The notes beneath the pieces are model-generated. The model was not told where the DNA came from, searched no databases, and saw only the letters and a program-made list of their open reading frames with translations. The position numbers and the translations under genes are program-made. Shown in pieces: positions 1 to 48,392 of a DNA stretch of 48,392 nucleotides. Origin of the DNA: Candidatus Methanoperedens sp. (GTDB taxonomy: Archaea; Halobacteriota; Methanosarcinia; Methanosarcinales; Methanoperedenaceae); the NCBI GenBank assembly GCA_021409285.1, contig JAGFND010000003.1, positions 1 to 48,392 on the forward strand. Reading direction: 5' to 3'. How positions within the stretch are numbered: position 1 is the first letter of the stretch; each line of letters starts with the position of its first letter.

Positions 1-1
1 C

Positions 2-94
2 AAAGCAAAGGATGTACGATCCATGTGCGAGCAGTTCATCGAGGAAATGAAGCAGCCAGAGATCGATCAGTACAGGGTAATGACCGATTTTTAG
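2..94 (+). CDS. C-terminal end of an unknown protein (cut by window edge)
   Basis: An open frame enters from the left edge and stops at TAG 92-94, giving 30 residues that are charged and helix-prone and end in RVMTDF. Its start lies outside the window. The G+C of this short piece is higher than that of the 480 bases after it, which suggests real coding. I do not recognise the family; 30 residues are too few to assign one. Confidence 0.35.
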   Translation, partial: KAKDVRSMCEQFIEEMKQPEIDQYRVMTDF

Positions 95-579
95 TATTAA
101 AGTACAGAATACTAACAATTTGTCAACCATTAGTATCGATGGGAGTAGTCCCACATAAAACGCAGTCAGAAGATACCCCCTTGGATCAATATGCAATTTG
201 GTAATGTAATGCTTCCTATCGGAGCATCTAAAATTTCTTTATACTCCTATCTATTGATGATGTTTTTAAGGAAAAATAGCTTTGTTTTATGTTAATTCAT
301 AATATGAATTTTGCATATACATAACTCACTCTCAAGATTCAAGTTGTTTTGAGTGACATTACTCAAAATGAACTCTTCTTTGATTTCCTCGAACAATTAT
401 TGAACTGTTCTATTTCATAAAATTAGTGTCATCATATTTAATAATACTTATTTTATTAATATATTCTATATTTCTTACCATACCAACTTTTATTTATAAA
501 GCGCCCTACTATACTATAAGAACAGATAACAAGCTTTAATAAAATTGTTGTAATAATCACATAACTAAGTTGATCTGAT
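95..579. other. AT-rich intergenic region, no gene seen
   Basis: About 485 bases, strongly AT-rich, with stops in all frames. It contains a TATA-like stretch (TTTATAAA, about 492-499) that could drive the gene starting at 580. It also holds overlapping short inverted repeats built on TCACT/AGTGA and TGAGT/ACTCA around 328-366. No RNA gene is recognisable. The composition differs from the rest of the window and suits an acquired segment. Confidence 0.5.
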
Positions 580-1296
580 ATGGAAGGTTATTATTCAAAT
601 CCTCAATATAAATCAATTAATTTTATATTAGATGTTTTTTCATCTGATATATTCGAAATTATTACCTGGATTAGGCGACCAGTAGTTGGTGCTGTTGATT
701 ATTTGCGATCCATGCATAAATTGTATAATATTCAGAATGAGTTGAATCAAATTTTGAATCTGGAATACAATACCCGAGAAAAATTGCTTGATGCTTTAAC
801 AGATATAGTCTCAATGAATATACATGAAGAAGACCTTGGAGAAATTGAAAAAAGGCTTGAATTGAAACTATCAGATTTGAAAGAATTTGATGAAACTTTT
901 AAAAGATTGAAAACAATCACGAAAAAATTAGATTCTCATCAAAGATATGAAGTTAATAGGCTCGCTTTAATAAAACTTAATGGAAGAATCTCCTCTATAA
1001 GAGAGGAAATAAAATCAAAAATATGGGATAAAAATGAGAATGCCAGCCAGTTATTGGTCCTAGATCAAATGTTTTTCTTAATTCAGGAATTAATAAGAGA
1101 GGGTATTAAAAAAGTGGATGATATCGATATCTGGATTATGTTATCTATTACGTTACTGAGAATTGAATCTTTCCATAGAGGAAAAATCACATTTGAAGAC
1201 CTCCAGGATGATGTATCTGAATTACGCTTTTTCCATGTGAAGCAAGAAATAATCCCAAAGAATTATAATGCGGTTTTTGAGGTTTTAGAGGCTTAA
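580..1296 (+). CDS. helical hypothetical protein, partner of PIN-domain gene
   Basis: This is a 238-residue soluble protein with no signal peptide or clear membrane segment. Residues about 45-150 are rich in Glu, Lys, Leu and Ile in a heptad-like pattern, suggesting a long coiled coil or helical bundle. A more hydrophobic helix follows at about 180-200. I do not recognise a named family. The gene is AT-rich and ends one base before the PIN-domain gene, so the two should be cotranscribed. Position suggests an antitoxin, adaptor or regulatory partner of the PIN protein, but at 238 residues it is larger than most PIN-linked antitoxins and shows no obvious DNA-binding motif. Function unknown. Confidence 0.7.
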   Translation: MEGYYSNPQYKSINFILDVFSSDIFEIITWIRRPVVGAVDYLRSMHKLYNIQNELNQILNLEYNTREKLLDALTDIVSMNIHEEDLGEIEKRLELKLSDLKEFDETFKRLKTITKKLDSHQRYEVNRLALIKLNGRISSIREEIKSKIWDKNENASQLLVLDQMFFLIQELIREGIKKVDDIDIWIMLSITLLRIESFHRGKITFEDLQDDVSELRFFHVKQEIIPKNYNAVFEVLEA

Positions 1297-1297
1297 G

Positions 1298-1987
1298 ATG
1301 AATTTTTCTCTGGATACAAATATCATTTTAGGGCTAGTAAATACCAGAGACCGAATCCATGAAGCATCAATAGCCTTGATGAAGGATAAACGAAAAGAGC
1401 AGTTGTTTTTATGTAATTCTGCTTTGAAGGAATCGCATAATGTTCTGAGAAACAAAATAAACGAAGTGATGGTAGAAATTATAGGATTTTTTCGAGATAT
1501 ATATCAGGATGCAAATATCTATTCCATCGAATCCCAGGCTCGTATCATTGAACTATTTAAAAAGATAAAAATCAATAAACCTGGCATAACTAATTTCCTT
1601 GATCTTGTTTTTCATGAAATCTTGCTTTTTCTAAAAGAACATAATGCAGAAGATCTTCCATCATTCCTATCTCAGCTTTCTATAAATTTATCTGCGTCAA
1701 TTGTCCTCAAAATCGAGGAGCTTCATCCAGATTTCAAATTAATATCACTTGAATTGGAGCATCTCAGTGATATCAAGAAATCCCTTGCAGAAATACATTT
1801 CAAAGATACAAATGATGAACGGATATTCCAGGAATTGATGACAAATCTAGATGAGATCAAGCCTATTGAATTCTTTCTAGACGACCTGGATTTTGCCAAA
1901 AAATGTATGAAAGGTTTTGGGAAAATAGCCAATGATATAGGGTTTGAGAAAGAGGCATTTTCATCCAAGTTACTGAGAGATCTTTGA
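1298..1987 (+). CDS. PIN-domain protein (putative ribonuclease, possible toxin)
   Basis: This 229-residue protein starts with the classic PIN beginning SLDTN (Asp6). It has Glu45 in a helix (ALKES) and Asp170/Asp173 in KDTNDE. Together these fit the acidic metal-binding tetrad of PIN-like nucleases. It is longer than the usual 130-150-residue VapC toxin, with about 90 extra helical residues between the second and third acidic sites. The ATG lies one base after the upstream stop, and GAGG at 1287-1290 serves as its ribosome binding site. The last codons abut a cas2 relic on the other strand, so this cassette seems to have landed in or beside old cas genes. PIN assignment is fairly secure; the target and toxin role are inferred. 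Confidence 0.75.
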   Translation: MNFSLDTNIILGLVNTRDRIHEASIALMKDKRKEQLFLCNSALKESHNVLRNKINEVMVEIIGFFRDIYQDANIYSIESQARIIELFKKIKINKPGITNFLDLVFHEILLFLKEHNAEDLPSFLSQLSINLSASIVLKIEELHPDFKLISLELEHLSDIKKSLAEIHFKDTNDERIFQELMTNLDEIKPIEFFLDDLDFAKKCMKGFGKIANDIGFEKEAFSSKLLRDL

Positions 1988-1990
1988 CTG

Positions 1991-2117
1991 CCTCAGGTTT
2001 GATGTCACCGAAGAATGCGCTTTTCTGAATCCTGGAAAGCCCATAATCCTTACATTTCTCTGATGTCCGTGTCCTGATACAGTTATCAGAAATGTCATAG
2101 ATCAACCACAGGAGCAA
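1991..2117 (-). pseudogene. cas2: cas2 relic (N-terminal half of CRISPR Cas2)
   Basis: Reading from a TTG at 2117-2115, the first 40 or so residues match the Cas2 start pattern: LLWLIYDIS with the conserved Asp of strand 1, then CKDYGL and RIQKSAFFG. A near-perfect GGAGGTAATC ribosome binding site sits just upstream. It begins three bases after the stop of the cas1 relic, the usual cas1-cas2 order. Full Cas2 is about 85-95 residues. Here homology ends about DIKPE, and the frame then runs into the antisense of the PIN gene, so the second half is lost. The lower boundary is approximate. No CRISPR array is visible in the window. Confidence 0.75.
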
Positions 2118-2119
2118 GA

Positions 2120-2533
2120 TTACCTCCCATATATGAAGGGTGTATATAGCCCATTTTCACCATTTATGAATTTTACAACCCCCCTTGCCTGCATGAGTAT
2201 CAGGCTGGAGAAGGAATGCCTGAAATTATTATACGAGATAATATTATTAAGCATCAAATTATTCTGCTGAACGACTTTCCTGGATACCAGAGTTATCATG
2301 CTCCTGTCTACGATCGGCTGTCTCCATTCTTCCATCAGATCCAGTACCATGGACGGTTTGCCGGCGCGGTCAGCATGAAGAAACCCCATATACGGGTCAA
2401 GCCCGGAAAGGATGACGGCTTTTTCTAATTCTGTAAAAAGAACACCATATCCGTAACCGAGAAGGGCATTGAATAACCTGAGATTCCGAGTTATGTGGGC
2501 TATGTTTACATAAATAAACCTAAGCCGTTCGAT
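2120..2533 (-). pseudogene. cas1: cas1 relic (C-terminal part of CRISPR integrase Cas1)
   Basis: A frame open from just below a TGA (2534-2536) to the TAA at 2120-2122 encodes 137 residues of Cas1 C-terminal domain. The order is RNLRLFNALLGYGYG, SGLDPYMGFLH (the His is one of the metal ligands), GKPSMVLDLMEEWRQPIVDR (acidic ligands), then a terminal QARGVVKF...YTPF block. The N-terminal half and the first catalytic Glu are missing. The stretch between VSRK and LILMQAR looks about 30 residues shorter than in intact Cas1. There is no start codon before the conserved part. It pairs with the cas2 relic directly downstream. Identification is strong; activity is very unlikely. Confidence 0.85.
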
Positions 2534-2631
2534 TCATGGTTTTTAGTTGTAGCATATATATGTGCCACAAAATTATTTTTGGAATAATTGAGGAAATCAA
2601 TAGAAAATAAAATCAGGGAAGGATAATCAAC

Positions 2632-2656
2632 CACAGAGGACACAGAGATCACAGAG
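2632..2656. repeat. three direct copies of CACAGAG at 9-bp period
   Basis: CACAGAG occurs at 2632-2638, 2641-2647 and 2650-2656. It lies between the cas1 relic and the 3' end of the group II intron. This is a short low-complexity repeat; it has no spacers and is not a CRISPR array. A similar CACGGATGACACGG stretch lies on the far side of the intron (minus strand, about 4658-4673). Confidence 0.6.
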
Positions 2657-2689
2657 TTAATGCTTCTGTCGAGTAGAGCCCATAGCGCA

Positions 2690-4675
2690 CCTTTTGTTGA
2701 GGTAACAGCCCCAAGGTTACTATGAGCCCCTCACGGAACCGGACATGAAGATTTCCCTCATCCGGCTCTTCAGAAGTACATCCTCTATGCGTTCAGGTTG
2801 TAAAGCGAATGATATATCTTCGGTTTAGGAAGAGGATTAAACTGGATGAAATTATGAAACTGATCCCAGTTGTAGCTTTTCCTCTGGCTGCGACTGTTTA
2901 TCCATTTGAAGGTTATTCTCACGGTATGATGATAGAAGTTCCGTAACCATCGCACATTACCGCTCATTCCATAATATTGGTAATGTCCAAGCAACTTTAT
3001 TCCCAGCAACTTCCACCATTTTTTCAGTTCAACACGATTTCGGATACTCTTCAACCATAGATTCATATCCTTCATCTTCTGTATGAACTTCTTGCGTGAC
3101 GTCTTCCGCCCAAGCTTGAATTTGCCTCTTCGGGTTTTATCGCAGAAATGCGTAAATCCTAGAAAATCAAAGGTTTCGCATTTAAAGCCATATTTCCTTG
3201 CTCTGTTGCATGTGCATCTTCCGAACTCAATGATCTTACTCTTTTCTTCAGATATTGTAAGTCCGAACTTACTCATTCGCTGCCTCAGTGCAATTCCAAA
3301 TACTTTGGCTTCTTTCTCGTTTTCGAAACAGACCACGAAGTCATCCGCATAACGGATTAGTTGAGCATAACCATTTAGCTGTGGAATTACCTCAGTCTCA
3401 AACCATAAGTCCAGCACATAGTGAAGGTATACATTTGCGAGGACTGGGCTCAATACTCCACCTTGTGGTGTACCCTGATCCGTCTCAAAGTATATTCCTT
3501 CTTCCATTATGCCCGACTTCAAGAAACGGCTGATCAACTGTAGCAGGCTTGAATCCGAGATTCTCTGTCTCAGGAATTCCATCAAATATTTGTGGTTCAC
3601 TGTGTCAAAGAACTTCGAAATGTCCATGTCCACAATGAAGTTAACCGGACAGGTCATGATGATCTTATCTATCTGCTTAAGAGCATCGTGACAGCTTCGG
3701 TTGGGACGAAAACCGTAGGACATATCTATAAAATCCTGTTCAAAGATCGCTTCGAGAATCTTCTTTATCGCCATCTGGACGATCTTGTCCTCGACAGCAG
3801 GGATACCGAGCGGTCTTTTATCGCCGTTTGGCTTTGGGATATAGACACGCTTGACCGGTTTTGGTTTGTACTGTTTTGCTTTAAGTCTTGCTACCAGATC
3901 GGCTATGTTCTCATCTAATTGTTCCTCATATTCATTTACTGTTATTCCGTCAATACCAGGAGATTTGTTTTTCTTTAGTTCCCTGAAACACTCTTTCAGG
4001 AAATCCTCTGTAAGTAAATGTGCTAATGACGTAAACTTACAATTCGGATCTTCCTTTGCTTTTAAAGCTATAGTCTGAATAGCTCTTTGAGTCTGAGACG
4101 TCAGTTTTGTTGTCATTTACTCCCCACCTCTGAGTGTGGTAAATGTGACCCTGATATCACTCGTACTTCTGTCAGTCCCTTCCCTCCACAGGAATTACCC
4201 TGCTTCAACAGTACTACGAACTGATCCGACTCCCAGAATGCCATCTGCAATATCTTACCGTTTATAGGCTTGATATCGCATACTCCTTTAGGGAAAGCAC
4301 ACTGGGTCTCCCGAGTTCCCATATTCTCCATTTGATGCCATGCTACGGTCTTAGACCCCGTTGGACTCACATCACCTCGCCGTGTCGCAGAGCTCTCTGC
4401 TATATCCCAAGACTGGAGATGCTTAATTTCGGTGGTGCGATTGCTGCCTTCCGTTACACAGATAACGTCGGCTTCCAAAATCGACAGAATTTCGGGGCTT
4501 ATAACCTTCACTTCCATTGTGGCCTGGTATCCCTTCCCCCCAGCTTCATATCAGCCTGTTACCAGACCGGGTGTGGGGTTCAGTTCTGAGAGGGTGGCTA
4601 ACCTTTTCTCATGCTGGATTTTCACCTGCTGGCGAGTATGAGTTTTGCTCGGCGCGCCCGTGTCATCCGTGTTCC
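2690..4675 (-). mobile_element. group II intron (ribozyme plus reverse transcriptase)
   Basis: Transcribed leftward. The 3' end carries a clear domain V hairpin at 2768-2736: paired GAGCCGGA/TCCGGTTC arms with the AGC triad, an inner stem and a GAAA tetraloop. A domain VI-like stem follows (GTAAC/GTTAC, about 2720-2703). The reverse transcriptase gene (4116-2785) sits in domain IV. The 500 or so bases upstream of it (4117 to about 4660) hold structured domain I-III RNA rather than protein. I could not fix the exact ends: the 3' end is probably near 2690-2697 and the 5' end near 4660-4680. A 10-bp perfect hairpin lies just outside the 5' end (4681-4706), the kind of site some group II introns use as target. 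Confidence 0.8.
2785..4116 (-). CDS. ltrA: group II intron reverse transcriptase/maturase
   Basis: This 443-residue protein splices its host intron and reverse transcribes it for retrohoming. The order is: N-terminal RT0-like region; RT fingers with KNKSPGIDGIT; RVYIPKPNG; GFRPNRSCHDAL; VDMDISKFFDTV; GTPQGGVLSP; then the catalytic YADD box (RYADDFVVCF) at about residues 253-262. A maturase X domain follows (WWKLLGIKLLGHYQYYG). The protein ends in KPKIYHSLYNLNA. No HNH endonuclease domain is visible, so it is probably an endonuclease-lacking form. GGAG lies just upstream of the ATG. All RT motifs appear intact, so the element may be active. Confidence 0.93.
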   Translation of the reverse strand: MTTKLTSQTQRAIQTIALKAKEDPNCKFTSLAHLLTEDFLKECFRELKKNKSPGIDGITVNEYEEQLDENIADLVARLKAKQYKPKPVKRVYIPKPNGDKRPLGIPAVEDKIVQMAIKKILEAIFEQDFIDMSYGFRPNRSCHDALKQIDKIIMTCPVNFIVDMDISKFFDTVNHKYLMEFLRQRISDSSLLQLISRFLKSGIMEEGIYFETDQGTPQGGVLSPVLANVYLHYVLDLWFETEVIPQLNGYAQLIRYADDFVVCFENEKEAKVFGIALRQRMSKFGLTISEEKSKIIEFGRCTCNRARKYGFKCETFDFLGFTHFCDKTRRGKFKLGRKTSRKKFIQKMKDMNLWLKSIRNRVELKKWWKLLGIKLLGHYQYYGMSGNVRWLRNFYHHTVRITFKWINSRSQRKSYNWDQFHNFIQFNPLPKPKIYHSLYNLNA

Positions 4676-4680
4676 CCTCG

Positions 4681-4706
4681 GTTTGATGAATACTATTTCA
4701 TCAAAC
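4681..4706. repeat. perfect 10-bp inverted repeat flanking the intron 5' end
   Basis: GTTTGATGAA and TTCATCAAAC form a hairpin with a 6-base loop. It sits directly outside the probable 5' end of the group II intron. It may be an old transcription terminator or the intron's insertion landmark. Confidence 0.6.
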
Positions 4707-4887
4707 CAAACAACCACGCTCAAAACCCAGCCCTTTCTATATACTGCTGTTGCATCAGCGCCCGCATTTCAATCCATTTTATGGATAGAAGCGAGTGAAG
4801 AAGCCATTTATTATTGCTTATTTATATATACGATATGGACTGCGCCCCTTCGAGTGAAAGTTGGGTAATCCAGGAAATAACCATATA

Positions 4888-4913
4888 CCATGAGAGCGAA
4901 TTAGCGCTCATGG
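4888..4913 (+). promoter_or_regulatory. hairpin covering a start codon
   Basis: CCATGAG (4888-4894) can pair with CTCATGG (4907-4913), extended by CG/CG across a 2-base bulge, with a 6-base loop. The right arm includes the ATG chosen for the next gene (4910-4912). If transcribed, the hairpin would mask that start codon. Whether it acts is unknown. Confidence 0.35.
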
Positions 4914-5677
4914 AAGTCAGCTTCTCATCCCTGGCACTTGTAAATAACCCTTTTGACTGGGCTTATGACCTTGAAGAACTGGGTTTCACAGGCTGGGAGA
5001 TCGTAAGCGAAGGGCGGCAGCAACTGAATGATGCAACTTTGAAAGAAATTAAGAACATCGTGGATACCACGAATCTCACTCTTACTCTCCATCTTCCTTT
5101 TTCGGATCTGAATCTTGCCAGCCTCAACCATCCTATCTGGAAAGAATCTATCCGGCAGATGATTAAATGCCTCGATCGGGCATCGGATTTTGTAAAGCTT
5201 GCGACCGTTCATCCGGGTCATCTATCACCTCTTGGAATGCAGCTTCCGGATATGGGCTGGCAGCAGAACATAGAAGGATTAAGGGCAATATGCGATCGTG
5301 CAGATGATCATGGGATCAGGATCGGAATTGAGAATATGGTGAACATGCAGTTCATACTTGGAAGATACCCTGGTGAGATATCAGGAATGATAGAGTCTAT
5401 TGATCATGAAAATGCAGGTATGACCCTTGACATAGGACATGCCAACACAAATGGCCTGGTTGATGAATTCCTGAATGACAAATGCAGGGTTATACACGTC
5501 CATCTTCACGACAATAATGGAAAAAGCGATGAGCATCTCCAGCTCGGGAAAGGGAACATCAACTGGAAAAAAGTGATCAAGAAGCTTGACGGTTATAAGG
5601 GAAGAGTTGTGACAGAAGCAAGAACGGTGGAAGAAGGGACCGCAAGTTTGAATTTCCTGCGTGCCCTCAATTGCTAA
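4910..5677 (+). CDS. sugar phosphate isomerase/epimerase family protein (TIM barrel)
   Basis: A 255-residue xylose isomerase-like/AP endonuclease 2 fold protein. Typical metal-site patches are present: HLPFSD, TVHPGH, GIENM, MTLDIGHAN and HVHLHDNNG, followed by the late LGKGNINW and a Glu in VTEAR. These His, Glu and Asp residues fit a divalent metal centre. An in-frame extension up to 4814 exists, but it is poorly conserved-looking; MEVSFSSLA at 4910 is the natural start of the first strand. No ribosome binding site is obvious there. The substrate cannot be deduced. It converges with scpB, overlapping its end by 11 bases. Confidence 0.85.
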   Translation: MEVSFSSLALVNNPFDWAYDLEELGFTGWEIVSEGRQQLNDATLKEIKNIVDTTNLTLTLHLPFSDLNLASLNHPIWKESIRQMIKCLDRASDFVKLATVHPGHLSPLGMQLPDMGWQQNIEGLRAICDRADDHGIRIGIENMVNMQFILGRYPGEISGMIESIDHENAGMTLDIGHANTNGLVDEFLNDKCRVIHVHLHDNNGKSDEHLQLGKGNINWKKVIKKLDGYKGRVVTEARTVEEGTASLNFLRALNC

Positions 5678-6761
5678 TCTTTTTTAGACCATCTATCAAA
5701 GCATCATATCTCTGGCATATCCTCTTCACAACATCAAGTTCTGCGTTCTTGTGAGTGGGTATAAGAATATCCGCTCCTTTACCTATCTCTTCTCCTTTGC
5801 TCCCCGTCCCGTAATCCGGCGCAATATTCACTCCTTCTGCAGAAATCCCAAGACGCAATTCATTCACCATTCGTGATATCATTTCAGTTTGTGGTGTCGT
5901 TTTTATCCGTATGGAATAGGTCTTTTCGATGTATTCATCCTTTAAATTGGAAATGTATTCTAAACTACCCCTGATCCTCATTTTACTTCCATATTCGGCA
6001 AGCATATTTATGGAATTGGTGAGGTCATTAAAAGTCACTGCAGAGACCTCAATGATCCTGCCGTCAAAATAGTTGCCCACCCTTTCCTGGTACCCTTTTG
6101 AGATCACAAGCACGCCAAGTTCTTCCAGTCGGCTTCGGTCTATGTCCTCCGGGCCGTATGGATTTATCACCTGGTAATCCAGGATGCCGCAAAGATCCAT
6201 CAGGGATTCATACATCGGACTGACTCCAATTCCCTGTTTTCCAAGCCATTTATCAAGTCCCATCTTTTGTTCGCGTGCAAGTTCGATTATCTTTTTTTTA
6301 ATAGCCATGGGATCGGTAGTGTCCAGGTTGAAATATTCGGCAAACCTGTGAGTGGTATGAAGAAGGCGAGTCCTTCCCTGGGGAATCGCAGAAATCAGGC
6401 CGCTTTCCTCAAGTTCCATGACATGATCATATGCAGCCGCTCCACGCCGATTAACAAGATTGGCAACAGTCAATGGCTGGTGGTACGCGATAATCGCAAG
6501 AGTCCGGAGCACGGTTGATCTGAGTTCTTTTGGCGCCATAGATTTGACCCTTGTTGCGAATTCAGGTTTTACCTGCATCACATACTTTCCATCTATCTCC
6601 TTTATCTCAAGAGAGCCACCTCGATTTGAATATTCTTCTATTAACTCATGTATCAAAAAGTGCACGTTCTTTCCTTTTACAAGATTACTCAACTGGCCGA
6701 TCAAAAGCGGCTCACCTGAAACGAATAACGCTGCCTCTATTATCGCTTTATCTTCATTCAT
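5667..6761 (-). CDS. scpB: ScpB-like segregation and condensation protein with C-terminal extension
   Basis: ScpB bridges ScpA on the SMC condensin that compacts and separates chromosomes. The first 165 or so residues form the tandem winged-helix ScpB module (EAALFVSGEPL near the start, RTLAIIAYHQPLT, VNRRG, LEESGLI, TTHRFAEYF). Bacterial ScpB stops near 180-200 residues; this one has 364. The extra 190 or so residues contain a mixed alpha/beta region with no motif I recognise. The ATG overlaps the scpA stop (ATGA), so the two are translationally coupled. The N-terminal assignment is secure; the role of the extension is unknown. Confidence 0.88.
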   Translation of the reverse strand: MNEDKAIIEAALFVSGEPLLIGQLSNLVKGKNVHFLIHELIEEYSNRGGSLEIKEIDGKYVMQVKPEFATRVKSMAPKELRSTVLRTLAIIAYHQPLTVANLVNRRGAAAYDHVMELEESGLISAIPQGRTRLLHTTHRFAEYFNLDTTDPMAIKKKIIELAREQKMGLDKWLGKQGIGVSPMYESLMDLCGILDYQVINPYGPEDIDRSRLEELGVLVISKGYQERVGNYFDGRIIEVSAVTFNDLTNSINMLAEYGSKMRIRGSLEYISNLKDEYIEKTYSIRIKTTPQTEMISRMVNELRLGISAEGVNIAPDYGTGSKGEEIGKGADILIPTHKNAELDVVKRICQRYDALIDGLKKISN

Positions 6762-7447
6762 AAGGTCTCCTGCCTCCTTATGAAAAGCTCGCCAAACAAT
6801 TCTTCCTGCTCAAGCCATATTTCTTTACGTGTTGCAAGAAATAGAAGTGACAGATATGCCATTAACCTTCCTGCTCTGTCAAGAGGCTCTGAAAGATCTG
6901 AAAATTTAATATTTGCCCGTTTCTCCAGCATATCATTTAATAAATTTCTCATTTTCGCTACCCTTGATTCGATATCTTCAGCATGGGCTACCGAGAGCAC
7001 TTCTTCAATAGTTGCACGACGCTCTTCTTTTTTATTCTCAAAACGATTAAATCTTTTCTTTTCAATAACTTCCGCCTTTTTTAGTTCGGATAACAATTCC
7101 TGAAGTGTTACCGGCCTTTTTGATGAGCGCCGAAGGGGGAGAGCAGGAACAGGATAATCACTCACTTCAAAACCCACAAAATCGTCTTCAAAGACATCCT
7201 GCGGTTCATCCGGTACCACAAGCGCATTGGCCTTCATACGCAAAAGTATCGCCGCGTACAGGAGTGTCCTTCCAGAGATTCGAAGATCTGTTTTTTCAAG
7301 CTCTTCAACATGCCTTAAGAACTTGTCAGTTACCTCGACAATATCAATATTCCAGGGATCAATCTCCCCATTCTTGGCAAGATTTACAAGGATCTCTATG
7401 GGTTCCTCAAGTATACTGATCATTATCCCGGTCGTGCCATCAGTCAT
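6758..7447 (-). CDS. scpA: ScpA segregation and condensation protein (kleisin)
   Basis: A 229-residue kleisin that links SMC heads. Diagnostic is the N-terminal block EILVNLAKNGEIDPWNIDI, then EVTDKFLRHVEEL, SGRTLLYAAILLRMKA, and a C-terminal winged helix ending EEQELFGELFIRR-like. A charged middle region (about 110-150) fits the flexible kleisin linker. An alternative start lies nine codons downstream at the Met of MISILEEP; neither ATG has a strong ribosome binding site. First gene of a scpA-scpB pair, diverging from tRNA-Val across about 100 bases. Confidence 0.9.
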   Translation of the reverse strand: MTDGTTGIMISILEEPIEILVNLAKNGEIDPWNIDIVEVTDKFLRHVEELEKTDLRISGRTLLYAAILLRMKANALVVPDEPQDVFEDDFVGFEVSDYPVPALPLRRSSKRPVTLQELLSELKKAEVIEKKRFNRFENKKEERRATIEEVLSVAHAEDIESRVAKMRNLLNDMLEKRANIKFSDLSEPLDRAGRLMAYLSLLFLATRKEIWLEQEELFGELFIRRQETL

Positions 7448-7513
7448 ATTCGAGTGATATTAGCAAATAAAAGCACATAAGGTTTTTCATCGCAGCCTAT
7501 ATAACTTTAGGTA

Positions 7514-7525
7514 CTTTTATATAGG
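7514..7525 (+). promoter_or_regulatory. TATA box of tRNA-Val
   Basis: CTTTTATATAGG is centred about 29 bases before the first base of the tRNA, the usual spacing for an archaeal box A. A second TATA-like run (TATATAAC near 7498-7505) could serve scpA on the other strand. Confidence 0.65.
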
Positions 7526-7548
7526 TTTACACTATAGTGGAGAGAATC

Positions 7549-7622
7549 GGGCCCGTGGTCTAGCTGGTTATGACGTCGCCTTGACATGGCGGAGATCCGG
7601 AGTTCGAATCTCCGCGGGCCCA
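7549..7622 (+). tRNA. tRNA-Val(GAC)
   Basis: A 74-base cloverleaf: acceptor GGGCCCG/CGGGCCC with discriminator A (7622), D stem GTC/GAC, anticodon stem TCGCC/GGCGG with loop TTGACAT (anticodon GAC at 7583-7585, valine), T arm CGGAG-TTCGAAT-CTCCG. No intron is present and CCA is not encoded. The opposite strand of the whole tRNA up to its D arm is read as the last codons of the rdgB-like gene. Confidence 0.97.
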
Positions 7623-8156
7623 CTCTGAAAACTTCACAAGCGCTCGATACCTGTGGGACAACTTATTCTTTTCCTGTTCGTTCATTTCTCCAAGCGTCCT
7701 GCCGCCTACAGCAAATATAGGATCATATCCGAAACCGCCGGTTCCCCTTATACTGGTCGCTATCTCACCTGCCACTTCTCCACGAAAGACAAGTGCTTTT
7801 TCACCTGGCCGGCAATACGCAATAACTGTTTTGAACATTGAACTCCTGTTCTTTTCACCATGCATGAGCCTCAGCATCAATTCATTTCCGAGTGTATCAA
7901 AAACATAAGCAGAATAAGGTCCTGGAAAGCCTCCCAGAGCTTCAATGAATAAGCCAGAGTCATCAACTATTACTTCTGTTTTCAGCTTATTTGCAGCCCA
8001 TTCTGCCCCGAATTTGGCTATGGGTTCAAGGTTTTTCTCCTGCATTTCAGGATATCCACATTTGTTCTGCTCCACTGCTATCCCAAGTGGCAAAAGGATT
8101 TCCTTTGCCTCTTTCACCTTATGGGGATTTCCTGTAACGAATATTATTTTTCGCAT
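7560..8156 (-). CDS. rdgB: XTP/dITP diphosphatase (HAM1/RdgB family)
   Basis: Hydrolyses non-canonical purine triphosphates (XTP, ITP, dITP) to monophosphates, cleaning the nucleotide pool. Motifs in order: FVTGNPHKVKEA at the N-terminus, VDDSGLFIEALGGFPGPYSAY (phosphate/metal site), GEVAGEI, GTGGFGYDPIF, and EKNKLSHRYRAL near the C-terminus. The family normally ends shortly after this block. Here the frame continues 21 codons, WARGD to VITS, that are entirely the antisense of tRNA-Val, stopping at the TAG at 7560-7562. The gene overlaps the end of the small membrane protein gene upstream, suggesting an operon with aspartate kinase. Confidence 0.93.
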   Translation of the reverse strand: MRKIIFVTGNPHKVKEAKEILLPLGIAVEQNKCGYPEMQEKNLEPIAKFGAEWAANKLKTEVIVDDSGLFIEALGGFPGPYSAYVFDTLGNELMLRLMHGEKNRSSMFKTVIAYCRPGEKALVFRGEVAGEIATSIRGTGGFGYDPIFAVGGRTLGEMNEQEKNKLSHRYRALVKFSEWARGDSNSGSPPCQGDVITS

Positions 8157-8337
8157 GGGATTTTTTATTTTTCTGAACGATCGAATGTTTTATAAATTCC
8201 CTGTAATCCGGACTGTATTTCATCAATATCAACATTATTGGATAACGGAGTGTAAACACTAAGGAAGCGATCCCGATAGCAAACCCAAGCACCAGGATGA
8301 ACTGCGATACGGGGGGAAGACTGTTAAGATCGATCAT
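8119..8337 (-). CDS. small single-pass membrane protein
   Basis: 72 residues: a hydrophobic helix at about 11-37 (FILVLGFAIGIASLVFTL...) followed by a basic, Lys/Arg-rich tail, which predicts a cytoplasmic C-terminus. GGTGATC directly before the ATG is a good archaeal ribosome binding site. It lies 18 bases after the aspartate kinase stop and overlaps the start of rdgB by 38 bases, so it is part of that operon. I do not recognise the family. The last 20 residues are low-complexity and basic. Function unknown. Confidence 0.65.
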   Translation of the reverse strand: MIDLNSLPPVSQFILVLGFAIGIASLVFTLRYPIMLILMKYSPDYREFIKHSIVQKNKKSHAKNNIRYRKSP

Positions 8338-8355
8338 ATGATCACCTGCAATACT

Positions 8356-9756
8356 TCATCTGACTTTTTCGAGTCCAAATTCCTTATGAAGCACCTGCAC
8401 CGCCTTTTTGGCGCCATCTTCGCTCACAACGAATGATATATTATGTTGCGAGGAACCCTGGCTTATCATTATCACGTTAACATGGGCTTTTCCGAGCGCT
8501 CCGAAAACGCGACCTGCAACACCTGGAGTATTTGCCATGCCAGCGCCAACGACTGCAACCACGCAGATGTTCCTGTCTGCAGTCACTTCTTTTATTGTGC
8601 CGTTCCTGAATTCTACTTTTATGGCCTTGACAGCTTTATCAAGATGGCTCTCATCTACAACAATGGAGATGTTGGCTTCAGATGAACCCTGGCTTATCAT
8701 TATAATATTTACCCCCGCATTTGCAAGTGTTGTGAAAACGCGTGCAGCAACTCCTATTGTCCCGACCATGCCTGCACCTGAAACATTTATCAGGGCGACA
8801 TTCTTGATGACTGTCACGGCTTTCACGATATCCTTGATAGTTTTTTGTTCTTTCACAACGATGGTTCCGGGCGATTCGGGATGGAACGTGTTCTTAACGC
8901 GGACTGGAATCCCATGCTTTATCGCAGGTTCAATAGCTCTGGGATGAAGCACTTTTGCCCCGAAATACGATAATTCCATGGCCTCAATATATGAAATAAC
9001 CGGTATTGTCTGCGCTTCAGGGACGATCTTGGGATCTGTTGTCAGTATGCCATGCACCTCTTTCCAGAGCCATATCTCGTCAGACCCAAGAGCTGCTCCA
9101 AGTATCGATGCAGTGAAATCAGATCCGCCGCGTCCAAGCGTCGTGATGATGCCCGCTTCGTTTTCCCCAATAAATCCTGTAACCACGGGAACTCCATTTT
9201 TTAATAGCGGCTCCAATCGTTCCTTCACAAGTGAATACGTAATTTCAACAGGTTTGGCATTGCCATATTCATCATTTGTTATTATACCCGCTTCTCCTCC
9301 TGTAAATGCCTTTGATCTTACTCCTATCGAATTCAGTGAACCGCAAAGAAGGGGCGCAGCCAGACGCTCCCCATACGAAGAGATGTAATCGATTGACCTG
9401 ACGGTCAATTCACCCAGATAGCATATTCCTATAAGGGCTTTTTCGAGTTCTTCTATGCGCAGGTCAAGTTCATTTGATACTTTTTCCACAATCCCGTTTA
9501 CTTCTATCGCATCATGAGCTGCCTGATGGTGCTGTTTTGTCAGGTCAGCGATGAATTCCTTAACAATAGAAGTTTTTCCTGTCTCTGATGCATCTCTGGC
9601 ACATTTAAGGAGAGCGTCTGTAACACCACTTAGAGCCGAAGTCACAAGAACCAATTCATTTCCTTTTTCCCTGTATTCTTTTGCAAGCTGTGCGACATGT
9701 TTGATACGTTTTCCGTCGCCAACGGATGTGCCTCCGAATTTCATCACGAGTCTCAT
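8356..9756 (-). CDS. lysC: aspartate kinase with two ACT domains
   Basis: Phosphorylates aspartate, the first step toward lysine, threonine and methionine. It opens with MKFGGTSVG (kinase P-site), then VTSALSGVTD, SYGERLAAPLL, GGSDFTAS and the FGAKVLHPRA block. Two C-terminal ACT repeats follow, each with a near-identical sequence MISQGSS (about residues 355 and 435), which would bind feedback amino acids. It is 466 residues from the ATG used here; a TTG four codons upstream (9768) is possible. It heads an operon with the small membrane protein and rdgB. Confidence 0.93.
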   Translation of the reverse strand: MRLVMKFGGTSVGDGKRIKHVAQLAKEYREKGNELVLVTSALSGVTDALLKCARDASETGKTSIVKEFIADLTKQHHQAAHDAIEVNGIVEKVSNELDLRIEELEKALIGICYLGELTVRSIDYISSYGERLAAPLLCGSLNSIGVRSKAFTGGEAGIITNDEYGNAKPVEITYSLVKERLEPLLKNGVPVVTGFIGENEAGIITTLGRGGSDFTASILGAALGSDEIWLWKEVHGILTTDPKIVPEAQTIPVISYIEAMELSYFGAKVLHPRAIEPAIKHGIPVRVKNTFHPESPGTIVVKEQKTIKDIVKAVTVIKNVALINVSGAGMVGTIGVAARVFTTLANAGVNIIMISQGSSEANISIVVDESHLDKAVKAIKVEFRNGTIKEVTADRNICVVAVVGAGMANTPGVAGRVFGALGKAHVNVIMISQGSSQHNISFVVSEDGAKKAVQVLHKEFGLEKVR

Positions 9757-9811
9757 AGGGCTTTTCAATCGTCAGAGGTTCTATTAAAGATTATGCAAAA
9801 AACAAAAACCA

Positions 9812-9831
9812 GGGCGGGTTGGGGGTGGTGG
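9812..9831 (+). repeat. G-rich element, copy 1
   Basis: GGGCGGGTTGGGGGTGGTGG lies in the 70-base gap between valS and lysC. It contains four closely spaced G runs that could form a G-quadruplex; on the valS transcript it reads as a C-rich tract followed by a T-rich run. A closely similar element sits at 38183-38200. Confidence 0.6.
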
Positions 9832-9838
9832 TATATTT

Positions 9839-12394
9839 TCATAAATGCCCAATGACGATCTTCGCGCCGCCAACCTCGATAAGATCAACCGACCTTCCTT
9901 TTAACAACATCTCTGTCTCAACTGTGAAACATGAACTGTCAAGAGTTATATTTTCTCCATCCACAAAAAGTTCGATGAATTCCCCGATAACTTTCGGATC
10001 CATACATGTCAGGGCATCTGCGATCGCTCTTGCCCTGTTCCTGTAGGTCTTGCCAAGAACTTTCATACTGGGCTTTATCTTAACAGGCACCATTTCAAGA
10101 TCAGGGGAACCTGACCTGTGATAGATCGTGGAATTTGCCGCGCCTGCTATGTCTGAAACATCTGTGAGCTCTGAATATATCTCAATATCACGAAGAGCTG
10201 CATTCAATGCCATCCCGTGTTCTGATTTATATCGCCTGATAGCTGACGTTATCTCTTTCATCGATTCACCTGTTGCTTCGGCATCAGCATCGATGAGCGA
10301 ATCATCTACTTTCGGCCATTCCTGCAGATGGACGCTCTCTTTCTTTATATGCGAAAATACCTCTTCTGAAAAATATGGAATAAATGGAGCAAGAAGACGT
10401 GATATAGTGTCAATGGCCAAAAATAATGTGTACTGTGCAGCCTCTTTTCCTTCAATGTCGCCATACAGCCTTGATTTCACAAGCTCAATATAATTATCCG
10501 CAAGAACATCCCAGGAGAATCCGCGGATAGCCTTAAAGGTTTCATCGAACTGGTAGGCATCCATTTTTTCAGTCGCATACTTAACGAGCCGGTTCAATTT
10601 GCTGAGTAACCACTTATCAATTGGTTTGAACTCCGCCGGTCTGTCGGAAATGTGGGGGAGTGAAAAACGCACGATACTCCAGAGTTTTTGAAGGAACCGG
10701 GAACCTGCGACAACATCTTTCCAGCTGAAAATAATATCAGAGCCTGTCGAACCTCCAATAGCAGCCCACTGCCTGAAGGCATCTGCGCCATGCTGCTTGA
10801 GCACCTCTTCCGGAACAACGAAATTGTTCCGGGATTTGCTCATCTTGTGGCCATCTTCACCCAGCACCATTCCATTCAACAGTATGGTATCCCACGGCTT
10901 ATTATCAAGAAGGGCTTTTGCCCTGAGGATCGTGTAAAAAGACCATGTGCGGATAATATCATAACCCTGCGGACGGAGTTGAACTGGCAAGAGTAACGGA
11001 TGATCAGATAGCCAGCCGGAAACATGCAGTGCTGATATCGATGAATCCATCCAGGTATCAAGCACATCCTGCTCACCCCTAAAATCAGCACAGCCGCATT
11101 CGCATGCTTCAGGCGGCAATTTGTGAGTCGGATCAAGAGGCAGCCATTCCTCTTTTGCGACTTTTGTTTTGCCGCATTTTTTGCAATACCATGCCGGTAT
11201 AGGAGTTGCAAATATCCTCTGCCTTGAGATACACCAGTCCCATTCCATGGTCTCTATCCAGTTCTCAAGCCGCACTTTCATAAAATCGGGAACCCAATCT
11301 ATTTCGTTCGCTGTATTCAGAATATCTTCACGGATTATCTTAACGAACCACTGCTTCTCAGATAATATCTCAATTGGCGACTTGCATCGCCAGCAAAGGC
11401 CCACATTCTGTTCAAGTTTTTCCTGTTTGTAAAGAATGCCCGAATTTTTCATGTCAGTGATTATTGCTTTCTTGCACTCGTCAGCGGACAGGCCGGCGTA
11501 CTTTCCTGCCAGATCAGTCATCTTTCCGGTCTTATCTATTGCTTTTCTAAGAGGTAGATGGTGCTCCGCCCACCATTTGACATCCTGTTTATCACCGAAG
11601 GTGCAGATCATCACTACGCCAGTCCCAAAAGAAGGATCCACGCTTTTGTCTGAGACCACTTTCACTTTATGGCCAAATACCGGCACTTTGACCTCAGTCC
11701 CGACATAGTTCCCATATCGTCCATCACCGGGATTGACCGCGACTGCAACGCAGGCTGCAAGTAATTCCGGTCTTGTCGTGGCGATCTTGAGCATATCAAA
11801 ATTAATAAAATTAAGGGCAGTATCCCTGGCATCGTATTCTACTTCGGCGAACGCGATAGCTGTTTCGCAGCGCGGGCACCAGTTGACAGGATGGTTCTGC
11901 TGGTATATCCTGCCGCTGTTGAACATCTGAACGAACGAACTCTGTGTCTTCCTGAAATAAGCAGGTTCCATCGTTATGTACTCATTACTCCAGTCGATCG
12001 AAAAACCAAGTCGCCTGAGGCTCTTTCTCATGCGTGCGATATTGGTCTGGGTGAGCTCAACACACATATTCCTGAACTCTTCACGCGATACATGGCTCTT
12101 AGTGATGCTATGAGCTTCTTCCACTTTTACTTCTGTTGGCAGGCCATGACAATCCCAGCCTTCAGGGAACATCACATTGAATCCCTTCATTCTCTTGTAG
12201 CGCGCCACAAAATCGATATAACACCAGTTAAGAGCATTGCCGATATGGAAATTCCCTGTAGGATAAGGAGGAGGTGTATCGATAATGAACCGGGGTTTTT
12301 GCGAATTCCAGTCAAAATAATACATGGGATCCTGCCATGTTTTCAACCATTTTTCTTCTATAGTATTATAATCGTATTCTTTTGGGAGTTCCAT
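9839..12394 (-). CDS. valS: valyl-tRNA synthetase
   Basis: Charges tRNA-Val. This is an 851-residue class I enzyme: PPPYPTGNFHIGN at about 41-53 carries the HIGH signature, and GHKMSKSRNN at about 513-522 the KMSKS loop. Between them lies the CP1 editing domain (about 190-340) and pairs of cysteines (CWRCKSPIE, CKKCGKTK, CECGC) that form zinc knuckles. The C-terminal helical region binds the anticodon. Archaeal-type length, without the long coiled-coil tail of bacterial ValS. It is followed by a G-rich intergenic element and aspartate kinase. A tRNA-Val gene lies about 2.2 kb beyond its 3' end. Confidence 0.96.
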   Translation of the reverse strand: MELPKEYDYNTIEEKWLKTWQDPMYYFDWNSQKPRFIIDTPPPYPTGNFHIGNALNWCYIDFVARYKRMKGFNVMFPEGWDCHGLPTEVKVEEAHSITKSHVSREEFRNMCVELTQTNIARMRKSLRRLGFSIDWSNEYITMEPAYFRKTQSSFVQMFNSGRIYQQNHPVNWCPRCETAIAFAEVEYDARDTALNFINFDMLKIATTRPELLAACVAVAVNPGDGRYGNYVGTEVKVPVFGHKVKVVSDKSVDPSFGTGVVMICTFGDKQDVKWWAEHHLPLRKAIDKTGKMTDLAGKYAGLSADECKKAIITDMKNSGILYKQEKLEQNVGLCWRCKSPIEILSEKQWFVKIIREDILNTANEIDWVPDFMKVRLENWIETMEWDWCISRQRIFATPIPAWYCKKCGKTKVAKEEWLPLDPTHKLPPEACECGCADFRGEQDVLDTWMDSSISALHVSGWLSDHPLLLPVQLRPQGYDIIRTWSFYTILRAKALLDNKPWDTILLNGMVLGEDGHKMSKSRNNFVVPEEVLKQHGADAFRQWAAIGGSTGSDIIFSWKDVVAGSRFLQKLWSIVRFSLPHISDRPAEFKPIDKWLLSKLNRLVKYATEKMDAYQFDETFKAIRGFSWDVLADNYIELVKSRLYGDIEGKEAAQYTLFLAIDTISRLLAPFIPYFSEEVFSHIKKESVHLQEWPKVDDSLIDADAEATGESMKEITSAIRRYKSEHGMALNAALRDIEIYSELTDVSDIAGAANSTIYHRSGSPDLEMVPVKIKPSMKVLGKTYRNRARAIADALTCMDPKVIGEFIELFVDGENITLDSSCFTVETEMLLKGRSVDLIEVGGAKIVIGHL

Positions 12395-12443
12395 ATTGCC
12401 GTTCTGATTACTTGCAGATTAATAGAATTATCGGTTTCAAACC

Positions 12444-12455
12444 TTTTATATAAAA
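12444..12455. promoter_or_regulatory. symmetrical TATA box in divergent promoter
   Basis: TTTTATATAAAA lies in the 139-base gap between valS (minus) and the response regulator gene (plus). It is about 50 bases from valS and 80 from the other start. Because it is a palindrome, it could bind TBP in either direction. Confidence 0.5.
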
Positions 12456-12533
12456 GAGGAAGGAAGCACTTTTATCTTTGTATTACCATTGAATACAGGA
12501 GATAATTTGAAAATGAAGAGGGAATAAAAGGAA

Positions 12534-13385
12534 ATGGAACAACAAATAAAAAAAAATAAAGTACTTGTCGTGGATGATGAACAGTTAAATGTAGAGCTTA
12601 TTACAGCACTTCTTGAAAATGAATATGATGTTATCGCGGCCTATAACGGTAAAGAGGCAATTTCCAAAATGAATTCCGAGAAGCCAGACATCGTGCTTCT
12701 TGATATCATGATGCCAGAGATGAGTGGTTATGATGTTTGCGAACTGATAAAAAAAGAGGACCGTACCCGTTTTGTTCCCGTTGTAATGATAACCGCCCTT
12801 TCTGAATTAAAAGCGAAGGTTAAATCCATAGAGGCCGGAGCGGACGATTTTCTCACAAAACCGATCAACAGCATCGAACTTGTAACGCGCGTACGATCCC
12901 TTCTTAAAGGAAAATCCTTTCATGACCAGCTTATAAAAAGTAAAGAAAAAATAGAAGCACAGGACGATTTCAAGACCATTATGGCTAATCTTCTTCCCCT
13001 TATGCTTGAGAGTATACCGCTTGAAAAAAAATCACAGGTTATTAAAGAGATGAGTAAAAGGGTTGAGGATGTCCTGGCTGAAAAATATATCTATGACAGT
13101 TCCGTAAATATGGCGCAAGCAGCTAAGATCGCATGCAATATTATGAACCTTCTCGGAGGAGATTTTGAAGTATTGAAAACCGAAGAGGAAAGTTCTACTA
13201 TAGTAAATAATATCTGCCCCTGGGGAGAATATGGTACCATAAGTCCGATACTCTGTATGCTGACAAAGGCGATATTTACGAAAGTTGGGGTCAGGGTCAA
13301 TGAAAATATCAACGTGGATATTCATAAGACTATAGCAGGGGGTGATGGCCACTGTTTGATAGAGATGTATAAAGAGGAGTATTGA
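12534..13385 (+). CDS. response regulator with methanogen-type output domain
   Basis: 283 residues. A receiver domain occupies about 8-125, with the acidic pocket VVDDE, phosphoacceptor Asp57 (LLDIMMPEMSG), the conserved Thr in MITAL and the Lys in FLTKPI. After a linker comes a helical and beta region of about 145 residues ending with CPWGEYGTISPILC...GGDGHCLIEMY. I take this as the cysteine-containing output domain seen in methanogen signalling proteins (methanogen output domain 1); it has no helix-turn-helix. Its stop overlaps a TTG start of the KaiC-like gene, so signal output probably runs through that protein. Confidence 0.82.
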   Translation: MEQQIKKNKVLVVDDEQLNVELITALLENEYDVIAAYNGKEAISKMNSEKPDIVLLDIMMPEMSGYDVCELIKKEDRTRFVPVVMITALSELKAKVKSIEAGADDFLTKPINSIELVTRVRSLLKGKSFHDQLIKSKEKIEAQDDFKTIMANLLPLMLESIPLEKKSQVIKEMSKRVEDVLAEKYIYDSSVNMAQAAKIACNIMNLLGGDFEVLKTEEESSTIVNNICPWGEYGTISPILCMLTKAIFTKVGVRVNENINVDIHKTIAGGDGHCLIEMYKEEY

Positions 13386-14146
13386 AAAGTATCAAAACGT
13401 ATTTAAATGTTAAGAATGATAATAATTATAATATGGAACGCTTGGATACAGGTATTGAGGAACTCAATAAAAAGATAGAGGGATATCCTAAAGGAAGAAC
13501 AATTTTAATAACAGGCACTACCGGTTCAGGTAAGACGATCCTGGGGCTTCATTTTGTCAATAAAGCCTGCGCAGATGGCAAAAACTGTAAGATGATCGCT
13601 ACTGAAGAAATTCCGGAGGATATCCTGATCCAGGCTGAATCCATAGGACTGCAACTTAGAAAATATTGTGAGAACGGTAATCTGATCATAGATAGGGTAT
13701 ATGAAGAACGGACAGGCCATGCAAAAGAAGTACTTGCTTTTGGCATAGAGCAGCTTGACGAACTGCAATCCAATCTACTCGGGCTGCTTGAGAGAATACC
13801 GGATAACACTGATATTGTTGTTATCGATAATATTGGTGTTTTCACCCTGAATATGTCGGTAAATGAATTCAGGGCACAATTTGATTCATTGATATTTGGT
13901 CTTTCCAAAAAGAACATTACCACTGTCATAATAATGGATGAATCTGCAAATGAACGCATGGGAGGTATTGCATTATATTCTGTCTATGGGATACTCAAGA
14001 CATCTATAAAAGATAATCCATATACAGGTGCAAGGGAAAGATTACTGGAAATCCTGAAGATCAGAAATACAAAAATCCCTCTTGATCCGATAAAATTTGA
14101 AATAACTTCAAAGGGTATAGTACTTCTGAAAAAGGAAAAAACCTGA
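13382..14146 (+). CDS. KaiC-like RecA-superfamily ATPase
   Basis: A single-domain KaiC/RadA-like ATPase, 254 residues. The Walker A is GTTGSGKT at 45-52, catalytic glutamates lie in ATEEIPED (about 74-81), and the Walker B is DIVVIDN at about 144-150. The usual start RLDTGIEELN follows the Met at codon 18 (ATG 13433). I keep the TTG at 13382 because it overlaps the previous stop and has GAGGAG before it; the start is uncertain. Archaeal proteins of this type switch or assemble in response to ATP and phosphorylation. It sits between a receiver protein and a P-loop-less relative, suggesting a three-protein signalling module. Confidence 0.85.
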   Translation: MKSIKTYLNVKNDNNYNMERLDTGIEELNKKIEGYPKGRTILITGTTGSGKTILGLHFVNKACADGKNCKMIATEEIPEDILIQAESIGLQLRKYCENGNLIIDRVYEERTGHAKEVLAFGIEQLDELQSNLLGLLERIPDNTDIVVIDNIGVFTLNMSVNEFRAQFDSLIFGLSKKNITTVIIMDESANERMGGIALYSVYGILKTSIKDNPYTGARERLLEILKIRNTKIPLDPIKFEITSKGIVLLKKEKT

Positions 14147-14836
14147 ATGGCCGAAGAACTGTTACAAACAGGTTTATTGCCTCTGGATAAAGAACTTAAT
14201 GGTGGCTTGTTCATGGGATCACTTGTGTATATTAAAGCTGATGCCATGGCAATGGCTGAAATATTCCTGTATCATTTTATCCAGCAGAGAAAAACCTATT
14301 ATGTCAACACGGAACGTAAGCCAGAATATATTATGAACAACATGAACCATATAGGATTTGATACTTCAGGAATTACATTTATTGATGTTCATCAAAAATA
14401 TTTTAAAAAAGAATGTTCCAATCCAATGCCTGAAATGTTGAGGAACTATAAGATCATTGATTTTTTTAAGAAACAGCTTGACACCATAGAAGATACGAAA
14501 GTTAACCTGATCATTGATACAATAACTTTCTTTTTGACCATGGAAGTAAAAAAAATATTTCTGAATGAAATGATCGATTCTATATATAATAATACAAAAA
14601 AGATGCGAGGTCTTGGATTCCTTTATGGGCTCAAGGGAAGCGGTGATACTCTTATCGAGAATGAATTGATCAACCTTTGCGATGTAGTCTTTGATGTATC
14701 GATGATAAAAAAGTCAGATAAAACAATCACAGAACTGATAATTCCCAAAGCAAGAGACCGCCCCATTTTTGGGAATATCCTGAGATTCAGGATAGAGGGT
14801 GGTGTCATCATGGATACTTCAAAAGAGATAGCATAA
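14147..14836 (+). CDS. KaiC-like protein lacking a P-loop
   Basis: 229 residues, with ATG immediately after the stop of the KaiC-like ATPase. The start LLQTGLLPLDKELNGGLFMGSLVYI follows the KaiC/RadA pattern, but the Walker A position reads KADAMAMAE, with no GxxGxGK. A hydrophobic strand ending in Asp (VNLIIDTITF) marks the former Walker B, and a later DVVFDVSMIKK strand pattern also fits the fold. It likely cannot bind ATP in the normal way and may regulate or pair with its neighbour. Fold assignment is inferred from the pattern and the gene order. Confidence 0.7.
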   Translation: MAEELLQTGLLPLDKELNGGLFMGSLVYIKADAMAMAEIFLYHFIQQRKTYYVNTERKPEYIMNNMNHIGFDTSGITFIDVHQKYFKKECSNPMPEMLRNYKIIDFFKKQLDTIEDTKVNLIIDTITFFLTMEVKKIFLNEMIDSIYNNTKKMRGLGFLYGLKGSGDTLIENELINLCDVVFDVSMIKKSDKTITELIIPKARDRPIFGNILRFRIEGGVIMDTSKEIA

Positions 14837-15003
14837 AAGTTCCTTCATGAATTTAATATAAGAGGGAAAATCAATATACTTTGGCGGCCACGAAATAGAA
14901 ACTGGAACGATCATTGATATAAATAATAAAATGTGTGAAATGTTTGACCAATAACTGAAAATATATGTAATAGTGTGTCCATATTAAATAGGATGTATAA
15001 TAA

Positions 15004-15153
15004 CATTTCAGGAGAGAGGAGTATATAAACAATCTTCAAAAAACAGAAGACTGGATGATAATGGCATTAGATGATTTCTGCGATGCACAGGCAGATTTCA
15101 AAGACGGGCGATATCCAAGCAGCGTATTCCATGCGACATCGATCTTATCGTAG
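15004..15153 (+). pseudogene. HEPN-domain relic (N-terminal part)
   Basis: A 49-codon open stretch encodes TEDWMIMALDDFCDAQ...DGRYPSSVFHA, the first two helices of a HEPN-domain protein (pattern W..A..DL..A...GRY..avFHA). It has no clear start beyond an internal ATG and stops at TAG 15151. After VFHA the HEPN sequence is replaced by a nucleotidyltransferase sequence in another frame, so a deletion fused two genes. HEPN proteins are usually toxins paired with MNT antitoxins. Confidence 0.65.
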
Positions 15154-15452
15154 TCGCATCAGGCTTGCCTGTGCTAAGAGATAGATATGATTTTGTAAGG
15201 ATCAAGAAACCTGCACGATTGGAAGCTATCTGGATGACATCCAGGGAATTGAATGAAATGGTGGAAGTCAAAACTGGCTTTGTCATGGATGCGCTTCTTG
15301 AGGGGAAATTCTTGATTGACGATGGAACATTGATAACAGCGAAAAAGAAGCTTGAAACTTCTCTTAAAATGCTGCATGCAATAAGACTATCTCATGGATG
15401 GTTCATACCGCGGGACAGTCTGGAAGAGATGATCTCTTTCGATTGCCATTGA
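15135..15452 (+). pseudogene. MNT nucleotidyltransferase relic (C-terminal part)
   Basis: The frame from GAC at 15135 reads DIDLIVVASGLPVLRDR and continues for 105 residues to a stop at 15450-15452. DIDLIVV is the second half of the GS...DIDL catalytic signature of minimal nucleotidyltransferases. The later FVMDALLEGKFLIDD is typical of their C-terminus. The GS(R)-containing N-terminus is gone. The frame overlaps the end of the HEPN relic, which marks the deletion junction near 15130-15137. An ATG-started part (from 15165) could be translated but lacks the active site. Confidence 0.65.
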
Positions 15453-15529
15453 CGATATTTTTACGCAACAACAAATATATATGTAATCATCACTATGATT
15501 ACAATAACTGATAGATTTCAATCTGCTGT

Positions 15530-15627
15530 GAGAAAGATTAGAACTGTACGCACGTTTGGGAAATATTGAAAAACCATTTGATCCTGAACGTATTATCTCC
15601 CAGATACGAAAGCTCATAGGAGAATAG
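15530..15627 (+). pseudogene. receiver-domain C-terminal relic
   Basis: After an in-frame TGA, about 30 codons read ...GNIEKPFDPERIISQIRKLIGE and stop at TAG. This is the last strand and helix of a response regulator receiver domain, including the switch Lys before Pro (EKPFDPE). The Asp pocket and the rest are absent. It ends just before the giant kinase gene, and its last codons contain the GGAG ribosome binding site used by that gene. Confidence 0.6.
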
Positions 15628-15629
15628 TC

Positions 15630-18600
15630 ATGAAGATCCTCATTGTGGATGACGATGAAAATTCAAGAGTTTATCTTGAAAGGGCATTAAAGAGCCAGAA
15701 CCATACGGTTGAAAGAGCAGCGAACGGCGTCCTGGCATTAGAGAAAGCATTATTTTCACCGCCTGATATGATCATTTCTGATATCTTGATGCCTGAAATG
15801 AATGGCTTTGATTTATGCCGCAAGATTAAAGCAAATGAGAAGTTGCAGCATATCCCATTCATATTCTATACGGCAACATTTATTGATAAAAGTGATGAGG
15901 AACTGGCAATGTCCCTTGGTGCATCACGGTTTATTGTGAAGCCCATAGAATTGCAGGAGTTTTTCAAGATAATCACTGATGTAATAGAAGAACAAAAAGA
16001 GAAAAAACTGCCTGTACCTGGAAAAACATTGATGGGGATAGAAAAAATCCTCAAACTCAATCGTATTTACGCTGTCATCACTCAAATCAATCAGGCAATT
16101 GTGAAAGTGCATGATAAGGACAAAATCTTGAGTGAAGCCTGCCGCATTGCAGTTGAATATGGGAAATTCCAGATGGCATGGATCGGAATGATCGATGAAA
16201 AGAGCAGTTTTGTAAATCCGGTAGCATATTCTGGAGTTGAAGACGGATATCTATCGAAGATCAAAGAAATTTCTGTCAGAGATGTGCCTTCCGGTAGTGG
16301 ACCGACCGGAACATCAATTCGGGAAGGTCGGTATTATGTATGCGACGATATGGAAAAAGACCCGCGAATGGCGCTCTGGAAAGAAGAAGCGCTCAAACGC
16401 GGTTATCGTTCTTCAATTGCACTCCCTATAAAACATTTAGATAAAGTTATCGGCGCTTTCAGTATTTGTTCATCTGTTCCCCACTTTTTTGAAAAGGAAG
16501 AAATTCATTTGCTCAATGAAGTAACAAATGATATTTCCTTTGCATTAGATTCTATTGAAATTGCAAAAGAGAAGCAACAAGCTGAGGAAGAACTCAAACG
16601 AATAGAATGGATGCTGTCCAGCAGTCAAGTTTTGTCGATTGATGACCAGCCCCCTTACACGCAATATCAGGAGTATGGGGATTTAACCGGGTTAAATCAT
16701 AATGGGATCATCCTGACATCTGTCGGAAAAAGTTCACTCGCAGATATTGTGAAGTCATTTCCGAACCTCCTTGAGAGTTCTTCTGCTGTTTACGAAAAGA
16801 ATGGGGACTATGCTTCAGGAATATTCACTTCAAAGTGGTGCCGAATTCTGGACATGGCATCAAGAAAACTCTGCAACACAGAAAATAATGCAAAGGCACT
16901 GAACTCAGGAAAGTGGTTATGCCATGGATCATGCTGGACTTGCTCGAAAAAGAGCATTGAGAAACGTGCCCCTGTGGATATCGAATGCAATGGTGGAATA
17001 CGGCTTTACGCTATCCCCATCTTCGCAGGAGACGATGTGATCGGGAGCATCAACTTTGGCTATGGCGACCCGCCGCGAGATCCTGTCAGGCTCAGAGAGA
17101 TCGCCGATCTATACAAAGTTGACTGTGAAGAACTCCGTAAGGAAGCGGACTCATATAACACCCGGCCTGCATACATTGTCGAAATGGCAAAAAAAAATCT
17201 CCATGCATCAGCCAGATTGATCGGGGAGCTTGTAAGACGCAAAATTAGTGAAAAGGCTTTACAGAAAAGCGAATCCAGATTCTGGAGCATCTACCAGCAG
17301 TCCCCCGTGGCGATAGAACTGTATGATTCTAACGGCTTACTGATAGATGCAAATCCCAAATGCCTGGAAATGTTTGGCGTGAGTGATATCCAGAAAATCA
17401 TTGGATTCAAGCTTTTTGAGGATCCCAATATCACAGATGAGCTTAAAAAGAAAATAAGTCTTGGAGAAGTGGTAAAGTTTGAAAGTGAATTTGATTTTGA
17501 TAAAGTAAAGAAAATGGGGCTATATGAAACCTCCAGATCCGGGCGCATTTATATTGATTGTACTATATCCCCATGGGAAATTGCAGATACTCAGCAGGGG
17601 TATCTGGTGCATGTCATGGATATCACACAGCGCAAGCGGGCGGAGGAGGCGCTGCGAGAAAGCGAGGCTATAGCCCGAGCACGTGCCGACGAGTTGGCGG
17701 CGCTAATGGATGCGATTCCCACCATCACCTTCATAGCCCACGACCCCGACTGCCGGCATATGACCAGCAGCCGTATGGCATTGCGCCTGCTACGTCTGGC
17801 CGACGGGGCTAATACATCCAAGAGCGCCTCTGAGAGCGAACTCCCCGATACATTCCGCCCCATGAAGGACGGGCGTGAACTGCGGCCGGAGGAATTGCCC
17901 GTACAGCTTGCCGCTGCCACAGGACAGGATGTGAGGAACTTCGAGTTGACGTTAGCGTTCAATGATGGTACTACTTGCGACATCTTCGGCGATGCTGTGC
18001 CCCTGTTCGATGCGCAAGGAAAGGTGCGTGGAGCGGTCGGCGCATTCCTGGACATCACACAGCGCAAGCAGGCCGAGGAAAAACTAAGAGAGGCTTCGTT
18101 ATACACCCGTAACCTCATCGAAGCAAGCCTTGACCCGCTCGTTACCATAAGCAAGGACGGGAAGATTACGGATGTGAATATAGCCACTGAATTGGTGACA
18201 GGAGTTTCGCGTGAGCAGCTTATCGGAAGCGATTTCTCGGAATATTTCACTGAGCCTGAAAAAGCAAGACAAGGATATGAGGAGGTGTTCGAGAAGGGGT
18301 TTGTAAAGGATTACCCGCTTGCTATCCGGCATGTTTCTGGAAGCGTAACTGACGTTCTGTACAATGCCACCATGTATAAGAACGCTGCTGGCAATGTCAC
18401 AGGAGTATTTGCATCAGCAAGGGATGTTTCAGAACGAAAACGATTAGAGTATATCGCAAGAGCTGAAAGGCAGCGGTTCTATGACGTACTCGAAATGTTG
18501 CCGGTTTATGTAATACTGTTGACTCCGGATTATCACGTTTCCTTTTCTAACCGATTCTTCCGCGAGCGCTTTGGAGAATCGAACGGCCGACGCTGCTTTG

Positions 18601-21600
18601 AGTTTTTGTTTGAGCGTAACGAGCCCTGCGAGATTTGTGAAACATATACGATACTGAAAACAATGGCGCCACACGAGTGGGAGTGGACTGGCCCGGACAG
18701 CCACAATTATTACGTCTTCGACTACCCATTTACAGACACCGATGGTTCCGTTCTAATCCTCGAAATGGGCATCGATATTACCCAAAAAAAGCGGGCAGAG
18801 GAGTCGTTGCGGGAGAGCGAGAAGAAATACCGCACTATTGTTGAGACCGCCCATGAAGGTATCTGGAGGCTGGACGCATCTGAGAAAACAAGCTATGTAA
18901 ATTTCCGGATGGCGCAAATGCTCGGCTATACAGCAGAGGAAATGCTCGGCAGGCATTTTTTCCATTTTATGGACACAGATGCGCGCATCGAGGCTGAAAA
19001 GAACCTGGAAAGACGTAAACAGGGGATCATAGAAACCCATGACTTCAGGTTTTCCAGAAAAGATGGAACAGATATGTGGGCTATTGTCTCTACCAATCCG
19101 ATATTTGATGATAATGGACAATATATTGGGGCACTGGGGATGATAACAGATATAACCGAGCGCAAGCAGGCTGAGGAGGCGCTGGCTGCCTCGGCTGAAT
19201 TTACCAATAGTTTGATCAGTTCCTTGCAGGATGGTTTTTCGGTGCTTGATACGAAGGGTGTCCACCTGGATGTCAACCCTGCCATGTGCCGCATGACCGG
19301 TTTTTCACGTGAGGAACTCATCGGTGTTGGAACCCCGCATCCGTACTGGCCGCCGGAAGAATATGAACATATTCAGGCGGCTTTTCAGAAGACATTGAGA
19401 AGCGAAGCCAGTAATTTTGAATTGACGTTTATGCGTAAGAACGGCGAGCGCTTTCCGGTGATCATCAGTCCGTCTACCGTCAAAGATAGGAAGGGCGACA
19501 TTATCAGTTACACAGCAACGGTGAAAGACATTACTGAGCGCAAGCGGGCGGAAGATGCCCTGAGCCAGTCCGAAGAAAAGTTCTTTAAAGCGTTCCAGGC
19601 CACTCCCGATGCCATCGAAATAACCAGGGTTTCTGACGAACGACTCATTGATGTCAACGAGGTCTTCGTGCTACGCTCAGGATACTCAAGGGACGAGGTT
19701 GTGGGTCACACCACCCAGGAGTTCGATCTATGGGCAAACCCGCAAGACCGTGAAAGATATTTTACCACCATGAAGGAGCAGGGAAGTGTCAGGGAACAGG
19801 AGGCTCAATTTCGGACGAAGTCGGGCGAGATAATGGACGGCCTTGTGTCTGGAGAAACCTTCAGTATGGGAGAGGAGATGCATATACTGACAATAATCCG
19901 AGACATCACCCGGCATAAGCAGGCTGAGGAGGCGCTTTCCGTGCACACCCGCCAGCAAGAAACGATCGCGAACCTGGGGCAAATCGGGTTGAAGGGCATG
20001 GAATTACAGGAGTTGTTTGATGAGGCGGTGAAGCAAATAGCCCGGGCGCTGAAAGTTGAGTTGTGCAAAGTACTGGAACTGGTTCCTGATAAGTCAGCTC
20101 TTTTGTTAAGGGCCGGAGTAGGCTGGAAAGAGGGGTTGGTAGGCCACGCCACGGTGGGTATCGGCCTGGTATCCCAGGCGGGTTTTACGCTACAAAGTAA
20201 AGAGCCGGTTATCGTGGAAGACCTGAGCACGGAGACACGGTTCCATGGCCCTGCCATACTTGAGGATCACCATGTTGTTAGCGGCATGAGCACCATCATA
20301 GGCACCCCGGATGAGCCCCTTGGTGTATTGGGCGCACATAATACGTACAGACGCACTTTCACTGAGCAGGACATAGACTTTCTGCATTCCGCCGCTAACC
20401 TGCTGGCAGATGCCATCTGGCGCAAGAAGGCGGAGAAGGCGTTGCGGGAAAGTGAGGAAAAATACCGCACTATTGTTGAGACTACCAATGAAGGCATCTG
20501 GATGCTCGGTGAGGATCTCATGACCACTTCTGTAAACTCCAGGATGGCAAAAATGATCGGTTACCGGACCGAGGAAATGATCGGCCGGCCGATGACCGAC
20601 TTCATGTTCAAAGAGGATGTGCCCGATCACCTCAACATAATGAAAAACCGCCGCCGAGGAGAGGCGGAGCATTACGAACGCCGTTACTGCCATAAGAACG
20701 GGCAGACAGTGTGGACCCTTGCTTCTGCCGTGCCCATCATGGATGCCGGACAGAATTTCAAAGGCTCCTTTGCGATGTTTGCCGATATTACCAAGCGCAA
20801 GCAGGCTGAAGAGGCGCTGCAGAAGAGCGAAAAATGTCTGCGAGAGGCGCAGGGTTTGGCACAAATTGGCAGCTGGGATTGGGATGCAAGAACAGACACT
20901 ATTGCATGGTCTCCAGAGTATTATCGAATATATAATATCGATCCGAAAATGCCTGCGCCAAATTATCTGGATCATCTTAAGGTATATACACCTGAAAGTG
21001 CCAAAAAACTGGATGCTGCGGTAGGCATTTCCATGAATACCGGTGAACCTTATGAATTAGAACTGGAATTGATCACTCCGGATGAAAAAAGACGCTGGAT
21101 TGTTGCAAAGGGTGAAGCAAAGTTCGATAGTAATGGCCAGATTGTGGGCCTTCGTGGAACAAGCCAGAACATAACCGAACGCAAGAAAGCAGAAGAGGAG
21201 ATATACAGACTTAATGCCGAACTTGAACAAAAAGTAATTGACCGTACGGAAGATCTCAAAAAGAAAAATAACGATATCAAGGAAAGCCAGAGGGCCTTGA
21301 TGAGTATTGTAGAGGACATGAATGTCGTAACATCAAAACTTGAAACAGCAAACAAATCCCTTCTTGAACTTGATCGCATGAAATCCATGTTCATAGCAAG
21401 TACAAGTCATGAGTTACGCACGCCACTTAATTCCATAATAGGTTTTTCAAGCATTCTCCTTGAAGGCTGGTCTGGTGACCTGACCGATGAACAGAAAGAG
21501 CAACTGCATCTCATACACAATTCAGGAAAGCATCTTCTTTCACTCATTAACGATATTATAGATATATCGAAGGTAGAGGCTGGTAAAATTGAAACATATT

Positions 21601-22067
21601 ACATGGAGTTCAGATTAAGGGATGTCCTTGAAGAGGCAAGGTCGACCATTGAGACCAGCATCGATGAAAAGGGGCTTGTACTTACAATTGAAGCTCCTGA
21701 TATCAACATGAATACTGACCGCAGACGGCTGCTGCAGTGTATGATAAACTTGCTTTCAAATGCTGCGAAATATACGGAAAAAGGCAATATCACAGTAATA
21801 GCAAAAAATATTAATGGTAGAATAGATATATCTGTTAGTGACACTGGTATAGGAATAAAAACGGGAGATATTACCAAACTGTTCGCCCCATTCGTCAGGC
21901 TTGAATCACCTATTTCTGCTGCCACTTCAGGAACCGGCCTTGGCCTCTACCTGACAAAAAAACTGGTAAAAGATGTGCTTGGAGGCGAAGTGGATGTGAA
22001 AAGTGAATATGGAAAAGGCAGTACGTTTACCCTTCATATCCCCATTAAACCTGAGGAGACAAAATGA
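15630..22067 (+). CDS. giant hybrid sensor histidine kinase (REC-GAF-PocR-PAS x7-GAF-PAS x2-HisKA-HATPase)
   Basis: A cytoplasmic kinase of 2145 residues with no membrane segment. Domains: receiver 1-120 (Asp51); GAF about 143-313; PocR-like sensory domain about 327-530, with CHGSCWTC cysteines; seven PAS units ending at DITQRKRAEEAL-type linkers near 663, 807, 931, 1048, 1173, 1299 and 1424; a second GAF about 1443-1603; PAS eight and nine ending near 1719 and 1846; a coiled coil; HisKA with His1927 (TSHELRTPLN); HATPase with NLLSNAAKY, DTGIGI and GTGLGL. All kinase boxes are intact. GGAG lies before the ATG. The stop overlaps the next gene (ATGA). Codons in the middle PAS region (about 17.6-18.1 kb) are more GC-rich than those at either end, suggesting mosaic origin. 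Confidence 0.92.
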   Translation: MKILIVDDDENSRVYLERALKSQNHTVERAANGVLALEKALFSPPDMIISDILMPEMNGFDLCRKIKANEKLQHIPFIFYTATFIDKSDEELAMSLGASRFIVKPIELQEFFKIITDVIEEQKEKKLPVPGKTLMGIEKILKLNRIYAVITQINQAIVKVHDKDKILSEACRIAVEYGKFQMAWIGMIDEKSSFVNPVAYSGVEDGYLSKIKEISVRDVPSGSGPTGTSIREGRYYVCDDMEKDPRMALWKEEALKRGYRSSIALPIKHLDKVIGAFSICSSVPHFFEKEEIHLLNEVTNDISFALDSIEIAKEKQQAEEELKRIEWMLSSSQVLSIDDQPPYTQYQEYGDLTGLNHNGIILTSVGKSSLADIVKSFPNLLESSSAVYEKNGDYASGIFTSKWCRILDMASRKLCNTENNAKALNSGKWLCHGSCWTCSKKSIEKRAPVDIECNGGIRLYAIPIFAGDDVIGSINFGYGDPPRDPVRLREIADLYKVDCEELRKEADSYNTRPAYIVEMAKKNLHASARLIGELVRRKISEKALQKSESRFWSIYQQSPVAIELYDSNGLLIDANPKCLEMFGVSDIQKIIGFKLFEDPNITDELKKKISLGEVVKFESEFDFDKVKKMGLYETSRSGRIYIDCTISPWEIADTQQGYLVHVMDITQRKRAEEALRESEAIARARADELAALMDAIPTITFIAHDPDCRHMTSSRMALRLLRLADGANTSKSASESELPDTFRPMKDGRELRPEELPVQLAAATGQDVRNFELTLAFNDGTTCDIFGDAVPLFDAQGKVRGAVGAFLDITQRKQAEEKLREASLYTRNLIEASLDPLVTISKDGKITDVNIATELVTGVSREQLIGSDFSEYFTEPEKARQGYEEVFEKGFVKDYPLAIRHVSGSVTDVLYNATMYKNAAGNVTGVFASARDVSERKRLEYIARAERQRFYDVLEMLPVYVILLTPDYHVSFSNRFFRERFGESNGRRCFEFLFERNEPCEICETYTILKTMAPHEWEWTGPDSHNYYVFDYPFTDTDGSVLILEMGIDITQKKRAEESLRESEKKYRTIVETAHEGIWRLDASEKTSYVNFRMAQMLGYTAEEMLGRHFFHFMDTDARIEAEKNLERRKQGIIETHDFRFSRKDGTDMWAIVSTNPIFDDNGQYIGALGMITDITERKQAEEALAASAEFTNSLISSLQDGFSVLDTKGVHLDVNPAMCRMTGFSREELIGVGTPHPYWPPEEYEHIQAAFQKTLRSEASNFELTFMRKNGERFPVIISPSTVKDRKGDIISYTATVKDITERKRAEDALSQSEEKFFKAFQATPDAIEITRVSDERLIDVNEVFVLRSGYSRDEVVGHTTQEFDLWANPQDRERYFTTMKEQGSVREQEAQFRTKSGEIMDGLVSGETFSMGEEMHILTIIRDITRHKQAEEALSVHTRQQETIANLGQIGLKGMELQELFDEAVKQIARALKVELCKVLELVPDKSALLLRAGVGWKEGLVGHATVGIGLVSQAGFTLQSKEPVIVEDLSTETRFHGPAILEDHHVVSGMSTIIGTPDEPLGVLGAHNTYRRTFTEQDIDFLHSAANLLADAIWRKKAEKALRESEEKYRTIVETTNEGIWMLGEDLMTTSVNSRMAKMIGYRTEEMIGRPMTDFMFKEDVPDHLNIMKNRRRGEAEHYERRYCHKNGQTVWTLASAVPIMDAGQNFKGSFAMFADITKRKQAEEALQKSEKCLREAQGLAQIGSWDWDARTDTIAWSPEYYRIYNIDPKMPAPNYLDHLKVYTPESAKKLDAAVGISMNTGEPYELELELITPDEKRRWIVAKGEAKFDSNGQIVGLRGTSQNITERKKAEEEIYRLNAELEQKVIDRTEDLKKKNNDIKESQRALMSIVEDMNVVTSKLETANKSLLELDRMKSMFIASTSHELRTPLNSIIGFSSILLEGWSGDLTDEQKEQLHLIHNSGKHLLSLINDIIDISKVEAGKIETYYMEFRLRDVLEEARSTIETSIDEKGLVLTIEAPDINMNTDRRRLLQCMINLLSNAAKYTEKGNITVIAKNINGRIDISVSDTGIGIKTGDITKLFAPFVRLESPISAATSGTGLGLYLTKKLVKDVLGGEVDVKSEYGKGSTFTLHIPIKPEETK

Positions 22068-22432
22068 AAGTACTTGTAGTTGAGGACAATCCTGTCAATA
22101 TGAAATTGCTAATGCTTGTCCTGAAAAAGTATGGGCATGAAGCTATCCCTGCAATTAACGGGACTGAGGGAGTAGAAAAAGCAGTGCGATATCATCCTGA
22201 CCTCATTCTTATGGATATTATGCTCCCTGATATTACCGGGCTTGAAGCCACAAAACAGATCCGGGAAATTAAGAATATGGCAGATGTGAAGATCATCGCT
22301 ATCACATCTTATGCAATGTCAGGGGACCGTGAAAAAATAATCCAGGCAGGATGTAATGGTTACTTTGAAAAACCAATAGATCCCCTGAAGATAATGGAAG
22401 ATATACAGAAGATGATCGGTGAGAATCCATGA
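22064..22432 (+). CDS. stand-alone receiver (CheY-like) protein
   Basis: 122 residues, one receiver domain: acidic pair Glu7-Asp8, phosphoacceptor Asp51 (LILMDIMLPDITG), ITSYAMSGD with the conserved Thr, and the switch Lys in YFEKPIDPL. There is no output domain. DivK/CheY-like single receivers pass phosphate between kinases. The ATG overlaps the giant kinase stop and the end overlaps the next gene by 4 bases. GGAG lies 6 bases upstream of the start. It is the probable phosphate carrier in this four-gene relay. Confidence 0.93.
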   Translation: MKVLVVEDNPVNMKLLMLVLKKYGHEAIPAINGTEGVEKAVRYHPDLILMDIMLPDITGLEATKQIREIKNMADVKIIAITSYAMSGDREKIIQAGCNGYFEKPIDPLKIMEDIQKMIGENP

Positions 22433-23640
22433 AAGTGCTCATAGTGGACGATGAAAAGAATAATCGTGTACTGCTCTCAAAAATCCTTGAAACTCATGGT
22501 TTTGAGGTAGCCGAAGCCGCCAATGGCAAAGAAGCTCTTGATTCTGTCGCTGAGTCTCCCCCGGATTTTATAATTTCCGATATTTTAATGCCCGTGATGG
22601 ACGGCTTTCAGTTATGCAGGCAATTGAAAGAAAACAATATATCAAAAGACATCCCTCTTATTTTTTACACAGCTTCATATACTGAAAAAGAAGATGAAAA
22701 ACTGGCAATGGATCTGGGCGCCCTGGCTTTTATCAGGAAACCGGAAGAACCGCTGCAGTTCATCGAAAGAATTAATAAAATCCTCACAGAATATGATACA
22801 GGCAAATTAATACCAGTTAAACCTGTACTGGCAGACGAGAAGGAATATCTTTCCACTTATAGTAAGAGACTCTTGAACAAACTTGAAGATAAGATCATTG
22901 AACTTGAAAAATCCAATAAAAAATTAGAAACAGCATGTGATGAATTGAAAACAGTCGACCGTCTGAAAGATAATATCATCGCGAATGTCACGCATGAACT
23001 GCGCACCCCGCTTATGCATGCTCAGGGCTATCTTGAACTTGCGATTGATGAAAAGGATGAACAAAAAAGGAGTGACTACCTCAATAAATGCATGAGTGCG
23101 CTCAAACGTGAAAATAAGGTAATATCGAACCTGATCGAAACGGCTTATGCCGAAAAGGGGCTATTGAAGCCTGTTATGTGTGATATTGATGTCAAGAAAA
23201 TGATCGAGTCCACAGTGGATGATCTGAGACCAAAGGCAGTGGCTTATGATATCGATATCAGTTTATCAGTGGAGGAAGGCCTCATGATCCGCGGAGGGAA
23301 AAGCCAGATGAAGCATGTTCTGAATAATCTCCTTGATAATGCTATCAAATTCAATAAGAAAGGCGGCAAAGTGAAAATAATCGCAGGTCATATTAAAGAA
23401 GGACATGTGCAAATATGTTTGGAAGATACCGGAATTGGAATACCGATCGATAAACTGGATCGCGTCTTTGACAGAATATATCAGGTTGAATCTGACAGCA
23501 ACCGAAAATATGGCGGGGTTGGCCTGGGACTTTCGATTTCAAAATATATTGTGGAATCCCACGGCGGCAAAATATGGGTGGAAAGCAAAGAGGGGGATGG
23601 CAGTAAATTCTGCTTTGAAATACCTGAGGGCAAAAAATGA
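22429..23640 (+). CDS. hybrid histidine kinase REC-HisKA-HATPase
   Basis: 403 residues, no membrane segment. Receiver about 1-120 (Asp51 in FIISDILMPVMDG, Lys in FIRKPEEP); coiled linker; HisKA with His189 (NVTHELRTPL); HATPase with NNLLDNAIKF, EDTGIGI, and GVGLGLSI. It carries no sensory domain of its own, so its input is probably phosphate or protein contact through the N-terminal receiver. It is coupled by 4-base overlaps on both sides. GGTGA precedes the ATG. Confidence 0.92.
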   Translation: MKVLIVDDEKNNRVLLSKILETHGFEVAEAANGKEALDSVAESPPDFIISDILMPVMDGFQLCRQLKENNISKDIPLIFYTASYTEKEDEKLAMDLGALAFIRKPEEPLQFIERINKILTEYDTGKLIPVKPVLADEKEYLSTYSKRLLNKLEDKIIELEKSNKKLETACDELKTVDRLKDNIIANVTHELRTPLMHAQGYLELAIDEKDEQKRSDYLNKCMSALKRENKVISNLIETAYAEKGLLKPVMCDIDVKKMIESTVDDLRPKAVAYDIDISLSVEEGLMIRGGKSQMKHVLNNLLDNAIKFNKKGGKVKIIAGHIKEGHVQICLEDTGIGIPIDKLDRVFDRIYQVESDSNRKYGGVGLGLSISKYIVESHGGKIWVESKEGDGSKFCFEIPEGKK

Positions 23641-25232
23641 AGATTCTAATAGTCGATGACAATAAAAACGAACGGATCATGCTGTCAAAACTTTTTGTCT
23701 CGAACAAATATGAAGTATCCAGTGCCGAAAATGGCTCTGTCGCTCTTGAAAAGGTAAAGGAATCAAAACCTGATGTTATAATTTCTGATGTCATGATGCC
23801 CGTTATGGATGGATTTACTTTTTTGCGGGAACTTAAGAAAGACCAGGACACAAAAGACATACCGTTAGTATTCTATACTGCCACATATGTGGGTGATAAA
23901 GATAAGGAACTTGCAGAAGCAATGGGTGCTTTGAAAATCATTACAAAACCTGTTGAACCAAAGGAACTTTTGCATGAGATCCAGATCCTGGGTCAAGAGC
24001 TTTCAACTGGCGTGCTCAAACCCACCAGGCCTCTTATCGAAAGTGAAGAAGAATATCTGAAAAAATATACGCAACGCCTGTTCCATAAGCTTCAGGATAA
24101 GATCCTTGAGCTTGAGCAAGAGATCATAATGCGAAAGCAGACCGAGAGTGCCCTTATTGAATCTGAGAACAGGTACAGGACGATCTTTGAAAATGCGGGC
24201 AATCCCACAGTTATCATTGAGGAAGATATGACGATCTCAATGGTGAACAAGGAATTCGAAAAACAATCGGGATATTCCAGAAATGAGGTAGAAGGCAAGA
24301 GATCCTGGACCGAATTCATGACAAAAGAAGATTGGGAAAAAATCCCTGAACATTATGAGTGTGAGTTCATTGCCCGAAATGGAATGAAAAAAGATTATAT
24401 GGTTAATATAGCTATGATCCCGGGAACAAAAAAGAGCGTTGCATCACTTCTTGATATCACAGAGCGGAAAAAAGCCGAAGAATTGCGGATCCAGAAAGAA
24501 CGGGCTGAGTTCATCAATAAGGCAAAAGCCGAATTCCTGTCAACAATGAGCCACGAGCTCAAAACTCCTCTTAATGCGATAATAGGTTTTTCCGAGATCA
24601 TGCAGCAAGGGATAGCCGGGAAATTGAATGAAAAACAGGAACGATTTATTGAAAATATTCATGGAAGCGGCAAATTCCTTCTTACCATGATAAATGATAT
24701 TCTTGATCTTGGCATAATTGAAGCCAATAATATAGAACTGGCCTATGAAAGGGTGCCTGTGTCTCTGGTAATACATGAGATTTTCAATATGATCAAAGGG
24801 AAAGCCAGAGAGAAAAATGTGGATCTTGTATTGGATCTATCTTCGCAACTGGATTATATAGAGGCGGATAGACAGAGGTTCAGGCAGATATTGTTCAATC
24901 TTCTGAGCAATGCGATAAAATTCAGTAAACCTGAAGGCGGAACTGTAACATTGCGAGGAAAAATAATCGCTGACACGGCAGAGTTCTCAATTTCAGATAC
25001 CGGTATTGGCATCAAAGAACAGGATCTGAAAAAATTGTTCGTGGTATTCAAGCAGGTCGATTCCGGGATGACACGAAAATATGGCGGGGCAGGCCTTGGG
25101 CTTGCCATAACAAAACATTTAGTGGAACTGCACAGGGGTAAGATATGGGCAGAAAGCAAATACAACGAAGGAAGCACGTTTACATTCACAGTTCCATTGA
25201 AACAGAATAATAGCATTGCTCATGTGTCTTAA
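23637..25232 (+). CDS. hybrid histidine kinase REC-PAS-HisKA-HATPase
   Basis: 531 residues. Receiver 1-120 (Asp51 in ISDVMMPVMDG, Lys in IITKPVEP); coiled linker; one PAS domain about 175-280 ending in DITERKKAEE; HisKA with His306 (MSHELKTPLN); HATPase with FNLLSNAIKF, SDTGIGI and GAGLGLAI. The receiver and the segment after it are close in pattern to those of the previous gene, so the pair looks like a duplication with a PAS insertion. Last gene of the relay; it converges with the signal peptidase gene, sharing stop bases. Confidence 0.92.
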   Translation: MKILIVDDNKNERIMLSKLFVSNKYEVSSAENGSVALEKVKESKPDVIISDVMMPVMDGFTFLRELKKDQDTKDIPLVFYTATYVGDKDKELAEAMGALKIITKPVEPKELLHEIQILGQELSTGVLKPTRPLIESEEEYLKKYTQRLFHKLQDKILELEQEIIMRKQTESALIESENRYRTIFENAGNPTVIIEEDMTISMVNKEFEKQSGYSRNEVEGKRSWTEFMTKEDWEKIPEHYECEFIARNGMKKDYMVNIAMIPGTKKSVASLLDITERKKAEELRIQKERAEFINKAKAEFLSTMSHELKTPLNAIIGFSEIMQQGIAGKLNEKQERFIENIHGSGKFLLTMINDILDLGIIEANNIELAYERVPVSLVIHEIFNMIKGKAREKNVDLVLDLSSQLDYIEADRQRFRQILFNLLSNAIKFSKPEGGTVTLRGKIIADTAEFSISDTGIGIKEQDLKKLFVVFKQVDSGMTRKYGGAGLGLAITKHLVELHRGKIWAESKYNEGSTFTFTVPLKQNNSIAHVS

Positions 25233-25816
25233 CTTTCTTTAAGGCAGGCGAAATTCCCTCTGGGTATGAGGGAGACGCAGCCCAATAATGGAACCGGGTA
25301 AAAGCGCGCAACTGCGATGACCCATTCTTTTTTTACAGGCTGGTTATAACTTACGCTGCCCTGCTGGTCAAAAGCGGCATTTGTTTTTGAATTGTCACCT
25401 TTTGTTATATAACCTGCATGAGGCGCAGGTGGTCCACCATCCCACATCGGTTCTCCCTTTTCCACATAATACATAGCCCTGTGTATGATGGGAATACTGT
25501 CTTCTTGCCCGAATTTCCTGTACAGGATCACATCGCCGTATTCCTCAAATGATGTGTAACCTGTCCCCTTTCCTTTTTCATAGGTTGTGATCTGGGTGCG
25601 GTCAGCGCTTTGTGTAATAATGATATCTCCAATATGAATATGGGGATACATACTTTCACTTTCTACGGCAACGATTGGAGATGCGCGGCCAAGGGTTATG
25701 TATGAAAATGACGAAATGATCGCAAATATAAAGACAACTGATAGAAAATCCCGTAAAAGGCCTATCCAGAAATTTTCACTTTTATTGAATTTTTTCCAAT
25801 TCTCATTCAAACTCAT
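25229..25816 (-). CDS. signal peptidase I, archaeal S26B type
   Basis: 195 residues. Cuts signal peptides from secreted proteins. One N-terminal membrane helix (FLSVVFIFAIISSFSYITL, about 18-36) anchors it. The catalytic Ser is in ESESMYPHIHIGD; the His of IIHRAMYY replaces the bacterial Lys, as in archaeal and ER enzymes. The Asp region is ITKGDNSKTN. I start at MSLNEN (25816) rather than the ATG fifteen codons earlier, which overlaps the end of hisF. It follows hisF on the same strand. Confidence 0.88.
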   Translation of the reverse strand: MSLNENWKKFNKSENFWIGLLRDFLSVVFIFAIISSFSYITLGRASPIVAVESESMYPHIHIGDIIITQSADRTQITTYEKGKGTGYTSFEEYGDVILYRKFGQEDSIPIIHRAMYYVEKGEPMWDGGPPAPHAGYITKGDNSKTNAAFDQQGSVSYNQPVKKEWVIAVARFYPVPLLGCVSLIPRGNFACLKES

Positions 25817-25857
25817 GACAATAAAGATAATATTAGAAGTTATATTAAAACTTGCTA

Positions 25858-26679
25858 TCATATCCGCACAGCAACACCTTTTTTTTCCAGATATTCCTTC
25901 GCTTCACCTATTGTGTATTCTGCAAAATGAAAAATACTTGCAGCAAGTGCAGCATCTGCTTTTCCTCTTGTGAAAGCGTCATACATATGCCCGATATTTC
26001 CAGCCCCGCCAGATGCTATGATCGGTATATCAAGAGTCTCTGAAAGCAGCCTTGTGATTGGAAGGTCATATCCATCCTTTGTCCCGTCTTTATCCATGCT
26101 TGTCAGCAAAATCTCACCTGAACCCAGTTTTTCAACTTTTTCCGCCCACTGGACAGTATCTAGTCCTGTTGGTGTCCTGCCGCCGTAGATGACAACCTCG
26201 TACCATACTTGCCCGCCATTTTCAAGCTCAATGATGGTCTTGTCCTCATTATCATGGATATTTGTATTGCGCCTGCAATCAATGGCTGTGACTATGCACT
26301 GAGATCCAAATATGCCGGATGATTCTTTCACAAAATCCGGATCCCTGACAGCTGCGGTATTTATTGATACTTTGTCGGCGCCAGCCCGGAGGATATTTCT
26401 TATGGCCTCTGTACTGCTTATCCCGCCTCCGACCGTAAGAGGGATGAACACTTCATCGGCTGTTCGTTCTATCACATCTATCATCGTCCTGCGGCGCTCA
26501 TGTGAAGCCGTGATATCCAGGAAAACAAGTTCATCTGCTCCCTGTTCATTATACTTCTTTGCAAGCGCCACCGGATCGCCTGCTTCTCTTAAATTGACAA
26601 ATTCAATTCCTTTGACAACACAGCCTCCCTGTTTATCAAGGGTGACATCAAGGCATGGAATGATACGTTTGGTAAGCAT
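25858..26679 (-). CDS. hisF: imidazole glycerol phosphate synthase subunit HisF
   Basis: The cyclase half of IGP synthase, using ammonia from HisH to make imidazole glycerol phosphate and AICAR in histidine biosynthesis. A (beta/alpha)8 barrel of 273 residues: start [11 protein letters not shown] with the catalytic Asp11, the second phosphate site at about residues 78-85 (TVGGGIS), [19 protein letters not shown] (second catalytic Asp), and C-terminal IIASGGAGN. Length is a little above the usual 253-258. hisH is not in the window; hisG lies about 5 kb away on the other strand. Confidence 0.96.
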
Positions 26680-26754
26680 CCCCTTTCTGTAGTTATTATA
26701 GAATGAAATAGTTTTGGATTAAATCTTTATGTTATCAATATTATTAAGAGAAAC

Positions 26755-27750
26755 ATGGCTCTGACCTATGCAAATTCCGGTGTTGATATAGAGAAAGAAA
26801 ATAAAGCTATTGCTGCCCTGGCAAAGCAGTTGACTTATAAACGCAAAGGTTTTGGCGCCCCTATGACGGATGTGGGACATTATGCCGGCCTTATCGATTT
26901 CGGGGAATTCGCACTTGCGCTCACAACTGATGGTGTGGGCTCAAAAATCCTCATAGCAAATGATATGAAAAGATGGAACACCGTTGGCATCGATTGTATT
27001 GCCATGAATGTTAACGACCTTCTTGCAATGGGTATCGAGCCCCTCTCTTTTGTGGATTATATCGCAATCAGTAAACCCGATGTTGAGATCATGAGACAGA
27101 TCGGGGAAGGGCTTGAAAAAGGTGCCAGGATATCAAGAATTACGATTGTGGGGGGTGAAACGGCGACACTTCCCGATATAATAAAGGGCTTTGATCTTGC
27201 TGGAACATGCCTTGGCATGGTCAGGAAAGACAGGATTATCACAGGTGAAAAGATACAGATTGGCGATGCTGTTATTGGAATTCCCTCAAACGGCGTGCAC
27301 AGCAATGGTTATTCACTTGTTCGCAGGATCATGAAAGATGCAGGCCATTCGTATCAGGATCCATTCCCGTATAAAACAGACACCACCATTGGAGATGAAT
27401 TGCTGATACCAACAAGGATATATATGGAGGTCCTTGATGCTGCCCGAAAATTCGATATTCACGGACTCGCTCACATAACAGGGAGCGGTCTATTGAAACT
27501 TCATCGGATCACAAAACTTGGATTTGATATAATTGATCCACTTGAACCTCAATCCATTTTCAAATTCCTTCAGGAAGAAGGAAATGTGGATGAACTTGAG
27601 ATGTATAAGACTTTCAATATGGGCATGGGCTTTGTCGTTATTGTTCCGCGGCAGGAAGCAAAAGCCTCGTCAAAGATGCTTGATGGGAAGATCATAGGGT
27701 CTATTGTGGAAGAAGGAATATTCGTAAAAGGACTTGAGATAAATTATTAA
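26755..27750 (+). CDS. purM: phosphoribosylformylglycinamidine cyclo-ligase (AIR synthetase)
   Basis: Closes the imidazole ring to form AIR in purine biosynthesis. 331 residues. The PurM/HypE fold is shown by GAPMTDVGHYAGLIDFG, TTDGVGSKILIA, IDCIAMNVNDLLAMGIEPL, VGGETATLPD, GIPSNGVHSNGYSLVR and HGLAHITGSGLL. All are intact. It diverges from hisF and converges with the CHASE4 kinase gene, sharing three stop bases. purL of the same pathway is 10.5 kb further on. Confidence 0.95.
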   Translation: MALTYANSGVDIEKENKAIAALAKQLTYKRKGFGAPMTDVGHYAGLIDFGEFALALTTDGVGSKILIANDMKRWNTVGIDCIAMNVNDLLAMGIEPLSFVDYIAISKPDVEIMRQIGEGLEKGARISRITIVGGETATLPDIIKGFDLAGTCLGMVRKDRIITGEKIQIGDAVIGIPSNGVHSNGYSLVRRIMKDAGHSYQDPFPYKTDTTIGDELLIPTRIYMEVLDAARKFDIHGLAHITGSGLLKLHRITKLGFDIIDPLEPQSIFKFLQEEGNVDELEMYKTFNMGMGFVVIVPRQEAKASSKMLDGKIIGSIVEEGIFVKGLEINY

Positions 27751-29774
27751 TGAGGTTTCTTCGCAGAAATAGGCAGGACAAAGCTAAATGTGGTTCCTTC
27801 ACCGTATTTGCTGTGTACACTTATTTTGCCTCCGTGAAGCTCGATCAACTCTTTTGTTATAGCAAGTCCCAGTCCGCTGCCTCCATATTCACGCGATATC
27901 GCGGAATCAGCCTGCTGGAACCTGAGGAACAATTTATCAATTTCTTCTGGCTTGATTCCTATCCCGGTATCGGAAATAGAGAACTCAGCCATATCGTCCA
28001 CTTTTTTTGCCGCAATAGTTATAGTGCCGCCTTCAGGCTTGCTGAATTTTATCGAATTACTGAGAAGATTGAAAAATACCTGGATGAACCGCTGCCTATC
28101 GGCTTCAATGAATTCCAGATGCGGATCCAGATCCTTATTGATGCGTATTTTATGCTGTAATGCCCGTTCTTTTAAAAGGGATATTGTCTCATCCAGTGTA
28201 TATTCCACGGGGATCTTTTCGATAACAAGCTCTATCTTTCCGGCCTCCACTTTTGATAGATCAAGGATATCATTGATAAGGTCAAGCAGGAATTTACTGC
28301 TGGTGTGAATATTTTTAATATAGTGCATCTGTTTATCGTTCAATTTCCCCCCGATCCCTCGCTGAAGGAGTTCTGAGAAACCGATTATTGAATTAAGAGG
28401 TGTACGAAGCTCATGGCTCATGGTCGCAAGAAATTCTGATTTTGCCCTATTCGCGGATTCTATAAGCTCTTTTTCAAGACGCATCTTTTCTGTCCGTTTT
28501 CTTTCTGTGATATCACGGACGACAATACACAGGACGTCTTTTCCACTATAAGAGATGACATTAGCACTGACTTCAACATCAACTGCAGATCCATCCATGC
28601 GCCGGTATTGCTGTTCACCAAGGAAATTATTATTCTCATTCTTTATCTTCTGGATATAACCATCAATGATCTCGCGGTCGCCGGAGATCACATCATAAAG
28701 CGTCAATCCAAATATTTGGGACGAATCATATCCAAGAAGGTCTTGAAACGCGGCATTAGCCTCCAGAAAATGTTTTGTTTCTGCATCGACAAGAACGATA
28801 CCTTCTGATGCCTGTTCAACTACGGCGCGATACCTTTCTTCACTTTGCTTGTGAGCTATCTTCGAAATGCCCAGCCTGTCAGAAAGTGAGAATATAACGA
28901 CCCCAAAGATCATACAGAACAGCAGGAATGTCGCGAGGAAATAATTCACAGTTTTCTTACCCTGTTCGTAAATGGCTCTTGAGGTATCAACGCGTAAAAT
29001 GAGAGCTGGCTTTCCATAAATATCTTTCAATATCGTATATCCGGAGATCGTATGTGACTGTGGTTCTCGTACGCTGACAGCGATCGGGGCATTTTCGTTG
29101 ATAAGACTTCCAATCTCCTTCATATCAGAAGGCAAAGGCTTATCGATCCGGCCGGTTGTAACATAAAGGTCGGTCATTTTGGCTATTTTATCTATTTCGA
29201 CCTGGTCAAGGAAACGCCCGAATATCAGAGTACCCCGGGATGGGCCTTTTCCATCGCCTTTTAAGATAGGTCGTGAAGCAAGGAATATCGGAGATTCCGG
29301 GAGAAGAACTATCCCTGTCAAATCCGGGCTTTCAGGATCAGAATGGTTCAAAAGAAGAGCACCAGCAGAAAGATGTTCATGCAGGCTCTTTGGGAAAGGT
29401 ATTTCTGTGTTATTTTCAAGATCAAAGGCTTTCTCATATACAATATTTCCGGATAAATTGATAAATACCATCAGATTCACATTGATTGTTATGAATGAAT
29501 TGTCACTGGGATTTGCATTAATATATGTGGGATTGACATCCTCTATGAAATTGTATGTGTCATCCCATGCGGCCCAGTCTCCTGTTTTACTATTCAGGTT
29601 AGATATATCATCAGAAAGGGCATCAGTGGCCCGATGAACGTTTTGCCTCATGTTCTGATCTTCCAAATCGACGAAACCGCCCAATATAATAAGCTCTGAT
29701 GTAACATATAATACCGCGATCAGACAGAGGACAATTACTCCGATGATCATTAGCACTTTTATACGTGGCGTCAT
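27747..29774 (-). CDS. membrane sensor histidine kinase (CHASE4-PAS-HisKA-HATPase)
   Basis: 675 residues. Membrane helix at about 7-30, then an extracytoplasmic CHASE4 sensor (about 35-270) with its signature GDWAAWDDTYNFI and YINANPSDN. A second helix lies at about 278-298 (FLATFLLFCMIFGVVIFSL). Inside the cell come one PAS domain (about 312-430, ending DITERKRTEK), HisKA with His454 (MSHELRTPLN) and HATPase (FNLLSNSIKF, SDTGIGI, GSGLGLAI). It lacks a receiver, unlike the kinases of the 15-25 kb cluster. It diverges from the aminotransferase gene across a region with a 14-bp palindrome. Confidence 0.92.
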   Translation of the reverse strand: MTPRIKVLMIIGVIVLCLIAVLYVTSELIILGGFVDLEDQNMRQNVHRATDALSDDISNLNSKTGDWAAWDDTYNFIEDVNPTYINANPSDNSFITINVNLMVFINLSGNIVYEKAFDLENNTEIPFPKSLHEHLSAGALLLNHSDPESPDLTGIVLLPESPIFLASRPILKGDGKGPSRGTLIFGRFLDQVEIDKIAKMTDLYVTTGRIDKPLPSDMKEIGSLINENAPIAVSVREPQSHTISGYTILKDIYGKPALILRVDTSRAIYEQGKKTVNYFLATFLLFCMIFGVVIFSLSDRLGISKIAHKQSEERYRAVVEQASEGIVLVDAETKHFLEANAAFQDLLGYDSSQIFGLTLYDVISGDREIIDGYIQKIKNENNNFLGEQQYRRMDGSAVDVEVSANVISYSGKDVLCIVVRDITERKRTEKMRLEKELIESANRAKSEFLATMSHELRTPLNSIIGFSELLQRGIGGKLNDKQMHYIKNIHTSSKFLLDLINDILDLSKVEAGKIELVIEKIPVEYTLDETISLLKERALQHKIRINKDLDPHLEFIEADRQRFIQVFFNLLSNSIKFSKPEGGTITIAAKKVDDMAEFSISDTGIGIKPEEIDKLFLRFQQADSAISREYGGSGLGLAITKELIELHGGKISVHSKYGEGTTFSFVLPISAKKPH

Positions 29775-29833
29775 GAAAAATCAACCAGGACTTCGTTTTT
29801 TTAAGGATATTCTTTTCATATCATTTTGCAATT

Positions 29834-29847
29834 ATTATCATGATAAT
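29834..29847. promoter_or_regulatory. 14-bp perfect palindrome in divergent promoter
   Basis: ATTATCATGATAAT lies 60 bases before the CHASE4 kinase start and about 110 before the aminotransferase start. A perfect palindrome of this length between divergent genes is a candidate operator; no bound regulator is known. Confidence 0.4.
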
Positions 29848-29955
29848 CATCTAAATACATATAGTTTTGTTCCTTTTTTTGTTTTCAGTAAATTATACAT
29901 GCAAGTTAGTTCATCTAACCAAAATCCACAGGAATATATCACAGGAGAATCCATA

Positions 29956-31101
29956 ATGAATCTTGAAAATACTTTGCTGATGATACCAGGCCCCGTGCCC
30001 GTAGCTCCCCGAATACTTCGTGCCATGAGTAAACCCATAATCGGGCACAGAAGTAAGGAATTTGGAGCAATTCACTCTGAATGCAGACAATTGCTCTGTG
30101 AACTTTTCGGAACAAAGAACGATATCTACATAATAACCGGCTCTGGAAGCTGTGCCATGGAAGCGGCAGTCAGCAATGTGATCGGTGAGAAAGATACGCT
30201 TATCACCATCGAAAACGGCAAATTCGGCGAAAGATTCAGGGAGATAGGTGAGCGCTACGGCAAAGTAAACCCTGTAAAATTCGATTGGACAAAAGGCGAA
30301 TCAATTGAGCTTGATAGAGTCGAGAGCGCACTTTCCGAAGGTGCAAAAGCAGTTACTCTTGTTCATAATGATACATCAGTTGGCATCAAGAACCCGGCCA
30401 GGGAAATAGGCGATCTTGCCAAAAAAAATGGCGCACTATTTATAATGGACGGCGTGACAACTATCGGCGGCGATGAAGTCCTGGCTGATAAATGGGGTGT
30501 GGATATAGCAGTAGTTGGTTCCCAGAAGTGCATAGGTGCACCTCCGGGATTGTCGGCGATATCCGTTAGCAAGAAAGCATGGGATTCTATGGTTGAAAAA
30601 CCGCCTTATTATATGGATTTAAAGGCATACAGGAAATCCGCGAATAAAGAAAGCCCTGAAACGCCCTATACCCCGGCAGTGTCTCTTTTCTTTGCATTGC
30701 ATGAGGCTCTTCGCGTCGTTAAGGAAGAAGGCCTTGAAGTACGGATAAAGCGCCATGCCATGTTCGCAGAATCAATACGGGCAGCGGCTGATGCAATGAA
30801 TGTTGAGATGTTCCCGCAGCTTAATAAATACAGCAGATACTCCAATACCGTTACCGCAATGAAAATACCCACAGGGATCGATGACAAGAAACTTCGAGGG
30901 GGAATAAAGGAACTCGGAATACAGCTATCAGGAGGCCAGGGGCCACTTGAGGGAAAAATTTTCAGGATAGGTAGCATGGGAAATATCAGCAAGCTGGATA
31001 TCCTGAGCACAATCCAGGCGGTTGAGATAGTCCTCCATAAGAACGGTATCGTAAAGAGGATGGGGCCGGGAGTTGAAGCTGCCACTAATATATTGAAATA
31101 G
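29956..31101 (+). CDS. class V PLP-dependent aminotransferase (serine/alanine-glyoxylate or phosphoserine type)
   Basis: 381 residues from MNLENTLLMIPGPVPVAP, the typical start of this family. It continues with IGHRSKEF, TGSGSCAMEAA, VHNDTSVGIKNP and VVGSQKCIGAPPG, where the Lys binds PLP. The end has LSGGQGPLEGKIFRIGSMG. The long in-frame extension from 29743 is rejected: a GGAG at 29944-29947 sits 8 bases before the ATG at 29956. Methanogen members have broad activity, including phosphohydroxypyruvate to phosphoserine, so it may serve serine synthesis. Exact substrate uncertain. The same-strand hisG follows after 24 bases. Confidence 0.9.
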   Translation: MNLENTLLMIPGPVPVAPRILRAMSKPIIGHRSKEFGAIHSECRQLLCELFGTKNDIYIITGSGSCAMEAAVSNVIGEKDTLITIENGKFGERFREIGERYGKVNPVKFDWTKGESIELDRVESALSEGAKAVTLVHNDTSVGIKNPAREIGDLAKKNGALFIMDGVTTIGGDEVLADKWGVDIAVVGSQKCIGAPPGLSAISVSKKAWDSMVEKPPYYMDLKAYRKSANKESPETPYTPAVSLFFALHEALRVVKEEGLEVRIKRHAMFAESIRAAADAMNVEMFPQLNKYSRYSNTVTAMKIPTGIDDKKLRGGIKELGIQLSGGQGPLEGKIFRIGSMGNISKLDILSTIQAVEIVLHKNGIVKRMGPGVEAATNILK

Positions 31102-31125
31102 GATATAATTTTAAGAGACGATCAT

Positions 31126-31998
31126 ATGATTGACATTGCACTTCCAAAAGGCAGTCTGGAGGAACAGACTTTGCTGTTGTTCAAACAGGCCGACCTTGAG
31201 ATAAGAAAAACCGACAGGGAATATAATCCGACTGTAAAAGACCCGAGAATAAATAAAGTAAAGATCCTGCGTCCGCAGGAGATACCAAAATATGTTGAAG
31301 AAGGCTATTTTGACCTTGGAATATCAGGTAAGGACTGGGTTATTGAATCTGATTCTGAGATTATCGAAGTAGCTGATATGTTCTACAGCAAGATGGGCGA
31401 AGGTATCGTGAAGATCGTGATAGCCGTTCCTATGGATAAGGACATAAAGAGCGCAAAAGACATAAAACCAGGAAGCAGGGTCTCAACTGAATACCCGAAG
31501 CTCACAAAGAAGTTCTTTGATGGACTGGGGATACCTGTTGATATCAGGTATTCATACGGTGCTACTGAGGCAAAGGTCCCCGAACTTGTTGATGTAATAG
31601 TGGATCTCACTGAAACAGGATCAACCCTCAGGAAGAATGGATTAAAGATCGTTGATATTATTCTTGAATCCAATACCAAGCTTATCGCCAATAAGAAATC
31701 CTGGAAAGACCCGGTCAAAAGAAGGGAAATAGAGGAAATCAAGATCCTGCTGAAGGCAGTTCTTGAAGCGCGCGGTAAGGTTTTCATAGTTATGAACGTG
31801 CCAGAGGGCAAACTGGATTCTGTTGTTAATGAGCTTCCGGCAATGAAAAGGCCCACAGTCTCAAAACTCTATAAATCTGATTACTATGCAGTAGAAACTG
31901 TCGTTAATAAAAGTGAGATAAATATACTTATCCCGAAGCTCAAAAGCCTCGGAGCAGAGGATATTCTTGAGATGGATATAATGAAGATAGTGCATTGA
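31126..31998 (+). CDS. hisG: ATP phosphoribosyltransferase, long form
   Basis: First step of histidine biosynthesis: joins ATP and PRPP. 290 residues with start IDIALPKGSLEEQTL, then VEEGYFDLGISGKDW, the PRPP loop region DVIVDLTETGSTLRKNGL, and a C-terminal regulatory domain of about 75 residues (VFIVMNVPEGKLD..., ending EDILEMDIMKIVH). The latter marks the long form that works without HisZ and is feedback-inhibited by histidine. It ends just before the RFAP synthase gene. Confidence 0.95.
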   Translation: MIDIALPKGSLEEQTLLLFKQADLEIRKTDREYNPTVKDPRINKVKILRPQEIPKYVEEGYFDLGISGKDWVIESDSEIIEVADMFYSKMGEGIVKIVIAVPMDKDIKSAKDIKPGSRVSTEYPKLTKKFFDGLGIPVDIRYSYGATEAKVPELVDVIVDLTETGSTLRKNGLKIVDIILESNTKLIANKKSWKDPVKRREIEEIKILLKAVLEARGKVFIVMNVPEGKLDSVVNELPAMKRPTVSKLYKSDYYAVETVVNKSEINILIPKLKSLGAEDILEMDIMKIVH

Positions 31999-32006
31999 CG
32001 CATTTT

Positions 32007-32948
32007 ATGATCAAGATCACTACTCCGTCCCGCATTCATATAACTCTTATCGATATGAATGCAAGCATCGGACGCGTGGATGGGGGGATCGGGATAACAC
32101 TTGATGAACCTGTAATTCAAATAACAGCTAAAAAATCCGATTGTCTTGAAATAACAGGCAGCTTCGAGCACATCGAACGTATGCGCAACAGCGCGCTGAA
32201 GCTGCTGCCAGAGTTTTCAGGGATAAAAATAGATATTGAAAAAGATTATTCTTCTCATGTTGGCCTTGGTTCAGGTACGCAGGCAACGCTTGCTTCCGGA
32301 ATGGCTGTTGACAAAATATTTGGGCTTGGATTGAACGCTTATGAGATCGCGATCAAAGTCGGGCGTGGGGGAACGAGTGGCATTGGAGTTGCTGCATTCG
32401 AACGCGGAGGTTTCATCCTTGATGGCGGCCATAAATTCAGCGAGAAAAAGGCTTTCCTTCCTTCAGCGGCGAGCAGCCTGCCACCGGCGCCAGTTCTATT
32501 AAGAAGGGATTTCCCGGAATGGGATATCGTAATCGCTATCCCGGAGCAAAAAGGTCTATCAAGCACGGGAGAAGTAAATATCTTCCAGGAAAAATGCCCG
32601 GTACCACTGAAAGAAGTTGAAAAACTGTCTCATATTATTCTCATGCAACTTCTTCCATCTCTTGCCGAAGAGGATATATCAACATTCGGAAATGCTATCA
32701 ATTCTATCCAGGAATTGGGTTTTAAAAAGAAAGAGGTCGAAATTCAGTCTCTTTCAAGGAAATTGATGCAGATATTAAGAGGCGCAGGCGCATATGGCAC
32801 CGGCATGAGTTCTTTCGGGCCTACTGTTTATGCTTTTGGAGAGGATGCGGAAGAACTCAAAAAGGTGGCAAAGGAGTTTCTGGGGGAAAAAGGGGATGTT
32901 TTTATCACAAAGGCAAGGAATGAAGGGGTTAAGATAGAAACTGTCTGA
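32007..32948 (+). CDS. mptG: beta-ribofuranosylaminobenzene 5'-phosphate synthase (methanopterin biosynthesis)
   Basis: Condenses 4-hydroxybenzoate or 4-aminobenzoate with PRPP, an early step of tetrahydromethanopterin synthesis. A GHMP-kinase-fold protein of 313 residues. The start ITTPSRIHITLIDMN and GRVDGGIGI are characteristic. The glycine-rich loop is VGLGSGTQATLASGMA, followed by VGRGGTSGIGVAAFERGGFILDGG. A TTG four codons upstream overlaps the hisG stop, but ATG 32007 is favoured. This gene is a marker for a C1-metabolising archaeon. GHMP relatives with other substrates exist, but this motif set fits RFAP synthase well. Confidence 0.9.
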   Translation: MIKITTPSRIHITLIDMNASIGRVDGGIGITLDEPVIQITAKKSDCLEITGSFEHIERMRNSALKLLPEFSGIKIDIEKDYSSHVGLGSGTQATLASGMAVDKIFGLGLNAYEIAIKVGRGGTSGIGVAAFERGGFILDGGHKFSEKKAFLPSAASSLPPAPVLLRRDFPEWDIVIAIPEQKGLSSTGEVNIFQEKCPVPLKEVEKLSHIILMQLLPSLAEEDISTFGNAINSIQELGFKKKEVEIQSLSRKLMQILRGAGAYGTGMSSFGPTVYAFGEDAEELKKVAKEFLGEKGDVFITKARNEGVKIETV

Positions 32949-32986
32949 CAAAATATTTATGTTATTTCAGGTAAAATGAGCGTTAA

Positions 32987-33244
32987 ATGAACCATCTGTC
33001 TGAAAAAGTGAAAAGAGCAGCCACAAGTCTGATACTGCCTGTGGATGAAAAACGGACAGGTGAATGCAAGTTTTGTGGTCACTGCTGTATGTTCGTATAT
33101 ATATGCCCGTTTCTTAAGTTTGATAATAATAATCCAAAGAGGGCCTTATGCATGATCCATTCTATCAGGCCGCCGATGTGCAGAAAATACCCGCGAACAA
33201 GGAAAGAGCAGATCCATAAACCGTGCGGTTATGATTTTATTTAG
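32987..33244 (+). CDS. small Cys-cluster protein (YkgJ-like)
   Basis: 85 residues with the compact pattern CKFCGHCC, then CPFL, CMIHSIRPPMCRKYPR and a final PCG. This matches the zinc/iron-chelating YkgJ-type domain (CxxCxxCC...C.IH..RP..CR.YP), though here it is short. It likely holds a metal or an Fe-S centre. No membrane segment. It follows the RFAP synthase gene on the same strand. Specific role unknown. Confidence 0.75.
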   Translation: MNHLSEKVKRAATSLILPVDEKRTGECKFCGHCCMFVYICPFLKFDNNNPKRALCMIHSIRPPMCRKYPRTRKEQIHKPCGYDFI

Positions 33245-33304
33245 CTTGATCATCATCGATCGATGAGTCGATATATTTAATAGGAAAAACTACCTTCAAG
33301 CAGC

Positions 33305-33529
33305 ATGATGAAAATAGCTGATATCCTCAGGAAACTCTCGTATGCCATTTTATTCGGATTCACTGGCTTAATATTGGGAATATGGACAGCAGACCTTTTT
33401 TATGGTCTTGGATTAAAGAATATGGACAGACATGAAACTATTTATGTATCTTTGTTCATCATCATTTTTATTGGCATAGCAGCATCATTATTTGGCTTTA
33501 CGAAAGGAAAAGATATGCTTGAAAGCTGA
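33305..33529 (+). CDS. small two-helix membrane protein
   Basis: 74 residues with two membrane helices, about 14-36 (AILFGFTGLILGIWTADLFYG) and 46-65 (TIYVSLFIIIFIGIAASLFGF). The loop between them is charged and the ends are short. Two adjacent ATGs (33305 and 33308) are possible starts. It converges with xseB, leaving one base. No family recognised. Its separate AT-rich upstream region (33245-33304) suggests its own promoter. Confidence 0.65.
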   Translation: MMKIADILRKLSYAILFGFTGLILGIWTADLFYGLGLKNMDRHETIYVSLFIIIFIGIAASLFGFTKGKDMLES

Positions 33530-33530
33530 A

Positions 33531-33752
33531 CTATAACTCCTGGACAAAAGGCCCTGGCTTCAGGTCATTATTCTCAGCTATTAAACTCTCAACTTTTTGC
33601 TGCGCGTTCTGTAATGTACTGCTGCATTCCCTGACAAGCTTTATTCCCTTTTCAAAAAGAACCAGGCTTTCATCAAGTGAAAGCTGCCCTTTCTCAAGTT
33701 TTTCAACTATGCCCTCGAGTTCAAGAAGCGACTCTTCAAAGATCATTTCCAT
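33531..33752 (-). CDS. xseB: exonuclease VII small subunit
   Basis: 73 residues: FEESLLELEGIVEKLEKGQLSLDESLVLFEKGIKL is the family signature. Exonuclease VII digests single-stranded DNA from both ends; several small subunits bind the large subunit's coiled coil. I use the ATG at 33752 because GAGGTG lies 4 bases upstream; a longer frame to 33770 runs through that site. It overlaps the end of xseA by 17 bases, so it is coupled to it. Confidence 0.92.
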   Translation of the reverse strand: MEMIFEESLLELEGIVEKLEKGQLSLDESLVLFEKGIKLVRECSSTLQNAQQKVESLIAENNDLKPGPFVQEL

Positions 33753-34959
33753 TAAACACCTCTTTTTCATTTACTTCACAATTAATCCTGCCATCATTTA
33801 CGATTATCTGGATATTATCTTTTTCTTCAATACAGTTGATACTGCTAATGATATCCATCCCGGGCATTTTCAAAGCTATGCTATAGCCTCTTAGAAGAGT
33901 TCCCAGGGGACTTACCGCATCAAGTTTTCCGGCCTGCGTATCGAATAATGCCTTTTTTGCTTCAATTCTTCTTTTTATGCTCAAATTCTGGCGCTGCGCC
34001 ATTTCATCGAGATATTGTATAAGGTCGCCCAGCCGTTCAATTAATAATCGGGGATCTGTGCATTTCTTCAAATCAATCAAACGCGTTTGCCTGTCGTACA
34101 GATAATGTTTCTGGGCATCGGTCAATCTGTCATTCAATCTCATTATTCGATTATAAATTTCTTTTCTGTCGGGGACCGCGATCTCTGCTGCAGCGGAAGG
34201 GGTCGGAGCACGGACATCGGCTACAAAATCCGAGATCGTGAAATCGGTCTCATGCCCCACAGCAGAAATGACAGGTATCCTTGAATTAAAAACCGCACGC
34301 GCCACTATTTCTTCATTGAAGGGCCACAGGTCTTCTATTGAACCTCCCCCTCTTCCGAGGATTATCAGGTCAACATTGGTGCTATTTAGAGCTTCAATCG
34401 AATTTACAATGCTTGTTGCGGCAGATTCACCCTGAACTATGGTTGAAATGAACAAGATATCTACAGGGAACCTCCTTTTCAAAACTGTCAGGATATCATG
34501 AAGAACTGCGCCTGTTGGCGATGTGGCCACCCCAATCTTCTTTGGGAATCCCGGGAGCTTTCTTTTTCGCTGTTGTGAAAATAAGCCTTCCATGGCCAGT
34601 TTATTCTTCAAGAGTTCATAAGCTTTATAAAGTTCTCCGATACCATCGGTCTTAATTTCCCGGACTTTCAATTGATACTGGCCACGCAATTCATACAAAT
34701 CAATATCACCAAGAACGAGCACCTTCATACCGTGTTCAAGTTCAAATCTAAGCTTCTGGCCGTGCCATTTGAACATGACGCATTGCAGGGAACTATTCTT
34801 ATCCTTGAGCGTAAAATAGCGATGACCCGAATTATGGTTTGTGAAATTGGATATTTCTCCTCTTATCCAGACATCACTGAATTTGCCATCCGTAAGGACA
34901 TTTTTTATCGCCAGCGTTAACTCATGGACAGTATAGACACTTTTTTCATCATAAAACAT
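33736..34959 (-). CDS. xseA: exonuclease VII large subunit
   Basis: 407 residues. The N-terminal OB fold is shown by YTVHELTLAIKNVL, VWIRGEISNF and GHRYFTLKD. The nuclease core has IGVATSPTGAVLHDI, ILGRGGGSIEDLWPFN, PVISAVGHETDFTISDFVADVRAPTPSAAAE, all conserved and probably catalytic. A long coiled coil (about 265-350) follows, then LLRGYSIA. ATG 34959 follows GAGG; a TTG three codons earlier (34968) is possible. XseA/XseB are mainly bacterial, so an old transfer into this archaeal lineage is likely. Confidence 0.93.
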   Translation of the reverse strand: MFYDEKSVYTVHELTLAIKNVLTDGKFSDVWIRGEISNFTNHNSGHRYFTLKDKNSSLQCVMFKWHGQKLRFELEHGMKVLVLGDIDLYELRGQYQLKVREIKTDGIGELYKAYELLKNKLAMEGLFSQQRKRKLPGFPKKIGVATSPTGAVLHDILTVLKRRFPVDILFISTIVQGESAATSIVNSIEALNSTNVDLIILGRGGGSIEDLWPFNEEIVARAVFNSRIPVISAVGHETDFTISDFVADVRAPTPSAAAEIAVPDRKEIYNRIMRLNDRLTDAQKHYLYDRQTRLIDLKKCTDPRLLIERLGDLIQYLDEMAQRQNLSIKRRIEAKKALFDTQAGKLDAVSPLGTLLRGYSIALKMPGMDIISSINCIEEKDNIQIIVNDGRINCEVNEKEVFNGNDL

Positions 34960-35022
34960 GTTCCTCAATTATATCCAGACCACTATCTGCTTTTTGGTGG
35001 CGGTGTGAAAGTATTATTCCTA

Positions 35023-35481
35023 TCAGGATAGATAGTTGTCTATCGAAAGGAGACCAGTCAAATCCTCTTTATTTATCGTGGCTTCTGAAATTATGCTATC
35101 CCTCACATGAATTGGAGATCCACAGCGAAGAGCTATCGCGATGCAATCACTCGGTCTTGCATCCAGTTCAAAATGATCCCCGTTCATAGAAACAGACATT
35201 CGCGCATAATATACCCCTTCATTGAGTTCATCTATAAGGACATCATCGATCTTTGAACATGTGCGATCAAGTAAAGATATGAATAGATCATGCGTCATCG
35301 GTCTGGGCGGGATCTCATGATTGAGAGCGGAATTAATAGATACAGCTTCAGAGAGACCGATATATATGGGCATAATACGCATTGTTTCATCTTCGAGAAG
35401 AACAAGGGGTACCGGGACTGCTCCTTCTTTCTCAAGGAGATATACGCCTTTTATTGAAACTGGTAAGACTGTTCCGTTCAT
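35023..35481 (-). CDS. DUF151 / bifunctional nuclease-type protein
   Basis: 152 residues. The BFN/DUF151 pattern is clear: VPLVLLEDETMRIMPIYIGLSEAVSI near the start, PPRPMTHDLFISLLD in the middle and ELDARPSDCIAIALRCGSPIHV near the end. One plant member was reported to have nuclease activity; the role in archaea is not established. It stands alone with its own AT-rich upstream region, 54 bases from xseA on the same strand. Confidence 0.85.
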   Translation of the reverse strand: MNGTVLPVSIKGVYLLEKEGAVPVPLVLLEDETMRIMPIYIGLSEAVSINSALNHEIPPRPMTHDLFISLLDRTCSKIDDVLIDELNEGVYYARMSVSMNGDHFELDARPSDCIAIALRCGSPIHVRDSIISEATINKEDLTGLLSIDNYLS

Positions 35482-35573
35482 TACTCTAATATTATTAAAT
35501 AGAGTAATAAGTTTTCCTGTCAGGACACAAAAAAACTTAATATAGATTAAGAGAATTAAGAATGGGTGATAAT

Positions 35574-35837
35574 ATGTCTTCCGTAAATAATATAATAAAG
35601 ATGTTAATTGGAATAGTTCTTTTAATATTTGGTATAGTCTGGTATACAGGTCCTAAAATAACAGGCTATGAATTACTTGGTTATTGGCCTGAACTTCTTT
35701 CTTTATTGAAAGCAACTATTGGGGGCTTTCTTCTGTTCGTAGGTCTGATCATAGCCTGGATGGGCTATGATGACTATAAGATGGATCAAGAGATGACAAA
35801 AGAAGAAAAAGAAAAGAAAGAAGAGAAAAAGGACTAA
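35574..35837 (+). CDS. small two-helix membrane protein with charged tail
   Basis: 87 residues: two membrane helices (about 6-24, IIKMLIGIVLLIFGIVWY, and 45-64, LKATIGGFLLFVGLIIAWM), then a very charged tail of Glu and Lys (KEEKEKKEEKKD). ATG 35574 is chosen because GGTGAT lies just before it; an ATG four codons upstream (35562) is less likely. No family recognised. A strong hairpin lies just after it. Confidence 0.65.
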   Translation: MSSVNNIIKMLIGIVLLIFGIVWYTGPKITGYELLGYWPELLSLLKATIGGFLLFVGLIIAWMGYDDYKMDQEMTKEEKEKKEEKKD

Positions 35838-35858
35838 ATAATATTATATGAATAATGC

Positions 35859-35878
35859 CTCCGGGAATTTGCCCGGAG
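35859..35878 (+). terminator. hairpin after small membrane protein gene
   Basis: CTCCGGG (35859-35865) and CCCGGAG (35872-35878) form a perfect 7-bp GC-rich stem with a 6-base loop. It lies 21 bases after the stop of the 35574 gene and before the next gene on the same strand, so it may end or separate the transcripts. Confidence 0.5.
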
Positions 35879-35919
35879 CATCTTAGTATTTGACTGTTTT
35901 TATTAATTTGCATCTCATC

Positions 35920-36957
35920 ATGAGGGGTTCATTATTTGTCAAATGCCCGACATGCGGCGGTAATTGTGTATTACCCGCTCAAGAAGTGCTTGATAATATC
36001 TACTATATGTATATTGCATGTAGATACTGTCCTCCTGACCCATTTTTAAATAAAAGCGCCCCATTTCATGAACATATCGGTAGTGACGATGGGCGCTGTA
36101 AAAAATGCGGTAAAAGGCATCTTGACCTTGTAATGGGACATGTCCTCACAATCCTCAAGCAAAAGGAGATCTATCCAGACGATGCGGCTCTCAAGGACGT
36201 TGGGACTCCGCTTATCGCTTATGGTTACCAGATCCCGTATCCACCAAGGCTTGGAAGTAAAAGCCTTGTACTGATAATGGATTCTGTGACCAGAGACTCG
36301 GCAGATAAAATTATTGCACAGGTACCTGAGATAAAAGGAGTGATAAAAAGATCAGGTTCGCAATCGCAGAGTGTGGGTATCCTTGATACTGACAGCAAAC
36401 CCCACACTTATGAACTGCTTTCAGGGTGTGATATGAGGTGCGATGTCATTTCTTCATTATTTGGAGAACTCACAATATACAGGAATCAATCACTGATTCA
36501 TATAGAATTCAACAATAATAAAATAAAAAGCCTTGAGGAAATGTATCTTAAAGGTGAATTTGACAATGCAAAGGTCTTTGACGGTTTTTGCGGTCCCGGC
36601 ACACTGGGCCTTTTTTCAATACTTGCAGGAGCAAAAAAAGTAATCCTGAATGATGCATGGCTTCCTGCTATCGATAACGTTATTCTGAATATCCGTGTGA
36701 ATTCAGAGTTACTCGGGGTAAAACTATATTTTCAATTACAGGACATAAATAAAAGAGATAGGATAGGAGATGAGCCGGAACTTATGGCAAAAGCAAGCGG
36801 CATGGCCGGGATCGAAGTATATCATGGAGATATCAGGAAAACTGCAAAAATCCTGAAAGAATGTGATATCTGTCTGATAGATACTTTTCCATCAGTGGAT
36901 CCCTATGAATATATCACTATATTCAAAGATATTGCAAAAAAAGTAGCAGTTATCTAA
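35920..36957 (+). CDS. zinc-ribbon plus SAM-methyltransferase-like protein
   Basis: 345 residues. The N-terminal part has CPTCGGNC, CRYC and CKKCGKRH pairs that fit one or two zinc ribbons. The C-terminal part has a Rossmann methyltransferase core: VFDGFCGPGTLGLFSIL (motif I), then KKVILNDAWLPAIDNVILNIRVN, and a late DICLIDTFPSVDPYEY strand. The order recalls archaeal tRNA methyltransferases of the Trm5 kind, but the residues after motif IV do not give a clear NPPY or DPP. Start at MRGSLFVKCP (ATG 35920); a TTG at 35890 is an alternative. Substrate unknown. Confidence 0.65.
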   Translation: MRGSLFVKCPTCGGNCVLPAQEVLDNIYYMYIACRYCPPDPFLNKSAPFHEHIGSDDGRCKKCGKRHLDLVMGHVLTILKQKEIYPDDAALKDVGTPLIAYGYQIPYPPRLGSKSLVLIMDSVTRDSADKIIAQVPEIKGVIKRSGSQSQSVGILDTDSKPHTYELLSGCDMRCDVISSLFGELTIYRNQSLIHIEFNNNKIKSLEEMYLKGEFDNAKVFDGFCGPGTLGLFSILAGAKKVILNDAWLPAIDNVILNIRVNSELLGVKLYFQLQDINKRDRIGDEPELMAKASGMAGIEVYHGDIRKTAKILKECDICLIDTFPSVDPYEYITIFKDIAKKVAVI

Positions 36958-36970
36958 TCCTCAATTAGGG

Positions 36971-38017
36971 TTAACCTTTGCAGCAAATGTGATTCAGGAC
37001 TATCAGGCTTGTGGAATATTTTGACTCATATTCATGTCCGTTAGCCCGCAGAAGTGATACATAATAATCCTGCAGCCTCTGTATGGCTTTTTCATTCTTA
37101 TAACTGTGATATACATTGATGCTGTGATCAAATATCTCTATTTTGTCAACAATAAGTAATGATTCATGCGTACTTTTTAATAATTTCAAAAAATCCTGGT
37201 GGCGTATTGTCGATACATGCTGTTTTGATATCGATTCGAATATCCCCGCATCAAAAGAACCGTTTGAAGCCAGCAGATTTTCATATTGATCTTTATGCAG
37301 TGAAACCATGTTATAATTCACAGAACTGTATATTTCGACAAGATTTTTCCAAAAATCCTGTTTTGACATATACTCATCTATTACATTCCTGGAATAGCCA
37401 AAATACTTTATTGCGGCATCAGGCATAGTCCCTTGCGGCCTTTGTTTTAAGTCAATGCGGGTGGATGTAGCCCTTCTGTGAACCGTTTCAATATCAAGTC
37501 TTTTATTTTGCACGAGAAACATCACTATCAGTTGAGACACGAAATCCCGGCATAATTCATTATTCCCTGAGATAGATATAGTTGCTGTTGAAGGATTTAT
37601 ATCGTCCATGCTGTAAATGGATACCTTACAGTTCCAGCCGGAATCTCTGCTTACATCGTTGATGTATTTATCCAGTTCTGAGATTGTACGGATCTTCAGA
37701 GGATCAAGAAATTCATCAATTATTTCTTTATCCATAGGAATGCCTTTTGTCCATTTTAAAGCCCACAGGAAAATAGGGCTGCTTATAAGTACATTTCTGC
37801 CATTTTCCAGAAAGCTTTCTTGCGCGGTCATTCCTTTGTTTTCCAGGGACAGACTTGACATTGTTTTCTCGAAAGTACCATAATAACGAAGTGCTGCTTC
37901 TGCTATTTCAATAGCATCTCGAATTGCAGCACTCAAATTCTCTTCGTTTTTCTTAATTAATGGATCGAGTTTACTCAAATGAGTATTTTCCAGGGCAATA
38001 TTTTTCCGAATTATCAT
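36971..38017 (-). CDS. ribbon-helix-helix regulator with unknown C-terminal domain
   Basis: 348 residues. Residues about 2-42 (IIRKNIALENTHLSKLDPLIKKNEENLSAAIRDAI, read in two halves) look like a CopG/MetJ-type ribbon-helix-helix DNA-binding domain: a beta strand, then two helices with the typical NLSAAIRDAI. The remaining 300 residues are mixed alpha/beta with no motif I know; they may sense a ligand or membrane contact (V4R-like role possible). Inverted copies of TACTACCA occur just upstream of its start, which suggests autoregulation. It converges with the methyltransferase-like gene. Confidence 0.6.
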   Translation of the reverse strand: MIIRKNIALENTHLSKLDPLIKKNEENLSAAIRDAIEIAEAALRYYGTFEKTMSSLSLENKGMTAQESFLENGRNVLISSPIFLWALKWTKGIPMDKEIIDEFLDPLKIRTISELDKYINDVSRDSGWNCKVSIYSMDDINPSTATISISGNNELCRDFVSQLIVMFLVQNKRLDIETVHRRATSTRIDLKQRPQGTMPDAAIKYFGYSRNVIDEYMSKQDFWKNLVEIYSSVNYNMVSLHKDQYENLLASNGSFDAGIFESISKQHVSTIRHQDFLKLLKSTHESLLIVDKIEIFDHSINVYHSYKNEKAIQRLQDYYVSLLRANGHEYESKYSTSLIVLNHICCKG

Positions 38018-38024
38018 AATATAA

Positions 38025-38115
38025 TACTACCATAGTAACACTGAATTGATACGTAATAAATCTTTTTGCATCACTTTGCTAAATATGTTAATTTTGTTAC
38101 CATGCTGGTAGTAAC
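38025..38115. promoter_or_regulatory. candidate operators between RHH regulator and purL
   Basis: TACTACCA at 38025-38032 recurs inverted as TGGTAGTA at 38106-38113. The second copy sits in a larger dyad, GTTAC-n10-GTAAC (38096-38115); the first is followed by TAGTAAC. Spaced half-sites like these suit a dimeric ribbon-helix-helix protein. The region controls the minus-strand regulator and perhaps purL. Confidence 0.45.
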
Positions 38116-38182
38116 TGAATATTTATGAGTGACACTTTAGATATACATATGCTGGCAATGACATAATGGGGGAAGGTGCACA

Positions 38183-38200
38183 GCGGGTTGGGGCGGTGGG
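38183..38200 (+). repeat. G-rich element, copy 2
   Basis: GCGGGTTGGGGCGGTGGG, followed by a T run, about 85 bases before purL. It shares the GCGGGTTGGGG core and the following GGTGG with the element at 9812-9831 near valS. Four G runs could form a quadruplex. Confidence 0.6.
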
Positions 38201-38283
38201 TTTTTCACTCCTTATAATTATTTATTTTAGATTTGCATATGATTTTATATCTTCTCATCCGTATATGACCATCGGGAAAAACA

Positions 38284-41214
38284 ATGGTCAGAAGAATCGA
38301 AGTCGGTTTTAAGAATGGAATGAGAGACGCACATGGTCAGAGTATAAGAAATAGAATAACCGAAGACCTTCATATCAATGTGGGAACTGTGAGAACTATA
38401 GAAGTCTATACCTTTGATGCTGATCTATCGCAGGAAGAGGTGTCGCTTCTTGGATCTGAGTTATTTGCAGATCCTATTATCCAGGTTTTTTCAGATAAAC
38501 CGCTTGCTAATGATTTCTCATGGCTGATCGAAGTAGGTTATAAACCTGGCGTGACTGACAACGCAGGAACAACAGCAAAAAAAGCGTCAGAGGAAATTCT
38601 GAAATACACTTTGAATGGTGTCTATTTTTCAAGACAGTATCTCATCAAAGAGAACATTAATAAAGAGGATGCAGAAAAAATCGCTGGCGGGATGCTGGCC
38701 AATGGTCTCATTGAAAGATGGGAAATAATAAACATAAATAACTGGGACAGGGAAAAAGGCGTGCAGATGCCTCTACCTGTTGTGAGAGGAAAACATGATC
38801 CCGGGGTTTCAAAGATCAATCTTGATATAGGAGATCAAGAGCTGAAGGAATTGAGCAAACTCAGGCTTCTTGCCCTTAATATTGATGAAATGAGGACTAT
38901 AAGAACGCATTTCAGTATGCCTGATGTTAAGAAAGAAAGAGAAAATTATGGTCTTTCATCTCCCACAGATGTCGAAATAGAAGTTCTTGCGCAGACATGG
39001 TCAGAACATTGCAAACACAAGATATTCAACAGCCATATCAAATACAGTGATGAGAATGGCTCACAGTCAATAAATTCCCTTTTTGATACTTTCATAAGAC
39101 GTTCAACCCGTGAAATAAATAAGCCCTGGCTTATATCTGTTTTTACAGACAATGCCGGTGTTATCAAGTTCAATAATGATTACAATCTTGTGATGAAAGT
39201 GGAAACACATAATACACCTTCCGCCCTTGACCCATACGGAGGAGCAATTACAGGAATTGTGGGAGTGAACCGGGATCCAATGGGGACAGGTATGGGAGCG
39301 CGATTGATCTTTAATACGGATGTTTTCTGCTTTGCCTCGCCCTTCTATGATAAAGAGCTGCCGCCCCGTCTGCTTCATCCAAAAAGGATTTTTGAAGGCG
39401 TGCGCCGGGGCGTAGAACACGGTGGAAATAAGAGCGGAATACCTACTGTGAACGGATGCATCGTTTTCGATGAACGCTATCTTGGAAAACCTCTTGTTTA
39501 TTGCGGAACTGGCGGAATAATGCCTTCAATAATTAATGGAAAACCGTCTCATCTCAAAGAGATACGTTCAGGCCATCTTATTGTTATGACCGGTGGAAGG
39601 ATCGGGAAAGATGGCATACACGGCGCCACCTTTTCATCGCTTCAGCTTGATGAGGATTCGCCAGTCACAGCTGTCCAGATAGGCGATCCCATAACACAGA
39701 AAAAAATGCTTGATTTCTTGATTGAAGCCCGTGACCTTGGACTTTATGATTCTATAACGGATAATGGCGCAGGCGGCCTCTCATCTTCAGTTGGAGAAAT
39801 GGCACAGCTAACGGGCGGATGTTTAATAGAACTTGAGAAATGCCCCTTGAAATATCCGGGTCTTGATCCGTGGGAGATTCTACTTTCAGAGTCGCAGGAA
39901 AGAATGACCCTGGCAGTTTCTCCTGAAAAAGCAGATGAATTCCTGGCTCTTGCAGGAAAAAGGGATGTTGAGGCTTCGGTCATTGGGACGTTCACCGACT
40001 CAGGAAAATTCCATGCAAAGTATAATGGAAGAACGGTTGCATATCTTGATATGGATTTCATGCACAGGGGTGTTCCGCAGATGAGACTCAACGCACGTTG
40101 GGCTATACAAAAATTCGAGGAACCCGTGCCTGGAGAGGTCGATCTTACGGGAACATTGAAAACCCTTCTCTCACGGCTCAATATATGTTCAAAAGAATAT
40201 GTTATCCGGCAATACGACCATGAGGTGCAGGCCGGTTCTGTGGTCAAGCCTCTTACGCGTGATGGCCCCAGTGACGCAGCAGTGATCCGGCCGCTGCTTG
40301 ACAGTATGGAAGGTGTGGTTGTAGCAAATGGCATCTGTCCAAGATACGGGGATATCGATACATATCACATGACAGCATGCGCCATTGACGAAGCAGTCAG
40401 GAACCATATCGCTGTTGGAGGCTCATTTGACCATCTTGCAGGTCTTGATAATTTCTGCTGGTGCGACCCTGTAAAATCAGAAAAAACACCGGATGGCGAA
40501 TTTAAACTTGGGCAGCTTGTGAGAGCTAACATGGCTCTATATGATTACACAAAAGCCTATGGTGTACCGTGTATTTCAGGAAAGGACAGCATGAAGAACG
40601 ACTACCAGATAGGAAGGAGGAAGATATCGATCCCGCCAACGGTGCTATTTTCAACCATAGGTAAAATTGATGATGTCAGGAAAGCTGTGACAATGGATGC
40701 AAAGAAATCAGATGACCGGGTTTATGTCCTAGGTATCACAAAAGACGAACTTGGCGGCTCAGAATATTTTGCGTCTTTAGGATATGTAGGGAATAAGGTA
40801 CCCAGGGTTAAAGCGCTTTCGGCGAAACGGATGTATGCATCACTTGATAAGGCAATACGAAGTGGTAGTGTCGCATCATGTCATGATTGTTCTGATGGAG
40901 GTCTTGGCGTTGCGCTTGCTGAGAGCGCATTTTCAGGTGATCTTGGCATGACTATCCATTTGACTGAAGTCCCTGTTGAGAATGTCAGTCTCGCTGATAC
41001 GATCCTTTTCTCTGAATCGCAGAGCCGCTTTGTAGTGACAGTGGCACCGGAAAAGGTCAGGAATTTTGAATATATCATGAAAGGCAATGTTTTTGCTGAT
41101 GTCGGAGTTGTTACAGCTCATCAGAATTTCACGATTATGGATGGGAAGACAGTGTTGCTCAGGGCGGGGATAGATGAATTGAAAGAGGCATGGCAGAAGA
41201 CACTAAGATGGTGA
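38284..41214 (+). CDS. purL: phosphoribosylformylglycinamidine synthase PurL with N-terminal PurS-like domains
   Basis: The synthase part makes FGAM from FGAR, ATP and ammonia in purine synthesis. 976 residues: two PurS-like domains in tandem, about 3-72 (RRIEVGFKNGMRDAHG...) and 79-160 (WLIEVGYKPGVTDNAG...), then the linker and catalytic domains with WSEHCKHK, KVETHNTPSALDPYGGA, GVNRDPMG, DNGAGGLSSSVGEM, VSGKDS-like CISGKDSMKND, and CHDCSDGGLGVALAE. There is no C-terminal glutaminase, so a separate PurQ should exist elsewhere. Small archaeal PurL is about 700-750 residues and PurS about 85; here they are fused and PurS appears twice. Confidence 0.93.
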   Translation: MVRRIEVGFKNGMRDAHGQSIRNRITEDLHINVGTVRTIEVYTFDADLSQEEVSLLGSELFADPIIQVFSDKPLANDFSWLIEVGYKPGVTDNAGTTAKKASEEILKYTLNGVYFSRQYLIKENINKEDAEKIAGGMLANGLIERWEIININNWDREKGVQMPLPVVRGKHDPGVSKINLDIGDQELKELSKLRLLALNIDEMRTIRTHFSMPDVKKERENYGLSSPTDVEIEVLAQTWSEHCKHKIFNSHIKYSDENGSQSINSLFDTFIRRSTREINKPWLISVFTDNAGVIKFNNDYNLVMKVETHNTPSALDPYGGAITGIVGVNRDPMGTGMGARLIFNTDVFCFASPFYDKELPPRLLHPKRIFEGVRRGVEHGGNKSGIPTVNGCIVFDERYLGKPLVYCGTGGIMPSIINGKPSHLKEIRSGHLIVMTGGRIGKDGIHGATFSSLQLDEDSPVTAVQIGDPITQKKMLDFLIEARDLGLYDSITDNGAGGLSSSVGEMAQLTGGCLIELEKCPLKYPGLDPWEILLSESQERMTLAVSPEKADEFLALAGKRDVEASVIGTFTDSGKFHAKYNGRTVAYLDMDFMHRGVPQMRLNARWAIQKFEEPVPGEVDLTGTLKTLLSRLNICSKEYVIRQYDHEVQAGSVVKPLTRDGPSDAAVIRPLLDSMEGVVVANGICPRYGDIDTYHMTACAIDEAVRNHIAVGGSFDHLAGLDNFCWCDPVKSEKTPDGEFKLGQLVRANMALYDYTKAYGVPCISGKDSMKNDYQIGRRKISIPPTVLFSTIGKIDDVRKAVTMDAKKSDDRVYVLGITKDELGGSEYFASLGYVGNKVPRVKALSAKRMYASLDKAIRSGSVASCHDCSDGGLGVALAESAFSGDLGMTIHLTEVPVENVSLADTILFSESQSRFVVTVAPEKVRNFEYIMKGNVFADVGVVTAHQNFTIMDGKTVLLRAGIDELKEAWQKTLRW

Positions 41215-41225
41215 CTGAACATATT

Positions 41226-42077
41226 TTAAATATATAGTCCTCCGTTTATATCTACAACCTGACCTGTTATATAATCCCCGTCTTCTGAGACCAGGTATGC
41301 CACCGCTCCTGCCACTTCGGATGGCTTTCCGAGCCTTCCCAGTGGTATCTGAGCAAGGATCTTATCCAATATTTCTTTGGGAACCGATTTTAGCATATCA
41401 GTTTCAATAAATCCTGGCGCCACAGCATTTACGGTTATGCCCTTGCCTGCAAATTCTTTTGCCAGCGTTTGAGATAGAGCTATCAGTCCTGCCTTCGAAG
41501 CTGCATAGTTCGCCTGCCCGCGGTTGCCCATCCTCCCGATAACAGAGGATATATTCACAATCCTGCCGAACTTCCTTTCCAGCATACCCTCTATGACCGC
41601 TTTGGTGCAGTAGAACGCTCCATCAAGGTTCACAGATAAGACTTCCGTCCACATCTGGGGAGTCATTTTTACGAAAGATTTGTCCCTTACTATTCCTGCA
41701 TTATTGACCAGAATATCAATTTTACCGAACTGTTTTACAACCTCGTCCCGCATCCTTTTCACCTGCTCGAAGTCATTGACATTTGCCTGGCATATGATAG
41801 AATGCTTGCCCATAGAATCTATTAACTCTGAGACTTCTTTTGCATGCTCCTTTGTCTCCATCAGGTCTATCTTCAGGGATAATCTCTCAAATTCATCCAT
41901 CATGCCCATCTGGTCTATTAACTTTGATAACTTCTCAGCCTGCTCTCTGGTTGACTGATAATTAATTGCAATATCTGCACCATCTTCCGCCAGACGCATT
42001 GCTATCGCCTGGCCTATCCCCCTTGATCCTCCAGTAACGAGGGCGACTTTGCCTTCCAATCCTGCTTTCTTTACCAT
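41226..42077 (-). CDS. acetoacetyl-CoA reductase / 3-oxoacyl reductase (SDR), with internal duplication
   Basis: A 283-residue short-chain dehydrogenase: NADP-binding TGGSRGIG at 15-22, NNAGIVRD, then Ser (NISSVIGRMG) and the Tyr-Lys pair in NYAASKAG, PGFIETDM and the C-terminal TGQVVDINGG. It is about 38 residues longer than its paralogue at 43258. The excess comes from a 32-residue unit: EQAEKLSKLIDQMG (45-58) reappears as EHAKEVSELIDSMG (77-90). Catalytic residues are intact. Last gene of the PHA operon, 5 bases after phaA. In this context it probably reduces acetoacetyl-CoA; FabG activity is the alternative. Confidence 0.88.
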   Translation of the reverse strand: MVKKAGLEGKVALVTGGSRGIGQAIAMRLAEDGADIAINYQSTREQAEKLSKLIDQMGMMDEFERLSLKIDLMETKEHAKEVSELIDSMGKHSIICQANVNDFEQVKRMRDEVVKQFGKIDILVNNAGIVRDKSFVKMTPQMWTEVLSVNLDGAFYCTKAVIEGMLERKFGRIVNISSVIGRMGNRGQANYAASKAGLIALSQTLAKEFAGKGITVNAVAPGFIETDMLKSVPKEILDKILAQIPLGRLGKPSEVAGAVAYLVSEDGDYITGQVVDINGGLYI

Positions 42078-42082
42078 CTTAT

Positions 42083-43261
42083 TTACCTCTTTACAACCAT
42101 GGCAATACCCTGGCCTCCTCCAATACAGAGAGTTGCAATACCATATGTAGCTTTCCTTCGTTGTAATTCATTGAGAAGTGTGACCAGTATCCTTGTGCCG
42201 CTTGCTCCTATAGGATGCCCGAGGGCTATGGCGCCGCCATTAACATTAACTTTGTCAGGATTCAAGCCCAGTTCCCTTCTAACAGCGATACTCTGGGATG
42301 CAAAGGCCTCATTGAGTTCTATAAGGTCGAGTTTATCAGAAGTTATGCCGGCTCTTTCTAAGGCTTTTCTGGTCGCACAAATTGGACCAAGACCCATAAG
42401 TTCAGGAGGAACTCCACAAAACCCATAACTCTGGATGGTTGCCAGGGGAGTAAGCCCTTTGTCTTTTGCTTTTTCTTCAGACATCAGTAGAACACAAGCA
42501 GCTCCATCGTTGATTCCTGAAGCATTCCCTGCAGTCACTGTCCCTTCTTTCTTAAATGCAGGTTTTAGTTTTGCAAGTATCTCTTTTGTTGTGCCAAACC
42601 GTGGAAACTCATCTGTATCAAAGATAACAGGCTCTCCTTTTGGCTGTGGAACTGAAACCGGAACGATCTCTTCCATGAACTTACCTGCCTTTATCGCAGT
42701 TTCTGCTTTATTCTGGCTGATCGCCGAGAATTCATCCTGCTCTTCCCGTGATATATTATATTTTACGGCAACGTTCTCTGCTGTGACGCCCATATGGTAA
42801 TTGTTAAAAATATCCCACAGTCCATCATGGATCATTAAATCCACAATTTCATCATTGCCCATCTTTGCTCCCCAGCGGGCTTTTTTCAGCGCGTACGGAG
42901 CGGTTGACATGGACTCTGTGCCTCCAGCCAGGATAACATCAGCATCACCCAGCATGATGGATTGTGCTCCAAGAACAACGGATTTCAAGCCTGAGCCGCA
43001 GACCTTGCTAACGCAAAAGGAAGGTACCTCTTTTGGAATTCCTGCCCATATCGCAGATTGTCTTGCCACGTTCTGTCCATGGCCTGCAGAAAGGACATTT
43101 CCCAGGATCACTTCATCAACTTCATCAGAACCAATATCTGCTCTTTTCAGGGCCTCTTTCAATACCACAGAACCAAGCTGCCCTGGATTGAAATCCTTAA
43201 GACTTCCCCCAAATTTCCCGACGGCTGTTCTGGTTGCAGATACGATAACTACATTATTCAT
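42083..43261 (-). CDS. phaA: acetyl-CoA acetyltransferase (beta-ketothiolase)
   Basis: Condenses two acetyl-CoA into acetoacetyl-CoA, first step toward PHB. 392 residues from [19 protein letters not shown] (ATG 43261, overlapping the upstream stop as ATGA). It has the nucleophile Cys in [13 protein letters not shown], the [10 protein letters not shown] block with its His, and the C-terminal CIGGGQGIA Cys. A full-length biosynthetic thiolase. Between two reductase genes of the PHA operon. Thiolase alone could serve other acyl-CoA chemistry, but the neighbours point to PHA. Confidence 0.93.
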
Positions 43262-43995
43262 ATTACTAATCCGCCATCCACACAAAGCACTGCCCCATTT
43301 ACAAAGTTTGATTCATCTGAAGCAAGATACATATATGCATATGCAACATCCTTTACTTCACCAAGTCTGCGCAATGGTGTTTTCTCTTTCATCATTTCAA
43401 GAATTTTATCAGGTACATTTGAGGTCATTGGAGTTGTAATAAATCCCGGCGCAACTGCATTGACTCTTATCCCTTTTTTCCCCAGTTCCTTTGCCAGGGT
43501 CTTAGTCATACCGATCAAACCGGCTTTGGTTGCAGCATAATTCACCTGGCCCACATTTCCGTTCAGTCCTACGATGGAAGATGTATTGATAATTACGCCT
43601 TTCCCCTGGTTCATCATGACTTCAACCACGGCCTGGGTGCAGTTAAAAACCCCTTTAAGATTGATGTTGATAACTTTATCCCACTGATCCTCAGTCATTT
43701 TTGATAAAAAGGCATCCTGGACAATGCCTGCATTATTGATCAGAACGTCTATTTTACCATATTTTTCAAGAGTGATCTTAACCATCTCTTTTGCCTGTTC
43801 CCTGTTGGAAACATCCAATTTAATAAAAATTCCCTCTCCGTTTTTCTTGATCTCAACAACTGTCTCCTCGCCAGCCCTTTCATTCATATCGGCGACAACA
43901 ACTTTGGCTCCTTCTCTTGCAAACAGCAGCGCAGTCTCTTTGCCAATACCGCTTCCTGCTCCTGTGATAATTATTACTTTGTTTTCAAGTCTCAT
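43258..43995 (-). CDS. phaB: acetoacetyl-CoA reductase (SDR)
   Basis: 245 residues, a standard-length [11 protein letters not shown] at about 11-18, NNAGIVQD, Ser in [10 protein letters not shown], Tyr-Lys in [19 protein letters not shown]-terminal [10 protein letters not shown]. Expected to reduce acetoacetyl-CoA to (R)-3-hydroxybutyryl-CoA, the PhaC substrate. It overlaps phaC by 11 bases and phaA by 3, so translation is tightly coupled. Position directly after phaC makes it the primary PhaB; the second reductase at 41226 may have another chain length or cofactor preference. Confidence 0.9.
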
Positions 43996-45136
43996 TTACA
44001 TTCACCCTTGCTCCATAATTCTTTCTTTCTTGTTCATTTGTTTTTTCTTTTCCTTTTCCATTGAGAAGAGACCTTGGCTTCAACCACGCTGCGATCTTGG
44101 GACAGACCTCCTTCTGGGACTTTGAGCCCACAAATATTCCTATATGACCGGTCGGGAAGACCAGAGTCTCTTTGTCAGTACTCGATACCGCATTTGACAA
44201 CGGCTTACTCGAATCGTTCGGAACGAGGTGATCGAATTCTGCCATGATATTAAGTAAAGGCATGGTAATATTTTTTAAATTGATTTTCGTGCCATTGAGC
44301 TTCATCTCATTTTTAATAAGAAGATTGTTCTGATAGCAGTCTTTCATGAATTGCCTGAACGTTTCCCCCGCCTGGTCGGGACTGTCGAATATCCATTTCT
44401 CCATTCTCAGGAAATTCTTGATCATATCCTCATTTCGAATTGAGCTTGTAGTATCATCCGGGTTACATTCGATCCGATCGAACATCCCTACATATTTATC
44501 GATCATAAGCCTGAACGGGTCAAGGAGCAAGAACGCTGAATTCAGGAAATCTCCGGGCACTATTCCATAGTAGTCCACGATCTTGTCCACGTCTAAGCTT
44601 TTTGCCCATAGATTCAGAATTCCTTTATCGGTATTGAAGTCTACGGGAGCCACCAGAGTAACCAGGTTTTGAACCTTTTCGGGGTGCTCTGCTGCATACA
44701 TCACGGAAAAAGTCCCGCCCTGGCATACTCCGAGCAGGGTGATCTTATCCAATCCAGATCGTTCCCTGATCTTATCCACAGAATTATTCAAATAACCGTT
44801 CACATAATCATCAAGTGTGAGATATCGGTCTGTACCTGATGGATATCCCCAATCAATGACATAAACATCAAAACCTTCTTCCAATAGCTTCTTTATTACA
44901 CTCTTATCAGGCTGGAGGTCAAGGATGTAGTATCTGTTCACTAGTGCATATACTATGAGCATCGGGACAGGATGTGGTTTTTCCACAGTTGGGATATAAT
45001 GGATAAGTTTCATCTTATCCTCACTAAATATTACTTCAGAAGGCGTTGTTCCAACCGAAAAATCGGGTGTTTTCTGGAGTAATTCCATTCCATGTTTATA
45101 TTTATCTAAATCTTCAATTAAATTAAGTCCGTTCAT
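43985..45136 (-). CDS. phaC: class III PHA synthase, catalytic subunit
   Basis: Polymerises (R)-3-hydroxyacyl-CoA. 383 residues, the short class III length (class I is about 550-600). An alpha/beta hydrolase fold: lipase-like box GVCQGG with catalytic Cys138, Asp in MAEFDHLVP and His in FPTGHIGIFVGS. Before them lie IVYALVNRYYILDLQP and VIDWGYPSGTDRYLTLDDY, typical of PhaC. It needs PhaE, encoded 20 bases upstream. The last 25 residues are basic and extend beyond the fold. Full PHA synthesis is possible from this operon. Confidence 0.95.
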   Translation of the reverse strand: MNGLNLIEDLDKYKHGMELLQKTPDFSVGTTPSEVIFSEDKMKLIHYIPTVEKPHPVPMLIVYALVNRYYILDLQPDKSVIKKLLEEGFDVYVIDWGYPSGTDRYLTLDDYVNGYLNNSVDKIRERSGLDKITLLGVCQGGTFSVMYAAEHPEKVQNLVTLVAPVDFNTDKGILNLWAKSLDVDKIVDYYGIVPGDFLNSAFLLLDPFRLMIDKYVGMFDRIECNPDDTTSSIRNEDMIKNFLRMEKWIFDSPDQAGETFRQFMKDCYQNNLLIKNEMKLNGTKINLKNITMPLLNIMAEFDHLVPNDSSKPLSNAVSSTDKETLVFPTGHIGIFVGSKSQKEVCPKIAAWLKPRSLLNGKGKEKTNEQERKNYGARVNVNET

Positions 45137-45156
45137 GTCATCTCCTTACCAGAACC

Positions 45157-45738
45157 CTATTTTTTCTCTTTTAGTTCTTTGATCTGGCTTGTCAGCTCTT
45201 TTACTGTTTTCTTGAGAGAATATAACTCTTTATTGATCTCATCGATCTCTGTCTTGGTAGGGAGATTCATGGGTTTCAGATAATTCTCTTCAAGCATTTC
45301 CCTGTTATATCTTTGAAAATCCATTAAATAGGAATTCAATTTCCCCAGGTCAGCCACAAAGTGATCTGATTTTGAGAATTCCTTGAAGGTCTCGCTATAG
45401 GTCTGGATCCATGTATTGTAAAAATCCTTATATTTCTCAGGACTGATTTCCCCTTGCATATCTGTTGCATTTTTTTCCTGCACTTTACGCATTGCTTCCA
45501 TGAATACAGCCTGTAAATTAGAACTGGTATCCATCCCGGCTGCATAAAGGTTGGCAAATGTGGAGAAACCCTTCATCATTTTTTCAGATTTCTCACGTGC
45601 CGGGCCCACAGCAGGCATCTCGACGAGTTTGCCGATAGTGGCTTTGTAAGTATTTAACCACTGGTCATAAAATTCCTGCGTGGATTCAAGATTAGATTTT
45701 TCCATATTTGTACCTTTTTTTTGATATTGAGGGCTCAT
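45157..45738 (-). CDS. phaE: class III PHA synthase subunit PhaE
   Basis: 193 residues. Partner of PhaC. It contains two copies of the motif FY..W..TY (EFYDQWLNTYKATIGKL near residue 22; DFYNTWIQTYSETFKEF near 107), a middle helical part, and a C-terminal coiled coil (IDEINKELYSLKKTVKELTSQIKELKEKK, read as heptads). The first ATG (45738) overlaps the stop of the upstream gene; the ATG eleven codons later (45705) is a possible alternative. Shorter than typical bacterial PhaE (about 300-350). The repeat motif is shared with the two long proteins upstream. Confidence 0.88.
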   Translation of the reverse strand: MSPQYQKKGTNMEKSNLESTQEFYDQWLNTYKATIGKLVEMPAVGPAREKSEKMMKGFSTFANLYAAGMDTSSNLQAVFMEAMRKVQEKNATDMQGEISPEKYKDFYNTWIQTYSETFKEFSKSDHFVADLGKLNSYLMDFQRYNREMLEENYLKPMNLPTKTEIDEINKELYSLKKTVKELTSQIKELKEKK

Positions 45739-46832
45739 TTTTTATTCTTTCCCGGATACGCGGAGGCATATCTTGACTCCGATCCCACCCACATCTTTGA
45801 CATCTTTATAAATGTGTCTGCATACATTTTAGCCATGATCTTTACAGGCTCCATGATTTCTTTCATAGGTCCTCCAACAGTAGGCATGTCCTCGAAAAAG
45901 CTATCAAAAGCCTTTTCATACATCTTTAGCCAGAGATTATTAAATTCTTTAAACGCCTCCGGATCAGAGGTTTGTTTGGACATTTCCTTGGCCTTTTCTG
46001 ACATTTCTTCAAGTGCTGATATCCAGGACTTGTACATGCCCAGGTAAGCGTTAGTGCTATCTACAAAATTCCCGAACATTTCACCCTTTGGCTCCACGGA
46101 TTTAATATATTTGCCATATGTCTCTTTATATGTTTCCATCCATAAGTCATAGAATTCCTTATATGCTTCAGGGCCTGCATCTCCCCGGTAAATTTCTGCC
46201 ATTTTCTCGGATAATTTCAGCATAGATTCATTCAATGGCCTGCAAAGCTGTGCATAGGATTTTTTCCATAGTTTAGACATCTGCAAAAAGCTCCCAGAAT
46301 AGATATCTGGAATCCCCAGGTAATTTCCATATATCTCTTTTGTGCTTACTTTATCGGGCAGCTCCATTAGTTCGTCGAATATTTTTTCATAAGACCTCAT
46401 CCACATTTCATAGCATTCTTTATATTTTGCAGGATCCGGTTCCCCCTGGAGTATCTCTTTTGTCTTGCGGGAATTTTCTTCCAGCTCCGTTATAAATGAT
46501 CTGTAGAGTTTGTTGGATTCCTCTGCGTCTGATAGGAACTTTTGCAATGTCTCTTTATTATTTTTTACTGTTGGGATCGGATATAATTTACCAAAAGTAT
46601 TCTGGTATGTTTTGATCCATTCATCATAGAATTCCCTGTATTTCTGCGGCGTGGTTTCTTTTGAGAGAAGAGCCGTCTTTTCAAACATCTCTCCGGTGGA
46701 TTCAATCCAGGGCTTGTATAGATTTAAGCAGGAATCCTCCCACATTTTTGAAACTGCTGTATAATTATCAACCCATGTCTTGAAAATCTTCTCTTCGTTC
46801 AAGTCTTTTTTTTCTTCAGTTTTCTTGACCAT
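45735..46832 (-). CDS. four-repeat PhaE-like protein B (putative granule-associated)
   Basis: 365 residues, no signal peptide or membrane helix. It is built from four units of about 80 residues. Each has a segment like YKSWI..LEEMSEKAKE, then P..YKEFYD.W..TY...FG.L: EFYDEWIKTYQNTFGKL (about 54), ECYEMWMRSYEKIFDEL (about 122), EFYDLWMETYKETYGKY (about 212), EFNNLWLKMYEKAFDSF (about 289). PhaE carries two of these motifs. Its stop overlaps phaE. It may recruit PhaC/PhaE to granules or coat them like a phasin; both are inference. Close paralogue of the protein at 46991. Confidence 0.8.
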   Translation of the reverse strand: MVKKTEEKKDLNEEKIFKTWVDNYTAVSKMWEDSCLNLYKPWIESTGEMFEKTALLSKETTPQKYREFYDEWIKTYQNTFGKLYPIPTVKNNKETLQKFLSDAEESNKLYRSFITELEENSRKTKEILQGEPDPAKYKECYEMWMRSYEKIFDELMELPDKVSTKEIYGNYLGIPDIYSGSFLQMSKLWKKSYAQLCRPLNESMLKLSEKMAEIYRGDAGPEAYKEFYDLWMETYKETYGKYIKSVEPKGEMFGNFVDSTNAYLGMYKSWISALEEMSEKAKEMSKQTSDPEAFKEFNNLWLKMYEKAFDSFFEDMPTVGGPMKEIMEPVKIMAKMYADTFIKMSKMWVGSESRYASAYPGKNKK

Positions 46833-46838
46833 AATAAT

Positions 46839-46949
46839 TCACTTTCCCAGCATTTCTTCGACCATTTCGTCTGAACTTAACAGGAATCGCTCTCTCTCAA
46901 GATATATCTCGCCGCCGATATTTGCTGCACTTACTTCTTCGAATTCCAT
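46839..46949 (-). CDS. 36-residue small ORF between PhaE-like genes
   Basis: ATG 46949 to TGA 46839: 36 residues, MEFEEVSAANIGGEIYLERE then a short acidic helix ending MVEEMLGK. It fills the 158-base gap between the two long PhaE-like genes on the same strand. The acidic composition and normal codon use resemble coding sequence, but a clear ribosome binding site is lacking. It may be a real small protein, or the remnant of a larger one. Confidence 0.35.
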   Translation of the reverse strand: MEFEEVSAANIGGEIYLERERFLLSSDEMVEEMLGK

Positions 46950-46990
46950 CTAAATCATCTCTTTGTTTGAAGTCTCTGGGTTTTCTATTC

Positions 46991-48079
46991 TTAAACCGCA
47001 CTTGCAGAGATGGGATACGATTTCATCCAATTCCTGGATATGCCGGTAAATGTATCTACATATATCTTTGCTGCATTCTTTACAGGCTCAAAAATCTCTT
47101 TAAACGGGCTTACTGTGGGAGTGCTTTCAAAGAAGTTTTCAAACGCCTTTTCATATGTTTTGGCCCAGAGACTATAAAATTCCTTATATGTCTCAGGATC
47201 AGCATTTTGTTTTGATAGTTCCTTGGCCTTCTGTGACAGTTTTTCAAGGGTGGCTATCCAGGACTTGTAGATGTTCAGATTAACGTTTGCGCTTCGCACG
47301 AAATATTCTAATACTTCTTTTGAAGGCCGCTTGGACTGGATATCAAACAGTTTGCCATAGGTCTCCTGATAAGTATTCTGCCACAAGGTATAAAATTCCT
47401 TATAGGCTTCTGGGCTGGCATTTCCCCCGGAGATTTCCGATGATTTCGCAGAAATCTTGAGCATGGAGTCAATCCATGGCCTGTATAGCTTCGCATATGA
47501 ATCGTTCCATATTTTTAATATCTGCTCAAAGGTATTTGAATAGATATCCGGTGCGCCTGTGAGTTTCTCAAAGATCTCTTTTATATTTTGCCTGAATGGC
47601 AGTGTAAGGAGTTCATCGAATATTTTTCCATACGACTTTATCCACATATCATAGACTTCTTTATATTTCGCAGGATCTGGTTCCCCTTTTAGCACATCGC
47701 GTGTTGCCCTGGAATTCTCCTCTAAATTGGTTATCCATGACCTGTATATCTTATTGGAGTCCTCTGCGCTCACAAGAAGTTTTTCAAATGTTTCTTTACT
47801 GGATTCAACTGTGGGGATTTCATAAAAATCACCACAGGTATTCTGGTAGGTTTTCAACCATTCCTCATAAAATTCCTGGTATTTCTGTGGCGTGGCTTCT
47901 TTTGAGAGTTCGACCGCTTTCTCAAACAGCTCTCCTTTGGATCCTAACCAGGGCTTGTATAGCTTTAAGTAGGAATCCTCCCACATTTTCGAAATAGCTG
48001 TATAGCTGTCTTCCCATGTCTTGAAAATATCCTTATTTCCTTCGTTTATATCTTTTCTTTCTTCAGTTTCTTTGACCAT
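46991..48079 (-). CDS. four-repeat PhaE-like protein A (putative granule-associated)
   Basis: 362 residues with the same four-unit plan as the downstream paralogue: EFYEEWLKTYQNTCGDF, EVYDMWIKSYGKIFDEL, EFYTLWQNTYQETYGKL and EFYSLWAKTYEKAFENF, separated by YKPW/YRSW/YRPW/YKSW helices. The N-terminus (MVKETEERKDINEG) is nearly the same as that of protein B (MVKKTEEKKDLNEE), so the pair arose by gene duplication. GGAG lies 8 bases before the ATG. It is the first gene of the PHA operon. Predicted soluble, amphipathic helical. Confidence 0.8.
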   Translation of the reverse strand: MVKETEERKDINEGNKDIFKTWEDSYTAISKMWEDSYLKLYKPWLGSKGELFEKAVELSKEATPQKYQEFYEEWLKTYQNTCGDFYEIPTVESSKETFEKLLVSAEDSNKIYRSWITNLEENSRATRDVLKGEPDPAKYKEVYDMWIKSYGKIFDELLTLPFRQNIKEIFEKLTGAPDIYSNTFEQILKIWNDSYAKLYRPWIDSMLKISAKSSEISGGNASPEAYKEFYTLWQNTYQETYGKLFDIQSKRPSKEVLEYFVRSANVNLNIYKSWIATLEKLSQKAKELSKQNADPETYKEFYSLWAKTYEKAFENFFESTPTVSPFKEIFEPVKNAAKIYVDTFTGISRNWMKSYPISASAV

Positions 48080-48392
48080 ATTATTTTCTCCTTTTAATTT
48101 ATTTTTTATTATTTTATCATAAATTCCATATTTTATTTTTGATATATATCCACAAATCGATATTTCACCTGCAAAGTTATAAAATTTGTCACAATAATCT
48201 ATATAGGCTCAGTAAAATCAGTAGAAAATAGACTTTTCAGCCTATAATTCATTCTCATTCCATTTTCTTTTACCATTCACATAGTTGTTAAGACATCAAA
48301 TACATCCATATTTCTTAACCCCGAGGCAATTCTTCATGATCTTTCTCCTACCTAATCTAAATAAATTATATAGAGTATATAGAAGTGTGACC
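48080..48392 (-). promoter_or_regulatory. AT-rich upstream region of the PHA operon
   Basis: 313 bases without a substantial gene. On the minus strand it contains a TATATAG box near 48200-48207 about 120 bases before the first PHA gene, and another TATATA run near 48368-48382. A 13-codon ORF (48337-48296) with an AGGAG ribosome binding site lies after the distal TATA. These suggest a promoter with a long leader. No other gene or RNA is recognisable. Confidence 0.4.

Follow-up and report, generated by a model that had tools for sequence, protein, structure and literature searches.

The PHA gene cluster of the methane-consuming archaeon Candidatus Methanoperedens sp. encodes, ahead of phaE and phaC, two related proteins, here called R1 and R2, each of which is best read from its sequence as a tandem double PhaE core, i.e. 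a duplicated two-motif module. Together with their homologs (the R proteins), they would form a PhaE-derived family of phasin-like granule scaffolds typical of the Methanoperedenaceae, a proposal whose chances we judge to be evenly balanced. Granule binding, a scaffold role and interaction with PhaC-PhaE represent the most likely function suggested by these sequences.

The gene cluster

The window, i.e. the whole stretch of 48,392 nucleotides that was analysed, carries the cluster on its minus strand, where the genes run from position 48079 to 41226 in the order R1, R2, phaE, phaC, PhaB-type reductase, PhaA-type thiolase and second reductase. The features are as follows:

46991..48079, minus strand: R1, 362 aa, four-motif protein (putative double PhaE core) of the R1 clade; ORF, PF09712 at 28.1 bits, self-repeat, tree
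47552..48028, minus strand: R1 first half, residues 18-176, motifs 1 and 2; hhalign against the PhaE core, E 2.5e-17
47021..47551, minus strand: R1 second half, residues 177-353, motifs 3 and 4; hhalign against the PhaE core, E 1.6e-19
46839..46949, minus strand: 36-codon ORF between R1 and R2; short relative of the ~105-aa protein encoded upstream of R in relatives
45735..46832, minus strand: R2, 365 aa, four-motif protein (putative double PhaE core) of the R2 clade; PF09712 at 37.9 bits, self-repeat at 157, tree
45157..45738, minus strand: phaE, class III synthase subunit E, 193 aa; PF09712 at 88.5 bits, TIGR01834 at 76.9 bits (cut-off 155)
45157..45276, minus strand: C-terminal LPTKTEIDEINKEL coiled-coil segment of PhaE, absent from R; helix 162-192 in the model
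43985..45136, minus strand: phaC, class III PHA synthase catalytic subunit, 383 aa; TIGR01836 at 481.9 bits (cut-off 365)
43258..43995, minus strand: SDR reductase, likely acetoacetyl-CoA reductase (PhaB role); PF13561, TIGR01829 at 241 bits
42083..43261, minus strand: acetyl-CoA acetyltransferase (PhaA role); PF00108/PF02803, NF004206 at 580 bits
41226..42077, minus strand: second SDR/FabG-like reductase, last gene of the cluster; TIGR01830 at 311 bits

The likely start of phaE is residue 12 (MEKSN), which matches its relatives, and the acetyltransferase ORF, listed from a TTG at 43285, more likely begins at the ATG at 43261. The overlap of R2 with phaE is 4 nt long, and 20 nt lie between phaE and phaC. 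The original prediction placed the two upstream genes in one operon with phaC; the genes share one strand and are tightly packed, and an operon is likely, but R1 and R2 are split by a gap of 158 nt that contains the 36-codon ORF.

In many Methanoperedens loci, a gene immediately upstream of R encodes a protein of ~105 aa with the motif MERARYLLSTDE and the consensus ...YEDTLEDIEKTLGSVPxFMK...NWxSWKxVEEIDMERARYLLSTDEM... (among the relatives L016:3871-4197, L018:5458-5781, L019:5450-5770, L011:4563-4889 on the minus strand, L010:11816-12106 and L009:12765-13178 on the minus strand). The ORF in the window (46839-46949, minus strand) keeps the C-terminal motif of this protein, as a short form or remnant. 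The protein has no match in Pfam or NCBIfam. It occurs in 26 of the 34 family genomes, a set which is not identical to that of R: G006, with neither R nor PhaC, matches in part, and no match is seen in the R-bearing G002.

Repeat architecture of R1 and R2

PhaE (193 aa) carries FY..W..TY motifs at residues 20 and 103. In R1 they number four (YQEFYEEWLKTY, YKEVYDMWIKSY, YKEFYTLWQNTY and YKEFYSLWAKTY, at residues 67, 139, 226 and 298), and their equivalents in R2 are at residues 65, 137, 224 and 294, so that the predicted count of two motifs in PhaE and four in each upstream protein is borne out. The motifs are degenerate, the strict form being kept by three of the four in R1 and two of the four in R2; the motif tryptophan is present at all four positions in 55-56 of the 56 family members.

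The repeats were also predicted to be regular units of about 80 residues, and this does not hold, the spacing being 72/87/72 in R1 and 72/87/70 in R2 with a dominant period of 157-159 residues. Self-alignment, which had been proposed as a check, gave signals far above chance: the best ungapped self-match scores 210 at 159 residues in R1 and 122 at 157 residues in R2, against maxima of 49 and 48 in 100 shuffles each (the highest for any protein being 52), and offsets 72 and 87 rank after 159. The other paralogs R4 and R5 likewise match themselves best at 159 residues (194 and 187). In R3 the higher-order period is weaker, with a best score of 103 at offset 72, followed by 79 at 159. Comparison of quarter profiles from 56 sequences, with a single choice of boundaries placed around the motifs, shows repeats 1 and 3 to be the closest pair (E 7e-27), with E 6e-18 for 2 versus 4 and 8e-19 for 3 versus 4. 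Four equal 80-residue repeats are thus ruled out by the 157-159-residue period in R1 and R2 together with the pairing of 1 with 3 and 2 with 4. The two halves of R align with each other at E 3e-43 (hhalign). The decisive point for the double-core reading is that repeats 1 and 3 align around PhaE motif 1, and repeats 2 and 4 around PhaE motif 2.

Relation to PhaE and to known families

Profile comparison of R with PhaE (E 5e-17) establishes homology and, with the repeat expansion, upholds the proposed derivation from PhaE. The expansion of the PhaE motif is real, yet its form differs from that envisaged, since the whole PhaE core is doubled and the C-terminal coiled coil is lost. This LPTK..ID coiled coil, in a model of PhaE residues 141-193 with LPTKTEIDEINKEL, is found in 0 of 56 R and in 39 of 39 PhaE sequences; the latter result follows by construction, the model having been built from those PhaE sequences, and the former does not. 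R shares with PhaE (PF09712/TIGR01834) a homologous two-motif helical core and the same likely operon, but differs in having two tandem cores and no C-terminal coiled coil.

Both R1 (28.1 bits) and R2 (37.9 bits) exceed the PF09712 gathering score of 25.7, their best stretches stopping at positions 253 and 270, respectively, of the 311-position profile, and 52 of 56 R sequences match this profile at E 0.01. The TIGR01834 cut-off (154.95) is missed by R1 and R2 (14.6 and 17.2 bits) and also by the PhaE of the window (76.9). R genes lie beside class III phaC, although phaE intervenes and some copies stand alone. Automatic annotation would label R1 and R2 as PhaE.

Phasins (PF09361, PF05597) resemble R as helical amphipathic proteins of PHA systems. 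R1 and R2, however, fall below the PF09361 (Phasin_2) cut-off of 24.9 (15.0 and 13.8 bits) and have no PF05597 match, and granule binding by R is a prediction; 11 of 56 R sequences match PF09361 at E 0.01 or better (best E 5e-6). PhaR, the class IV synthase subunit (TIGR02132), is likewise a helical accessory partner of PhaC, yet its model gives only a trace match to the PhaE of the window (13.9 bits, cut-off 148) and none to R. Haloarchaeal PhaP, which as a granule protein of an archaeal PHA system has the role proposed for R, is set apart by its description as an AbrB-type protein unrelated to PhaE. The phasin listed for Haloferax mediterranei has 154 aa (PMC6355812).

The AlphaFold2 model of R1 is an all-helical chain in which long helices alternate with motif helices (mean pLDDT 64.7, pTM 0.36); that of PhaE has five main helices, the last being the long C-terminal one (pLDDT 80.3, pTM 0.56). 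Structure prediction of the repeats, also among the checks originally proposed, is thus consistent with the present reading in being all-helical, but a mean pLDDT of 65 is too low to settle the fold, and the R1 model is too weak for placing helices in space. Searches of PDB folds with the two models returned no significant match, and sequence searches returned no meaningful solved relative; 3jqh was rejected as a relative of PhaE, as its match covers only ~30 residues of the coiled-coil end. The hydrophobic moment of most motif helices is higher than in shuffles of their own sequence, as would be expected of surface-binding helices and equally of any helix packed on another.

Paralogs, distribution and conservation

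The genome contains five full R copies and a shortened sixth (C33) at a contig edge. R3, on C183, heads a second complete R-phaE-phaC-reductase-thiolase-reductase cluster (L009:13377-19044), which is divergent from that of the window (PhaE 53% identical). R4, on C175, lies ahead of a reductase, and beside R5, on C173, no PHA gene was seen. Three-motif copies occur in C33 (L135:2-724) and in another genome (G169:C190:1569-2297), both missing the motif 3-4 stretch in frame, as if by recombination between repeats.

The R family is found in 25 of the 30 other genomes of the genus and in 27 of the 34 Methanoperedenaceae genomes, including that of the window, with one to about six copies per genome. 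Among these 34 genomes, 25 have both R and PhaC, seven have neither, two have R only and none has PhaC only; completeness is 63% and 77% in the two genomes with R only, and the co-occurrence has a Fisher p of 7e-6 when genomes are treated as independent despite their shared ancestry. Named relatives of R belong mostly to Ca. Methanoperedens; a handful are filed as Methanosarcinales METP1, an ANME-2 cluster MAG, Methanomicrobiales, Euryarchaeota, Thaumarchaeota and Nitrospirae MAGs. Strong matches occur in three more genomes in the rest of the class (G069, G169 and G174), and an even draw of the phylum revealed R in one further family (G291). The lineage specificity originally suggested is therefore supported as a near-restriction to one lineage. 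The occurrences outside Methanoperedenaceae may be transfers or binning errors. In G291, a Methanomicrobiales MAG, R-phaE-phaC-thiolase-reductase lie in the same order on a 218-kb contig (C2; L127/L044) with a local GC of 0.53, for which horizontal transfer is possible. Mobile or viral carriage was discounted for the collections searched, as no R was found in IMG/VR, phage records or PLSDB plasmids. Another archaeal family of the phylum has two phaC-like genes after genes for a 350-aa PhaE-like and a 398-aa weakly R-like protein (G277:C97, L128:286-4696), perhaps an independent paired arrangement.

Linkage to phaC is supported by the order R-phaE-phaC in 40 of 52 loci, which were found by similarity to R and are not 52 independent cases, some sharing a genome. 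In the other 12, R and phaE are followed by the contig end (one), R is followed by a reductase (two), R has no cluster genes close downstream (six, among them L050, which sits less than 1 kb from a contig end) or the contig ends within 300 bp of R (three). Ten of the 52 loci have more than one R gene or fragment.

R1 and R2 were originally viewed as duplicates sharing an N-terminus. They are alike there, but the likeness spans their whole length (61% identity); they are indeed paralogs, yet old ones shared by many species within the genus. A maximum-likelihood tree of 58 R sequences, with a midpoint root for drawing only, assigns R1 to a clade of 25 members (support 100/97) and R2 to one of 13 (100/99), and an R1-type gene followed by an R2-type gene recurs in other species (L028, L031, L033 and L133). 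The two supported clades and the recurring order place the R1/R2 split before these species, and a recent duplication is ruled out by the tree. The R family is under purifying selection, with dN/dS against relatives of 0.14-0.31, compared to 0.16-0.19 for PhaE.

Possible roles of the R proteins

By the proposed mechanism, an ancestral PhaE core, consisting of two amphipathic W/Y/F-rich motif helices and long linker helices, would have been duplicated in tandem, and the doubled core would have lost the C-terminal coiled coil. The extended, all-helical R protein, made together with the synthase, might then attach, via its repeated aromatic amphipathic helices, to the PHA granule surface as the granule grows, to the PhaC-PhaE complex, or to both. 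A phasin-like scaffold is suggested by the derivation from PhaE, the lost C-terminus, the copies away from phaC, the amphipathic aromatic helices, the Phasin_2 matches in 11 of 56 sequences and the company of PhaC. R shares with phasins an amphipathic helical make-up, judged from the low-confidence all-helical model and the hydrophobic moments, and an occurrence with PHA synthesis, seen as co-occurrence with PhaC in the 34 family genomes. On the other hand, a synthase subunit would explain the position by phaE and the similarity to PhaE just as well, confidence in the R1 model is low and no PDB structure matches it significantly, and another protein of this genome exceeds the Pfam Phasin cut-off. 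No PF09361 protein was found in this genome, but PF05597 matches once, so that the absence of any other phasin is not claimed. This protein of 106 aa, a probable coiled coil (C220; L134:2884-3204, minus strand; 37 bits, cut-off 28.8), is encoded next to an ABC1/UbiB-like kinase gene, away from PHA genes, and is possibly the "phasin" of other annotations; the PF05597 model also matches in non-PHA control genomes.

The main alternative, though not a probable one, is that R constitutes a second PhaE-type synthase subunit, whereby PhaC would have two partners, the short PhaE and the double-core R, the latter setting oligomeric state, activity or chain length. Homology to PhaE, the near-constant place before phaE and the co-occurrence with PhaC all agree with this, yet the C-terminal segment present in 39 of 39 PhaE is missing from 56 of 56 R, the loci read retain a phaE of their own between R and phaC, and R copies lie away from phaC and reach about six per genome. 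Multiple copies of this kind, some of them distant from phaC, are more in keeping with an abundant coat protein than with a subunit of fixed ratio. It is improbable that R acts in regulation or partitioning rather than coating, as a PhaM-like activator or a granule-nucleoid or granule-granule linker: its repeated helical modules carry no enzymatic signature and its genes cluster with that of the uncharacterised ~105-aa protein, but domain profile searches found no DNA-binding or known partner domain. The shortened copy C33 might speak for a PhaE expansion that is degenerate or redundant, lacks a role of its own and persists through hitch-hiking with the operon. This is very improbable given the constraint on R, namely the dN/dS of 0.14-0.31 and the invariant motif tryptophans in 56 sequences; moreover, the two old clades are kept across species, and R is near-universal in PhaC-bearing genomes.

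The R proteins in the context of PHA storage

The portions of the literature covered describe phaC and phaE, their operon and PHA production in Ca. Methanoperedens (PMC8561730, PMC11337218), with both genes among the top 3% of expressed genes (PMC11337218). In the covered text of a pangenome study PhaE, unlike PhaC, does not form one cluster (PMC8561730), a failure that, in our view, R may explain. An expressed phasin is reported in Methanoperedens, its gene being unnamed in the main text, and the PHA pathway in all Borgs (PMC11208441); another report gives PHA genes in at least ten Borgs (PMC9605863). As far as the covered text goes, published Ca. Methanoperedens PHA pathways name only PhaA/AtoB, PhaB and PhaC-PhaE. 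The suggestion that these proteins had not been described accords with the passages covered, in which no account of a double-core PhaE-like protein as a distinct family was found.

A bolder and rather doubtful extension is that R serves Methanoperedens as an obligatory granule scaffold dedicated to this role, a type of phasin that emerged within an archaeal lineage when a synthase subunit was doubled, independently of the phasins known from bacteria and haloarchaea; R1, R2 and their paralogs would then serve different granule kinds or growth stages. Ca. Methanoperedens stores carbon as PHA, and R, a conserved component in close linkage with the synthase, would supply a part so far missing from the picture. 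If the scaffold role is true, the family would clearly exemplify a granule protein that evolved from a synthase subunit, and R would mark the capacity for PHA in these uncultured archaea.
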